Below, piece by piece: positions 1-48,287 of a stretch of DNA of 48,287 nucleotides. The first letter of the stretch is position 1. Every line of letters starts with the position of its first letter. The stretch lies in the IMG/VR virus record IMGVR_UViG_3300030108_001826, positions 1 to 48,287 of that record. One strand, written 5' to 3'. This stretch comes from a virus. Below the pieces are notes generated by a model that did no database searches, was not told the origin of the DNA, and was given only the letters and a program-made list of their open reading frames with translations. Position numbers and translations under genes: made by a program.

Positions 1-99
1 TAAACCTTGTCTGCTATCAGGAACATAATTTAAAAAACAACTAATAGGAAGACCTCTAGAAGTTCCACCATTAGATAGTATAGGAGTAGAGAACATAAA
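1..99. repeat. Left copy of 99-bp terminal overlap of a circular contig
   Basis: These 99 bases are identical to the last 99 bases of the window. They lie inside a continuous nrdA reading frame that carries on unbroken when the two ends are joined. This indicates an assembly overlap of a circular or terminally redundant genome, giving a unit length of 48,188 bp, and not a biological insertion. The real virion ends, if fixed, are not revealed here. Confidence 0.95.
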
Positions 100-327
100 C
101 CAAAACTTAGAAGAATAATCATATAGCCTTTGAGCCAAGGCAAAGTCAGTAACATCATTATATGTTGCAGCAAAAACACTAGCTCTTGCAAAACTTTCTT
201 GAGCATGAGTTTCATCTTTCCAAAAATATCTATCTCTTAAAGTAACTAAACTAAATTCATCTAAGTCTTGTTCTCTATTATAATCTATAATTATACCTAA
301 ATATTCTTTTTTACCAATTTTATCCAT
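1..327 (-). CDS. nrdA: Ribonucleoside-diphosphate reductase large subunit, N-terminal part (continues at the right end)
   Basis: This is the first part of the large subunit of class I ribonucleotide reductase, which makes dNTPs from host ribonucleotides. The ATG at 327-325 opens a frame (MDKIGKKEYLG) that passes through position 1 and resumes in the copy at 48188-46626, giving 629 residues. Residue C97 in the PISC motif lies in this part and matches the redox-active C225 of E. coli NrdA. The start overlaps the stop of the DUF3310 gene by 8 bases, suggesting translational coupling. There is little sequence before the catalytic domain, so the regulatory ATP-cone of long NrdA proteins appears absent. 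The other half is described at 46626-48287. Confidence 0.93.
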   Translation of the reverse strand, partial: MDKIGKKEYLGIIIDYNREQDLDEFSLVTLRDRYFWKDETHAQESFARASVFAATYNDVTDFALAQRLYDYSSKFWFMFSTPILSNGGTSRGLPISCFLNYVPDSRQGL

Positions 328-610
328 CTTTACCTTCTAAAAAATTTTGTTCTTCGTCATGTATGTATAGCATAATTATACCATAGTGTAATATTTTCAA
401 TAAGTCTTTTTTATTTTTACCACCTTTATTACCATATCTTTTGGCATATTTCATAATATTTCCAATACAAAAACCCTCACCATGACCAGAGTCAATAATA
501 ACATCAGTAGCTTGATATTTGTCTGTGGAATAGTGTTGTCCATAAGTATCATATATATAATTTTTTAATTCTTCTAGTTTTTCATTTTCTTTAAATTTAA
601 ATATATCCAT
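320..610 (-). CDS. DUF3310 family protein (T7 gp1.7-like domain)
   Basis: A 96-residue protein with the DUF3310 signature: HYSTDKYQATDVI, then GHGEGFCIGNIMKYAKR, then KDLLKILHYGI. This domain occurs in many phages and in T7 gp1.7, a nucleotide kinase, so a role in nucleotide metabolism is plausible. That role is inferred from family knowledge, not from visible catalytic residues. An AAGGATT ribosome site precedes the ATG. Its stop overlaps the start of nrdA, which fits a dNTP-supply function next to ribonucleotide reductase. Confidence 0.8.
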   Translation of the reverse strand: MDIFKFKENEKLEELKNYIYDTYGQHYSTDKYQATDVIIDSGHGEGFCIGNIMKYAKRYGNKGGKNKKDLLKILHYGIIMLYIHDEEQNFLEGKDG

Positions 611-619
611 ATTAAATCC

Positions 620-904
620 TTAATAAATTTGTAAAGTGTCTTTGTTTATATCTTTTAGTGTTATGTCTTTAATGTCTTTTTCTTTACTTAATTTTTTAAC
701 TTTTTTTACTATCCATTTAAAACTCCAAGCACTTAAAATTATTTTACCCTGTGCATATACATGAGTTCCTGTTTTAGGCATCATACTTAAAACAGTTTGA
801 ATAGTTACTTTTTTTCTTTCTTCGTCAGGAATATAGTTACAAATCCATTGAATTAGTAATTCTTTTGCTTTATATCTTATAGCTTTAGCTTTCTTGCCAT
901 TCAT
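620..904 (-). CDS. Conserved-type phage protein of unknown function
   Basis: A 94-residue basic protein (MNGKKAKAIRYKAKELL) with a helical N-terminus, a middle segment containing MMPKTGTHVY and a lysine-rich tail. I do not recognise a domain. It lies between the PD-(D/E)XK nuclease, whose 3' end it overlaps by 20 bases, and the DUF3310 gene, so it belongs to the replication operon. A GAGGAAA ribosome site precedes the ATG. Its charge would allow nucleic-acid contact, but no function can be assigned. Confidence 0.65.
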   Translation of the reverse strand: MNGKKAKAIRYKAKELLIQWICNYIPDEERKKVTIQTVLSMMPKTGTHVYAQGKIILSAWSFKWIVKKVKKLSKEKDIKDITLKDINKDTLQIY

Positions 905-1763
905 AATTAATTTCCTCTACTTTTGGCTCTGACTCTATGTGAGTAAAAAATACTTGACCTTTTGCATATCTAAAAACTCTTAATCCTCTACCATCATTAG
1001 CGTCTTTATGACATTTAAATTTGTGTCTGCAATACAAACATAATCTTGGTAGCTTCATATTTCCAGAAACTCCGTCTGGTATAGGTTTGTAACAAAAGTC
1101 AGGAGGAGTTGATTTTTTTATAGCTTTCTTTAGGTTGTCTATTCTTTTAGGAATATTAGGTTTATCAAACTCATCAGGTCTAAAAAGGGCTAATTCTCCT
1201 GTCTCTTTATTTACTGCTAGAAAGCCACCTGAAGATGTCTTTTCACAAACTTCATAGCCTGTAAGTTGTGTTATGTAACCAAATGAATCCTCTTGTGCTA
1301 AAGTTCCTTCACTAAATTTTTTAAAAGCATAAGAAGAAGCAGTTTTAATATCAATAACTTCACCATCTATCTTGCAATCCATGTGTCCTTTTACACCTTT
1401 TACACTAACTTGTTTCTGTTGGTCAGTAACTTTATGTCCTGATAGTTTAACTAAAAATATTAAAACAGATTCTAATAGATGACCATATAAAAATTTAATA
1501 AATAAAGATGGATTATTTGTGTCTTGATTTTTTTCACTTCTAATATCAAACCAAAGTTGTCTTTCAGGTTTGCCTATGTTTGACATTCTTAATTTATTAG
1601 AACTTCTTTCTTCAGGAAAAGCCCAACTTCTCAAAGCCTCTTTCATATCATCAGCAAAAGTATCTAAATCTTTTTCTGATATGTTTAAGGGTTTACTTTC
1701 TGATAAAGGTTCTAATGCTTTATAAATGTCTTGAACTAAAGTATCAAGATTTTTTTTGCTCAT
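885..1763 (-). CDS. PD-(D/E)XK (Cas4/RecB-like) exonuclease
   Basis: A 292-residue nuclease, probably the phage exonuclease that recycles host DNA or trims replication intermediates. The PD-(D/E)XK core is visible in order: GHLLE with E98, GHMD with D129, VIDIK with D138 and K140, and YITQL with Q166. The C-terminus has CLYCRHKFKC, a cysteine cluster like that of Cas4/RecB-type nucleases, though a full four-cysteine Fe-S set is not certain. It sits where T7 relatives carry their exonuclease, downstream of DNA polymerase, and overlaps the GIY-YIG gene by 20 bases. T7 gp6 is an unrelated fold, so this would be a functional replacement. Confidence 0.78.
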   Translation of the reverse strand: MSKKNLDTLVQDIYKALEPLSESKPLNISEKDLDTFADDMKEALRSWAFPEERSSNKLRMSNIGKPERQLWFDIRSEKNQDTNNPSLFIKFLYGHLLESVLIFLVKLSGHKVTDQQKQVSVKGVKGHMDCKIDGEVIDIKTASSYAFKKFSEGTLAQEDSFGYITQLTGYEVCEKTSSGGFLAVNKETGELALFRPDEFDKPNIPKRIDNLKKAIKKSTPPDFCYKPIPDGVSGNMKLPRLCLYCRHKFKCHKDANDGRGLRVFRYAKGQVFFTHIESEPKVEEINYEWQES

Positions 1764-2277
1764 TATCTATTATATCCTGTAGTACGAAAATTGCATCTAA
1801 AAAATTAATTTTATACCATTCATTTTTACATATAGTTTTTTTACTTAAAGTTTGTTTCCAAACATTTTCAATAGTTCTACAATCACCTACATATTTACCA
1901 TATTGTAAAACATAATCCCTATGAGGACTAAAAGTTTGGTAGTGTTTAAATCTATCTAAAACATCTGCAGCTCTGCCTACTTTTATCCAGCCCTTCCAAG
2001 CTTTATTAGTTATTATATATACAAAACCTTTTTTAACAGATTTATACTTGCCAAGACTTTGGAAAGCTGCTTCTTCAAAAGTTTTATAATTTCCTGGTTT
2101 GTGTAAGGGGTGAGATTTGCTGACATATTTTCCGTTGACAAACATTCTAGATTTATTTTTTTTTACATGACTTTTTATACTTCTTAAATAACCATCACTA
2201 GCTCCTGTGTAATACCACTTACCTTTAATTAGTTTTTTGTTTTTTACGCTAGTGTGTCTCACTCCAGTTATCTCCAA
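1744..2277 (-). CDS. GIY-YIG nuclease of T5orf172/Mug113 type
   Basis: A 177-residue protein whose C-terminal half carries a GIY-YIG-like core: VYIITN, WIKVGR, DVLDRFKHYQ and a downstream glutamate in TIENVW. These match the T5orf172/Mug113 branch of the superfamily. The N-terminus is basic (VKNKKLIKGKWYY, KKNKSRMFVNGKY), which could bind DNA. The longest frame starts with TTG at 2277, inside the polymerase gene. A GTG at 2262 with GGAG upstream is an equally good start. It may be a replication-associated endonuclease or a homing-type nuclease between polA and the exonuclease; its tight overlap with both neighbours argues for a stable member of the operon. Confidence 0.72.
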   Translation of the reverse strand: MEITGVRHTSVKNKKLIKGKWYYTGASDGYLRSIKSHVKKNKSRMFVNGKYVSKSHPLHKPGNYKTFEEAAFQSLGKYKSVKKGFVYIITNKAWKGWIKVGRAADVLDRFKHYQTFSPHRDYVLQYGKYVGDCRTIENVWKQTLSKKTICKNEWYKINFLDAIFVLQDIIDNEQKKS

Positions 2278-3976
2278 TCTTGTATTCGCCTGTCATAGCA
2301 CATCTTAAATTTAATAGCTTACCTGCCTCTATCATAGATTTTACTGCCATCTCTCCTAAAAATTCTGCTTGTTCTTCTTTGACTTCTATCTGCCACTCAT
2401 CGTGTATATTAGCTACAAATTTATAATCTAAGTTATTACAGTTAGCCCATTTATCTAAAAGGATTAAAGCTTTTTTCATAAAGATAGCTCCTGCTCCTTG
2501 CAATAAAGTATTTAAAGCTCCATGTTGAGTTCTTATAAAAAGTTTTCTTCCATCTAATCCTTTTATCCATCCTTTTGACGCTGCTCTCGACACGCTAGTT
2601 CTAAGTTTTTTAAGTGCAGGGATATTATTAAGAAAACTGATTCGTAATCGTTCACCATCTTTTGAATTTCCTCCAACCACACTTCCAATTTTTTTATCTC
2701 CTGCTCCGTATATGAAGGCATAGATAAATGTTTTCGCTTCATCTCTTGTATTAAGCCCTGCAAGTTTTCTATTTGTTTCGTGTATATCTCCTGTGGTAAC
2801 ATTTTTTATATAATCCTCATCATTCATATAGTGTGATAATAGTCTTAGCTCTAATTGACTAGCATCAACACCTAATAGTTTATAACCTTTCTCTACTGTC
2901 CAACAAGCCCTACATTCCTGTCCGTAAGGAGAATGAATACTAGGAACTTGTGCCATATTAGGATTTCTATGAGTCATTCTACCTGTAATTGTTCCATTTG
3001 GAATTACAAAACCATGAACTCTACCATCCTCTTCCATAGCCTCAACCCAACTGTCAATCTGTGCTATTCTTTTTTGTATTAACAGATATTCAGCTATCAG
3101 TTTTGCTTGTGGTATGTTGTCTATAGCAAATAAAGTTAATTCATCTACTATTGGCTGACCTGTAGGTGTAAATTTTTTTGGCTTCCAACCAAAATCTATT
3201 AAGTACTCTCCTATTTGTTTTCTAGAACCTAAATTAAATTCTTGTAATTCTTTTCTATAAAATGGCTCATAATTTTGTGTCTTGATAATAGTATCATATT
3301 CATTTGGTCGTAATCCTCTTTTTGATAAAGTTCCGTCTTTTTTCATACTAGGTGTTACTAACTTTACATCTAGCATTCTAGGTTTAAAAACTTTTTTTAC
3401 TTCATTTTCTATGTTACCTATTCTTTCTCTAAGTTTAGCTAACAACATAGAGGCATGAACTTCATCAAAACAAAACCCATTTATCTCTTGTGTTTTTATA
3501 ATTGGAGCTACATCATGCTCTAACCTCATACTATCTTTGCTAAAATCTTTAGAGGTTAAAATTAAATTTTGATATATTCTTGTATTAACTTTAACATCCT
3601 GGACACAATACGAAAGCATATCCTCTGAGTATGTTGTAAAATCTTCAAATTCTATTTTTTCTATACCTAAAGAGCTACCCCATGCCTCTAAAGAATGTCC
3701 ACCTTCTCTAACAGGATTAAAAAGTCTAGACAGAACTAAAGTATCAACAACCTTTCCGTCAAATGTAAAGTTATGTAATTTTTTTAAAACAGGTAAATCG
3801 AAACCTATTATATTATGTCCTACTAATTTGTCAGCCTTACTTAAAAATTTTAAACCTTTCTCTATCTCATCTGGTCTATATCTATATATTTTTTTAGTAT
3901 CTAAGTCTTGGGCTACGATACACCAAACTTTAGTAGCTTTTAAATCATCTGTTTCAATATCAAATACTAAATTCAA
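2249..3976 (-). CDS. T7-like family A DNA polymerase with 3'-5' exonuclease
   Basis: Replicative DNA polymerase of 575 residues, shorter than T7 gp5 (704). Exonuclease motifs: FDIET (D6, E8), GHNIIGFD (D60) and YCVQD (Y123, D127). Polymerase motif A is GVDASQLELR (D371). Motif B is RDEAKTFIYAFIYG with R411, K415 and Y419, so the position equivalent to E. coli Pol I F762 is tyrosine as in T7. Motif C is HDEW (H525, D526, E527). The start codon is TTG at 3976-3974 in the TTGA overlap with the primase-helicase stop, with GGGAGAAG upstream. No in-frame ATG precedes the essential FDIET motif. Expression is probably coupled to the upstream gene. Confidence 0.96.
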   Translation of the reverse strand: MNLVFDIETDDLKATKVWCIVAQDLDTKKIYRYRPDEIEKGLKFLSKADKLVGHNIIGFDLPVLKKLHNFTFDGKVVDTLVLSRLFNPVREGGHSLEAWGSSLGIEKIEFEDFTTYSEDMLSYCVQDVKVNTRIYQNLILTSKDFSKDSMRLEHDVAPIIKTQEINGFCFDEVHASMLLAKLRERIGNIENEVKKVFKPRMLDVKLVTPSMKKDGTLSKRGLRPNEYDTIIKTQNYEPFYRKELQEFNLGSRKQIGEYLIDFGWKPKKFTPTGQPIVDELTLFAIDNIPQAKLIAEYLLIQKRIAQIDSWVEAMEEDGRVHGFVIPNGTITGRMTHRNPNMAQVPSIHSPYGQECRACWTVEKGYKLLGVDASQLELRLLSHYMNDEDYIKNVTTGDIHETNRKLAGLNTRDEAKTFIYAFIYGAGDKKIGSVVGGNSKDGERLRISFLNNIPALKKLRTSVSRAASKGWIKGLDGRKLFIRTQHGALNTLLQGAGAIFMKKALILLDKWANCNNLDYKFVANIHDEWQIEVKEEQAEFLGEMAVKSMIEAGKLLNLRCAMTGEYKIGDNWSETH

Positions 3977-5589
3977 AAATCTTCTCCCTGATATTCATAT
4001 TCAAGCAGTCTTCCAGTTTCAACATTATAGTTTAGATGACAAGCAACACCAACATCTCCTGTATATCTAGATTTTAAAACTCTTAATTTTGTAGTATTAG
4101 CTTCTTCTTTGTTATCAGCTTGTTGATTTCTTTCTAATGCAATCACACAATCTGAAAGTTGAGCTATACTTTGTGACCCTCTAAGATGTGATAGGCTTAC
4201 TTCTATACCATTCTCATGTCCTTTGTCACTAGAAGTTCTTCTAAGATGTGATACTAATATTACTCCTGCCCCTGTTTCTTCTACAATACTTCTTAGCCTG
4301 GTCATAATATTATCAATAGCTCTTCGTTCATCTCCCTCTGATACTGCTGTTACAAGCATGTGGAGATGGTCTATAATAACCCATTTACAATCACAACTTA
4401 TAATCATAAACCTTAACTTTGAAAATATTTCTTCTATATCATTTGTTCCAAAATGTGCATGTACCCAAACTCTGTTTTTATTCTCTCCGTCATAAAGTAT
4501 TTCAAAAAATTCATCAATTTCTTCTTCACTAAATGTTTCTCTAATTTGGTCAATGTATAATCTGGCATTTGCTTCTATAGATAAAATACCATCTATTGTT
4601 CTTCTCCAATCTTCTTCTAGTGCTATTATTCCTACATTATCTTTAGTTTGTTTAATAAGATGATGTTCTAATTCTCTAGTCACACTAGACTTGCCTAGAC
4701 CTGTTCCACCAGTTAATGTAACAAGTTCTCCCTGTCTTAATCCGTATAATTTTTTATTTAAACCATCCCACATGTATGGCACAGATTTTTTCTTTTCTCT
4801 TTTTTTGTAATCTATGCTTTTTTCTGAAACATTTATAACGCCTGTGGGGGTATAAGTTTTTGCATCCCAATAAGCCTGGACAAAAGCCTTATGTTGATTT
4901 TGCCTTAACATATCATTAGCGTCTTTATAACCTTCAGGAATGGTCATAATTTTTGCTTTACCAGGTTTAAATAACTGTGCTACTTTATTAGCAGACTCTT
5001 TACCATGTGTGTCATTATCAAAACCTATAATTACTTCTTCAAAGCCTTCCAAATATTCTAAACTTTCTTTAACATCTTTTACTGCCCCTTGTGAGCCTGT
5101 TCTTACCGATACGACCTGCCATTTTTTACCAAGCAATTCATAACCTGCCATAGCGTCACATTCTCCCTCTGTGATTAAAATTCTTCTGCCTTGTTTAAAT
5201 AAGTTTTCGCCAAACAATCCTGCCCCTGAAAAACTGCCAGTAACAAAAAAGTTTTTATCTTTTACATGTCTGGTCTTTGTGGCTACAAGTTCGTGTTGAT
5301 TAAAATATGGATAATGATGTTGTTTAATTTTTCCGTTATCGTCTAAAGAAACTTTAACACCATATTTTTGTGCCACATCTTTTGCTATGCCCCTGTCCGT
5401 AAGTGCATAGTAATCGGTGTCGCCTTCTGGTATAAAATTATCTGTTTCTGGGGTTTGTGTCATTGGGTCTTCATAATTTTTAAAAAAAGCCCCACAGCTA
5501 AAACATTTAGCAGAGCCATCATCATTTACGCTTACAGCGTCACTTGAATTGCAAGTCCGACAGGGCTGATGTATTTTTATAAATGGCAT
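3973..5589 (-). CDS. T7 gp4-like bifunctional primase-helicase
   Basis: A 538-residue fusion that unwinds the replication fork and lays down primers. The N-terminal zinc-binding domain has C10, C13, C29 and C32 (CRTC and CFSC). The TOPRIM domain has ITEGE (E141) and IIGFDND (D191, D193). The helicase domain has Walker A GGTGLGKSS (about 293-302), an acidic IALEED segment, Walker B WVIIDHLHML and a SHLRR segment. All are in the order of T7 gp4. A GGAG ribosome site precedes the ATG, and the gene ends in a TTGA overlap with DNA polymerase. A 186-base leader containing a 9-bp inverted repeat separates it from the upstream gene. Confidence 0.95.
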   Translation of the reverse strand: MPFIKIHQPCRTCNSSDAVSVNDDGSAKCFSCGAFFKNYEDPMTQTPETDNFIPEGDTDYYALTDRGIAKDVAQKYGVKVSLDDNGKIKQHHYPYFNQHELVATKTRHVKDKNFFVTGSFSGAGLFGENLFKQGRRILITEGECDAMAGYELLGKKWQVVSVRTGSQGAVKDVKESLEYLEGFEEVIIGFDNDTHGKESANKVAQLFKPGKAKIMTIPEGYKDANDMLRQNQHKAFVQAYWDAKTYTPTGVINVSEKSIDYKKREKKKSVPYMWDGLNKKLYGLRQGELVTLTGGTGLGKSSVTRELEHHLIKQTKDNVGIIALEEDWRRTIDGILSIEANARLYIDQIRETFSEEEIDEFFEILYDGENKNRVWVHAHFGTNDIEEIFSKLRFMIISCDCKWVIIDHLHMLVTAVSEGDERRAIDNIMTRLRSIVEETGAGVILVSHLRRTSSDKGHENGIEVSLSHLRGSQSIAQLSDCVIALERNQQADNKEEANTTKLRVLKSRYTGDVGVACHLNYNVETGRLLEYEYQGEDF

Positions 5590-5618
5590 TTTTACTCCTG
5601 GTTTATCTTTATGTTTAA

Positions 5619-5656
5619 TGCTAGTTTTTTATTTGTTTAAGACTTTGAAACTAGCA
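5619..5656. promoter_or_regulatory. 9-bp inverted repeat in the primase-helicase leader
   Basis: TGCTAGTTT (5619-5627) and AAACTAGCA (5648-5656) form a perfect 9-bp inverted repeat with a 20-base loop, in the 186-base gap upstream of the primase-helicase gene. On the leftward transcript there is no U-run after the stem, so it does not look like a terminator. It could be a processing site, an operator or a translation-control hairpin. Confidence 0.4.
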
Positions 5657-5775
5657 AAACAGTTGCCTCGCAAATTGTGGCTTATTTGGTTTAGGCATTT
5701 TAATCTACTGACAACCTAATGTCTTCAATCTCATACCAAGTCTGTAAACCTCCACGCCATGTGGGAAAAATCAGA

Positions 5776-6048
5776 CTATGTATCAGTTGTTTCCGTTTCT
5801 TTTTCTGTGTTTTTTTCAGGTAACAGAGCTTCTTTACAGTTTACAAGTTGTTCTTTAATTACTGTTTCTAAGCTATCTTTACTATATTGTAAAGCGTCTA
5901 TTATCACATTCAAATGTGACACTCTTGTAACATTACTTTCTATTAACATTCTGCTTTGTTCTTTAGAAACTTTTTGAGTTTCATAAGTGTCAAATACATT
6001 TGGTATGACCTTTCCGTTTTTATCTTGTTTTGGAAATCTGATTATCAT
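5776..6048 (-). CDS. Hypothetical protein upstream of primase-helicase
   Basis: A 90-residue protein, MIIRFPKQDKNGKVIP, with a helical middle and a glutamate/threonine-rich tail (EKETETTDT). A strong GGAGGA ribosome site precedes the ATG and only 10 bases separate it from the SSB gene upstream. The acidic, presumably flexible C-terminus recalls proteins that touch other replication factors, but I recognise no domain. A-rich codons near the end form an A AAA AAC heptamer; a shift there would stop within nine codons, so I do not propose frameshifting. Confidence 0.68.
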   Translation of the reverse strand: MIIRFPKQDKNGKVIPNVFDTYETQKVSKEQSRMLIESNVTRVSHLNVIIDALQYSKDSLETVIKEQLVNCKEALLPEKNTEKETETTDT

Positions 6049-6058
6049 TTTGTCCTCC

Positions 6059-6562
6059 TTAAAAATCCAAATTTTCTTCGTTTACTTCTGTAGGGTCGCT
6101 GTTATTCTCTGGTGTATATTCTACCAAATCTAATATTTTAACTTTATTAATTAGATATTTAGTAAAAGTACCATAAGAATTGTTTATTTGACTTATATAG
6201 TATTGTATTTTTGCTCTAGTGCCATTACCGATAATAACATCTCTACCATTATCGTTAAATTGAAAAGGCTTTCCGTCTTCTGTAATTACATCAGGTTTTC
6301 TATTTTCTGTGCCATCTTTCCGTCTAGTATATTGAGAAAAATAAACACACATAGAAACACCAGCGTCTTCCCATTCTTTAGTTTTTATCTTCATATCATT
6401 TGCTTGTGATATTTCTTTTTTATCTATAGGACATAGATAAGTTTCATATACACCCTGCTTATTAAACTTGGTGTTTGGTCTATTAAGGGATGGGTATTGT
6501 AAATGCCCCTCCATAACATACTTAATAAACTTTCCGTTTTCGTCTTTCATAGGTCTGTTCAT
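6059..6562 (-). CDS. Single-stranded DNA-binding protein, T7 gp2.5-like
   Basis: A 167-residue protein with the general design of T7 gp2.5. It has a beta-rich body with a GNGTRAKIQYYI segment typical of the OB-fold part of this family, followed by an acidic tail that ends in phenylalanine (NEENLDF). In T7 the acidic tail with terminal Phe contacts polymerase and helicase. The gene opens the replication block directly upstream of the primase-helicase and polymerase genes. GGAGGC precedes the ATG. Its start overlaps the stop of the 83-aa gene (ATGA-type overlap). The assignment rests on tail, size and position more than on sequence identity. Confidence 0.75.
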   Translation of the reverse strand: MNRPMKDENGKFIKYVMEGHLQYPSLNRPNTKFNKQGVYETYLCPIDKKEISQANDMKIKTKEWEDAGVSMCVYFSQYTRRKDGTENRKPDVITEDGKPFQFNDNGRDVIIGNGTRAKIQYYISQINNSYGTFTKYLINKVKILDLVEYTPENNSDPTEVNEENLDF

Positions 6563-6810
6563 TTTGCCTCCTTATCCTTTGAAATTTTGACTAATGCCTC
6601 ATAGTGTTCAAAAGGACAGGTTAAAAAAAATATTTTAAACTTTCGCCCTGCCTTTTCAACATGATAACAAACTTTGTTTCTATAAAAATCAGCTGAATTT
6701 TCAAAACAATAATCTTCCCATCTACTAAATTGTCTTGTATTTAAAAAGACAGGAGTTCCGTGTTCATCTTCTTCTACTGGATTATAAAATTCGTTGTTAA
6801 TATGTGACAT
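6559..6810 (-). CDS. Hypothetical protein
   Basis: An 83-residue protein beginning MSHINNEFYNPVEEDEHG, with a Phe/Tyr-rich core (FKIFFLTCPFEHY) and charged ends. No family recognised. Its stop overlaps the SSB start by 4 bases, so it is probably translated with SSB. The ribosome site upstream of the ATG is weak, which fits coupling or low expression. Confidence 0.62.
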   Translation of the reverse strand: MSHINNEFYNPVEEDEHGTPVFLNTRQFSRWEDYCFENSADFYRNKVCYHVEKAGRKFKIFFLTCPFEHYEALVKISKDKEAK

Positions 6811-6837
6811 AATTTTTGAGATTATAAATTATAGTTT

Positions 6838-7026
6838 TTAGTTTTGCAAGTCATCTCTTTCTACTTCTTTAGCTTGTATTAAAACATCCAGGTGTATTTT
6901 TAATCTATAGCCTATATGGTCATCTACTAAATTTTCACATAAAGCATGAAGCTCTGTAGCATTTAACCTTTTTATACTTTCAGCTATTTCACCTACTGTA
7001 GTCTGTTCTTTTTTATCAACTGTCAT
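6838..7026 (-). CDS. Hypothetical small acidic protein
   Basis: A 62-residue protein, MTVDKKEQTTVGEIAESIKR, mainly helical by composition. The frame is open to an upstream ATG at 7044 (MCKEQS), but the start at 7026 reduces overlap with the previous gene to 11 bases. Part of the leftward chain of small genes; no domain recognised. Confidence 0.55.
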   Translation of the reverse strand: MTVDKKEQTTVGEIAESIKRLNATELHALCENLVDDHIGYRLKIHLDVLIQAKEVERDDLQN

Positions 7027-7234
7027 ACTTTGCTCTTTGCACATGAAGTGATAATCTATATCCTAAAAAATCTATTAACAATGATTTTAAATCTCCACCC
7101 CAATGGTCAAAAGCAAAGTCCATAAATTTTTGTTGCATTAATTCTTCGGAAGCTAAATCTTTAGGAAAATTATCCCTTATAAATTCAACTATTTCTTCTT
7201 TTATATTATCGTTTATTCCGTATTCATCACTCAT
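7016..7234 (-). CDS. Hypothetical small protein
   Basis: A 72-residue protein, MSDEYGINDNIKEEIVEF. The phrase LGYRLSLHVQRA near its end resembles HIGYRLKIHLDVLIQ in the next gene downstream (6838-7026). The two neighbours may be diverged duplicates or share a small fold. ATG overlaps the stop of the membrane-protein gene upstream. Function unknown. Confidence 0.58.
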   Translation of the reverse strand: MSDEYGINDNIKEEIVEFIRDNFPKDLASEELMQQKFMDFAFDHWGGDLKSLLIDFLGYRLSLHVQRAKYDS

Positions 7235-7494
7235 TTTAAATATACCTCATTAAAATTATTCATTATACCTAGTAACAAGATTGCACAGGCAACACTATTT
7301 AGCATGATTAATGCTCTGTCGTTCCACAAACAAGCAACAACCAACCATAAACCACAGCCTAAAAAACTAAAAATCAAATCATATGCATTTAATCCAGAAG
7401 CCCTTGATATAATACCCATGAGAAGAATTATACTTGCACTCCATTTTATATACCAATCAATGTTTTTAATTCTTTTTTTAATCTTGTTCCTCAT
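7231..7494 (-). CDS. Small three-pass membrane protein (DUF6552-like)
   Basis: An 87-residue protein with a basic N-terminus (MRNKIKKRIKN) and three hydrophobic stretches at about residues 17-33, 38-55 and 60-80. The pattern WYIKWSAS followed by WNDRALI matches what I remember of the DUF6552 family of phage and bacterial membrane proteins; that name is a recollection, not a search result. It overlaps both neighbours by a few bases. A role in modifying the host membrane early in infection is possible but not shown. Confidence 0.62.
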   Translation of the reverse strand: MRNKIKKRIKNIDWYIKWSASIILLMGIISRASGLNAYDLIFSFLGCGLWLVVACLWNDRALIMLNSVACAILLLGIMNNFNEVYLK

Positions 7495-7633
7495 CTTTTT
7501 TTATCTGTATGTATGTTACAACAATACCACCAATAATTACAAATAAAACTAAAGTTATTATTATTGCAAACACTACACCACTAAATAAGCTGTAGTAAGT
7601 TTGCATTTGAATATAATCATTTACCTCTAACAT
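7478..7633 (-). CDS. Small single-pass membrane protein
   Basis: A 51-residue protein, MLEVNDYIQMQTYYSLFSG, with one long hydrophobic helix (about residues 20-42, rich in Ile and Val) and a charged tail KKDEEQD. AGGAGG lies just upstream, and the ATG overlaps the stop of the 61-aa gene. It overlaps the following membrane-protein gene by 17 bases, so the two are likely made together. Function unknown. Confidence 0.6.
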   Translation of the reverse strand: MLEVNDYIQMQTYYSLFSGVVFAIIITLVLFVIIGGIVVTYIQIKKDEEQD

Positions 7634-7812
7634 TCATCCTCCTGGTCTTTATTTTTTTTTGGAATATTTGTTTCATATACTCTCCATTGAGTACTACCAT
7701 ATATAAAGTCTGTAATTTTATCAATATGTTTTTTTCTTTGCTTATATATTTCTTTTTGTAAATGCTTTCCTATTCTTTCTTTTTCTAATTTTGATAATCT
7801 TTTCTTAGTCAT
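7627..7812 (-). CDS. Small basic hypothetical protein
   Basis: A 61-residue, strongly basic protein (MTKKRLSKLEKERIGKHLQ) with an acidic last few residues. The ATG at 7812 has GAGGAAG a few bases upstream and is preferred over an in-frame TTG at 7824. Lys/Arg content and helical periodicity would suit nucleic-acid binding; this is inference only. Confidence 0.58.
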   Translation of the reverse strand: MTKKRLSKLEKERIGKHLQKEIYKQRKKHIDKITDFIYGSTQWRVYETNIPKKNKDQEDEC

Positions 7813-8104
7813 TATCTTCCTCAAAATCTCCTATCACATCTACTTGGCAATCATCACCATATTCCGTGCCATCATAAATGCCAACAATTTTAATCTTATT
7901 TAGGATTTCATCATCTGTAAATCTTTCATTAGACCAATCAACCCAACCAGTTAAATCACATTGATTTCCTTTATTGTCAGAAATTTCTCTATAGACATTT
8001 CTAACTTCTTCGTCAGTTAATTTTACATTTGAGGTAATCTCATATCGTCTAACATCTTGAGAATACTCTTCAATCTCGTAAACATATTCTTTCTTCTTAC
8101 TCAT
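7805..8104 (-). CDS. Hypothetical acidic protein
   Basis: A 99-residue protein, MSKKKEYVYEIEEYSQDVRR, with a beta-like start, a DDEILNKIKIVGIYDG segment and an acidic tail ending FEEDND. Its ATG overlaps the stop of the zinc-ribbon gene upstream and its stop overlaps the next gene. No domain recognised. An acidic surface of this kind is common among small early phage proteins that bind host factors, which is only a suggestion. Confidence 0.62.
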   Translation of the reverse strand: MSKKKEYVYEIEEYSQDVRRYEITSNVKLTDEEVRNVYREISDNKGNQCDLTGWVDWSNERFTDDEILNKIKIVGIYDGTEYGDDCQVDVIGDFEEDND

Positions 8105-8415
8105 TCTTCTCTCACTATGGTTATTTTTCCTTCTTTTAATAGTTTTAAGTTATCTGCTGATACTATTTGAAAAGGAAAACCAATCCAATTATTTTTAATT
8201 TCGTCTTTGTAAAAATCTTCAAGACCTTTGCCATTATCCCAATCAGACCACTTATAGTTTTCTATATCTTGTATGTGATTATTAACACAAGATTCACAAC
8301 AAAATAAATCGTATGGTCTTATATTGATTTCAATAAATGTAAAGTCGCCATCTTCCATTTCTGGATATTGCTCACCACAATAATCACAATGATATTTGCT
8401 CAACCTCTTACTCAT
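8101..8415 (-). CDS. Zinc-ribbon-type hypothetical protein
   Basis: A 104-residue protein with paired cysteines: HCDYCGEQYPE near the N-terminus and FCCESCVNNH about 25 residues later. This is the spacing of a treble-clef or zinc-ribbon knuckle. The rest is acidic and aromatic, with a C-terminal IVSADNLKLLKEG segment. The ATG at 8415 is preferred to a GTG at 8418. It follows directly on another CxxC protein (8408-8614). Probably binds nucleic acid or protein; the precise role is unknown. Confidence 0.65.
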   Translation of the reverse strand: MSKRLSKYHCDYCGEQYPEMEDGDFTFIEINIRPYDLFCCESCVNNHIQDIENYKWSDWDNGKGLEDFYKDEIKNNWIGFPFQIVSADNLKLLKEGKITIVREE

Positions 8416-8614
8416 CACTCACTTCTATTTCATTACCCAGTTTTGCACAACAAGACATACAAAACCAATCTTCTAAATCTATTTTGGGATTATGGCTTTG
8501 CCATTCTGTTATTCTTTGCTCTGAACACTCCAATATTTCTTCAATGTTCATAATCATATTTTCATATTCATCTTTCGTACCACATACATTACAAACCCTA
8601 ATCTCACTCATCAT
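8408..8614 (-). CDS. Small zinc-binding-type protein
   Basis: A 68-residue protein with CNVCG near the N-terminus and FCMSCCAKLG near the C-terminus, separated by an acidic helical stretch. Two CxxC pairs suggest one zinc site. ATG ATG at 8614-8609, with AGGAT upstream. It overlaps the next zinc-ribbon gene, so the pair may act together. No family recognised. Confidence 0.6.
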   Translation of the reverse strand: MMSEIRVCNVCGTKDEYENMIMNIEEILECSEQRITEWQSHNPKIDLEDWFCMSCCAKLGNEIEVSDE

Positions 8615-8621
8615 TCATATC

Positions 8622-8804
8622 CTATAATTTTTTATGATGATGTTGCCAATACAATAAAAATTTTTCTAGTGTTTCCAAATGTTCTGAAATCTTAGTATCT
8701 TCTTTTATGTAATGAACTCTATCAGCAATTATGTTGTCAATTTCTGTATAAGCCTTTTCCAGCTTTTGTAAATCGTCTGTTAAAAAATTCTTTAATTTAC
8801 TCAT
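8622..8804 (-). CDS. Hypothetical coiled-coil-like small protein
   Basis: A 60-residue protein, MSKLKNFLTDDLQKLEKAY, almost entirely helical by composition and ending in a His/Lys tail (WQHHHKKL). GAGGAGGAAG lies upstream of the ATG, inside the tail of the previous mini-gene (ATGA overlap). No function assigned. Confidence 0.55.
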   Translation of the reverse strand: MSKLKNFLTDDLQKLEKAYTEIDNIIADRVHYIKEDTKISEHLETLEKFLLYWQHHHKKL

Positions 8805-8890
8805 TCTTCCTCCTCAGTATTAAACCAAACTGCAAAACCTACTGCTATTGATACAAACAGTAAGAACAATATTATTATCTCAGCACTCAT
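8801..8890 (-). CDS. 29-residue membrane peptide
   Basis: MSAEIIILFLLFVSIAVGF followed by AVWFNTEEEE: one transmembrane helix with a short acidic tail. The ATG overlaps the end of the 48-aa gene and its TGA overlaps the ATG of the next gene, so it sits inside a chain of coupled overlaps. Its Glu codons double as the ribosome site of the following gene, so part of its sequence could be constrained by that instead. Confidence 0.45.
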   Translation of the reverse strand: MSAEIIILFLLFVSIAVGFAVWFNTEEEE

Positions 8891-9026
8891 CAGACACCTC
8901 ATCTAAAATTTTCCAATATCCATCATAAGAATAAACTTGACCATCTACTTCGACCTCATTGGGATAGAATCCAAAATGTTTGAAATGGTCATCAACATAA
9001 TCTTTAATCATTTGTTTAATTGTCAT
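8880..9026 (-). CDS. Small hypothetical protein
   Basis: A 48-residue acidic protein, MTIKQMIKDYVDDHFKHFG, with an aromatic centre and DEVSDEC at its end. GGAGG lies 6 bases before the ATG and the gene overlaps its neighbours on both sides by about 11 bases. Function unknown. The strong ribosome site and overlaps support it as real. Confidence 0.55.
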   Translation of the reverse strand: MTIKQMIKDYVDDHFKHFGFYPNEVEVDGQVYSYDGYWKILDEVSDEC

Positions 9027-9201
9027 CTGACACCTCCTCTAAATCTTCGTGGTCTGTTCCTTCAGCAATAAAAGAAACATCATGTTCTCCTTTAAGCTGA
9101 AATAGTTTTACAGTTCCATCATCATTTAAAAGTTCATTACCATCTTCGTCTTTCTTGCAAAATTGTATATCCCACACACATATATCTAAATCTTCACTCA
9201 T
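9016..9201 (-). CDS. Small acidic hypothetical protein
   Basis: A 61-residue acidic protein, MSEDLDICVWDIQFCKKDE, ending EEVSDDN. The ATG at 9201 has GAGGAG upstream and is preferred to a longer frame opening at 9225 without a ribosome site. The tail EEVSDD resembles DEVSDEC of the next gene, because both encode the same overlap signal GAGGTGTC; this shared end may reflect duplication. Confidence 0.55.
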   Translation of the reverse strand: MSEDLDICVWDIQFCKKDEDGNELLNDDGTVKLFQLKGEHDVSFIAEGTDHEDLEEVSDDN

Positions 9202-9352
9202 CTTCGTTCTCCTCAAACATGTCAATAGTTCTAGATACTGCTGAGATTAATGAAGTTTCCTTATCAAACTCTCCTCTACCTCTATCATCTTCAATTTGTT
9301 CAGCTACATAATCGAATACTTTAGTTAAGTTTTTTATATTAAGTTTCATCAT
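9194..9352 (-). CDS. Small hypothetical protein
   Basis: A 52-residue protein, MMKLNIKNLTKVFDYVAEQ, helical, with an acidic end (EENEDE). GGAGATAA precedes the ATG pair at 9352/9349, and its stop overlaps the start of the next gene. No domain recognised. Confidence 0.52.
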   Translation of the reverse strand: MMKLNIKNLTKVFDYVAEQIEDDRGRGEFDKETSLISAVSRTIDMFEENEDE

Positions 9353-9539
9353 TTATCTCCTCGAAAATAAATGAATTAGTTTCTTGAATTTCAAAATCTT
9401 CAAGTTTTTCAGGCTCGTTGCCATCCAAAATTCTTTGTTGATTATTGGCTTTTAACCATTTATCAGGATTATTAGTAGTGGCAACTAAATCTGTATTGCC
9501 ACAACTATCGTGATAGTAAATATTAAATAGTGTCATCAT
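9339..9539 (-). CDS. Hypothetical protein
   Basis: A 66-residue protein, MMTLFNIYYHDSCGNTDLV, with an N-terminal beta-like stretch and an acidic C-terminus (IFEEINDET). GGAGATGA precedes the double ATG. It looks like a compact, ubiquitin-sized fold, but no family is recognised. It overlaps genes on both sides. Confidence 0.55.
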   Translation of the reverse strand: MMTLFNIYYHDSCGNTDLVATTNNPDKWLKANNQQRILDGNEPEKLEDFEIQETNSFIFEEINDET

Positions 9540-9762
9540 TCATCTCCTTTCTGGATTTTTGTATTTGTTGATTAATTTTTTTGATATTCGCCAGGTATTT
9601 TTTTCTTGATATTTTTCCGAGATACATGAGTTCTTTTTCAAAAGCTAACGCCTCCTCCCACTCGCCCACACTCGAAAAATTAGATAACGGATTTGAATTT
9701 TTTAAAGATTTCTTTAAAGACTTTAAAGCTATCTTATTAAGTTTATTAGTGTTTAAGCTCAT
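9523..9762 (-). CDS. Hypothetical basic protein, first gene after the leftward promoter
   Basis: A 79-residue Lys-rich helical protein (MSLNTNKLNKIALKSLKKS) with an inner GEWEEALAFEKELMYLG segment. AAGGAG precedes the ATG. It is the first gene downstream of the TTGACA promoter at 9809-9837 and of the leftward terminator at 9847-9880, so it heads the chain of small genes leading to the replication module. Function unknown. Confidence 0.6.
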   Translation of the reverse strand: MSLNTNKLNKIALKSLKKSLKNSNPLSNFSSVGEWEEALAFEKELMYLGKISRKKYLANIKKINQQIQKSRKEMNDDTI

Positions 9763-9808
9763 TATATATTCTCCTTTTTTGTTTTTGTTGTCTGCTTAAC
9801 ATAGCTCT

Positions 9809-9837
9809 ACAGTATCTTTGCAGAAACACGATGTCAA
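9809..9837 (-). promoter_or_regulatory. Leftward sigma-70-type promoter for the small-gene/replication arm
   Basis: On the minus strand TTGACA (plus 9832-9837) is followed after exactly 17 bases by TACTGT (plus 9809-9814). The -35 box is a perfect consensus; the -10 is weak. It sits just after a leftward terminator and about 47 bases before the first gene of the arm. The -35 overlaps an AGGGCTTGACA word related to the AGCCCTA repeat family. Confidence 0.55.
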
Positions 9838-9846
9838 GCCCTACAA

Positions 9847-9880
9847 AGAAAAAAGCCCTACATTTTTCAATATAGGGCTT
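9847..9880 (-). terminator. Leftward intrinsic terminator
   Basis: AAGCCCTA (9853-9860) and TAGGGCTT (9873-9880) make a perfect 8-bp stem with a 12-base loop. On the minus strand it is followed by a run of U. It lies 7 bases after the end of the 74-aa gene, which would form a one-gene transcript. A second AAGCCCTAC word lies next to it (9836-9844). Confidence 0.75.
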
Positions 9881-9887
9881 AGTCGCT

Positions 9888-10112
9888 TTATAATCTAGCA
9901 AAAAAGTCAAGGACTAAATCATTAGGCGTATATCCCCAGCGATTAAGCTCTCCAAGACAATCTAAGAAAAACTCAGCGTCTTTTCTAAGTTCTGCTATCA
10001 AAATATCTTTGTCAGAAGTTTTCTTAAATACAGCATTATAATTATCATGCTGAAAGTTAAAGAATAAATCTGAAACATTCAAGTTGATACGAACTATTTG
10101 CTTTATTTCCAT
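9888..10112 (-). CDS. First leftward gene from the divergence region; hypothetical
   Basis: A 74-residue protein, MEIKQIVRINLNVSDLFFN, with mixed charge and a C-terminal NRWGYTPNDLVLDFFARL. GGAGG sits 5 bases before the ATG at 10112; a longer frame to 10202 lacks a ribosome site. It is transcribed alone between the control region and a terminator, a position often held by a regulator or an early anti-host protein. No helix-turn-helix is evident, so its role is open. Confidence 0.65.
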   Translation of the reverse strand: MEIKQIVRINLNVSDLFFNFQHDNYNAVFKKTSDKDILIAELRKDAEFFLDCLGELNRWGYTPNDLVLDFFARL

Positions 10113-10134
10113 TTTTCCTCCTATCTGATGGTTA

Positions 10135-10154
10135 AGTGTTCTACATGGAACACT
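10135..10154. promoter_or_regulatory. 20-bp palindrome in the leader of the first leftward gene
   Basis: AGTGTTC (10135-10141) and GAACACT (10148-10154) are perfect inverted arms around a 6-base centre. They lie between the putative leftward -10 (10184-10189) and the ribosome site. This could be a repressor operator or an RNA hairpin. The spacing does not match the LexA boxes I know. Confidence 0.5.
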
Positions 10155-10183
10155 ATCTACAATATTTAAACTACACGATACAC

Positions 10184-10213
10184 AATATAAATCAAGCAAC
10201 AATTATGTGACAA
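10184..10213 (-). promoter_or_regulatory. Candidate leftward early promoter
   Basis: On the minus strand TTGTCA (plus 10208-10213) and TATATT (plus 10184-10189) are separated by 18 bases. The -35 box falls within the first TGTGACA half-site of the phased array, so a protein bound there would block it. It would give a leader of roughly 65 bases including the palindrome at 10135-10154. Confidence 0.5.
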
Positions 10214-10403
10214 ATGTGACAGTTATGTGACAAATATGACAAAACTATGAATTTAATTTTTATGACCTATACCTCCAATAATTGTCTATCTGTCCTTAGA
10301 ACTTAATACAGAGCCTCCTATGATGATTATGACAATACAATGACATTTATGTAACAATCTTGTAACAATTCTTTTGTGACAAATATGTGACATTTTTTTG
10401 ACA
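10206..10403. repeat. Helically phased array of TGTGACA half-sites
   Basis: Eleven direct copies of TGTGACA or close variants (TGTAACA, TATGACA, TTTGACA). The first four start at 10206, 10215, 10226 and 10235, forming two 20-bp units. The other seven start at 10328, 10339, 10350, 10361, 10375, 10386 and 10397, all 11 bp apart except one step of 14. All point the same way. The array spans the gap between divergent promoters and its end copies contain their -35 boxes. It looks like a cooperative operator or an iteron-type origin. No repressor gene is identified. Confidence 0.8.
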
Positions 10404-10425
10404 ATTTTGTTGCAATTAATATTTA
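10398..10425 (+). promoter_or_regulatory. Candidate rightward early promoter
   Basis: TTGACA (10398-10403) with a 16-base spacer to TATTTA (10420-10425). The -35 is consensus and coincides with the last half-site of the phased array; the -10 is weak. A transcript from here meets an intrinsic terminator at 10513-10549. Confidence 0.4.
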
Positions 10426-10512
10426 CTTGTTACATAATAATAACAACATAGCGATATGTCATAAAACGATGTTAGTGACGATTATTTTTAATCTTTCATG
10501 TTTTACTCCTTT

Positions 10513-10549
10513 CCTGGTTTAGACTTTTAGTTTAGACCAGGTTTTTTTT
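10513..10549 (+). terminator. Rightward terminator or attenuator ahead of the early genes
   Basis: CCTGGTTTAGAC (10513-10524) pairs with GTTTAGACCAGG (10530-10541) as a 12-bp stem with two G-U pairs and a 5-base loop, followed by eight T. It lies before the first rightward gene (10615), so it ends a short leader RNA or attenuates read-through. No open reading frame lies between the array and this hairpin. Confidence 0.75.
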
Positions 10550-10614
10550 GTCACAAAGTTTGACTTTCTTTTCTTTTTGATATTAGACTAACAACTTAAA
10601 TTTTTAGGAGAAAT

Positions 10615-10911
10615 ATGAAAAGAATAATAATGATTTCACTTTTATCTGACGCTAGATTTAAAGCATACGATATGTTGGAAACTCATTTCTCAAGACATGA
10701 TAAGGGTGTGGTTGCTTACGATTTAGGTAGCACTTTGAAAAGTCTTTTGCGAGGGTTGAAAAAACTTGGAGTAGGAGGTAAGTCAGAATATCAAATAGAC
10801 CATCACAGCTTTATGAACTGTCAGGCATACGGATTTAAAACTAGATATTGTGCAGATAAAATTTTATTTGAGGCTTTAGAAATATTATGTCCAAATGAGT
10901 TTGAGGAGTAG
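10615..10911 (+). CDS. First rightward early gene; hypothetical
   Basis: A 98-residue protein, MKRIIMISLLSDARFKAYD, with a helical N-terminus and a basic middle segment (LLRGLKKLGVGGKSEYQID). AGGAG precedes the ATG. It follows the terminator at 10513-10549 after 65 bases. A poor TTGACT-like -35 exists in that gap, but no convincing promoter. No family recognised; position suggests an early host-takeover gene. Confidence 0.65.
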   Translation: MKRIIMISLLSDARFKAYDMLETHFSRHDKGVVAYDLGSTLKSLLRGLKKLGVGGKSEYQIDHHSFMNCQAYGFKTRYCADKILFEALEILCPNEFEE

Positions 10912-10912
10912 C

Positions 10913-11140
10913 ATGATAAGAGTTTTTGATGTAAATAGAAATTATTTTTTTGTTTGTTGGAATTATGATACTGACAATACATTTTTAAAATGCAGTCTAT
11001 ATGTGCATGATAAAAACTTAACTACGATTGACCATACTGTAAAAATGTCTGTCAATCCTTACAGTTTTACACACATAGAAATTGTTCAAGCTATGCATAA
11101 ATTATACAAAGATTTTGTCCAGGTAAAAAGTGATGTTTAA
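10913..11140 (+). CDS. Hypothetical early protein
   Basis: A 75-residue protein, MIRVFDVNRNYFFVCWNYD, beta-like in its first half and helical in its second. The ATG at 10913 has GAGGAG at good spacing and is preferred to an ATG at 10895 that overlaps the previous gene. It follows that gene by 1 base. Function unknown. Confidence 0.6.
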   Translation: MIRVFDVNRNYFFVCWNYDTDNTFLKCSLYVHDKNLTTIDHTVKMSVNPYSFTHIEIVQAMHKLYKDFVQVKSDV

Positions 11141-11231
11141 ATTTTTAGATTTTGTTTATGAAAAACATTTTTTTAAGGTCAAACTTTTTCAGTTTACAAT
11201 TATATTATTATTGCTTATTATAGAGCTGTAA
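11133..11231 (+). CDS. 32-residue membrane peptide
   Basis: MFKFLDFVYEKHFFKVKLF followed by a strongly hydrophobic Ile/Leu helix. ATG overlaps the end of the previous gene by 8 bases, with AGG upstream. Small membrane peptides recur in this genome. It could be an early membrane-active factor. Evidence is only composition and overlap. Confidence 0.42.
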   Translation: MFKFLDFVYEKHFFKVKLFQFTIILLLLIIEL

Positions 11232-11254
11232 TCATTTTTGTTTAAGGAGTAAAT

Positions 11255-11809
11255 ATGAAAACAAAGAATGCAATAAATAAACATCTGCAAGACGCTTGGA
11301 TGGTTATTAAAGGAAATAAATATACTGACAGAGAGAAATCCATAATTGTCGGTGTATATGCAATAGCTTTAGTTATTGGTGAATGTCGTTATTGGATTGA
11401 GAATGAAGAAAGCGAAAACTATTTAACTGAAGAAAATGTTCGTAGTGGCAGAGCATGTTCTTTTGTCCACTTACCTAGATTAATTTCTTATGAAGTAAGC
11501 GAGTATGCTTCTGGTTTTGTAGAGGAGGCTTTTCGTTGGTCTTTGGATTATGACAAGTACTCAGGCAATATAGGAGATGTTGTCAGCAGTAGGGTAGCTT
11601 GGGATGGTCACGAAAGTTGGGAAAATTTTGTTAAAAATCCATTAAAAGCTGTATGTAATCCAACATATACTAGATGGGGTTATAGCTTTGATGAGGGAGA
11701 ACTTATATGTGGAGATAGATTAATAGATTTCATACACGAAGTTGAAGGACATGATTTAGACCTGGATGAAGTTGAAAAGTTTTTTAAGATAGGAGAGTAT
11801 TGTGAGTGA
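11255..11809 (+). CDS. Hypothetical early protein, 184 aa
   Basis: The longest early gene: MKTKNAINKHLQDAWMVIK, a helical N-terminus with IIVGVYAIALVIGECRYWI (possibly a buried helix, not clearly membrane), a Trp-rich centre (VAWDGHESWENFVKNP) and an acidic end. AAGGAG precedes the ATG. The stop overlaps the next start by 8 bases. No domain recognised. Confidence 0.65.
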   Translation: MKTKNAINKHLQDAWMVIKGNKYTDREKSIIVGVYAIALVIGECRYWIENEESENYLTEENVRSGRACSFVHLPRLISYEVSEYASGFVEEAFRWSLDYDKYSGNIGDVVSSRVAWDGHESWENFVKNPLKAVCNPTYTRWGYSFDEGELICGDRLIDFIHEVEGHDLDLDEVEKFFKIGEYCE

Positions 11810-12167
11810 ACTTATAAAGAAATCTGATTTTAAAAAATACAATAATTGGTATGTCAAAGAAGATAAATATTTACCAATAATTTTTCATAACTTCGAGCAG
11901 AAAAAAGACTATGTCTTTACAGAAGATGAAAGAAATTCACACATAGAAGTAAACGACTATGATGATTATACTTTCATTTATAAATGGTCTTGTGCAAAAT
12001 TTAAGATTGATTACTTTGGTATCAAATCTGATGAATTTGATGAGCATGATTTAGTTGCAGTTGATGGTCTGAATGAAATGGAAATGGACTATCTACTAAA
12101 GTGGAATTGTGATACTTATAAAAAAGGTAGCAAAATCTCGCAACAAAGACTGTTTATCTATCCGTAG
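11802..12167 (+). CDS. Hypothetical early protein
   Basis: A 121-residue protein starting MSELIKKSDFKKYNNWYVK, rich in Tyr, Trp and Asp, ending RLFIYP. It overlaps the upstream gene by 8 bases with AGGAGAG as ribosome site. It is the last gene before a strong terminator (12196-12222), so 10615-12167 looks like one transcription unit. Function unknown. Confidence 0.63.
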   Translation: MSELIKKSDFKKYNNWYVKEDKYLPIIFHNFEQKKDYVFTEDERNSHIEVNDYDDYTFIYKWSCAKFKIDYFGIKSDEFDEHDLVAVDGLNEMEMDYLLKWNCDTYKKGSKISQQRLFIYP

Positions 12168-12195
12168 TGACTGTCTATCTATTTATCCAAAATTT

Positions 12196-12222
12196 AGCCC
12201 CATTAATTTGGGGCTTTTTTTT
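12196..12222 (+). terminator. Rightward intrinsic terminator 1
   Basis: AGCCCCA (12196-12202) pairs with TGGGGCT (12209-12215), then eight T. It lies 29 bases after the 121-aa gene. It is the first of a series that splits the early region into short units. Confidence 0.88.
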
Positions 12223-12267
12223 ATTGTATGATTTGTTATATTAATCGTAATGTTTAAGGAGGAATAC

Positions 12268-12753
12268 ATGAGCATTAACAAAAATGAAATAAATCTTAAA
12301 GGTACAAAGCCTGAATATTTAAGGAGTACAAGAAACTTGTATTCACATAATGTAGATGGTAAGAAGTTGTTTTTTTCTTATCGAACTTTAATTGCTATTG
12401 ACGACCTTATCAGCGTTAATAATTGGTCTGTCTCAACAGGCAGACATTTAACTTGGATAAATCCAGATAAGAGTATTAGGGTTAAAAACTTTGAGGAACA
12501 AGCCAGGAAGATTTTACAAGATAATGACCTATTAAAAACTGATGACCATTTAAAAACAGTTGGCAATGTTTCAGCTATATTCAATCTGTTGCGAGGGAAT
12601 GACAGCGACCAGAGAAAAATAAATAATCAAAGACTAAGATTTTATTTAACTATCCCTGGTATTCATGCCCCAGATGACTGGGATGAGCTGACAGTATTTG
12701 AGCAGTCAGACAGACTGGAAAAAATGGATAAACTAGCCAGGAGTAGTTCATAA
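12268..12753 (+). CDS. Hypothetical single-gene cassette protein
   Basis: A 161-residue protein, MSINKNEINLKGTKPEYLR, basic, with FSYRTLIAIDDLISVNNWS and a helical C-terminus. AAGGAGG is near perfect before the ATG at 12268; a frame opening at 12250 lacks this. The gene is flanked by terminators at 12196 and 12783, and TATATT (12236-12241) could be its -10. No family recognised. Confidence 0.65.
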   Translation: MSINKNEINLKGTKPEYLRSTRNLYSHNVDGKKLFFSYRTLIAIDDLISVNNWSVSTGRHLTWINPDKSIRVKNFEEQARKILQDNDLLKTDDHLKTVGNVSAIFNLLRGNDSDQRKINNQRLRFYLTIPGIHAPDDWDELTVFEQSDRLEKMDKLARSSS

Positions 12754-12782
12754 ATTCTGTCTGTATATTTAGCCAAATATTT

Positions 12783-12809
12783 AGCCCTCTTTTTAGAGGG
12801 CTTTTTTTT
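12783..12809 (+). terminator. Rightward intrinsic terminator 2
   Basis: AGCCCTCT (12783-12790), a TTTT loop, and AGAGGGCT (12795-12802) followed by T. A perfect 8-bp stem closing the 161-aa gene cassette. Confidence 0.9.
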
Positions 12810-12865
12810 ATCTCAAATGTATGTTTATATATTGTTATGTTTAACTATTGCAAAAGGAGGAAACA

Positions 12866-13045
12866 ATGCAAAAACTAAGCATGAAAGAAGAACGAATTTT
12901 TAACTACCTGGACTACTTACAAAGGACAGGCTCAGTTAATATGTATGGGGCAGGTGAATTTTTAGAAGATGAATTTGACCTAGATAAGTATGAAGCTAAA
13001 GACTGGCTTTTAAAATGGATGACAAAGGAAGGCTCTAATGGATAA
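12866..13045 (+). CDS. Small hypothetical protein
   Basis: A 59-residue protein, MQKLSMKEERIFNYLDYLQ, with MYGAGEFLEDEFDL and a KDWLLKWM end. This pattern I remember from small phage proteins of unknown function. It suggests a winged-helix-like or UBA-like helical fold. AAGGAGG precedes the ATG at 12866. It starts the third early unit and overlaps the next gene by 8 bases. Confidence 0.65.
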   Translation: MQKLSMKEERIFNYLDYLQRTGSVNMYGAGEFLEDEFDLDKYEAKDWLLKWMTKEGSNG

Positions 13046-13358
13046 AGCAGATTTAAAAGACTGGAATAAATTGGCTGGTCGAATGCTAGAAGCAGAGGTC
13101 GAGGAATTGAAAATGTTGAATAGTCAAACCTCAATATTAGATTATTACAACAACATTTTACTACCAGGAACTTGGGCTTTATATAACCAAGAATATCCTA
13201 GAAAAACTGTTTTATGTCAGAAGGATGTTAAGGGTTATGTCGAGCATTTCGTCTTATTGCCTGATGAAGTTGTTGACGCTATTAATAAAGACGCTGGACA
13301 CACACCAGACGAAGCTAAAAAAATAGTAGTTTCAACATTCAACTGGAGCGACACATGA
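13038..13358 (+). CDS. Hypothetical protein
   Basis: A 106-residue protein, MDKADLKDWNKLAGRMLEA, helical at the N-terminus, with a C-terminal HTPDEAKKIVVSTFNWSDT. The ATG overlaps the 59-aa gene by 8 bases and its stop overlaps the next small membrane protein by 4. No domain recognised. Confidence 0.62.
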   Translation: MDKADLKDWNKLAGRMLEAEVEELKMLNSQTSILDYYNNILLPGTWALYNQEYPRKTVLCQKDVKGYVEHFVLLPDEVVDAINKDAGHTPDEAKKIVVSTFNWSDT

Positions 13359-13489
13359 GCAGAAACTATTTTATCTATAAGGTTAAAAGATACTGCGATG
13401 AGAATGCTGATATTGTTTTAATTATCTTTGGCATTGTCTGGTCACTAACTATTGCTATGATTGTTATAGCTGGGGAGGGTAGCTTATAA
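13355..13489 (+). CDS. 44-residue single-pass membrane protein
   Basis: MSRNYFIYKVKRYCDENAD followed by a hydrophobic helix (VLIIFGIVWSLTIAMIVIAG) and a short tail. ATGA overlap with the previous gene. It closes the third early unit before the terminator at 13519. Function unknown. Confidence 0.52.
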   Translation: MSRNYFIYKVKRYCDENADIVLIIFGIVWSLTIAMIVIAGEGSL

Positions 13490-13518
13490 GATAAATGTAT
13501 ATTTCAGTCTCCCTATTA

Positions 13519-13548
13519 AGCCCTCATTTCTTTGGGGGCTTTTTTTTT
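13519..13548 (+). terminator. Rightward intrinsic terminator 3
   Basis: AGCCCTC (13519-13525) pairs with GGGGGCT (13534-13540), one G-U pair, then eight T. It lies 29 bases after the 44-aa gene. Confidence 0.85.
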
Positions 13549-13550
13549 AT

Positions 13551-13580
13551 TTGCTTTTTATTTAATTACTGTTCTATACT
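13551..13580 (+). promoter_or_regulatory. Sigma-70-type promoter for the 94-aa gene
   Basis: TTGCTT (13551-13556), 18-base spacer, TATACT (13575-13580). It starts 2-3 bases after the U-run of terminator 3, so the preceding unit is ended and the next one started within 60 bases. Confidence 0.6.
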
Positions 13581-13622
13581 TTTTTCATACCAGGCAATTA
13601 AGCCAGGTTTAAGGAGAAAAAA

Positions 13623-13907
13623 ATGAGTAGAGTAAAAATTAATGTTTTCAATGTTACTAAAGTCGAGGTTTCTGAGATAGCAAAAGTCGATGGTACAGAT
13701 GGAGTTTTCTATACAGCTTACATTCACATTACCAATACAGACAGATGTTGTGATATGAAACTATCAGAAGTTAGTAAGGAAAAATTAAAAGCTGAGTATC
13801 AACACAGAGACTATCTCTCTGGAGAAGTTACACAGCAAACTAGTATTTGTTTATTTGCAGATACTAAAAAGGCTTTAAAAGTTAAATTAGACGCTTTTAA
13901 AGGATAG
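13623..13907 (+). CDS. Hypothetical single-gene cassette protein
   Basis: A 94-residue protein, MSRVKINVFNVTKVEVSEI, likely beta-rich, with a CC pair (TDRCCDMKLSEV) in the centre. AAGGAG precedes the ATG. It has its own promoter (13551-13580) and terminator (13925-13952). Function unknown. Confidence 0.63.
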   Translation: MSRVKINVFNVTKVEVSEIAKVDGTDGVFYTAYIHITNTDRCCDMKLSEVSKEKLKAEYQHRDYLSGEVTQQTSICLFADTKKALKVKLDAFKG

Positions 13908-13924
13908 TTTTAATTGTTCCCCCT

Positions 13925-13952
13925 AGCCCCCATTCATTTGGGGGTTTTTTTT
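13925..13952 (+). terminator. Rightward intrinsic terminator 4
   Basis: CCCCCA (13927-13932) pairs with TGGGGG (13939-13944), followed by eight T. It ends the last early cassette and borders the non-coding repeat island. Confidence 0.88.
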
Positions 13953-14548
13953 GCCTGGACTATTCGCCAGATTTTCTTAAATGCCCCCAACGACCAGATA
14001 CTTTTCCAGACACTAGAAAGCCCTACAAAGATATTATTTGACTTTATAGGACTTGATAGGGCTTTCTAATCTGGTTAAGTAGGAATATTGACACTAAAAA
14101 GCCCTATAAAGTTATTGAATACTTATAACTTCTTACATCTAATTAACGATAAGATTATCTTTCAATCTAACCATCCCTAAAAAGAAAAAGATCTCGACCA
14201 GGCACTTTCCTCCAGGTAAAAATTAATTCTTTATAGGGCTGGAGAGGAAACCTTTATCTTTAAAGGGCTGGAGAGGTTTTTTATATATAGAAGGTCAAGC
14301 CCTATATAGAGCCACCTAGCCCCCCCTACCCCTATATACACATTCATGTACATTTTAAGCCACTTTAGAGTGTTAAGCAGGGGGGTCTTTATAGAACTTT
14401 AAAGGGCTATATATAACAAATGATTGGTTACTAAAAGATTGAAAAGCCCTATAAAGAATAGTCTAGTATATATATACTTTAGGGCTGGGGGGCATAAGCC
14501 CATTATAAACTTCGTTTCAACTTTTGTCAATAGATTTGACTAATTTTA
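13953..14548. repeat. Gene-free island with about ten AGCCCTA/TAGGGCT repeats
   Basis: About 600 bases without a credible gene. The core word AAAGCCCTAYAAAG occurs at 14017-14030, 14098-14111 and 14443-14456. Its complement CTTTATAGGGCT (or CTTTAAAGGGCT) occurs at 14229 and 14258, each followed by GGAGAGG and 29 bp apart. Partial copies lie at 14042, 14297, 14396 and 14478. TAGAAAGCCCTA (14014-14025) and TAGGGCTTTCTA (14057-14068) form a perfect 12-bp inverted repeat. C-runs near 14320 face a G-run near 14380, with a CACT/AGTG hairpin (14361-14372) between. It may be a replication origin, packaging site or structured RNA. Confidence 0.8.
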
Positions 14549-14577
14549 TTGACAAATTTAAATCTACCCTCTATAAT
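14549..14577 (+). promoter_or_regulatory. Consensus sigma-70 promoter of the structural operon
   Basis: TTGACA (14549-14554), 17-base spacer, TATAAT (14572-14577): a perfect consensus promoter. It ends 23 bases before the terS start codon. Host housekeeping holoenzyme should recognise it strongly, which fits the lack of a phage RNA polymerase. Confidence 0.88.
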
Positions 14578-14600
14578 ATATTAATATCAAAGAGCAAGAC

Positions 14601-15032
14601 ATGTCCTACTTACCAAAAGAATATAAAAAAGAAAAAAATTTAACAGAAAAACAACAATTATTTTTAGATAAAATTATTGAGACTAAAGGAGATTTATCAA
14701 AGGCAAGTGAACTTGCAGGTTACTCAGGCAATTATCATCAAGTACTGAAGTCATTAAAAGAAGAAGTGATAGATTTAGCCTCGGATGTATTAGCAAGGTC
14801 TGCCCCTCAAGCAGCTTTTAAATTACTTGATGTATTAAATTCTGATAAACCTATATCACAAGCAAATAATAAACTACAAGCAGCTCAAACTATTTTAGAC
14901 AGAGTAGGTTTAGGAAAATCTGATAGAGTTCAGGTTGACCATAATGTCTCTGGTGGAATATTTATCTTACCTGAAAAAGAAATTTTAGACGGAGAAATAG
15001 CAGAGTATGAAGATATTCCTAACAGAGATTGA
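14601..15032 (+). CDS. terS: Terminase small subunit
   Basis: A 143-residue protein that recognises phage DNA for packaging. The N-terminus has LTEKQQLFLDKIIETKGD and then KASELAGYSG, the usual helix-turn-helix of small terminases. A helical oligomerisation region (QAAFKLLDVLNS, AQTILDRVGLG) follows, and then a beta-like C-terminal part that would contact the large subunit. It is the first gene behind the consensus promoter and next to the repeat island, which makes that island a candidate packaging recognition region. Overlaps the next gene by 26 bases. Confidence 0.82.
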   Translation: MSYLPKEYKKEKNLTEKQQLFLDKIIETKGDLSKASELAGYSGNYHQVLKSLKEEVIDLASDVLARSAPQAAFKLLDVLNSDKPISQANNKLQAAQTILDRVGLGKSDRVQVDHNVSGGIFILPEKEILDGEIAEYEDIPNRD

Positions 15033-15189
15033 TACACCTTTTGAATCTGGTATATTAGTCGGTCCTTATATAAGAGCTAATTCGTTAGCAGAAGCAGAAC
15101 AGATTGCTAAAGACCATGATTTGATTTTAGTAGGGGAAATACATGAGCTTGTGTTACAAACAGACACATCAAAGGAGACTATACATTAA
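15007..15189 (+). CDS. Small conserved-type phage protein
   Basis: A 60-residue protein, MKIFLTEIDTPFESGILVG, with PYIRANSLAEAEQIAKDHD. This layout (short strand, glycine turn, then an A-EAEQIA helix) I have seen in small proteins of marine phages. Function unknown. It begins inside terS in another frame and ends one base into the next gene. Confidence 0.62.
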   Translation: MKIFLTEIDTPFESGILVGPYIRANSLAEAEQIAKDHDLILVGEIHELVLQTDTSKETIH

Positions 15190-15482
15190 TGGCACATGAA
15201 AAAAGAAAATCGGCTATGTTAAAAAAATATGGTTTAAAAGGAGTTAATAAACCAAAAAGAACTCCTGGTCATAAAACTAAATCTCATATGGTGTTAGCTC
15301 AAGACGGACATAACCTAAAACTAATAAGGTTTGGACAACAAGGTGTCAAAGGTGCTGGTAAAAATCCTAAGACAGCTAGAGACAAAGCTAGAAAAAAATC
15401 TTATTATGCTAGACATAATGCTCAAGATGCAAACCCTAGTAAAATGAGTGCAAGATATTGGTCACATAAAGTTAAATGGTAA
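15189..15482 (+). CDS. Small basic protein
   Basis: A 97-residue, Lys/Arg-rich protein (MAHEKRKSAMLKKYGLKGV) with a conserved-looking C-terminus (PSKMSARYWSHKVKW). GGAG upstream of the ATG. It is one of eight small basic proteins packed between terS and terL and may bind DNA during packaging or in the virion. That is inferred from charge and place only; I recall similar proteins in other marine phages. Confidence 0.65.
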   Translation: MAHEKRKSAMLKKYGLKGVNKPKRTPGHKTKSHMVLAQDGHNLKLIRFGQQGVKGAGKNPKTARDKARKKSYYARHNAQDANPSKMSARYWSHKVKW

Positions 15483-15485
15483 GAT

Positions 15486-15614
15486 ATGTTAGATAAGATA
15501 TTAGAATGGTTAGGTTTTATCTGGATTAGAAACAGAGACTCAAAAGGTCGTTATGTTCCAGATAAGAAGAAAACTAAATTTAGAAATGAAGCTTGGAAAC
15601 TTAAAAGGAAATAA
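15486..15614 (+). CDS. Very small basic protein
   Basis: A 42-residue protein, MLDKILEWLGFIWIRNRDS, with an amphipathic helix followed by a basic tail (PDKKKTKFRNEAWKLKRK). It starts 3 bases after the previous stop and ends 2 bases before the next start. Hydrophobic helix plus basic tail would suit membrane or DNA contact; function unknown. Confidence 0.5.
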   Translation: MLDKILEWLGFIWIRNRDSKGRYVPDKKKTKFRNEAWKLKRK

Positions 15615-15616
15615 TA

Positions 15617-15778
15617 ATGCCTCATGCAGGACACTTTAAAGTAAAATCTAAAGCTACAAGGTCAAGAATGGCTAGAAATAAATCAAGAGGACAAATTGTT
15701 TCTGATGAACAATTTAGTCAGAACTGGGATAAAATATTTGGAGAAAAAAATGCCAAGAAAAGCAAAGAAGAAAAGTAA
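15617..15778 (+). CDS. Very small basic protein
   Basis: A 53-residue protein, MPHAGHFKVKSKATRSRMA, basic at both ends with NWDKIFGEKNAKKSKEEK at the C-terminus. AAGGAAATAA precedes the ATG. It overlaps the next gene by 29 bases. Part of the terS-terL nest of basic proteins. Confidence 0.52.
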   Translation: MPHAGHFKVKSKATRSRMARNKSRGQIVSDEQFSQNWDKIFGEKNAKKSKEEK

Positions 15779-15944
15779 ATCAAGAGTCAACGAGGCTGGT
15801 AATTACACTAAGCCGAGTCTTCGTAAGAGGCTTTTCAGCCGTATCAAAGCCAGTTCTAAAGGTGGTAAACCTGGTCAATGGTCGGCTCGAAAAGCCCAGA
15901 TGTTAGCAAAAGCATATAAATCAGCAGGAGGAGGATATAAATAA
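15750..15944 (+). CDS. Small basic protein with KGGKPGQWSARKAQ motif
   Basis: A 64-residue protein, MPRKAKKKSKSRVNEAGNY, followed by TKPSLRKRLFSRIKAS and KGGKPGQWSARKAQMLAKA, ending GGGYK. This combination is a known small phage-protein family of unknown function (possibly DUF5872; I am not certain of the name). The ATG at 15750 has GGAG upstream; the longer frame from 15696 lacks one. Probably DNA-binding. Confidence 0.68.
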   Translation: MPRKAKKKSKSRVNEAGNYTKPSLRKRLFSRIKASSKGGKPGQWSARKAQMLAKAYKSAGGGYK

Positions 15945-16111
15945 TGCCACATTATACTAAAGATTTAACAAAAGTTGTAAAAGCTTTACGAAAAGCTAGT
16001 AAGCTTCATGCTCAACAAGCTGATATATTAGATAAAATTAATAAGGACCAGAAGACTAGATATGGCACGAAAAAAACGAGACCCAAAAGTAGGAACAGGA
16101 AAAAAGCCTAA
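15944..16111 (+). CDS. Very small basic protein
   Basis: A 55-residue protein, MPHYTKDLTKVVKALRKAS, a helix with regular basic residues, then a tail KKTRPKSRNRKKA. The tail is encoded in the 50-base overlap with the next gene, where both frames read Lys/Arg codons. It begins at the last base of the previous stop, behind GGAGGA. The overlap means the tail may be partly a by-product of the other frame. Confidence 0.5.
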   Translation: MPHYTKDLTKVVKALRKASKLHAQQADILDKINKDQKTRYGTKKTRPKSRNRKKA

Positions 16112-16355
16112 AGGTAGTGATAGAAGATTATATACTGACGAAAATCCAAAAGATACAGTCAGTATAAAGTTTGCTACCCCTGCAGACGCTAGAGCAACTG
16201 TTGCAAAAGTAAAAAGAATTAAAAAACCATATGCTCGAAAGATACAGATATTGACAGTTCTAGAACAAAGAGCTAAAGTAGCAGGAAAACACGAACAAGC
16301 AAGAATAGCTAAAAAAGGTAAAGAAGCTATTAGAAAAAAACGAGGAAAAACTTAA
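16062..16355 (+). CDS. Small basic protein
   Basis: A 97-residue protein: a basic N-terminus (MARKKRDPKVGTGKKPKGS), a core TVSIKFATPADARATVAKV, a helix RKIQILTVLEQRAKVAGKH and a basic end. I remember related proteins near terminase genes in marine phages, without known function. It could be a packaged DNA-condensing protein. Confidence 0.65.
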   Translation: MARKKRDPKVGTGKKPKGSDRRLYTDENPKDTVSIKFATPADARATVAKVKRIKKPYARKIQILTVLEQRAKVAGKHEQARIAKKGKEAIRKKRGKT

Positions 16356-16388
16356 CTCGCTAAATTTAAGTTTATGGAGGATATTATT

Positions 16389-16514
16389 ATGCCAATGCAT
16401 AAAAAAAGAAAATCTATGGCTAAAGGTAGAAAATCTATGGCTAAAGGTAGAAAATCTATGGCTAAAGGTAGAAAATCTTACGCTAAAGGTAGAAGAGTAA
16501 CAAGAAGAAGATAA
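16389..16514 (+). CDS. Protamine-like peptide of KSMAKGR heptad repeats
   Basis: A 41-residue peptide, MPMHKKR, then four tandem copies of KSMAKGR (the last KSYAKGR), then RVTRRR. At DNA level this is a 21-bp tandem repeat at about 16405-16490. GGAGG lies 7 bases before the ATG. It has no acidic residue and a charge density like protamines or histone H1 tails, so DNA condensation in the head is a reasonable guess. Copy number may vary between relatives by slippage. Confidence 0.6.
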   Translation: MPMHKKRKSMAKGRKSMAKGRKSMAKGRKSYAKGRRVTRRR

Positions 16515-16517
16515 GTC

Positions 16518-16546
16518 TTGAAAAATTTGTTATATTTTTGTAATAT
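16518..16546 (+). promoter_or_regulatory. Internal promoter, possibly for a leaderless transcript
   Basis: TTGAAA (16518-16523), 17-base spacer, TAATAT (16541-16546). The next start codon (ATG 16553-16555) begins 6 bases after the -10, where transcription itself should begin. No ribosome site precedes that ATG. Confidence 0.5.
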
Positions 16547-16552
16547 AGATAC

Positions 16553-17227
16553 ATGTCATATTTAATGAGTAACATTCCACACTTTTGGTGTTGGGTTCGT
16601 AGGGAATTTACCCATAATCATTTACAATATCATGGTGAGTTTATACATGCTTTAGCTATTGCAGTAAACACTATACCTGATAGGTCATTAAGCTTCCAAG
16701 TTGTTTTTACAGGCAACGAGGTTGATAAAGAAGATTGGAAAGAAGGAAATATACATGGTGGTGCTATGTGGGCTAGAATGCCTATTCAAGGTATTGTAGC
16801 TGACATACCTGTTGATGAGTGGGCTTTACCAATGGAAAACCATTTAGTTCAGCCTTGGGATTGCGAGTCTAGAACTCATTCAGTAGTTGTTCTTGATAGA
16901 ACAAGTTCATCTCCTTGGATTGCTAAAATAGATGGTAATTTTTATAAAGCTAAATATTTGTTTACTGTAGATTATACAGACCATTCTATAGCAGATGACC
17001 CTGCTCAACATAAACAATCTCATGTATTATATATTACAGAAGACTGTCCTTGGAAAGGTAATTTAGTTGCTTTACCAAATAACAGAGTTAGAGTAACAAA
17101 TCCAGCTCTTTGGACTACAGGAGAAGGTCCTCCAGACTTTCTACCTTCACAATGGTTACATTCAGCAGAAGGACATGAAAGTTATATGAATCCAGATGTT
17201 ACATTTAATAATTTATATAAAAAATAA
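16553..17227 (+). CDS. Conserved-type phage protein of unknown function, 224 aa
   Basis: A Trp- and His-rich protein, MSYLMSNIPHFWCWVRREF, with GNIHGGAMWARMP, an IPVDEWALPMENHLVQPWD segment and a C-terminal PDFLPSQWLHSAEGH. I remember related hypothetical proteins upstream of the large terminase in marine podoviruses. The compact, mainly beta composition suggests a structural or decoration role, but no function is known. It has no ribosome site and a promoter that would start transcription at its ATG. Overlaps the next gene by one base. Confidence 0.7.
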   Translation: MSYLMSNIPHFWCWVRREFTHNHLQYHGEFIHALAIAVNTIPDRSLSFQVVFTGNEVDKEDWKEGNIHGGAMWARMPIQGIVADIPVDEWALPMENHLVQPWDCESRTHSVVVLDRTSSSPWIAKIDGNFYKAKYLFTVDYTDHSIADDPAQHKQSHVLYITEDCPWKGNLVALPNNRVRVTNPALWTTGEGPPDFLPSQWLHSAEGHESYMNPDVTFNNLYKK

Positions 17228-17475
17228 TGGCACTAAAAAAATCACAAAGAAGTTTAAAAGATTGGACTAAACAAAAATGGCGAACTAAGTCAGGAAAAAA
17301 GTCATCTAAAACTGGTGAAAGATATTTACCTTCAGCAGCTATTGCTGCATTAACACCTGCAGAATATGCAGCGACAAGTCGTAAAAAAAGAAAAGATACT
17401 AAAAAAGGAAAACAACATTCCAAACAACCAAAAAAGATAGCTAAAAAAGTAAGAAAGTATCGTAGGACAAAATAA
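17227..17475 (+). CDS. Small basic protein with TGERYLPSAAIAAL motif
   Basis: An 82-residue protein, MALKKSQRSLKDWTKQKWR, followed by TKSGKKSSKTGERYLPSAA, LTPAEYAATSRKKRKD and a QPKKIAKKVRKYRRTK end. I recall this as a family widespread in marine and cyanobacterial phages, without known function. Very basic and probably DNA-binding. It starts at the last base of the previous stop. Confidence 0.7.
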   Translation: MALKKSQRSLKDWTKQKWRTKSGKKSSKTGERYLPSAAIAALTPAEYAATSRKKRKDTKKGKQHSKQPKKIAKKVRKYRRTK

Positions 17476-17738
17476 TGTTATTACCTGATGGCTACATAAA
17501 AAGAATTACATCCACCATACCTTTTGGTTATGAAGTTTCTGATATAGTAGGATTTTTAAAACCAATACCTAATCAATTAGAAGCGTTAGATGTAGCTGAA
17601 GCTATGGTTAATAATAAAGAGGTAACTTTAAGAGATGCTTCTTTTTGGCTTCATAATGAAACAGGTCGTTACATTTCTCATGTTGGTTTAAAAAATTATA
17701 TAGACAAAAGAAATACATATGAGAGAGAAACTGAATGA
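17475..17738 (+). CDS. Hypothetical protein preceding terL
   Basis: An 87-residue protein, MLLPDGYIKRITSTIPFGY, then PIPNQLEALDVAEAMVNNK, TLRDASFWLHNETGRYISH and VGLKNYIDK. The second half resembles a helix-turn-helix as found in resolvase-like and small-terminase-like proteins, so it might guide TerL to DNA. It overlaps terL by 20 bases, indicating coupling. Confidence 0.62.
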   Translation: MLLPDGYIKRITSTIPFGYEVSDIVGFLKPIPNQLEALDVAEAMVNNKEVTLRDASFWLHNETGRYISHVGLKNYIDKRNTYERETE

Positions 17739-19413
17739 TTGGGATATTAACCCAGATAATTATTTAAAAGATGAAAATAATAATTTCATTTTAAAAAATA
17801 ATGGTGAACCTAAGAAAAAACCTGGCAGACCTACAGGTTCTAATTTAAAAAATAAATTTTCCAAAAAAGATGGTTATGAGTCAGCTAGAAGGTCTTTAAA
17901 AAATAAAAAAGATGGAATTAAAAAACTTGAAAAAGCTCTTGAGGCAAAGCGACAAAATTTTAACAGACACAAAAAAATCTTATCAGAAATTGACTCAAAC
18001 AAAACTACAAAACATGGAAAAATTACAACAGACTCAGAAGTTTCCTCTTTACCACCAACTCTTCAAAATCAAATAAACAATTCTAAAATTTTATTTCATC
18101 CTAATGAAGGACCACAAACTTCCTTTTTAGCTGCTCCAGAAAAAGATGTTTTGTATGGAGGTGCAGCTGGAGGTGGTAAATCTTATGCTATGCTTATAGA
18201 CCCTCTTAGGAATTGTTCAAGAAAAGCACATAGAGCATTAATTCTCCGTAGGTCCATGCCAGAGCTACGAGAATTAATTGATAAATCTAGAGAGATATAT
18301 CCTCAAGCTTTTCCTGGTGCAAAATTTAGAGAAGTAGAAAAAGTTTGGAACTTTCCTAGTGGGGCTAAAATAGAATTTGGATTTTTAGAAAAAGATGCAG
18401 ATGTGTATAGATACCAAGGTCAATCTTACAGTTGGATTGGTTTTGATGAAATTACACATTTACCTACAGAATTTGGATGGAATTATTTAGCTTCTCGATT
18501 AAGAACAACTGACCCTGATTTAAAAACTTATTTAAGATGTACAGCTAACCCTGGAGGTGTAGGCTCTAGTTGGGTTAAAAAAAGATATGTCGAACCTTCA
18601 GAATCAAATAAAACTTTTGTCGGTACAGATGGTTTAACTAGAAAATTTATACCAGCAAGATTAGCAGATAATCCATTTTTAGCTAGAGATGGTGTTTATG
18701 AAAAGATGCTTAAATCTTTGCCACCTACACAAAGAAAACAATTACTAGAGGGTAATTGGGATGTATCTGAAGGTGCAGCTTTTGCAGAATTTGATTTAGA
18801 CTTACATGTTATTGACCCTTTTGAAATACCTATACATTGGAGTAGGTTAAAAGGTATAGACTATGGTTATGCTTCTGAATCTTGTTGTTTATGGGGTGCA
18901 GTTGATGTTAACGATGGAACTTTAATAATTTACAGAGAATTATATCAGAAGGGCTTGACAGGAGTTGATTTAGCCAGTATAATATCTAATATGGAACTGG
19001 AAGACCCTATGAGTGTTCCTGGTGTGTTAGATACAGCAGCATGGTCACGAACAGGAACTACAGGTCCTACAGTAGGAGAGACTTTACAAAAAGCAGGACA
19101 CAAACTAAGAAGAGCAGACAAGAATAGAGTCCAGGGTAAAATACAAATACATGAGTATTTAAAAGAATCTGTTAGTGGGAGACCTAAATTACAAATTTTT
19201 AGAACTTGTAAGAACTTAATAAGAGAATTACAAAGCATACCATTAGCTAAAAATAATTCTGAAGATGTTGATACACATGCTTCAGACCATGCTTATGATG
19301 CATTAAGATACATGATTATGAGCAGACCTAGACTTAATAGTCCAGTTGAAGAGTTAAGAAGAATAAAAGAAAAACTTAGTTTTGAACCTGCTGACTCAAC
19401 ATTTGGATATTAA
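17719..19413 (+). CDS. terL: Terminase large subunit
   Basis: ATP-driven DNA packaging motor and headful/end nuclease, 564 residues. A roughly 130-residue basic N-terminal extension contains KKKPGRPTGS (32-41, AT-hook-like GRP core) and a helical KKLEKALEAKRQN stretch. The ATPase has Walker A GGAAGGGKS (about 147-155) and Walker B WIGFDE (D243, E244). The RNase-H-like nuclease has GIDYG (D381), VLDTAAW (D438) and HASDHAYDALRY. ATG overlaps the previous gene by 20 bases; portal starts 3 bases later. The N-terminal extension is longer than in T7 gp19. Confidence 0.94.
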   Translation: MREKLNDWDINPDNYLKDENNNFILKNNGEPKKKPGRPTGSNLKNKFSKKDGYESARRSLKNKKDGIKKLEKALEAKRQNFNRHKKILSEIDSNKTTKHGKITTDSEVSSLPPTLQNQINNSKILFHPNEGPQTSFLAAPEKDVLYGGAAGGGKSYAMLIDPLRNCSRKAHRALILRRSMPELRELIDKSREIYPQAFPGAKFREVEKVWNFPSGAKIEFGFLEKDADVYRYQGQSYSWIGFDEITHLPTEFGWNYLASRLRTTDPDLKTYLRCTANPGGVGSSWVKKRYVEPSESNKTFVGTDGLTRKFIPARLADNPFLARDGVYEKMLKSLPPTQRKQLLEGNWDVSEGAAFAEFDLDLHVIDPFEIPIHWSRLKGIDYGYASESCCLWGAVDVNDGTLIIYRELYQKGLTGVDLASIISNMELEDPMSVPGVLDTAAWSRTGTTGPTVGETLQKAGHKLRRADKNRVQGKIQIHEYLKESVSGRPKLQIFRTCKNLIRELQSIPLAKNNSEDVDTHASDHAYDALRYMIMSRPRLNSPVEELRRIKEKLSFEPADSTFGY

Positions 19414-19415
19414 TT

Positions 19416-21647
19416 ATGTCAGAACCAGAAAACACACTTTTAAATGCAGATAACATTTATCAAAATGTTGAAGGTGAATCAGGTAAAACTTTAAATTTAG
19501 AAGAAGACCAAAGATTAAATTTAGTTGGAATAGTTCAAAGCAGATATGCATTGGCAGAACATGCAAGAGATACAGATGAAACTAGATGGCTTGAATCTTA
19601 TGAAAACTATAGAGGGCTTTATGGAAAAAGAGTTAAGTTTAGAGAGTCTGAAAAGTCTAGAGTATTTGTAAAAGTTACAAAGACAAAAGTATTAGCTGCA
19701 TTTGGTCAATTAGTAGATGTACTATTTGGTACAGGAAAATTTCCTATAGGTATAAGTGAAACTAAAATACCTGAAGGAGAAAAAGAAAATGCTTTCTTAG
19801 ATATATCTAATCCTAATCCTGGATTAGAAACTTCAGAGCCTAGAGAAGTACCTGATAATATAGGTAATCAAATAGGTGGACCTTACGACATCGGCTATGA
19901 AGGAGATGGTAAGGTGTTAAAACCTGGAGCTACTTTTGGTGATGGAGTTTTTGATGAAGCTGAAAAGCCTATAGAAAATAGAGCTGATGAGTTAGGTATT
20001 TTACAAGAAGGTTTAGTTCCTGAACCTCAAGTTCCAGAATTATCACCAGCTCAGAAAGCAGCTAGGAGAATGGAAAAATTAATCCATGACCAAATAGAAG
20101 AATCAAATGGTTCTTCAGAAATTAGAAATGCTTTATTAGAAGCGTCATTATTAGGAACAGGAATTATAAAAGGTCCTTTTAATTTTAATAAAAGATTAAA
20201 TAAATGGCAAAAAAATGAGATGGGTGAAAGAGAATATTCACCTGTTGATGTTAGAGTTCCAAGAATAGAATTTGTTAGTTGTTGGGATTTTTACCCTGAC
20301 CCTTCAGCAACTAATATTAATGAGTGTCAATATATAGTTCACAGACATAAAATGAATCCTAGTGAACTAAGAGCATTGAGAAATATGCCTTATTTTGATA
20401 GCGATGAAATAAGAAAAGCTATACAAAATGGTCCTAATTATAGTGAAAAAGATTTTGAGACTCAATTAAAAGATGATTATGATGGGGATGAACTTTACGG
20501 AGATTCATACGAAGTTTTAGAATACTGGGGCATAATGGATGCTAAGTATGCTAGAGATGTAGGTTTAGATATAGATGAATCTGTAGATGATTTAGATGAA
20601 GTTCAAATTAATGCATGGATATGTGGAGATGTTTTACTAAGAGCAGTAATAAATCCTTTTACTCCTTATAGATTACCTTATCATGCTTTTCCATACGAAA
20701 GAAACCCTTACAGTTTTTTTGGTATAGGTGTAGCTGAGAATATGAATGATTCTCAACAAATTATGAATGGTCATGCAAGAATGGCTATAGATAATTTAGC
20801 TTTATCTGGCTCATTAGTTTTTGATGTTGATGAATCAGCTTTAGTAGGTGGTCAAAGCATGGAAATATATCCAGGTAAAATTTTTAGAAGACAAGCAGGA
20901 ATGCCAGGACAAGCTATCTATGGATTAAAGTTTCCTAATACTGCACCTGAAAACATGATGATGTTTGATAGGTTTAGACAGTTAGCTGATGAACAAACAG
21001 GTATTCCTAGTTACTCACATGGACAAACTGGCATACAAAGTATGACAAGAACAGCTTCAGGAATGTCTATGTTGTTGGGAGCAGCTAGTTTAAATATAAA
21101 AACTGTTGTTAAAAATTTAGATGATTTTATGTTAAAACCATTAGGAGAATCATATTTTCAATGGAATATGCAATTTTTTGATGGTAATATAGATGTAGAA
21201 GGTGATTTAGAAGTTAAAGCAACAGGTACTAATAGCTTGATGCAGAAAGAAGTAAGAAGTCAAAGACTTACAATGTTCTTACAAACTGCACAAAATCCAA
21301 CTATTGCACCATTTGTTAAAGTTTCTAAATTAATAAGTGAACTTGCTTACAGCTTAGATTTAGACCCTGATGAAATACTCAATGACCCTGAAGAAGCAGC
21401 TGTTATGGCACAAATAATAGGAATGCAAAATGTTGGACAAAATATTGGCTCGGAAACTGAACTTGTTAATCAACAAGGAGGACCAATGGGAGGCAATCCA
21501 AACTTACCTCCAGAAGCTCAAGGAGTTAGACCTCCAATCCCTGCTGGGGGCGAGGTCGGACCAGGAAATGTATCGTTTGCAGGGGAGACTTCATTTACTG
21601 GCACAAATAGAGGAGCTGCCCCTGAAGGTGAAGGAAGCCCTGAATAG
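19416..21647 (+). CDS. Portal protein
   Basis: A 743-residue head-tail connector that forms the ring through which DNA passes; T7 gp8 is 536 residues, so this is of the larger type. Recognisable features are an N-terminal RYALAEHARDTDETRWLES segment, an acidic insertion (about 125-215), EFVSCWDFYPDPSATNI, HAFPYERNPYSFFGIGVAE and MTRTASGMSMLLGAAS. These are typical of podovirus portals. It ends in a Gly/Pro/Glu-rich tail. It follows terL directly and precedes the scaffold and capsid genes. Confidence 0.9.
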   Translation: MSEPENTLLNADNIYQNVEGESGKTLNLEEDQRLNLVGIVQSRYALAEHARDTDETRWLESYENYRGLYGKRVKFRESEKSRVFVKVTKTKVLAAFGQLVDVLFGTGKFPIGISETKIPEGEKENAFLDISNPNPGLETSEPREVPDNIGNQIGGPYDIGYEGDGKVLKPGATFGDGVFDEAEKPIENRADELGILQEGLVPEPQVPELSPAQKAARRMEKLIHDQIEESNGSSEIRNALLEASLLGTGIIKGPFNFNKRLNKWQKNEMGEREYSPVDVRVPRIEFVSCWDFYPDPSATNINECQYIVHRHKMNPSELRALRNMPYFDSDEIRKAIQNGPNYSEKDFETQLKDDYDGDELYGDSYEVLEYWGIMDAKYARDVGLDIDESVDDLDEVQINAWICGDVLLRAVINPFTPYRLPYHAFPYERNPYSFFGIGVAENMNDSQQIMNGHARMAIDNLALSGSLVFDVDESALVGGQSMEIYPGKIFRRQAGMPGQAIYGLKFPNTAPENMMMFDRFRQLADEQTGIPSYSHGQTGIQSMTRTASGMSMLLGAASLNIKTVVKNLDDFMLKPLGESYFQWNMQFFDGNIDVEGDLEVKATGTNSLMQKEVRSQRLTMFLQTAQNPTIAPFVKVSKLISELAYSLDLDPDEILNDPEEAAVMAQIIGMQNVGQNIGSETELVNQQGGPMGGNPNLPPEAQGVRPPIPAGGEVGPGNVSFAGETSFTGTNRGAAPEGEGSPE

Positions 21648-21659
21648 AAAGGAAGAAAT

Positions 21660-22664
21660 ATGAAAAGTTTATTAAACCCTGAATTAGCAGATTTAGACAA
21701 AGATGGTAAGTTATCTTCTTATGAAAAAAATAGAGGTATGGCTATAGAGAAATCCATGAGAGAAAAAAAGATGGAAGGTGGCTTATTAGATTCCGATATG
21801 GTTAGAATGAACTATGCTGAAGGTGAAGATGTAAAAGATGTTTCAGAAGGAGAATTGGCTACAGTATCTAGAATATTAAATAAAATAGAAAATAGTCTTC
21901 TAGATGATGTTGAATATGACCAAATGATTGAAGATTTAAAACAAAGTACGGATGAGAGTCAACTAATCGGTTTTAGAAAAAGACATTCAGAATTTGATGA
22001 ATTTATACAAAATAAAAAAAGTAGAAAAATATTATTAGACACTTTACAAAATAGAGATAAATTACTAGGAAGAACTATAGAACCTAAAGAACAAGAACAA
22101 GAACAAGACAGACAACAAAAATCAGAAGGTGGAGAGTTAATACCTGATGAACAAATGGAAGAACAATTCGTAGATTTTGTGATAGATGAAGCTCTATCTG
22201 ATGAAGAAGAATCTATGTTAATGAAACAACTGGAAGCTAATCCTAAATTAAGTATGATATTTGATAAAGTGATTGAAAAAGCTTCAGAGTTTACTGGTGC
22301 TGGGGAAGTTGACGGACCTGGTACTGGGATTTCTGATTCGATACCTGCAAGGTTATCGGATGGGGAATTTGTCTTTACAGCAAAAGCAGTAAAACAAATA
22401 GGCGTTGATAATCTAAATAAAATGATGGATGATGCCGAAGCTGCTTTTGATGAGAAAGAAAGAAAGACTATGCAAGAAGGTGGCATGATGTTACCTGATG
22501 AGGAAATGCAAGAATCCGATACTAAAACTGTTAATCTTAATTACAATGTATCAAATCCTGCAAAAGAAGAGCAACCTTTTCTTTTAAAACAGCAGGAAGA
22601 GGATATGATGGATGAAGAGGTAAAAAGAGGTATGGTTTCTGCAAGACCTTATGTTCGTAGTTAA
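21660..22664 (+). CDS. Virion-associated protein with an EF-hand loop
   Basis: A 334-residue acidic protein. Residues 11-22 read DLDKDGKLSSYE, a canonical 12-residue calcium-binding EF-hand or dockerin-type loop with D, D, D, G and E in place. The middle is Glu/Gln-rich coiled coil (EPKEQEQEQDRQQKSEGG). Near residue 215 lies GAGEVDGPGTGISDSIPAR followed by LSDGEFVFTAKAV, a motif I have seen in head-region proteins of marine phages. GGAAG precedes the ATG. Probably an internal head or portal-associated protein. Confidence 0.7.
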   Translation: MKSLLNPELADLDKDGKLSSYEKNRGMAIEKSMREKKMEGGLLDSDMVRMNYAEGEDVKDVSEGELATVSRILNKIENSLLDDVEYDQMIEDLKQSTDESQLIGFRKRHSEFDEFIQNKKSRKILLDTLQNRDKLLGRTIEPKEQEQEQDRQQKSEGGELIPDEQMEEQFVDFVIDEALSDEEESMLMKQLEANPKLSMIFDKVIEKASEFTGAGEVDGPGTGISDSIPARLSDGEFVFTAKAVKQIGVDNLNKMMDDAEAAFDEKERKTMQEGGMMLPDEEMQESDTKTVNLNYNVSNPAKEEQPFLLKQQEEDMMDEEVKRGMVSARPYVRS

Positions 22665-22673
22665 ATTTAACCG

Positions 22674-22738
22674 AAAGGCGACCTTTACAAGACAAGCCCT
22701 GCATGTACAGCAGCTACCTTGAAAGATTGTTAAAGCAC
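22674..22738 (+). ncRNA. Structured leader RNA of the scaffold-capsid genes
   Basis: The 91-base gap before the scaffold gene folds as three nested stems. CUUUACAA (22683-22690) pairs with UUGUUAAAG (22727-22735, one bulge). CAAG (22693-22696) pairs with CUUG (22718-22721). CUGC (22699-22702) pairs with GCAG (22710-22713) around an AUGUACA loop. There is no U-run, so it is not a terminator. The ribosome site AGGAG follows 9 bases after the outer stem. It may regulate or process the head-protein mRNA. I cannot match it to a riboswitch I know. Confidence 0.5.
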
Positions 22739-22755
22739 TTAATAGGAGAATAAAA

Positions 22756-23607
22756 ATGGCTGATAAACAAGAAACAGCAAACCCTTATAACTTAAAAAAA
22801 AGTTGGCACGAAGGAGAAGATAAACCTTTTGTATCATCTGAGAATATGTATTTCCCAGAACCTACTACAGAAAATGTAGAACAAGAAGGTAATGAAGAAA
22901 AACAACTTCAAGATGACTCATCAGAACAATCTCAACCATATTCGCAACCCAACTATAAAAAAAGATACGATGACTTGAAAAAGCATTATGATAGTAAACT
23001 TAATGAGTTTAAACAGAAAGAGCTTGAACTTATAGAACAAGCACAACAAGGTCAGGTGAAATATACACCTCCTAAATCTGAAGAAGAACTTGCTGAGTTT
23101 AAAAAAAAATATCCTGATGTTTATGATGTAGTTGAAACTGTTGCTACAATGCAAAGCGAAAGCAAAGCAAAACATCTTGAAGAAAAGGTAAAACTTTTAC
23201 AAGAAAGAGAGCAACAAGTTTTAAGATTAGATGCTGAGAAAGAACTCAAAAGAAAACATCCTGATTTTGATAATATTAGAAACAGCGATGATTTTCATAA
23301 CTGGGCTAAATCTCAACCTGAGTCTATACAGAATTGGATTTATAAAAATTCTAGTGACCCAGAATCAGCTAGTCGAGCTATAGATTTATTTAAGTCAGAT
23401 ATGGGTGTTGATAATAAACAGCCATTAAGTAGTCCAGAAAAAACAGCTTCTGCAGCTGACATTGTTTCTACTAAGACAACTAATGTTGAGCCACAGCAGC
23501 AAAAAATTTGGACACAACAGGAGATTCTTGCTTTATCTCCAGCTGAATTTAATAAACTTGAAAAAGAAATTGATAAAGCTTGGGAAGAAGGAAGAATTAG
23601 TAATTAA
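22756..23607 (+). CDS. Capsid scaffold (assembly) protein
   Basis: A 283-residue charged, helical protein without aromatic core: MADKQETANPYNLKKSWHE, a long coiled-coil region (about 70-170, LNEFKQKELELIEQAQQGQ) and a helix near the C-terminus (LSPAEFNKLEKEIDKAWEE) that would bind the coat protein. Position between portal and major capsid protein is that of T7 gp9. AGGAG precedes the ATG and the gene follows the structured leader. It is expected to be absent or cleaved in mature heads. Confidence 0.85.
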   Translation: MADKQETANPYNLKKSWHEGEDKPFVSSENMYFPEPTTENVEQEGNEEKQLQDDSSEQSQPYSQPNYKKRYDDLKKHYDSKLNEFKQKELELIEQAQQGQVKYTPPKSEEELAEFKKKYPDVYDVVETVATMQSESKAKHLEEKVKLLQEREQQVLRLDAEKELKRKHPDFDNIRNSDDFHNWAKSQPESIQNWIYKNSSDPESASRAIDLFKSDMGVDNKQPLSSPEKTASAADIVSTKTTNVEPQQQKIWTQQEILALSPAEFNKLEKEIDKAWEEGRISN

Positions 23608-23636
23608 CTTTAATTTTTTCATTTAAGGAGAAGAAA

Positions 23637-24620
23637 ATGGCACAGTATTTTGAACCAAGTCCAGATACAAATGCAAACTTTGGGAACTCCGTAAGTGGTC
23701 AGGCTAATAGTTTTTTCTTACCTGCAATTTATTCTGCTAAAGTATTAAACTTTTTCAGAAAAGCAAGTGTGGTAGAAGCTATTACAAATACAGACTACTC
23801 TGGAGAAATCAGTAACTTTGGTGATTCTGTTCTAATTATTAAAGAACCAGAAATTAGCGTTTCAAGCTACACCAGAGGAAGTGACCCAACTGCTACAAAA
23901 TTAACAGACCAAGAGACATCTCTAGTCGTTGATTCAGCAAATGCTTTCAAATTCATCGTAGATGATATTGAACAGAAAATGTCGCATGTTAACTTTAAAG
24001 AAGTTGCAACATCATCAGCAGCTTATGCTTTAAGAGACTCTTTTGACTCTTCAGTATTAGCATCAATGTTTAGTGGTGTTTCATCTTCAAGCCCAGACCA
24101 TATTATAGGTGCTGATGCAGCTTCTGCATCTCAAAATATGGGTCAGCATCAAGGTGGTTCTAATTCTATCGACCTTTTAGGTTCTGATGGAACAGGAATT
24201 GACCCATTAGATGTTATGGCTTTCATGGCTAGATTACTTGACGAGCAAAATGTACCTGAAGAAGGTAGATGGTTTGTTGCTCCTCCAAGTTTTTATGAGC
24301 AACTATCTCAATCTAGCTCAAAGTTACTAAGTGTTGACTTTAATGCAGGTCAAGGTTCTATTAGAAATGGTTTAGTTTCTAGTGGAGCATTGAGAGGATT
24401 TAATATGTACAAATCTAATAATGTTGCTGCTACATCTACATGTAGTGGTAAAGTATTAGCTGGACATATTTCATCTACAGCAACTGCTCAAACAATTATC
24501 TCAACTGAGGTCCTAAGAGACCCAGATTCATTTGGTGATATTGTAAGAGGATTGCATGTATTTGGTACAAAAGTCCTAAGACCTGAAGCATTAGTTTCAG
24601 CTTTTTACACTATTGACTAA
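23637..24620 (+). CDS. Major capsid protein
   Basis: A 327-residue protein, MAQYFEPSPDTNANFGNSV, with KASVVEAITNTDYSGEISN, FKFIVDDIEQKMSHVNFKE and a C-terminal VLRPEALVSAFYTID. This corresponds to the HK97-fold coat of T7-like marine podoviruses. Strong AAGGAG before the ATG. It is followed at once by a UUCG-loop terminator, as expected for the most abundant virion protein. I see no signal of frameshifting to a minor form. Confidence 0.9.
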   Translation: MAQYFEPSPDTNANFGNSVSGQANSFFLPAIYSAKVLNFFRKASVVEAITNTDYSGEISNFGDSVLIIKEPEISVSSYTRGSDPTATKLTDQETSLVVDSANAFKFIVDDIEQKMSHVNFKEVATSSAAYALRDSFDSSVLASMFSGVSSSSPDHIIGADAASASQNMGQHQGGSNSIDLLGSDGTGIDPLDVMAFMARLLDEQNVPEEGRWFVAPPSFYEQLSQSSSKLLSVDFNAGQGSIRNGLVSSGALRGFNMYKSNNVAATSTCSGKVLAGHISSTATAQTIISTEVLRDPDSFGDIVRGLHVFGTKVLRPEALVSAFYTID

Positions 24621-24627
24621 TAGTACT

Positions 24628-24656
24628 AGGGGAGACTTCGGTCTCCTCTTTTTTTT
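24628..24656 (+). terminator. UUCG-loop terminator after the major capsid gene
   Basis: GGAGAC (24631-24636), TTCG, GTCTCC (24641-24646), extended by three further pairs, then a run of T. A very stable tetraloop hairpin; probably limits, but does not abolish, read-through into the tail genes. Confidence 0.92.
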
Positions 24657-24667
24657 AAGGAAAAATT

Positions 24668-24814
24668 ATGGAAAATCCACAAGAATATAAAGACAACTCT
24701 ATGCAAGATTACGAAGATATAAATAGTAAAGAAAATATGTGTAGAGATAAAGCTGGATATAACGAAAGTTTAGTACCAGTAGAAAACAAAGAAGTTTTTA
24801 AAATAAATAAATAA
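24668..24814 (+). CDS. 48-residue hypothetical protein
   Basis: MENPQEYKDNSMQDYEDIN, then a charged, likely unstructured sequence ending VENKEVFKINK. AAGGAAA precedes the ATG, and it fills the gap between the coat terminator and the tail-tube gene. Function unknown; it may be a small virion component. Confidence 0.5.
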   Translation: MENPQEYKDNSMQDYEDINSKENMCRDKAGYNESLVPVENKEVFKINK

Positions 24815-24853
24815 ATAAACAAACACAAATAAAATTTACTCTGGGGAGAGGAG

Positions 24854-25621
24854 ATGGCATCCACATATTTAGGAATTACAAATGAATTGTTAAGAGAACT
24901 TAATGAAGTTCCTTTAACTTCTTCTAGTTTTTCAGGAGCAGTAGGATTTCAGGCGTTTGTTAAAGATGCAATAAATAAAGCTATATTTGATATTGCTAAC
25001 GAAGAACCACAACTACCTTTCTTTTCAGCTGGAGTTAGTGGTAGTACAGACCCCTTTTATGGTAATACTACAGTTGCTACAGTAGCAGGAACTAGGTGGT
25101 ATTTATTAAATGCTAGTAGTTCAAGCATAACAACTGACTTTGCTTCAATAGATTGGGATGATTTTTATTTAACAACAATAAATGTTTCTGGAGAATCAGC
25201 TCCTCATGTTTCAAAAGGATTAAGATTTGTAAATCTAAATGAATGGAGAAGGTACTACAGAGATAGCGAAAATGAAGATGATGCTGGAAATCAACAATTT
25301 GGTGAACCTAGATTTGTAATTAAATCACCTGATAATAGAAAGTTTGGATTAAGTCCTATACCTGATAAGGTTTATAATGTTCATTTTTATGCCTTTAGTA
25401 AACCTACAGCTTTATCAGCTCACGATGACTCTATAGTCTTACCAGAACAATACAGTAATGTCATAACTGCAAGAGCTAGATATTATATTTGGCAGTTTAA
25501 AGAAAGTCCTCAACAAGCAGCTTTTGCATTAGAAGATTATAAAAAAGGATTGAGGCACATGAAATCTAATTTAATAAATCCAACTCCAAAGTTTATGACA
25601 GACGATAGGACATATTTTTAA
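24854..25621 (+). CDS. Tail tubular protein A (T7 gp11-like)
   Basis: A 255-residue adaptor that joins portal to tail. It starts MASTYLGITNELLRELNEV, with AFVKDAINKAIFDIANEEP, then GLRFVNLNEWRRYYRDSEN, and ends in a helical stretch with ARYYIWQFKESPQQAAFAL. These are typical of the gp11/tail-tube-A family of marine podoviruses. GGGGAGAGG precedes the ATG. The tail-tube-B gene begins 2 bases after its stop. Confidence 0.82.
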   Translation: MASTYLGITNELLRELNEVPLTSSSFSGAVGFQAFVKDAINKAIFDIANEEPQLPFFSAGVSGSTDPFYGNTTVATVAGTRWYLLNASSSSITTDFASIDWDDFYLTTINVSGESAPHVSKGLRFVNLNEWRRYYRDSENEDDAGNQQFGEPRFVIKSPDNRKFGLSPIPDKVYNVHFYAFSKPTALSAHDDSIVLPEQYSNVITARARYYIWQFKESPQQAAFALEDYKKGLRHMKSNLINPTPKFMTDDRTYF

Positions 25622-25623
25622 TT

Positions 25624-27222
25624 ATGGCAAGACCACAACCTTATACAGTTGCATGTGATGGAGGATTAGTAAAGTCTAATAACTCTATAGACTTGTTAAG
25701 AACTCCAGGAGTGGCAACAAGTTTACAAAACTTTGAAGTCTCTATAAAGGGAGGCTATAGAAGAATAAATGGCTATCAAAAATTTGGAGGTGATAGTGCT
25801 GTTAAACCCTCTGGAGCAGCAGATACTATTTTAGGAGTATTTCCATATGCAGACGGAGTTATTGCTTGTGTTAGTGATGATATATATTTTAGTAACACAG
25901 GAACAAGTTGGTTACAAATTAATAGAAGTTCTGTTTCTGGTAGTGGAGATAATCACACAACCTTTTCTGGTAGAAGTGTATTAAATAGAACAAATCAAGG
26001 TCAAGCACAGTTTGTTTTATTTGAAACTGCTACCTCTAATTATGGCACAGTTATTATATCTGATGGAGCTAATAAACCTTTTAGTTTCAGAATGGAAGGA
26101 ACTGGAATATTAACTTCAAGAACTTTTTTTGCATCAGAAATTACTGTAACAGGAACAAAGGGAGTTAAATATCTTACAGTACATGACCACCATTTGATAG
26201 CTGCTGGAGTAGAAGATAACTTAAATTCAGTTTTTTTTAGTGCCTACAATGACCCAACAGATTTTTCTGGGGGAGGAAGTGTAACCATTTCAGACCAAGT
26301 TCAGGGCATAAAATCATTTAGAGGAGATTTAATAGTTTTTGCTAAAAATAGTTTACATAAATTAATAAATATAAATGATACAAGCAATATAAGAATAGAT
26401 TCAATTACTGAAAATGTAGGCTGTATAAGTGGATATAGTATTCAAGAAATAGGTGGTGATTTAATATTTTTAGCACCTGATGGTTTAAGAACTGTAGCTG
26501 GTACAGCAAGAATAGGAGATGTGGAGTTAGGAACAGTTAGTAAAGCTATACAACCAATATTAACTGAATTATCAGAACAAATAGATGAATTTATAATTGA
26601 GAGTTTAGTCATAAGAGAAAAATCTCAATACAGATTATTTTACACAGACACAGACAATAGTAACTCAGCACAAAAAGGAGTTATAGGAACATTAAGACAA
26701 AATGGTTTTCAATGGTCAGAAACATTAGGTTTAGAAGTTACAGCTATAGGTTCTAACTTTAACAACAAAGGAATAGAAGTTTATTTTCATGGAGATACAG
26801 ATGGATTTGTTTATGTGCATGAATCAGGAAACAATTTTAATGGTAGCTCGATAGATGCTAAATATGAAACACCTAACTATGATTATGGTGATTTTGGAAC
26901 TTTAAAAACTTTACATTATGGTAAATTTTCAATAGGTCCTGAAGGAGAATGTCAACCTACTTTAAGAGTTAGATTTGACTATGAAAGTAGCGATATTCCT
27001 CAACCAGATGATATTGTTTTAACTTCAGTACCAACACCTTCAATCTTTGGAACAGCTGTTTTTGGTACAGCTAAGTTTGGCTCACCAGAACAACCTTTAG
27101 TTAGATTAGGTTTAATTGGTAGTGGTCATAGTAACAGCTTTAGAGTTTTTAGTAACGATACAAATGCACCTTATACAGTAAATGGATTTTATATAGATTA
27201 CATACCATCAGGCAGGAGATAA
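25624..27222 (+). CDS. Tail tubular protein B (T7 gp12-like nozzle)
   Basis: A 532-residue beta-rich protein, MARPQPYTVACDGGLVKSN, with LLRTPGVATSLQNFEVSIK and GGYRRINGYQKFGGD. This opening is characteristic of podovirus tail-nozzle proteins. It has many glycine-aromatic strands consistent with a propeller. T7 gp12 is 794 residues, so this is a shorter version as in other marine podoviruses. Tight spacing to the neighbours on both sides shows a tail operon. Confidence 0.82.
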   Translation: MARPQPYTVACDGGLVKSNNSIDLLRTPGVATSLQNFEVSIKGGYRRINGYQKFGGDSAVKPSGAADTILGVFPYADGVIACVSDDIYFSNTGTSWLQINRSSVSGSGDNHTTFSGRSVLNRTNQGQAQFVLFETATSNYGTVIISDGANKPFSFRMEGTGILTSRTFFASEITVTGTKGVKYLTVHDHHLIAAGVEDNLNSVFFSAYNDPTDFSGGGSVTISDQVQGIKSFRGDLIVFAKNSLHKLININDTSNIRIDSITENVGCISGYSIQEIGGDLIFLAPDGLRTVAGTARIGDVELGTVSKAIQPILTELSEQIDEFIIESLVIREKSQYRLFYTDTDNSNSAQKGVIGTLRQNGFQWSETLGLEVTAIGSNFNNKGIEVYFHGDTDGFVYVHESGNNFNGSSIDAKYETPNYDYGDFGTLKTLHYGKFSIGPEGECQPTLRVRFDYESSDIPQPDDIVLTSVPTPSIFGTAVFGTAKFGSPEQPLVRLGLIGSGHSNSFRVFSNDTNAPYTVNGFYIDYIPSGRR

Positions 27223-27225
27223 AAT

Positions 27226-30200
27226 ATGGCAAGTTATACAAGGCAAAGTACATTTAATGATGGAGATACCATCACAGCAGCATTATTTAATAATGAATAT
27301 AATCAATTAGTTAATGCTTTTAATAATTCAACAGGACACAAACACGATGGCACAACAGCTGAAGGACCAGTTATAGGTCTCATAGGAGATGCTGGAGAAA
27401 CTTCCCCAAATAACAAAGTATTAATAGATACATCAAACAATCACATAGAGTTTTATATAGAGGTATCATCCTCTTCAGTTCAACAATTAAGAATACAAGA
27501 TGGAGCTATAGTTCCTATAACAGATAGTGATGTAGATTTAGGTACTAGCTCATTATATTTTAAAGATGCTTTTATTGATTCTATTACAACAACAGGTAAT
27601 ATTTCAGTAGGTGGTAACTTAGATGTTACAGGTACAATAGATTTTAGTGACTCTAATATTACTAATGCTGGTAGTATTCAGTTAGATAGTATATCAGGAG
27701 ATGCAGATTCAGATACTTCTATTACTTTTTCTGGCTCAGATGTTATTACAGTTGCAGCTGGAGGAGCAAATCAAGTCACATTTACTAATGGTGCAATAGT
27801 ACCTTCAACAGACAACGATATAGATTTAGGAAGCTCCTCATCAGAATTTAAAGATTTATTCATTGATGGTACTGCCAATATTGATAGCCTAGTGGCTGAT
27901 ACTGCAGACATAAATGGTGGTACTGTCGATGGAGCAATAATTGGTGGCTCAAGTGCAGCTGCTATTACAGGAACAACCATTACTGGTACAAGTTTTGTTA
28001 TTGGTAGTGCAGATATAAATGAAGCTGAATTAGAAACTATTGATGGAGTTACAGCAGGAACTGTTGCAGCTTCTAAAGCAGTAGTAGTAGATAGCAATAA
28101 AGATATTGCAAGTTTTAGAAATGTAACATTGACAGGAGAACTAGATGCTGGTTCTTTAGATATATCAGGCGATGCTGATATAGATGGTACATTAGAAACT
28201 GATGCATTGTCTATTAATGGAACAGCAGTAACATCTACAGCAGCTGAACTTAATATTTTAGATGGTGTTACAGCTAGTGCAACTGATATAAATTTAATTG
28301 ATGGTATTACAAATGGAACAGTTATTGCAAGTAAAGCTATTATTACTGACTCTAACAAAGATATATCAGGTGGTAGAAATATCACAATTTCTGGAGAGTT
28401 AGATGCAGGGTCACTTGATATTTCAGGAGATGCTGACATAGATGGTACGCTAGAGGCAGATGCTATCACAGTTAATGGTGCAACTTTAAATGAAGTTATT
28501 ACTGACGCTGTTGGAGGCATGGTAAGTTCTAATACTGAAACAGGTATTTCTGTCACTTTTGAAGATGGTGATAATACACTTGATTTTGTACTTGGTTCAT
28601 CACAAACAACAATATCATCTTTATTAAATACAAGTTTAGTTATTGGTAGAGATGCAGATAATGACATAGACTTTGCTACAGATAATAATATTATATTTAG
28701 AGCAGCTGGTGCAGACCAAATAAAATTACAAGATGGTGCTTTAGTTCCAGTTACAAATAATGATATAGATTTAGGTACATCTAGTTTAGAATTTAAAGAT
28801 GCATTCTTTGATGGCACAGTTACAGCTGATGCTTTTGCTGGTCCATTGACAGGTAATGTTACAGGTAATGTTTCAGGAACAGCAGCTACAGTAACAGGTG
28901 CAGCTCAATCTAATATTACAAGTCTTGGTACACTCACAACTTTAACTGTTGATAATGTTATTATAAATGGTACGACCATTGGACATACTGACGATACAGA
29001 CCTAATGACATTAGCTGATGGCGTATTAACTGTAGCTGGTGAAGTTGATGCTGTTAGTTTGGATGTATCAGGCGATGTCGATGTTGATGGAACTCTTGAA
29101 GCAGATGCTATAACTATAAATGGTGTAACTTTAGCAGAAACTATTTCTGATACTGTAGGTGCTATGGTTTCTTCAAACACAGAAACAGGAATTACAGTTT
29201 CTTATGATGATGCTGATAATACTTTAGATTTTGTTATTGGAACACTTAATCAAGATACTACAGGTAATGCAGCAACAGCCACAGCTTTAGAAACTGCAAG
29301 AAATATTCATGGAGTAAGTTTTGATGGTACTGCAAACATAGACCTTTCAGAAGTTATACAAGACACAGTTGGAGCTATGTTTAGTTCTAATACAGAAACA
29401 AATATTACAGCTACCTATCAAGATGCTGATGGTACTATAGATTTAGTTGCAGCTGCTTCTACTTCTTTTGTAGTTGAGGATGATGATGGTACAGAAGTCA
29501 CAATAGACAATGGTAAAGAACTAAAAATTATTGGTTCTGGTATTACCACAAACTTTACAGATACAAGTGATGGCTCAGACTCAGACCCATTTGATTTAAC
29601 TTTAACAATAGATGCAGCTCAGACAGGTATTACCTCTTTATTAGCTACAGATATTAAAATAGGTGAAGATGATGAAACAAAGATAGATTTTGAAACAGCA
29701 GATGAAATACATTTTTATGCTGCCAATGCTGAACAAGTGTTTGTATCAGATGGTGTTTTTGGACCACAGACAGATAGTGATGTTGATTTAGGTACAACAG
29801 GTGTTCGTTTTAAAGATGCTTATGTTGATAGTATTACAGTAACAGGCGAAGTAGATGGTGCTTCATTAGATATTTCTGGTGATGCAGATATTGATGGTAC
29901 TTTAGAAGCTGATGCGATTACTGTTAATGGTACAGCTCTTGATGAGTTTATTCAAGATACTGTAGGTGCTATGGTATCTTCTAATACCGAATCAGGTATA
30001 ACTGTAACTTATCAAGATGGCGATGGAACATTAGACTTTTCAGTTTCTGGTACAACTGCAGATAACATATCAGATGCAGATGGTGATACAAAAATACAAG
30101 TAGAAGAATCATCTGATGAAGATGTAATTAGATTTGATACTGCTGGTACAGAACACATGAGTTTAGGCTCTACAGGAATACTTGAAGTTGTTCCTGCTAC

Positions 30201-31002
30201 TGGTGTTACAGCTATAAGAATGAAAGATAGTGGCAACACTCACATAGAAATGGGTAGTGAAAAAGCTATGAAATCTGGTGGTGATGCAGCAAACTTTGCC
30301 ATGAGAAATGATGGTGGTAATATCCACCTAATGACCAATGGACAAAACAATAGAATAATTGTATTTCAAAATGGTGATATAAGCTTCGGTGGTAGTACAG
30401 GTAATATAATTAATTCATCATCAGGCACAGGTGTATATTTTGAAAATGGTAATGATTTAGTTTGTGCTAGGTCAGGTGGGGCAGCACTTTCAGTTCTTAG
30501 ACAAACAAATGATGGTGAACTTATAAGATTTAAACAAGCAGGGTCACAAGAAGGCAGTATAGATGTTAGTGGTAGTACAGTATCTTTAAGTGGTTTTGTT
30601 GGTATTCACGAAAGTTCTGGAGTTGATACAAGCACAGATATAGGAACTGTTGTTTCTAGTATAGATGAATTAGATACTTATTTATCAGGAAGTAAAATAG
30701 GACAAGATAGAATAGACCACCCTAAAGTAAAAATTAGTGACTCTGTAGGTGACACAAGAGTTTTAGGAGTTTTAGCTGGGCTAACAGAATCTGATGGTAA
30801 ATTAAAAGTAGCAGGATTGGGAGTAGGTTCTATAAAAGTTACTGGAGCTTGTAATGGTGGAGATTTATTAGAGTCTAATGGTGATGGTACAGCTAAAGTA
30901 CAAGATGATGATGTTATTAGAAGTAAAACAATAGGAAAAGTAACGATAGGAAATAGTGATGTTAATGTAAAGTTAGTATCTTGTATTTTATATTGTGGGT
31001 AA
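27226..31002 (+). CDS. Modular tail fibre protein
   Basis: A 1258-residue fibre that probably recognises the host surface. The N-terminus (MASYTRQSTFNDGDTITAA, then GHKHDGT) is the usual attachment domain. The shaft is built from repeated modules. The unit GELDAGSLDISGDADIDG occurs at about 28135, 28393, 29038 and 29845. A DVDLGTSSLYFKDAFIDS-type unit occurs at about 27533, 27818, 28763 and 29780. DTVGAMVSSNTETGI-type units also recur. The C-terminal 250 residues are unique (MRNDGGNIHLMTNGQ onward) and ought to hold the receptor-binding tip. No peptidase S74 chaperone domain is evident. Confidence 0.88.
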   Translation: MASYTRQSTFNDGDTITAALFNNEYNQLVNAFNNSTGHKHDGTTAEGPVIGLIGDAGETSPNNKVLIDTSNNHIEFYIEVSSSSVQQLRIQDGAIVPITDSDVDLGTSSLYFKDAFIDSITTTGNISVGGNLDVTGTIDFSDSNITNAGSIQLDSISGDADSDTSITFSGSDVITVAAGGANQVTFTNGAIVPSTDNDIDLGSSSSEFKDLFIDGTANIDSLVADTADINGGTVDGAIIGGSSAAAITGTTITGTSFVIGSADINEAELETIDGVTAGTVAASKAVVVDSNKDIASFRNVTLTGELDAGSLDISGDADIDGTLETDALSINGTAVTSTAAELNILDGVTASATDINLIDGITNGTVIASKAIITDSNKDISGGRNITISGELDAGSLDISGDADIDGTLEADAITVNGATLNEVITDAVGGMVSSNTETGISVTFEDGDNTLDFVLGSSQTTISSLLNTSLVIGRDADNDIDFATDNNIIFRAAGADQIKLQDGALVPVTNNDIDLGTSSLEFKDAFFDGTVTADAFAGPLTGNVTGNVSGTAATVTGAAQSNITSLGTLTTLTVDNVIINGTTIGHTDDTDLMTLADGVLTVAGEVDAVSLDVSGDVDVDGTLEADAITINGVTLAETISDTVGAMVSSNTETGITVSYDDADNTLDFVIGTLNQDTTGNAATATALETARNIHGVSFDGTANIDLSEVIQDTVGAMFSSNTETNITATYQDADGTIDLVAAASTSFVVEDDDGTEVTIDNGKELKIIGSGITTNFTDTSDGSDSDPFDLTLTIDAAQTGITSLLATDIKIGEDDETKIDFETADEIHFYAANAEQVFVSDGVFGPQTDSDVDLGTTGVRFKDAYVDSITVTGEVDGASLDISGDADIDGTLEADAITVNGTALDEFIQDTVGAMVSSNTESGITVTYQDGDGTLDFSVSGTTADNISDADGDTKIQVEESSDEDVIRFDTAGTEHMSLGSTGILEVVPATGVTAIRMKDSGNTHIEMGSEKAMKSGGDAANFAMRNDGGNIHLMTNGQNNRIIVFQNGDISFGGSTGNIINSSSGTGVYFENGNDLVCARSGGAALSVLRQTNDGELIRFKQAGSQEGSIDVSGSTVSLSGFVGIHESSGVDTSTDIGTVVSSIDELDTYLSGSKIGQDRIDHPKVKISDSVGDTRVLGVLAGLTESDGKLKVAGLGVGSIKVTGACNGGDLLESNGDGTAKVQDDDVIRSKTIGKVTIGNSDVNVKLVSCILYCG

Positions 31003-31017
31003 TCAAAAGGAGAAAAA

Positions 31018-31365
31018 ATGGTAAGTTACGAATGGAACTGTGAAAATGTAGAATACTATCCTAATTATAATGGACAAGAAAAAGTTATATACAAAGTTCA
31101 TTGGCAGTTATCAGTAGTAGATAGTGAATTAGATGAAAGAGGTTTACCTTATAGAGTAAATAACTATGGCTGTCAGTATTTAAATGTTGAAAATTTAGAA
31201 AACTTTATAGCTTATGAAAATGTATCATTAGTTCAAGTACAAGAATGGGTAGAAAATTCTATTAATATTGATGATGAAAATTCTGTTCAAAATTTAAAAG
31301 ATGAATTAGCTAGTCAACTTGAAGAAAAGAAAAATCCACCTTTAGTAAAAGGAGTTATTGCATAA
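31018..31365 (+). CDS. Tail-associated hypothetical protein (DUF7936-like)
   Basis: A 115-residue protein, MVSYEWNCENVEYYPNYNG, with IYKVHWQLSVVDSE and a C-terminal QVQEWVENSINID plus LEEKKNPPLVKG. The pattern VHW, a short beta domain, QEWVE and a KNPP end matches small proteins next to tail fibres (what I remember as DUF7936). AAGGAG precedes the ATG. It may be a fibre chaperone or tail component. Confidence 0.65.
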   Translation: MVSYEWNCENVEYYPNYNGQEKVIYKVHWQLSVVDSELDERGLPYRVNNYGCQYLNVENLENFIAYENVSLVQVQEWVENSINIDDENSVQNLKDELASQLEEKKNPPLVKGVIA

Positions 31366-31610
31366 TGGATTTACTAACACCATACATTATCTGGAATGTA
31401 TTCATAACTTTGGTACTTGCTCCACTAATGTATAGTATTAGGCAAAATGCTTCAGAATTAAAAAGACAAGATATATTAATAAACAAAACAAGAGAAGAGG
31501 TCGCAAAAGAATATGTGACTAAATCAGAGGTCAAGGATGATATGAATAATCTCATGGATAGGCTTGAAAAGCTTGATGAGAAGATTGATAGATTGTTTGA
31601 AATAAAATAA
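31365..31610 (+). CDS. Membrane-anchored coiled-coil protein
   Basis: An 81-residue protein: an N-terminal hydrophobic helix (MDLLTPYIIWNVFITLVLA) and a coiled coil (YVTKSEVKDDMNNLMDRLE, KLDEKIDRLFEIK). The layout is that of small phage membrane proteins such as i-spanin-like or holin-accessory proteins, or of ejection proteins. Position among tail genes does not decide. It starts at the last base of the previous stop codon. Confidence 0.6.
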   Translation: MDLLTPYIIWNVFITLVLAPLMYSIRQNASELKRQDILINKTREEVAKEYVTKSEVKDDMNNLMDRLEKLDEKIDRLFEIK

Positions 31611-31629
31611 TTTTTTTATAGGAGAAAAA

Positions 31630-31956
31630 ATGAAACCGAAGAAATATAATAGAAAAGCTCAACCAGAGCAACTAGACCATTATGGACCTAACGGACCTTT
31701 ACTTTCAGGAGATGTAAATTCTGGAAGTCAAGAAGGTTTTGGAGGTTCTCAGGGTGCTAATCCTGTGGGGGGAGTAAATGATGTTTACTTACCTGATAAT
31801 AGAAGTGTTGCTGGTGGAGCAAACGAAATAGGACCTGGTTTTGGTGGTAGTCAAGGTGGAAACCCTAGTGGTGGAGCAAATGACATTTACTTACCAAATA
31901 ATCCAAAAGTTCCTAATAGTGGAAATATTTATTTAGAAGATAATAAAGAAGTATAA
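31630..31956 (+). CDS. Glycine-rich repeat protein
   Basis: A 108-residue, low-complexity protein with two copies of a GFGGSQGANPVGGVNDVYLP-type unit (about residues 37-57 and 72-92) and a third partial YLEDN unit at the end. The basic N-terminus (MKPKKYNRKAQPEQ) could bind DNA or protein. AGGAG precedes the ATG. Function unknown; perhaps a flexible virion component. Confidence 0.58.
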   Translation: MKPKKYNRKAQPEQLDHYGPNGPLLSGDVNSGSQEGFGGSQGANPVGGVNDVYLPDNRSVAGGANEIGPGFGGSQGGNPSGGANDIYLPNNPKVPNSGNIYLEDNKEV

Positions 31957-31958
31957 AA

Positions 31959-32069
31959 ATGAAAGGCAAAAATATAGCTTTGTTTTTGGCTATAGGTGTG
32001 CCTGAAGGTAAGTTATTGAGTAAATTAAGAGATAGGAAAAATGGCAAAAAAAAGAAAAAGAAAAAGTAA
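31959..32069 (+). CDS. 36-residue basic peptide
   Basis: MKGKNIALFLAIGVPEGKL followed by a lysine-rich end. It begins 2 bases after the previous stop. Its poly-Lys tail is encoded in the 29-base overlap with the next gene's Lys/Arg start, so the tail may be incidental. Weak support: no clear ribosome site. Confidence 0.35.
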   Translation: MKGKNIALFLAIGVPEGKLLSKLRDRKNGKKKKKKK

Positions 32070-35040
32070 TATTAAAAAAACTATTGATGTTATAAGAAAA
32101 GCATATCAACTTGGAGGTCAAGGACCTTTAGGTTCTAGAAGTGCTAGAGAGCTTCCTCCTAAAGAATTTGAGGATGCAGGTATTCCAAGACCATTACCTC
32201 CTATACCTACACCAAAACCTAGTGTAAATTTACCACCTGATATGCCAGATATGGATGCACAAGTTCCACCAGGAGCAAAAACTCAAGCTGGTGTGCCTGA
32301 TTCTGCCCCACAAAAAAGACAAGAGGATTTTGATGAGAGGAGAGGACCTGAAATAGGTGATGAAAGAATAATTAATGGATTTATTCATGTATGGAATGGA
32401 TTTAGTTTTGAAAATACAGGTGTAAAAGCTGATGAAACACCAGAACCAACACCAGAACCAACACCAGAACCAACACCTGCCCCAGATTCTACACCTGCTC
32501 CAACTCCTGCTCCTACTCCTGCCCCACAAGAAGGTAGAGATAGAGCAAGAGAAATAGCTCAATCTATATTAGATGGAACTTATCAAGGTCCACAGTTACC
32601 AGAAGCAGTTCCTGTGCCAAGAGGTGAGGATATTAAAGCTTTATCTATGCCTGAAAGAGAAAGATTAGAAGCTGAAATAATAAATAATTTACCTCAAGAA
32701 GTTTTAACACAGGCTACAGTAGCTCAACCAGTTAGAGCTAAAGAAATTAGTTATCAAAATATTTCAGCTGCAGTAGTAAATGAAATACCAAATTTTGACC
32801 CTGCTACTTTAGAAAATTTATCGCCTGAAGCAATAGCTAAAGTTGAAGAATTAAGAACATTAACAGACCCTGCAGACTTTGCTTTTATTACTCAACAAGC
32901 TGCTAATTCTGCAAAAGCTAAAAAAGAAAATAGACCAATACAAGATTTAATTTCAAGTGGTGCATATGTTCCTGAAGTTAATAAAATAAATGCAGAAGAA
33001 ATTTCAGAGACTCCTAATGCAGAAGCTCAACAAAGACAAGCTTTAACTGGAGAATCATCCACAGGAACAGCAGCTCAAATATTAAATACAGCAGGATATA
33101 TTGCTTCTCAACAAAGAGTAGTTAAAGGAACAGAGGCAAAAGGAGCAGCTTCCTCAATGATTGCAGAAGTTGCAGAGTTACCAGAAAATTTATCAGTAAT
33201 AATAGCAGAAGACCCTGCATCTATGGAAGCTCAAGTTGATAATGAACCTATTGATGTTCAAGAAGCAGTAGCAGCTCTTCCTGAAGAAGCCTTAGTTTCT
33301 TCTCAAATGGAATCATTACTAGGTGGTTTAGAGGATGGCGAAATACCTGTTTGGGCTAAACCAGCAGTAGATTTAGTTAATAGAAATTTATCAAGTAGAG
33401 GAATGCAAATCTCAACAGTTGGAAGAGATTCATTATTTAACGCTATCATACAAAGTGCTTTACCTATGGCTGAGTCTAATGCTAGAGCCTTACAACAAAG
33501 AGCTGCACAGAATTTATCAAATTTACAACAAGCTAACTTACAAGAAGCTTCACAGGCTCAACAGTTAAAATTACAGAACTTAGCTAATAGACAACAAGCT
33601 TCATCACAAACAGCACAGTTTGCTCAACAGATAAAAGTTTTACAAACTCAGACAACTCAGCAAACAACTTTAGCTTCAGCTCAACAGCAACAACAAGTTA
33701 GATTACAAAATTTACAAAATAGACAACAAGCATCTGTTAGTAACTTACAGGCTCAACAAACTATAAATGCTCAAAATTTAAGTAATGAACAACAAATTAA
33801 TTTAGCAGAATTACAAATAGAAGCTCAAGTAGAAGGTGCTAATCAAGATGCAACAAATAGACAAAGATTAGCTGAGTTCCAGGTAGCTGCAGACTTTTTA
33901 GCTAAAAATGCAGCCTTTAAACAAGATATGGAAAAAGCTAATTTATCAGCTGACCAACAAGTAAGGTTAGCTAATTTGTCAGCTTTAAATCAGGCATCAA
34001 GAGATAATCTTACAGCTTCTCAACAAACTGAATTAGCAAACTTAAATAAACAAGTACAGATTAATATAAGAAATGCTGAGTTAGCTCAACAAATGGGTGT
34101 AACTCAATTAAATTTAGACCAACAAAGAGGATTACAAAATGCTCAAATGGTAGCTAATTTAGATATGGCTAAGTTTAATACTAACCAGCAAATTGAATTA
34201 GCTAATAGTAAATTTATGCAAACAGTTTCTATAAATAATATGAATGCTGAACAGCAATCTATATTACAAAATGCTACAAACATGGCGAGATTAGATTTAG
34301 CTACTCTTGACCAAAGAACTAGATTAGCAGCACAAAATGCTCAAGCGTTTCTACAAAAAGATATGACTAATTTATCTAATACACAGCAAATGCAAATGAT
34401 GAAACAACAGCAAGAACAGCAAAGACTTTTAACAAATCAATCTCAAGAAAATGCTATGAGACAGTTTAACGCTAGAAATGATTTACAAGCTCAACAATTT
34501 ATGTCTAGTTTAAATTCTCAAATAGACCAGTTTAATGCTCAACAATCAAACTCAATGGAACAATTTAATGCTCAACAAGCTAACGCTATGGAAGCTAGAA
34601 GAGTTGCAAATGCTTTAGATATTGAAAAAGCAAATATGGCTATGATAAATGAGATAAATAAATTTAATGATAGCTTAGACTTTGAAAGAGATAAATTTAA
34701 TACAGCTAATGCTCAAGCTATTGAACAATCAAATGTTGAATGGAGAAGAAAAGCAAACATGGCAGATACTGCGATGATAAATCAAATAAATATGCAAAAT
34801 GCTCAAAACGCTTATGACATGAATACAGCAGCTTTAAGTTTCTTTTGGCAAGAAATGAGAGATGAAGCAGATAGAACTTTTAGGGCTTCAGAGAATGAAA
34901 TAGATAGAAAAACACAATTATTAGCTCAATCTATTGCTAACGCTGAATCTACTGCAAAAAATTATACAGACTATAATGAGTTGATAAATATATTTGGTAA
35001 CTTATTTAACCCACCAACACAATCAGGAGGCACAGATTAA
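32041..35040 (+). CDS. Large Gln-rich coiled-coil virion protein
   Basis: A 999-residue protein. It has a basic N-terminus (MAKKRKRKSNIKKTIDVIR), a proline/threonine linker of PEPT and PAPT repeats (about residues 136-165), then a long Gln/Asn/Ala-rich helical region (about 480-960) in which units such as LQNLANRQQAS and ELANLNKQ recur every 15-25 residues. This extended coiled coil looks like an internal core or ejection protein, or a tail rod. I do not recognise a catalytic domain. It lies first in the block of ejection-type genes. Confidence 0.7.
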   Translation: MAKKRKRKSNIKKTIDVIRKAYQLGGQGPLGSRSARELPPKEFEDAGIPRPLPPIPTPKPSVNLPPDMPDMDAQVPPGAKTQAGVPDSAPQKRQEDFDERRGPEIGDERIINGFIHVWNGFSFENTGVKADETPEPTPEPTPEPTPAPDSTPAPTPAPTPAPQEGRDRAREIAQSILDGTYQGPQLPEAVPVPRGEDIKALSMPERERLEAEIINNLPQEVLTQATVAQPVRAKEISYQNISAAVVNEIPNFDPATLENLSPEAIAKVEELRTLTDPADFAFITQQAANSAKAKKENRPIQDLISSGAYVPEVNKINAEEISETPNAEAQQRQALTGESSTGTAAQILNTAGYIASQQRVVKGTEAKGAASSMIAEVAELPENLSVIIAEDPASMEAQVDNEPIDVQEAVAALPEEALVSSQMESLLGGLEDGEIPVWAKPAVDLVNRNLSSRGMQISTVGRDSLFNAIIQSALPMAESNARALQQRAAQNLSNLQQANLQEASQAQQLKLQNLANRQQASSQTAQFAQQIKVLQTQTTQQTTLASAQQQQQVRLQNLQNRQQASVSNLQAQQTINAQNLSNEQQINLAELQIEAQVEGANQDATNRQRLAEFQVAADFLAKNAAFKQDMEKANLSADQQVRLANLSALNQASRDNLTASQQTELANLNKQVQINIRNAELAQQMGVTQLNLDQQRGLQNAQMVANLDMAKFNTNQQIELANSKFMQTVSINNMNAEQQSILQNATNMARLDLATLDQRTRLAAQNAQAFLQKDMTNLSNTQQMQMMKQQQEQQRLLTNQSQENAMRQFNARNDLQAQQFMSSLNSQIDQFNAQQSNSMEQFNAQQANAMEARRVANALDIEKANMAMINEINKFNDSLDFERDKFNTANAQAIEQSNVEWRRKANMADTAMINQINMQNAQNAYDMNTAALSFFWQEMRDEADRTFRASENEIDRKTQLLAQSIANAESTAKNYTDYNELINIFGNLFNPPTQSGGTD

Positions 35041-35041
35041 A

Positions 35042-36418
35042 ATGGGAATATTCAAAAAAATAACTAAAAAATTTAAAAAAATTGTAAAAGGAGTTGGTAA
35101 AGCTATAAAAAAAGTAACCAAACCTGTTACTAAAGTTGTTAAAAAAGTTTGGAAAGGAATTAAGAAAGTAGGAGGTAAGATAATGAAAGCTGTTAACAAA
35201 GCTGGAATTATCGGTCAAATTGGCTTAATGTTAGTTATGCCATACGCCATGGCAGGAATAGGTAATTTTATTGGAGCAGCCTCTGGAGGAATAAGTGCTA
35301 CTTGGTCAGGTTTTGGTAACTGGGCTAATTCTATGATGCAAGGTAGTTCAGCTTTTTCACAAGCAGTAGGTAGTATAGCAAAAGGTATTCATTCTGCAGG
35401 TGCTTTAGTTGGTAAAGGCATACAAACTGTATCAGGTTTTATTGATAGTGGATTTAAAGCTTTTAGTAACGCTACAGGCATACCTAATCCTATAGAAGGA
35501 TTTTCAGAAGGTATAAAGAGAGGATATACAAAAGGTTTTGAATTTGTTAACAATAATGTTTTAACTGGTAAATTCAAACTAACTGATACTCAACTAGAAG
35601 GAGCTGGTGTTAAACTTGGTGTTCCAGAAGGTTTTGATTATCAATCTGCTCAGTTAAAAGATGGTAAATATGTTGATTCAGCTGGTAATGAAACAAGTGT
35701 AGAAAGATACTATAATGAAACTCAAGCAAGAGCTTTAGAGGTAAGTCAGGCTGAAGGATATGTTAAACCAGAAATAAATATGCCTGAAACAGATTTAGAC
35801 CAATATAGAACTAACATAGATTCATATAAATTTAATGAATTAACAGGAACTTATGAAATTGAATCTGTACCTGGATATGAGTTTGATTTTTCTAAAAGTA
35901 GATTTGATGCACAAGGAAAATTAAAACCAGAATTTTATGATTTTAATGCTGATGCAGATTTTTATAAATTTAATGTAGAAACAGGTAAGATGGAGTTTGC
36001 ACCAACTAGTAATCCTTTTGAAGCAAATAATTTTAAATTTAATCCTGAATCAGCAGAAATGCAAAAAATATATAAGGATTTAGGTATTCAAAGCACAGAC
36101 TTAGTTGCAGAACTTGATGTTCAGCCAGATAATCAAAACTTTTTACAAAAAGGTTATGAGAAAGTTAAAAACTCTTTTGCTAATGACCCATTTGGTACTA
36201 TATCTAGTGTTTATAATGTTGTTAAAGAAGGTAAAAATATTTATGATTCTTTCCAACAAGGTAAAGGTGGTCAAGGTGGTTTTGCAGGTGCTGGTATTGG
36301 AGAGTTATATCCTGAAGGTAGAGGTATTGATGACATGAACTTCTTTAGAGGTTCTGGACAGGTAGCTCTAAATTTAAACGCTTATGCATATGATATGCAA
36401 AGATATAATTATGGTTAA
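35042..36418 (+). CDS. Internal virion protein with membrane-active N-terminus
   Basis: A 458-residue protein. The first 55 residues (MGIFKKITKKFKKIVKGVG and on) are a highly basic amphipathic helix like a pore-forming peptide. A hydrophobic Gly/Ala segment follows (GIIGQIGLMLVMPYAMAGI, then AASGGISATW), and then an acidic body with repeated YKFN/FYKFNVET units. It probably enters the host membrane during DNA ejection. The ATG at 35042 follows the previous stop by 1 base; the longer frame from 34994 lies in the previous gene. Confidence 0.68.
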   Translation: MGIFKKITKKFKKIVKGVGKAIKKVTKPVTKVVKKVWKGIKKVGGKIMKAVNKAGIIGQIGLMLVMPYAMAGIGNFIGAASGGISATWSGFGNWANSMMQGSSAFSQAVGSIAKGIHSAGALVGKGIQTVSGFIDSGFKAFSNATGIPNPIEGFSEGIKRGYTKGFEFVNNNVLTGKFKLTDTQLEGAGVKLGVPEGFDYQSAQLKDGKYVDSAGNETSVERYYNETQARALEVSQAEGYVKPEINMPETDLDQYRTNIDSYKFNELTGTYEIESVPGYEFDFSKSRFDAQGKLKPEFYDFNADADFYKFNVETGKMEFAPTSNPFEANNFKFNPESAEMQKIYKDLGIQSTDLVAELDVQPDNQNFLQKGYEKVKNSFANDPFGTISSVYNVVKEGKNIYDSFQQGKGGQGGFAGAGIGELYPEGRGIDDMNFFRGSGQVALNLNAYAYDMQRYNYG

Positions 36419-36428
36419 GGAGATATAA

Positions 36429-37058
36429 ATGCAAGAAAAGAATCAAGAAGCTATTAATAATTTTGCAGCCTTTCAAGGTGCTATTCCAGGTCAATCATTA
36501 ACTAATGACCCAGACCAAAAATATCCTTGGGAGCAACCACCAAGAATTACTAATCAACAAGAAGCTTTAGATTACATGACTTCTGAAATTTTAGAAGAAG
36601 AAAATTTATTTCCTATTATGAGGGCTGTAAGTAAAGGAGTTCCTATAGGCGATATAGTTTCTCTTATGTTACAACAAGCCTTTCAAGCTGGTTTAATCAA
36701 CCCAGATTTAATGTTACTTCTTTTAGAGCCTTTACATTTTGTTTTAATGGCTATCGCAGAAAAATCAGGAGTTGGTTATGTTTTGTATGAAGGTGAAAAT
36801 GAGGAAGAAGAATACGAATTTAATGTTGAAGAAGAAGATGACCAAGATTCATTTAAAAAACGAGGTAAATCTTTGAAAGATAGAGCTAATCAAGTGGGTA
36901 TATCTATATCTAGAGAAGAAGTTCAATTACCAGAAACAATAGAAGAAAAAATAGAAGAAGCTGAGTCTATAGAAGAAGTAGGAGAAAGTTTATTAGCTCA
37001 ACCAGAACAAAACACAGCAGAAAACAAAAGTTTATTAGAGAGGAGAATTGAAGAATGA
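36429..37058 (+). CDS. Hypothetical virion or assembly protein
   Basis: A 209-residue protein, MQEKNQEAINNFAAFQGAI, with a helical bundle region (LMLLLLEPLHFVLMAIAEK) and a strongly acidic second half (YEGENEEEEYEFNVEEEDD). AAGGAG precedes the ATG and the stop overlaps the next gene by 4 bases. Acidity suggests pairing with the basic ejection proteins, perhaps as a chaperone. No family recognised. Confidence 0.62.
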   Translation: MQEKNQEAINNFAAFQGAIPGQSLTNDPDQKYPWEQPPRITNQQEALDYMTSEILEEENLFPIMRAVSKGVPIGDIVSLMLQQAFQAGLINPDLMLLLLEPLHFVLMAIAEKSGVGYVLYEGENEEEEYEFNVEEEDDQDSFKKRGKSLKDRANQVGISISREEVQLPETIEEKIEEAESIEEVGESLLAQPEQNTAENKSLLERRIEE

Positions 37059-39574
37059 TTGACCCATCAGACCCAAATGTAAGTTCATTACAATATGGAC
37101 AAAGTTTATTAGAAAGAGCAGAAAATCAAGCTAGAAAAAAACAAATAAAACAAGCTCAAAGAGATAGAAGAGAAAAATTTTTTCAATTTGCTTCTTCTGG
37201 ATTAAGTTCTATTGTTAAACAAAAATGGAACGCTTTTGAAAGAGATAATTCAGCTCAGAAAATACAATTAAATCAAATACATGATAATGCAAATTCTATT
37301 TATGATATGCAAGAAGTAATTACCACTAATTATGATGGTGATGCTTCAGCATATTTTTCAGATAAAATTTATAATTATCTTGTTGGACAAAAAGATTCAA
37401 ACGAATTTGCAAAAATGTTTCCCTATGCTGACTTATCAGGTACTGGTCAAGCTTATTTAAGAAAAAGAGCAAACGAATTAGGTGAACTTAGAGCTACAGA
37501 ATGGGATGAATTAGTAACTTTTGCTGAAAAAATACCAGAAAGTGAAGAAGAACTTCTTGCTAATTGGGATTATTATAAACAATCTCAAGTGCCTACAAGT
37601 GTTGGTAATTGGATAGTTAGAGGTATATCTCAACAGTTTGATGGTAAAACAAAAGAAGAGTTTGAAGCAGAACAAAAAGCTTACAGAGAAAATCTTTTTA
37701 ACGAAGGTGGAGCTTTTGCGAACTATGGAGAGTTTGATAAACAATATAAAAGTTTTTTAAAAAATAATCCACTTATAGCTGATGACTTAATGCAAGGTTT
37801 TCAAACATCTCATAATCAGTTAAATGGTATAGAAGTAAAAAGTGTTCAAGTTGTAAAGCCAGATGAAACTATATCATATAAACTTGAAAGGTCTGTTTAC
37901 AACTCAATAGAATCAGATATAAAAACTCATGGTTCTCCTGAAAAGGCTATAGAGTTTTTTAAAAGTCAGGATAAAACACCAAATGCTGTAGCCAATGCTA
38001 AAATAAGTATGTCTCAATATGAAGATATTATCAAATCTATAAGTAATGTGGATAAATCTACTTTCTTAGTAGGAGATGCAGTAATTAGAGCAAGGCAAGA
38101 TGAAAATAATTTTTTCTTTGATAATGAATCTGTGCCAGAGGGATTTTTGATAGATAAATTAATTCCAGAATCTATAGAATATAGGGAAGAAGTATCTACT
38201 AATAACAGAGGAGAGTTGGTAACTCAACAAGTTGGTTATGGTGAGTATATTAATAGAGAAACAGGTCAAGTTTATATTAAGAGAATACCTGTAGGAACTG
38301 CATATGGTGCTAGAAATACTGGTGTTACAACAGAAATAGAGCCATTTGCATATGAACCTGCTAAACAAGCAGAATTAGACTTAATACAAAACACAGTAGT
38401 TAATGATTTAATATTAAGTGGTGATATGAGATTTATAGATGCTAATGGTGAGGAAAAAACAATTAGATTTAAAGAAGATATATTAATAGGAGATGACCAA
38501 CAATTAGATGATAAAATTTTTCAATTAGAATATACGGATAAGTCTAATAGAAAAGAAATAGTAGAACCAGGTACTTTTGGTACTTTGATAAATCAAATTC
38601 ATTTAGTTAGAGGCAAACATATGTTTAGATATGATAAGTTTAAAGACTTTGAAATGTTTTTTGACCAATTTAGTGATGAACAAAAAGCAGTTGCTGCAGG
38701 TAATATTTTATTAAAAAGACATGTAGATAATCACCAAAGTACGATTGGTAAAGTTGTTCCTGCAGGTATTGATACTAATTTAAGTCTTATGGATTATGTT
38801 ATAGCATTGAATAACCAATTTATGTCACAAGGTCAAACTATATATGGTAATGACATAAATGATTTTACTAACATTTTATTGGCTGCTAGTAATCCTGATT
38901 ATGGACAGAGTAAAGCTGACCTGTTTAATTCTGTATTTAAAAGTGGTCTTTTTTATGTTGGTAAAAAGGCAGATGATGAGTCTGATGAAAATTACAACAA
39001 AAGAGGTCAAGCAGATTTACAATATATTCAAGCTATAAGAACAGCTATTTTTAAAGATAATGTTCCTGATAGATTTAATGATGATGTTCTTAGGGCTAAA
39101 ATTGGATTTGTGCCTATGTCACTTACACCTGCACCTACTCCTACACCTGCACCTGGACCTACTCCTACACCTACACCTGCACCTACATCTGCATTTGTTT
39201 TAAAACCTTTTAATTATGACATAAAAACAAATACAAATTATAAAGACAGAGTGAATCAAGTACAACAATTATCTGATTATTTGATTGATTTAGGATTTAC
39301 ACAGGGTAAATTTGGTAAAAACACAAAAATAGGTACTAACCTAACCAGTCCTAGAGCAAAGAACTCTAAGGTAATATATGAAGCCTTACAAAGTTTAGTT
39401 GATGATAAGTCAAAAGACTTTCCAATAAAAGGATTTGGAAGTGTTGAAGCATATATGGCAGAGGCTTTAGGCATAGATAAAAGTCTTTACATGAAACCAG
39501 GCAAAAGACCAACACAAAAAATAGTTGATAAACAACTTGCTAGAGACTTGATAGCAGAAACTTTAGGTATTTAA
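37055..39574 (+). CDS. Large internal virion (ejection) protein
   Basis: An 839-residue protein: an N-terminal helical region (MIDPSDPNVSSLQYGQSLL, QARKKQIKQAQRDRREKFF), a mixed charged body, a proline/threonine/alanine linker (about 690-710, PAPTPTPAPGPTPTP) and a C-terminal 130-residue domain (YKDRVNQVQQLSDYLIDLG). Size and place before the 1189-aa gene match T7 gp15 or cyanophage internal core proteins. No lytic transglycosylase motif seen. The PT linker resembles the one in the 999-aa protein. Confidence 0.68.
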   Translation: MIDPSDPNVSSLQYGQSLLERAENQARKKQIKQAQRDRREKFFQFASSGLSSIVKQKWNAFERDNSAQKIQLNQIHDNANSIYDMQEVITTNYDGDASAYFSDKIYNYLVGQKDSNEFAKMFPYADLSGTGQAYLRKRANELGELRATEWDELVTFAEKIPESEEELLANWDYYKQSQVPTSVGNWIVRGISQQFDGKTKEEFEAEQKAYRENLFNEGGAFANYGEFDKQYKSFLKNNPLIADDLMQGFQTSHNQLNGIEVKSVQVVKPDETISYKLERSVYNSIESDIKTHGSPEKAIEFFKSQDKTPNAVANAKISMSQYEDIIKSISNVDKSTFLVGDAVIRARQDENNFFFDNESVPEGFLIDKLIPESIEYREEVSTNNRGELVTQQVGYGEYINRETGQVYIKRIPVGTAYGARNTGVTTEIEPFAYEPAKQAELDLIQNTVVNDLILSGDMRFIDANGEEKTIRFKEDILIGDDQQLDDKIFQLEYTDKSNRKEIVEPGTFGTLINQIHLVRGKHMFRYDKFKDFEMFFDQFSDEQKAVAAGNILLKRHVDNHQSTIGKVVPAGIDTNLSLMDYVIALNNQFMSQGQTIYGNDINDFTNILLAASNPDYGQSKADLFNSVFKSGLFYVGKKADDESDENYNKRGQADLQYIQAIRTAIFKDNVPDRFNDDVLRAKIGFVPMSLTPAPTPTPAPGPTPTPTPAPTSAFVLKPFNYDIKTNTNYKDRVNQVQQLSDYLIDLGFTQGKFGKNTKIGTNLTSPRAKNSKVIYEALQSLVDDKSKDFPIKGFGSVEAYMAEALGIDKSLYMKPGKRPTQKIVDKQLARDLIAETLGI

Positions 39575-39575
39575 A

Positions 39576-42500
39576 ATGAATCAACCCAATCCTTTTCCCT
39601 TTGAAGACTTTCAAGATTACTATGATAGCAAGAAAAAACAACAAGAAAGTGAAACTTTTTATTCAACTCCAACAATGCCTGTTTATGGTGGTAAAGTTGG
39701 TAGGATAGAAAGACCTGGATATACTTTAGATGAGTTAGAGGATGATGAATACTTTCAAAAAAGAGCTGAAAGATTTTTGTCCTCTATAGGTGAAAAATCA
39801 GATGACATCTTTGAATATTTAAGAGATTCAGATTTTAATATTTTTTCTGGTATGCAACTTGCTATGAAAAGTGGTGATTTTACAGACCAACAAAAAGCAG
39901 ATTACAAATATCTTAGAGAAAAATTTAATGGTGCTAACATGGGTAGTTTTAGACAATATACAGAACTATTCAAAGATGGTTTAATAGATATTGCTACAGA
40001 CCCTACAACACTTCTTGCTATTTTAACTATACCTTTTACTGGTGGTGGTTCAGCTGCTACTAGAGCTGCAGCAGGAGAGGCAGTTAAACAAGGTTTAAAA
40101 GTAGCAGTAGGTGAAAATATAAAGCTAGAAGGTAGAAAACAAATTGCTAAAGCTGCTGGGATAAATGCAGCCATAGGTGGTGCTTACACAACAGCAGACA
40201 ATCATTTTAGACAAACTTCTCAACTTAATACAAACATGAGAGATGCCTACTCACAATCAGAGTTATTGGGTATGGGTTTAGCTGGAGCAGTAGGTGGAGG
40301 TTTGTTAGGTGCTGGAGCTAAAGCCTTACAAGTTAGAAACTCTAGTGCTGTTGCAAAATTGGTTGATGATGAATATAGAGACCAAATCAATAATGATTTT
40401 ATTTTTCAAATCAGAAAAGGTATAGATAAAAACTTACTTTCAAGATTTGGTGGTTCTGCAGCTAGTATTTTAAATACTCTAGCTGAATTTTCGCCAACTG
40501 CTAGAAAGCTAGGACAAACATTTGTTGATGATTTTCAAAATAAAATATTAAAAAGTTTTGGTAATTTAAAATCCAAAACAGGATATTCATATGCTGAAGA
40601 TTTAGAACTTTTAAGAAGTAATTTTAAAACATTACTAGATACAGCTTTACAGCCTATAATGACAAAAACAGGCAGAATACCTCTTAGTAATGAAAAAAAT
40701 GTTTTAAAAATATTAAGAGGAGATAAAGGTAGGTTTAGTAGAAAAGAAAAACAAGCAGCAAACAGACTTAGAAAATTTTTTAATAAAGTTTTTGAAGAAG
40801 CAGAAGATGCAGGATTAAATATAAATAGAGTAGAAAATTATTTTCCAAGGTCCTGGAATAGAAAAGCTATACAAGATAATAAAAAAGAATTTATTGATGA
40901 ATTATTTAAAGATAAAGCTTTTAAGACTCCAGAAATAAAATATAAAACAGGACCAAAAAAAGGTCAAATCAGAGTTAAATCTAAACCTTTTACCAGACAA
41001 CAAGTAGCAGATGCAGTAGAAGATATGCTCAATAAAAATAATGAAGAGTTTGCCTCTCATTCTAACTTGTTAGGTTCACCAAGAGTTTTAGATTTAAATG
41101 ATAACAAATACGAAAAATATTTAACTAACACTTTAGTAGAAGTTTCTACAGACTATTTTTTAAATGCAGCTAGAGCTATACAACATAAAAAATCTTTTTT
41201 ACTAAAAAAACCTAAAAGAGGTCAAACCAACGAAGAACAATTTGTAGAAAGATTTGTTGACCCAATAAGAAGAGAAATAGAAGAAAAGGGAGGAACATTT
41301 AAGCCTAGTGACAAGAGAAGAATTGTTAATCTTTATAAATCTGTAACAGGACAAGTAGATTTTTTTGATAGTCAAATATTACAAACCATTTATGATGGTA
41401 CAAAGTTAGCTAACTCTATGGCTTATCTACCTTTAGCTACTTTATCATCAGCTACTGAGGTATTGATACCTTTACTAAAAACATCACCTGATAAAGCCTC
41501 TAAAGCTTTACTTGAATCTATTTCTGCAGGTAGTCACATCTTGAGAGAAGAAACCATAGAACAGCTTACAAAAAAATATCCAAAGTTATCTGATAAACAA
41601 CTTTTAAAAGAAATGAGAAGTGTTTGGATAGCTATGGATGAACAAGTTTCTGATGTAACAAATAGATTAGCAGGTGAGGGTTTACAAACACCTGGATTAA
41701 AAAAAGGTGCTAGAATATTTTTTAGAAGTAACTTACTAATACCTTGGACCAAAACTGTTCAAGCTACAGCTTTTGTGGTGGGTAAAGATTTAATAAAAGA
41801 TAATTTAAAAAAACTTAATGCCTTACAAAAAAAAGGCATAGATATTTTTGCTGATGAATCTTCATATATACAAAAAATAAAAAGTTTAAAAGGTGATTTT
41901 TTCAAAGAATTTCAAGAAGATTTAACTCAAGGAACAATAAAAAACTTAAAAGAAGAATTGTTTAGTTTAAATGTTGATGTTGGACAAGGTTTAAGATGGG
42001 TTGCTAGAGGTGGAAAAAACTCTGGTGACTTTTATAAAAATGATGTTTTAAGAGGGGCAGCTAGATTTACAAATAGTGTAATACTACAAACTGGTAGAGA
42101 AAGAGCTAAAGTTCCTACTTATATGACTAACCCAAAATTAGATATTTTAACTCAGTTTTTAAGATACCCTTATGTTTTCTCAAACACAGTTATAAAAAAC
42201 TTTGTTAAAAAATCTTTAGATAATCCACTTGTAGGAACACCTCAAATGATGGCTTTTAATTTAATAGCAACTAACATAGCTTTAGAAACAGATTATTGGA
42301 GAATGAACGATGAATATAAAGCTAGACGAGATAAATATGGTTTAACTACTAGAGATGTGAGAGAAGCTATGCAAAGAACTGGTATGTTAGGTCCTTTAGA
42401 TGCAGGAGTAAGGTATGATGATGCTATACAGTATGGACAAAATCCTTACTTAGCTGCAGCAGGAACATTTGGAGGTCCAGTAGTAAATGACATGATAGGT

Positions 42501-43145
42501 ATGACTTTTTATGGTAGAGGTCCTTTAGAACAGCTAATTGCTAGAAAAGTTCCAGGCTATACAGCAAGACATATATTAGACGATTACACAATACCTTTTA
42601 CTGATATAAAACCATTTGAAGGAACAAAAGCAAACTATGATGCTATTAAAGAATATGCTAAACAGTTTGATGAAGACATGGCATACAGACTAGATGCACT
42701 AGGTATTCCTATATTTGCTGATATAGTAGAAAGAAGAGAATTTTCTGAAGGTAGATTAGTAGAAGATGTCGCTAATGTTTCAGATAAACCAGAAAATAGA
42801 ATAGACCCTTTTACAGGGTTGCCTTATGCAGCACAATCTGATATAACAATAGAATCTATTGCAGAAGAAGAACAAAGAGAAGTGGACAAACAGATGATGA
42901 GATTAGGTTTTGCTGAAGGCGATATAGTTGATGAGCCAAAGTTTAAAAATTTAAATACAGAAGATAAACAAGAATCATCTATTTCACAAGAAAATTTTAG
43001 AAAGGCAGCTGAAAATTTTAAATTTAAATTAAGAAATGAATTATTTACACAGCAAGAAGGTGAAGCAGGATATGATTATGCTCTCAAACAAAATTTATCA
43101 GAGGGAGAAAGAAGTCCTTTCTTAAAAAGATTATTTAAAAATTAA
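39576..43145 (+). CDS. Very large internal virion (ejection) protein
   Basis: A 1189-residue protein, the counterpart by position of T7 gp16. It has two hydrophobic Gly/Ala helices, LLAILTIPFTGGGSAATRA (about 148-166) and LGMGLAGAVGGGLLGAGAK (about 230-248), suited to membrane passage. A long helical body follows with RVENYFPRSWNRKAI (about 425), and a C-terminal region with DPFTGLPYAAQSDI (about 1080). I cannot find a transglycosylase catalytic motif of the gp16 type. It begins 1 base after the previous stop and the next gene follows immediately. Confidence 0.72.
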   Translation: MNQPNPFPFEDFQDYYDSKKKQQESETFYSTPTMPVYGGKVGRIERPGYTLDELEDDEYFQKRAERFLSSIGEKSDDIFEYLRDSDFNIFSGMQLAMKSGDFTDQQKADYKYLREKFNGANMGSFRQYTELFKDGLIDIATDPTTLLAILTIPFTGGGSAATRAAAGEAVKQGLKVAVGENIKLEGRKQIAKAAGINAAIGGAYTTADNHFRQTSQLNTNMRDAYSQSELLGMGLAGAVGGGLLGAGAKALQVRNSSAVAKLVDDEYRDQINNDFIFQIRKGIDKNLLSRFGGSAASILNTLAEFSPTARKLGQTFVDDFQNKILKSFGNLKSKTGYSYAEDLELLRSNFKTLLDTALQPIMTKTGRIPLSNEKNVLKILRGDKGRFSRKEKQAANRLRKFFNKVFEEAEDAGLNINRVENYFPRSWNRKAIQDNKKEFIDELFKDKAFKTPEIKYKTGPKKGQIRVKSKPFTRQQVADAVEDMLNKNNEEFASHSNLLGSPRVLDLNDNKYEKYLTNTLVEVSTDYFLNAARAIQHKKSFLLKKPKRGQTNEEQFVERFVDPIRREIEEKGGTFKPSDKRRIVNLYKSVTGQVDFFDSQILQTIYDGTKLANSMAYLPLATLSSATEVLIPLLKTSPDKASKALLESISAGSHILREETIEQLTKKYPKLSDKQLLKEMRSVWIAMDEQVSDVTNRLAGEGLQTPGLKKGARIFFRSNLLIPWTKTVQATAFVVGKDLIKDNLKKLNALQKKGIDIFADESSYIQKIKSLKGDFFKEFQEDLTQGTIKNLKEELFSLNVDVGQGLRWVARGGKNSGDFYKNDVLRGAARFTNSVILQTGRERAKVPTYMTNPKLDILTQFLRYPYVFSNTVIKNFVKKSLDNPLVGTPQMMAFNLIATNIALETDYWRMNDEYKARRDKYGLTTRDVREAMQRTGMLGPLDAGVRYDDAIQYGQNPYLAAAGTFGGPVVNDMIGMTFYGRGPLEQLIARKVPGYTARHILDDYTIPFTDIKPFEGTKANYDAIKEYAKQFDEDMAYRLDALGIPIFADIVERREFSEGRLVEDVANVSDKPENRIDPFTGLPYAAQSDITIESIAEEEQREVDKQMMRLGFAEGDIVDEPKFKNLNTEDKQESSISQENFRKAAENFKFKLRNELFTQQEGEAGYDYALKQNLSEGERSPFLKRLFKN

Positions 43146-43391
43146 ATGTTACTATACACCGAAGCTCAATTAGATGATGCCTGGCGATACGATTGTAAAA
43201 TCAGAACTTCAAAAAACAAACCCTGGATTAATAGAGAAGAGTATAGAGAACTTTTTGAAACTTTACTAGACTTAGAAATAAATACCCTTAGTCCTGAAGC
43301 TCAAGATTTAATTAGAGATATACAAATTCACATACCTCAAAAAATGATTGATTCAATTCAATCTATTATAGATACAGAATTAGACACATAA
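43146..43391 (+). CDS. Hypothetical protein upstream of holin
   Basis: An 81-residue acidic protein, MLLYTEAQLDDAWRYDCKI, with PWINREEYRELFETLLDLE and a helical C-terminus. It starts immediately after the 1189-aa gene and ends 2 bases before the holin gene. Similar short proteins in this place occur in marine podoviruses as I recall; function unknown. Confidence 0.62.
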   Translation: MLLYTEAQLDDAWRYDCKIRTSKNKPWINREEYRELFETLLDLEINTLSPEAQDLIRDIQIHIPQKMIDSIQSIIDTELDT

Positions 43392-43393
43392 TA

Positions 43394-43828
43394 ATGGGAT
43401 TCCCTTTTGAAATAATTACAATGTTAGCATCTACTTTATTAAGTAGCTTATTAAGTTTATGGGCTGAAAGTAGAAAGGCTAAACAACAAGAACAAATGGC
43501 TCTTATCACTAGAGGTAAATTTCAACTCAAAGCTATAGAGTCAGCTCGAAATGTAAAAAATCAAGGCTTTCAATGGACCAGAAGAATCATAGCTTTATTG
43601 GCAGTATTTTCTATTGTAGTCTTTCCTAAATTAGTAGCAGTATTTTATCCTGATATAACTGTTACAGTAGGCTATACAGAATTTAGACCAGGCTTTTGGT
43701 TTTTTACAAGTGATGAAGAAGTTTTTAAATGGGTAACTTTTAAGGGCTTGGTAATAACTCAACTAGATACTAACCTAGTATCAGCTATTATAGGTATGTA
43801 TTTTGGTGGTAGCTTAGTAAGGAAGTAA
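43394..43828 (+). CDS. Holin-like membrane protein
   Basis: A 144-residue protein with a hydrophobic N-terminal helix (FEIITMLASTLLSSLLSLW), a basic amphipathic loop (SRKAKQQEQMALITRGKFQ), a central transmembrane helix (IIALLAVFSIVVFPKLVAV) and a C-terminal one (SAIIGMYFGGSLVRK). This resembles the three-helix holin families of phages and gene transfer agents. It would set lysis timing by opening the inner membrane. It sits at the end of the structural arm, where lysis genes are expected, but no endolysin is recognisable nearby. Confidence 0.66.
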   Translation: MGFPFEIITMLASTLLSSLLSLWAESRKAKQQEQMALITRGKFQLKAIESARNVKNQGFQWTRRIIALLAVFSIVVFPKLVAVFYPDITVTVGYTEFRPGFWFFTSDEEVFKWVTFKGLVITQLDTNLVSAIIGMYFGGSLVRK

Positions 43829-43908
43829 TGGAAGACTGTAAAGATAAACTTGAAGTAACAACATTGTGTTTAGTATTTCTCATTATGCTAATTTTCTTAG
43901 CAGCTTAG
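43828..43908 (+). CDS. 26-residue membrane peptide (lysis block)
   Basis: MEDCKDKLEVTTLCLVFLI ending MLIFLAA: a short acidic head and one hydrophobic helix. The ATG overlaps the holin stop (TAATG), with AAGGAAG upstream. Could be a holin modulator or a small spanin-like part; no direct evidence. Confidence 0.48.
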   Translation: MEDCKDKLEVTTLCLVFLIMLIFLAA

Positions 43909-43918
43909 TAAGATAAAC

Positions 43919-44038
43919 ATGGATGATTTTAAAAAAATAATTTTAGCTTTCTTAATATCTTTCTGTTTTTTGTTAGGATGGTTCATAGGAAAGCTAATTA
44001 TACTAATATACTACTTATTTTTATCCCATTTTAGATAA
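43919..44038 (+). CDS. 39-residue membrane protein (lysis block)
   Basis: MDDFKKIILAFLISFCFLL followed by GWFIGKLIILIYYLFLSHFR: one or two hydrophobic helices. The cysteine context (FLISFC) is not a proper lipobox, so an outer-membrane spanin is doubtful. It is the last rightward gene. No strong ribosome site (TAGTAAGATAAAC precedes it). Confidence 0.45.
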   Translation: MDDFKKIILAFLISFCFLLGWFIGKLIILIYYLFLSHFR

Positions 44039-44088
44039 AATGCTCTGTGAAGCCCTGTAAAGCTCTCTAACAGTTTTTATGCTTTTTT

Positions 44089-44152
44089 GGACCTCTACTA
44101 TTCCCAACTATAATTAATTAAGTTACAGAGCATTCTGTGAGGTCATTTTTTT
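44089..44152 (+). terminator. Nested-hairpin terminator where the two arms meet
   Basis: GACCTC (44090-44095) pairs with GAGGTC (44139-44144), enclosing ACAGA-GCAT-TCTGT (44125-44138), and is followed by ATTTTTTT. Upstream TGCTCTGT (44041-44048) is also complementary to ACAGAGCA (44125-44132), allowing an alternative fold. It would stop rightward transcription before the convergent nrdB arm. The same 120-base gap holds an AAGCCCTGTAAAG word. Confidence 0.6.
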
Positions 44153-44159
44153 CAAAATA

Positions 44160-44384
44160 CTAATTATTTAAAGCATTTAGTTCATTTTGCATTTGATAAT
44201 GTAATTTACCAAATTTTACCAGACCTGAATCAATTAATGTTTCTATTAATTTTAAATCATGTCCTCTAAAAAATCTTTTTGCTTCTATTCTTGGAAGATT
44301 AGATATTTCTGAAATAATTTTACCTTCCGTATCTACTAATATTTTAAAAGAAATTATATTTGCTTCTTTTGATTTTTTGTTCAT
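44160..44384 (-). CDS. Hypothetical protein, last gene of the leftward arm
   Basis: A 74-residue protein, MNKKSKEANIISFKILVDT, then SEISNLPRIEAKRFFRGHD and a helical end. Its ATG overlaps the nrdB stop by 4 bases, so it is coupled to ribonucleotide reductase. No glutaredoxin or thioredoxin motif is present. Function unknown. Confidence 0.6.
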   Translation of the reverse strand: MNKKSKEANIISFKILVDTEGKIISEISNLPRIEAKRFFRGHDLKLIETLIDSGLVKFGKLHYQMQNELNALNN

Positions 44385-45352
44385 TCTACATCTTTAAATT
44401 GAATTTTATTTTCTTTTCCTTTTAAACCTGCTTTCATGTAAGTAGTTGCCCTACCTTCAAAGAAGTTTTGATGTTCAACACCCATAACTTCATCTAACCA
44501 TTCTAAAGGATTATCTTTTTGACCATAATTAGTTTTTAATCCTAATTGTAAGAGTCTTCTATCTGCTATGTATCTATTATATTTATACATGTCTTGTTTT
44601 GTTAAACCTTCTATATCACCCATTTCAAAAACTAAATCTAAAAACTTGTCTTCTAGTTTAACCATCTCTCTGCAAATTTCGTATATTTCTTTTTTAAATT
44701 CATCTGTCCATATTTCTATGTTTTCTTTAATAAATTCTCTAAATACTCTTGTCATAGCTTCTACATGTAAAGACTCGTCTCTTATAGAGTAAGTAACTAT
44801 TTGACCCATACCTTTCATCTTACCGAATCTAGGAAAGTTTAACAGAATTGCAAAGCTACTAAATAATTGTAGTCCTTCAGTAAAAGCTGAATAAACTGCA
44901 AGAGTTTTAGCTATAGTTTCTTTTTGTGATTTTTTAGGATTAAATTTACCTACATAGTCATGTTTATCTGCCATTTCCTCATACTCAGCAAAAGCTCTGT
45001 ATTCTTTTGAAGACATACCAACAGTATCTAATAACAAACTGTATGCATGTTGATGAATAGATTCCATGTTAGCAAAAGATGCCATCATCATTCTAGCTTC
45101 AGGTTTTTTAAATAATCTCATGTATTTATCTGTGTACCCAGCACCTACATCAACATCAGATTGAGTAAACAATCTAAATATTTGTGTTATAAGATTTCTT
45201 TCATTATCATTTAGGTCTTGCCAATCTTTCACATCAGTATGTAATGGCACAGATTCTGGTAGCCAATGCATTTGATTTTGTAAAAAATAATAATCAAACA
45301 TCCAAGGATATTCAAAAGGTTTGTAGTAGTCTCTAGTTGTTAATAAACTCAT
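44381..45352 (-). CDS. nrdB: Ribonucleoside-diphosphate reductase small subunit
   Basis: Class I radical-bearing subunit, 323 residues. All six metal ligands can be placed against E. coli NrdB: D66, E97, H100, E159, E193 and H196, with the E-to-E and E-to-H spacing exact (NMESIH, AFTEGLQ, RDESLH). The radical tyrosine is present as Y104, seven residues after E97 as in E. coli (115 to 122). This indicates an active di-iron enzyme. It partners the NrdA encoded at 46626-48287 and 1-327, separated by five small genes. The ATG overlaps the upstream stop by 4 bases. Confidence 0.96.
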   Translation of the reverse strand: MSLLTTRDYYKPFEYPWMFDYYFLQNQMHWLPESVPLHTDVKDWQDLNDNERNLITQIFRLFTQSDVDVGAGYTDKYMRLFKKPEARMMMASFANMESIHQHAYSLLLDTVGMSSKEYRAFAEYEEMADKHDYVGKFNPKKSQKETIAKTLAVYSAFTEGLQLFSSFAILLNFPRFGKMKGMGQIVTYSIRDESLHVEAMTRVFREFIKENIEIWTDEFKKEIYEICREMVKLEDKFLDLVFEMGDIEGLTKQDMYKYNRYIADRRLLQLGLKTNYGQKDNPLEWLDEVMGVEHQNFFEGRATTYMKAGLKGKENKIQFKDVE

Positions 45353-45570
45353 TCTGTGTCCTCCGTAAAATATGTGTTTAATACTTCTATTTTATCATGG
45401 TAATCTGCCATGTGTCCTAATTCTTTTTCTATAGTTTCCATTATATCTGAATGTTCACCAACTCCAACACTTTTTTGTAAGTAGTTCTCTACATTTATTC
45501 TGTGTTTGTGTAATTGTCCTGTAAAATACTGTATTAAAGCAGTAATAGTCATTTCTCTAAAGTCATCCAT
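45349..45570 (-). CDS. Hypothetical helical protein
   Basis: A 73-residue protein, MDDFREMTITALIQYFTGQ, with LHKHRINVENYLQKSVGVG and an ELGHMADYHDKIEVL helix. GGAGG stands 6 bases before the ATG at 45570; the longer frame from 45663 lies within the neighbour and has no ribosome site. It lies between the methyltransferase block and nrdB. Function unknown. Confidence 0.62.
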   Translation of the reverse strand: MDDFREMTITALIQYFTGQLHKHRINVENYLQKSVGVGEHSDIMETIEKELGHMADYHDKIEVLNTYFTEDTE

Positions 45571-45802
45571 ATGCATCCTCCAATAATTGTATGACAAAAT
45601 CTTTAAAAGAATTTTTAAATTGTTCCATATCCCAGCCCCTTCTAGTTTGATAACAAAATTCAAAAATTTGATTATCGTTAGCTTTTAATTTTATATTTCG
45701 TTCTGCTGCTCTTTCTTTTATACAATCAATAGTTAAAGCCCACATAACTAATGATTCATTATCATCTTCCCATTTTACTATACTATCCCAATCTACATTC
45801 AT
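45563..45802 (-). CDS. Hypothetical protein
   Basis: A 79-residue protein, MNVDWDSIVKWEDDNESLV, rich in Trp, Glu and Asn, helical at the end. It overlaps the methyltransferase gene by 20 bases and the next gene by 8. No family recognised. Confidence 0.6.
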   Translation of the reverse strand: MNVDWDSIVKWEDDNESLVMWALTIDCIKERAAERNIKLKANDNQIFEFCYQTRRGWDMEQFKNSFKDFVIQLLEDAYG

Positions 45803-46247
45803 TTTTTTTACCTCTAAATATTACTACCATAGAATCATGCATACCATATGTAGTTGCTTCTTTAGGATTATCTTTGTCATTTATGTTTATAAATTTTAAT
45901 CTACCTTTTACAAATCTAATTTCTGAAGCATTAGGTAGTATAAGATTATGAAATAATTGGGTTGAAGTTGAAACAGGTAATAAACAAACACATACTTTGC
46001 CTTTTTGAGCTTCTCTTATACTTTTTATTATAAACATAGTTTTTATTTTTTTATCATATGGTGGATTTACAAAATTAGAATCACCCCATTCTTTTTTTAG
46101 TCCATCAAACTCAGAGTGTCCTGGACAAGGGTCAAAGTCAAAATTAAACTCCTTATCTAACTTATCATAAAAATCATCAGGTGTTTTCCAATGATTTGAA
46201 AAATGAACACTTCTATTTTTTCTAGCTTTTTTATTTTTTTCTGTCAT
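45783..46247 (-). CDS. Phage N6-adenine (Dam-like) DNA methyltransferase
   Basis: A 154-residue protein with the features of the phage Dam family: HWKTPDDFYDKLDKEF, DFDPCPG, FVNPPYDKK (catalytic NPPY at 61-64), VCLLPVSTSTQLFH and a late RVVF-like strand (SMVVIFRGKK). This small type modifies adenine in the phage DNA, likely for protection from host restriction. No matching restriction enzyme is near. Its ATG lies in an ATGA overlap with the 50-aa gene. Confidence 0.85.
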   Translation of the reverse strand: MTEKNKKARKNRSVHFSNHWKTPDDFYDKLDKEFNFDFDPCPGHSEFDGLKKEWGDSNFVNPPYDKKIKTMFIIKSIREAQKGKVCVCLLPVSTSTQLFHNLILPNASEIRFVKGRLKFININDKDNPKEATTYGMHDSMVVIFRGKKNECRLG

Positions 46248-46396
46248 TTACCTTGTCCTCTATATTTTTTAAAACTTCTACGAAAATTTTTATTCATAGT
46301 AGCAGTTCCTAAATTACCTCTTCCTATAGAAGTTCGTTTACCTCTAGCTCCTGTTGCTGGAACATGAACTGTTGTGCTTGTCCATCTTTTTGCCAT
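46244..46396 (-). CDS. 50-residue basic protein
   Basis: MAKRWTSTTVHVPATGARG, then KRTSIGRGNLGTATMNKNF and a RRSFKKYRGQGK end. Strongly basic, no acidic residue, similar in style to the small basic proteins beside terS. It is linked by one-base (TAATG) and four-base (ATGA) overlaps to its neighbours, which supports translation. Role unknown. Confidence 0.58.
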   Translation of the reverse strand: MAKRWTSTTVHVPATGARGKRTSIGRGNLGTATMNKNFRRSFKKYRGQGK

Positions 46397-46626
46397 TATC
46401 TAATTATATCTATTTCTGCATTTGTTTGAATTACAACTCTTGCACCACATGAAAGTAAAGGTTTGTCATTACCTCCATATTTAATAACCGAAGGACCATT
46501 AACTTTTACTTCGTGACAGTAGGTGTTTGTTTTTCCTTCTTTTATTGTTATAACAGGTTCATCTGTTCCATTCTTTTTATTAGCTCTTATTTTGTGTTGA
46601 TTAACATGAATATATTTTTTAGCCAT
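46396..46626 (-). CDS. Conserved-type small phage protein next to nrdA
   Basis: A 76-residue, beta-rich protein starting MAKKYIHVNQHKIRANKKN, with PVITIKEGKTNTYCHEVKV and KPLLSCGARVVIQTNAEI. I remember very similar proteins in cyanophages and other marine phages, without known function. It begins at the last base of the nrdA stop, so it may be made with ribonucleotide reductase. Confidence 0.7.
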   Translation of the reverse strand: MAKKYIHVNQHKIRANKKNGTDEPVITIKEGKTNTYCHEVKVNGPSVIKYGGNDKPLLSCGARVVIQTNAEIDIIR

Positions 46627-48287
46627 TAACCCTCACAACTTATACATTCTACCTCTTCTAATTTTATGCGAGGTACTTTTGTGTTTACATTTTCTGCTGA
46701 TTTAGCAGCATTAGACCTGAAGTAATATAAAGATTTTAATTTATGCATAGCATACCAATGAACATCATGTACATATTGTAAGTAGTCATCATGTACTTCT
46801 TGTAATTCTGTGGCTGGAGGTAAATTAAAAAATAAATTGACACTTTGAGCCTGGCAAATAAATTCTTGTCTTTTATAAGCGTGTTCAATAATCCAAATTT
46901 GATTTATCTCATCTGCTGTTTTAAATATTTCTTTTTCTTCTTTCGATAAAATTTTTAAATTTTTAACAGAGCCATTGTCAGAAAATATTTGTTTCCATAA
47001 TTTATCTTGTTCTTTTTTAGTAATTTTTTTATCATCAAATAATTTTTGTAAATTTTTATTTTTTACTTGGAAACTCCCTGAAAGAGTTTTGTGTGTATAT
47101 ACATTAGCACGAACTGGCTCAATCGAAGGAGAAGTATTGCCACAGATAATGCTAGAAGAGGCATTAGGAGCAATAGCAAGAAGATGAGCATTCCTATATA
47201 CATTATCAGAAGAATCAGGGTACGCCCCACGAACCTCACACAATTTTTTAGATGCTGATTTAGCTTTTTTATTAATTTTTTTAAATATCTGATAGTTAAT
47301 ACCAGTTGCCTGTAACCCTTCAAAATTAACTCCTTGCTGTTGCAAATAAGAGTGAAAACCCATCGCCCCCAAGCCAAGACTTCTCTCTCTATAAGCACTA
47401 TACGCTGCTTTATGTAAGCCCATTTTCCCTTCTTTAACATAATTTTTAAATCTCCTGTAGTTTAAATTATACTCTCCAAACTCTGTAGTAGCTACTACAT
47501 GGTCAATAAAATGTTCTATAACATTATCTAACATAGTTATTAAATCTTGTATAAATAATTCGTTATCTTTCCATTCATCATATGTTGCTAAATTAACACT
47601 AGACAAACAACAAACAGCAGTTCTTTCTTCATTTGTTGGTAAAACTATTTCAGAACATAAATTACTTTGTTTTATTTCTAGACCTAAATCTTTTAAAGAT
47701 TGTGGAAGATTTTCATTACATGTATCAATATTTATCATGTAAGGTTCTCCTGTTTCTGCTCTAGCGTCTATAATTTGCCACCATAAATGTCTAGCATTTA
47801 CAATTTTTACAGGTTGTTTAGTCTTTGGGTCTATGAGTCTCCATTCTTCATCATTTTTTACAGCTCTTAAAAATTCATTAGTAATATTAACTCCGTTATG
47901 TAAATTTAAACATTTTCTATGTAAATCTCCTCCAGATTCTTTTCTCATAATAATAAATTCTTCTATTTCTGGATGAGATATGTCCATATATGCAGCGTAA
48001 CTTCCTCTTCTGGTAACTCCTTGATTGAAAGCCATCATTTGTGAATCTACAACATGCATGAAAGGAATAGACCCTGTAGATTTGCTACCATGTTTTGTGG
48101 CTACACCATTACTTCTTACATCTCCCCAATAACCACCAATACCTCCTCCCATAGAGGCTAACCAAATATTTTCATCATAGTGGTCTGATAAACCTTGTCT
48201 GCTATCAGGAACATAATTTAAAAAACAACTAATAGGAAGACCTCTAGAAGTTCCACCATTAGATAGTATAGGAGTAGAGAACATAAA
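46626..48287 (-). CDS. nrdA: Ribonucleoside-diphosphate reductase large subunit (main part)
   Basis: This part encodes almost all of the catalytic subunit; the first 77 residues are at 97-327. In full-length (629-residue) numbering: C97 (PISC), then N285, C287 and E289 in SNLCSEI (radical site), C302/C303 in AVCCLS (partner cysteine), Y597-Y598 in LYYFRS (radical transfer to NrdB) and C624/C627 in the ECISCEG tail (re-reduction by thioredoxin or glutaredoxin). All residues for activity are present. It is shorter than E. coli NrdA (761) and appears to lack the ATP-cone, so feedback by dATP is likely relaxed. It is followed directly by the 76-aa gene. Confidence 0.95.
   Translation of the reverse strand, partial: FMFSTPILSNGGTSRGLPISCFLNYVPDSRQGLSDHYDENIWLASMGGGIGGYWGDVRSNGVATKHGSKSTGSIPFMHVVDSQMMAFNQGVTRRGSYAAYMDISHPEIEEFIIMRKESGGDLHRKCLNLHNGVNITNEFLRAVKNDEEWRLIDPKTKQPVKIVNARHLWWQIIDARAETGEPYMINIDTCNENLPQSLKDLGLEIKQSNLCSEIVLPTNEERTAVCCLSSVNLATYDEWKDNELFIQDLITMLDNVIEHFIDHVVATTEFGEYNLNYRRFKNYVKEGKMGLHKAAYSAYRERSLGLGAMGFHSYLQQQGVNFEGLQATGINYQIFKKINKKAKSASKKLCEVRGAYPDSSDNVYRNAHLLAIAPNASSSIICGNTSPSIEPVRANVYTHKTLSGSFQVKNKNLQKLFDDKKITKKEQDKLWKQIFSDNGSVKNLKILSKEEKEIFKTADEINQIWIIEHAYKRQEFICQAQSVNLFFNLPPATELQEVHDDYLQYVHDVHWYAMHKLKSLYYFRSNAAKSAENVNTKVPRIKLEEVECISCEG
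48189..48287. repeat. Right copy of 99-bp terminal overlap
   Basis: Identical to 1-99 and within the nrdA frame. Joining the two copies yields one continuous 629-residue reading frame, which supports a circular assembly with an overlap the size of an assembler word, not a natural long terminal repeat. Confidence 0.95.

Follow-up and report, generated by a model that had tools for sequence, protein, structure and literature searches.

What protein recognises the DNA between the two gene arms of this phage, and which arm would it control? The question is raised by eleven TGTGACA-like half-sites at 10206-10403, in a window of 48,287 bases that spans a whole IMG/VR virus record. The phage is of HMO-2011 type, and its portal shares 59.5% identity with the portal of Pelagibacter phage HTVC115P. 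The leftward arm encodes a Cas4-type exonuclease, a PolA-type polymerase, a primase/helicase and an SSB-like protein, and the rightward arm encodes terminase, portal and structural genes. No pstS was recognised in the window, Rfam and tRNA scans gave no match, and a DNA search of the array region against the phage collection gave none either. The preliminary description of this locus had recognised no phage repressor, in agreement with a scan of 44 small window proteins that found no regulator family, most small proteins being without assigned function.

All eleven same-direction half-sites of that description are present, at the same positions and with the same steps. They form two leftward-pointing groups on the minus strand: array 1 (10206-10241; TGTCATA, TGTCACA, TGTCACA and TGTCACA), with starts at 10206, 10215, 10226 and 10235 and steps of 9, 11 and 9 bp, i.e., two 20-bp units, and array 2 (10328-10403; seven TGTYAYA-like half-sites), with starts at 10328, 10339, 10350, 10361, 10375, 10386 and 10397 and steps of 11, 11, 11, 14, 11 and 11 bp (11, 11, 14, 11, 11 and 11 in minus-strand order). 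This is the densest TGTGACA cluster of the window: positions 10166-10612 hold 12 such words with at most one mismatch, a count never approached in 2000 dinucleotide shuffles (mean 1.75, maximum 6). Because TGTNACA is nearly palindromic, the direction of the array was decided from the variable positions, which make the minus strand the informative one, with TGTCAYA pointing leftward; the minus-strand consensus of the eleven copies is TGT(C9/T2)A(C7/T3/A1)A, where TGT and the middle A are invariant (11 of 11). Degenerate extra copies lie 11 bp past the last half-site (TGTTGCA, 10408-10414) and 11 bp past the first (TGTTGCT, minus strand, 10195-10201, between the leftward -35 and -10).

The pitch is 11 bp in six of the nine within-cluster steps, the remaining ones being 9, 9 and 14 bp. 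A single helical period for all eleven half-sites was rejected, as none fits: the common phase is broken by the steps of 9 and 14 bp and by a 93-bp gap, and the helical phasing proposed earlier holds inside the sub-trains but not across the whole array. Elsewhere in the window, isolated TGTHAYA pairs with an 11-bp step, possibly due to chance, occur at 5915-5932 (minus strand) and 16528-16545 (plus strand), the latter ending 8 bp upstream of an open reading frame at 16553, and a 21-bp tandem repeat of four copies, 95% alike, spans 16407-16494 (AGAAAATCTATGGCTAAAGGT).

The last leftward half-site of the array carries the -35 (TTGTCA, 10213-10208) of a putative leftward promoter proposed from its match to the consensus (TTGTCA-18-TATATT, 10184-10213, minus strand; -10 at 10189-10184; 10 of 12 positions). 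The first leftward gene encodes 74 aa (9888-10112, minus strand; ATG at 10112-10110, AGGAGG at 10122-10117), and its leader contains, just upstream of the ribosome site, a perfect 7-bp palindrome (AGTGTTC-TACATG-GAACACT, 10135-10154) that may be a hairpin or an operator. On the other side, TTGACA is present at 10398-10403, but the promoter scan gave it no acceptable -10. The case for control of the rightward arm by the array is therefore weaker than for the leftward arm: in place of a promoter with TTGACA there is a weak candidate, TTGCAA-17-CATAAT (10410-10438, plus strand; 9 of 12 consensus matches), and a strong intrinsic terminator with a 13-bp stem and a T run (10513-10541, plus strand; fold z-score -4.1) lies ahead of the first rightward gene, an open reading frame of 98 aa (10615-10911, plus strand). 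A leader or small RNA of about 100 nt may arise between the candidate rightward promoter and this terminator. A search with the 98-aa protein found no relatives.

The array was compared with the promoters of SAR11 genomes, which were reached with a 16S probe from the literature. SAR11 pstS promoters carry a TGTMAYA triple with 11-bp steps, 51-69 bp upstream of the start codon, where T is frequent at position 2 of one half-site. A matrix built from 22 distinct SAR11 pstS promoters alone, and run on both strands of the 48-kb window, places its five best matches all inside the array, the top-scoring one in array 2, with a best score of 8.2 elsewhere; it prefers the minus strand, on which the two best array scores (21.9 and 21.3) both lie. 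Across 118 SAR11 genomes, the exact TGTMAYA triple has 15 matches, not all independent because the set includes closely related genomes, against none for a reversed control. Thirteen fall in the pst operon (11 between pstS and pstC and 2 upstream of pstS, by coordinate comparison), and the other two lie near aquaporin genes. In a group of SAR11 genomes (L476 at 1501-1529 and similar loci), a perfect triple Pho-like box sits between pstS and pstC and not before pstS. A phoB gene scores above the family cut-off in 28 of 41 SAR11 genomes, although the host of this phage may not be SAR11, and one SAR11 PhoB is 49% identical to that of E. coli, with the segment RTVDVHIRRLR unchanged. The spelling differs at position 4 of the half-site, where SAR11 boxes prefer A and the phage array C. 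Searches for three copies of exact TGTCACA in 398 Pseudomonadota genomes and of TGTCAYA in 297 SAR11 genomes found none, and TGTCAYA gave one match in 385 Alphaproteobacteria, beside a gene without assignment; the exact spelling of the phage was therefore not found in a host box.

Among viruses, the exact TGTGACA triple with 11-bp steps was found in 53 contigs. In one of them (L204) it lies directly upstream of a phage pstS, and viral pstS loci were therefore surveyed. Of 39 distinct upstream regions, 18 have a triple that scores at least 18 of 21 and is aimed at pstS, compared with 0.13% of shuffles, which links the same word, in phages, to a phosphate gene. In many phage-borne pstS genes (L385-L454), a TGTHAYA triple box stands 26-45 bp upstream of the start codon. 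TGTGACA arrays are also found inside the replisome-organiser/initiator genes of other phages (L175, L201), so the word alone proves nothing.

Relatives of the window were anchored on the small terminase gene. Arrays are present in L105, L110, L112, L117, L123 and L151, all from the terminase search, as well as in L191, L215, L217, L218 and L221; L179, L188, L196 and L209 are near copies of L112, while L117 groups with L189 and L217 with L202. Some of the other relatives were found by the array pattern itself, and no frequency can be derived from the array-bearing set. More than one train per contig occurs in L112, L151, L191, L215, L218 and L221. The trains are nearly always aimed along the leftward (replication) arm, including its internal operons; that of L217/L202 points in the opposite direction, 54 bp upstream of an open reading frame. 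The preliminary description had looked to relatives for conserved words and spacing, and both the words and the 11-bp step do recur there with drifting spacers, but not universally: trains are missing from L084, L086, L102, L103, L119, L132, L152, L157 and L161, and the array is absent from the ten cultured pelagiphages examined (HTVC008M in part only), HTVC115P, 103P, 104P and 033P included, none of which could serve as a positive control. The suggestion that a protein covering the array would shut both arms at once finds no support, given the polarity of the sites, their mostly replication-arm orientation in relatives and the weak rightward promoter. The trains of L112 (3409), L123 (3432), L105 (116), L191 (8106), L221 (116), L151 (4765) and L110 (4150) are followed by a conserved leader, TTTTGTAGTTAGGAGTGAGCC, which may comprise a ribosome site and a small open reading frame starting with GTG. 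Six half-sites in perfect 11-bp register also occur in a phage without detectable relation to the window proteins (L220, 1579-1640; also L219).

A comparison of four array-bearing with five array-lacking genomes yielded no gene whose presence convincingly follows that of the array; the leftover candidates look, in our judgement, like antisense shadow frames or tail genes. Because no gene tracks the array and no regulator family occurs among the 44 small proteins, a host factor, already named earlier as a possible partner, fits best. The earlier idea of an operator-like array for a protein binding in multiple copies and overlapping the leftward -35 is likewise supported. Judged from its sequence and its recurrence, the 10206-10403 array is a real, polar operator array of the Pho-box kind, and we consider it reasonably probable that it serves a host OmpR/PhoB-type response regulator as a compound operator resembling a Pho box. 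The tandem half-sites would bind this regulator, most probably PhoB, and, being mostly 11 bp apart, would allow successive winged-helix domains to line up head to tail along the same face of the DNA in each sub-train. Aimed at the promoter of the leftward early/replication arm and overlapping its -35, they would let host phosphate status, via PhoB phosphorylation, set the strength of that arm; PhoB binding, action on the leftward promoter and phosphate dependence are what we infer from these comparisons.

Either activation or repression of the leftward arm is possible. Activation is the usual role of PhoB, and several relatives have an activator-like geometry, while the position of the last half-site on the leftward -35 makes repression possible as well. 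In the E. coli phoA register, the last half-site lies 16 nt upstream of the -10, and in several relatives the -10 likewise begins 16 nt after the last TGT. The distance in the window is 23 nt, not 16, which places the last half-site on an ordinary -35. As no 16-nt offset is apparent in the pstS promoters of either SAR11 or phages, this distance lends weak support and does not strictly define a Pho box.

An operator for a protein other than PhoB that coordinates both arms, be it another host OmpR-family regulator or a phage repressor among the small proteins, is a possible but less probable explanation. SAR11 genomes encode several PhoB-like regulators, most of the small proteins of the phage lack a functional assignment and 9-bp steps are atypical of PhoB; yet in SAR11 the triple occurs almost exclusively in the pst operon, and no gene is common to the array-bearing phages and missing from the array-lacking ones. 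Somewhat less probable still is a role as origin iterons recognised by an initiator protein; the preliminary description had offered iterons as an alternative. The cumulative GC skew is lowest at 10.0-10.5 kb, the repeats run in one direction in an AT-rich gap, and the TGTGACA repeats of the L175 and L201 origin iterons also share one direction; those iterons, however, lie inside an initiator gene with irregular steps, and no such gene was found in the window, where no Rep- or O-type initiator occurs among the proteins scanned and the replication genes are PolA and primase/helicase. Divergent transcription also yields a skew switch, and in several relatives trains precede two or more different leftward genes, where iterons would be expected at a single site per genome. 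Chance accumulation of words in AT-rich DNA might be invoked because single half-sites are common (the two strands of the genome have 40 and 55 TGTHAYA words), but it is refuted by the shuffles, none of which reached the observed count, and by the retention of word and step in relatives, and we give it almost no weight.

The Pho box is built of direct repeats of 11 nt, in which seven bases are conserved and four are loose, with CTGTCAT in E. coli (PMC4415409). The boxes of E. coli and of SAR11 pstS/pstC share with the array a TGTCA core, the 7 + 4 organisation, polarity and a location upstream of genes (PMC4415409). In contrast with bacterial Pho boxes, which precede phosphate genes, the array precedes phage replication-arm genes and has eleven half-sites, some steps of 9 or 14 bp and a -10 spacing of 23. 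Pho boxes of aquatic phage-borne pstS genes have the same triple word, the same 11-bp step and the same aim at the gene, but drive an accessory phosphate gene of which the window has no recognised copy. Control of phages by the host phosphate sensor is already documented in cyanophages: P-SSM2 pstS is under host-PhoB control, and the promoters of S-PM2d genes without obvious phosphate function, including DNA polymerase, bind host PhoB in vitro and so resemble the array in serving non-phosphate genes, replication included, although predicted cyanophage boxes are often unbound and box prediction alone is unreliable (PMC10976474). Those boxes read PyTTAAPyPy(T/A) and belong to T4-like myoviruses, whereas the array reads TGTCAYA and belongs to an HMO-2011-type podovirus.

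In SAR11, infection with phage HTVC027P increases pstABCS, phoB and phoU of the host (PMC12753301). In the literature searched, from which subscription papers were mostly absent, Pho boxes are not described for phages of the HMO-2011 type or of other heterotrophs, and the word "promoter" does not occur in the HMO-2011-type genome paper, which describes the group as dominant and widespread in the ocean (PMC9038755). A more tentative extension is that an abundant marine podovirus family without recognised phosphate genes has subjected several promoters of its replication arm to the host phosphate-stress regulator, so that the speed or occurrence of infection may be set by phosphate. If true, control by the host phosphate sensor would extend to HMO-2011-type phages and reach the replication arm, and the rule of polar TGTCAYA words at 11 bp would find nutrient-responsive phages in metagenomes and make nutrient-dependent infection testable.
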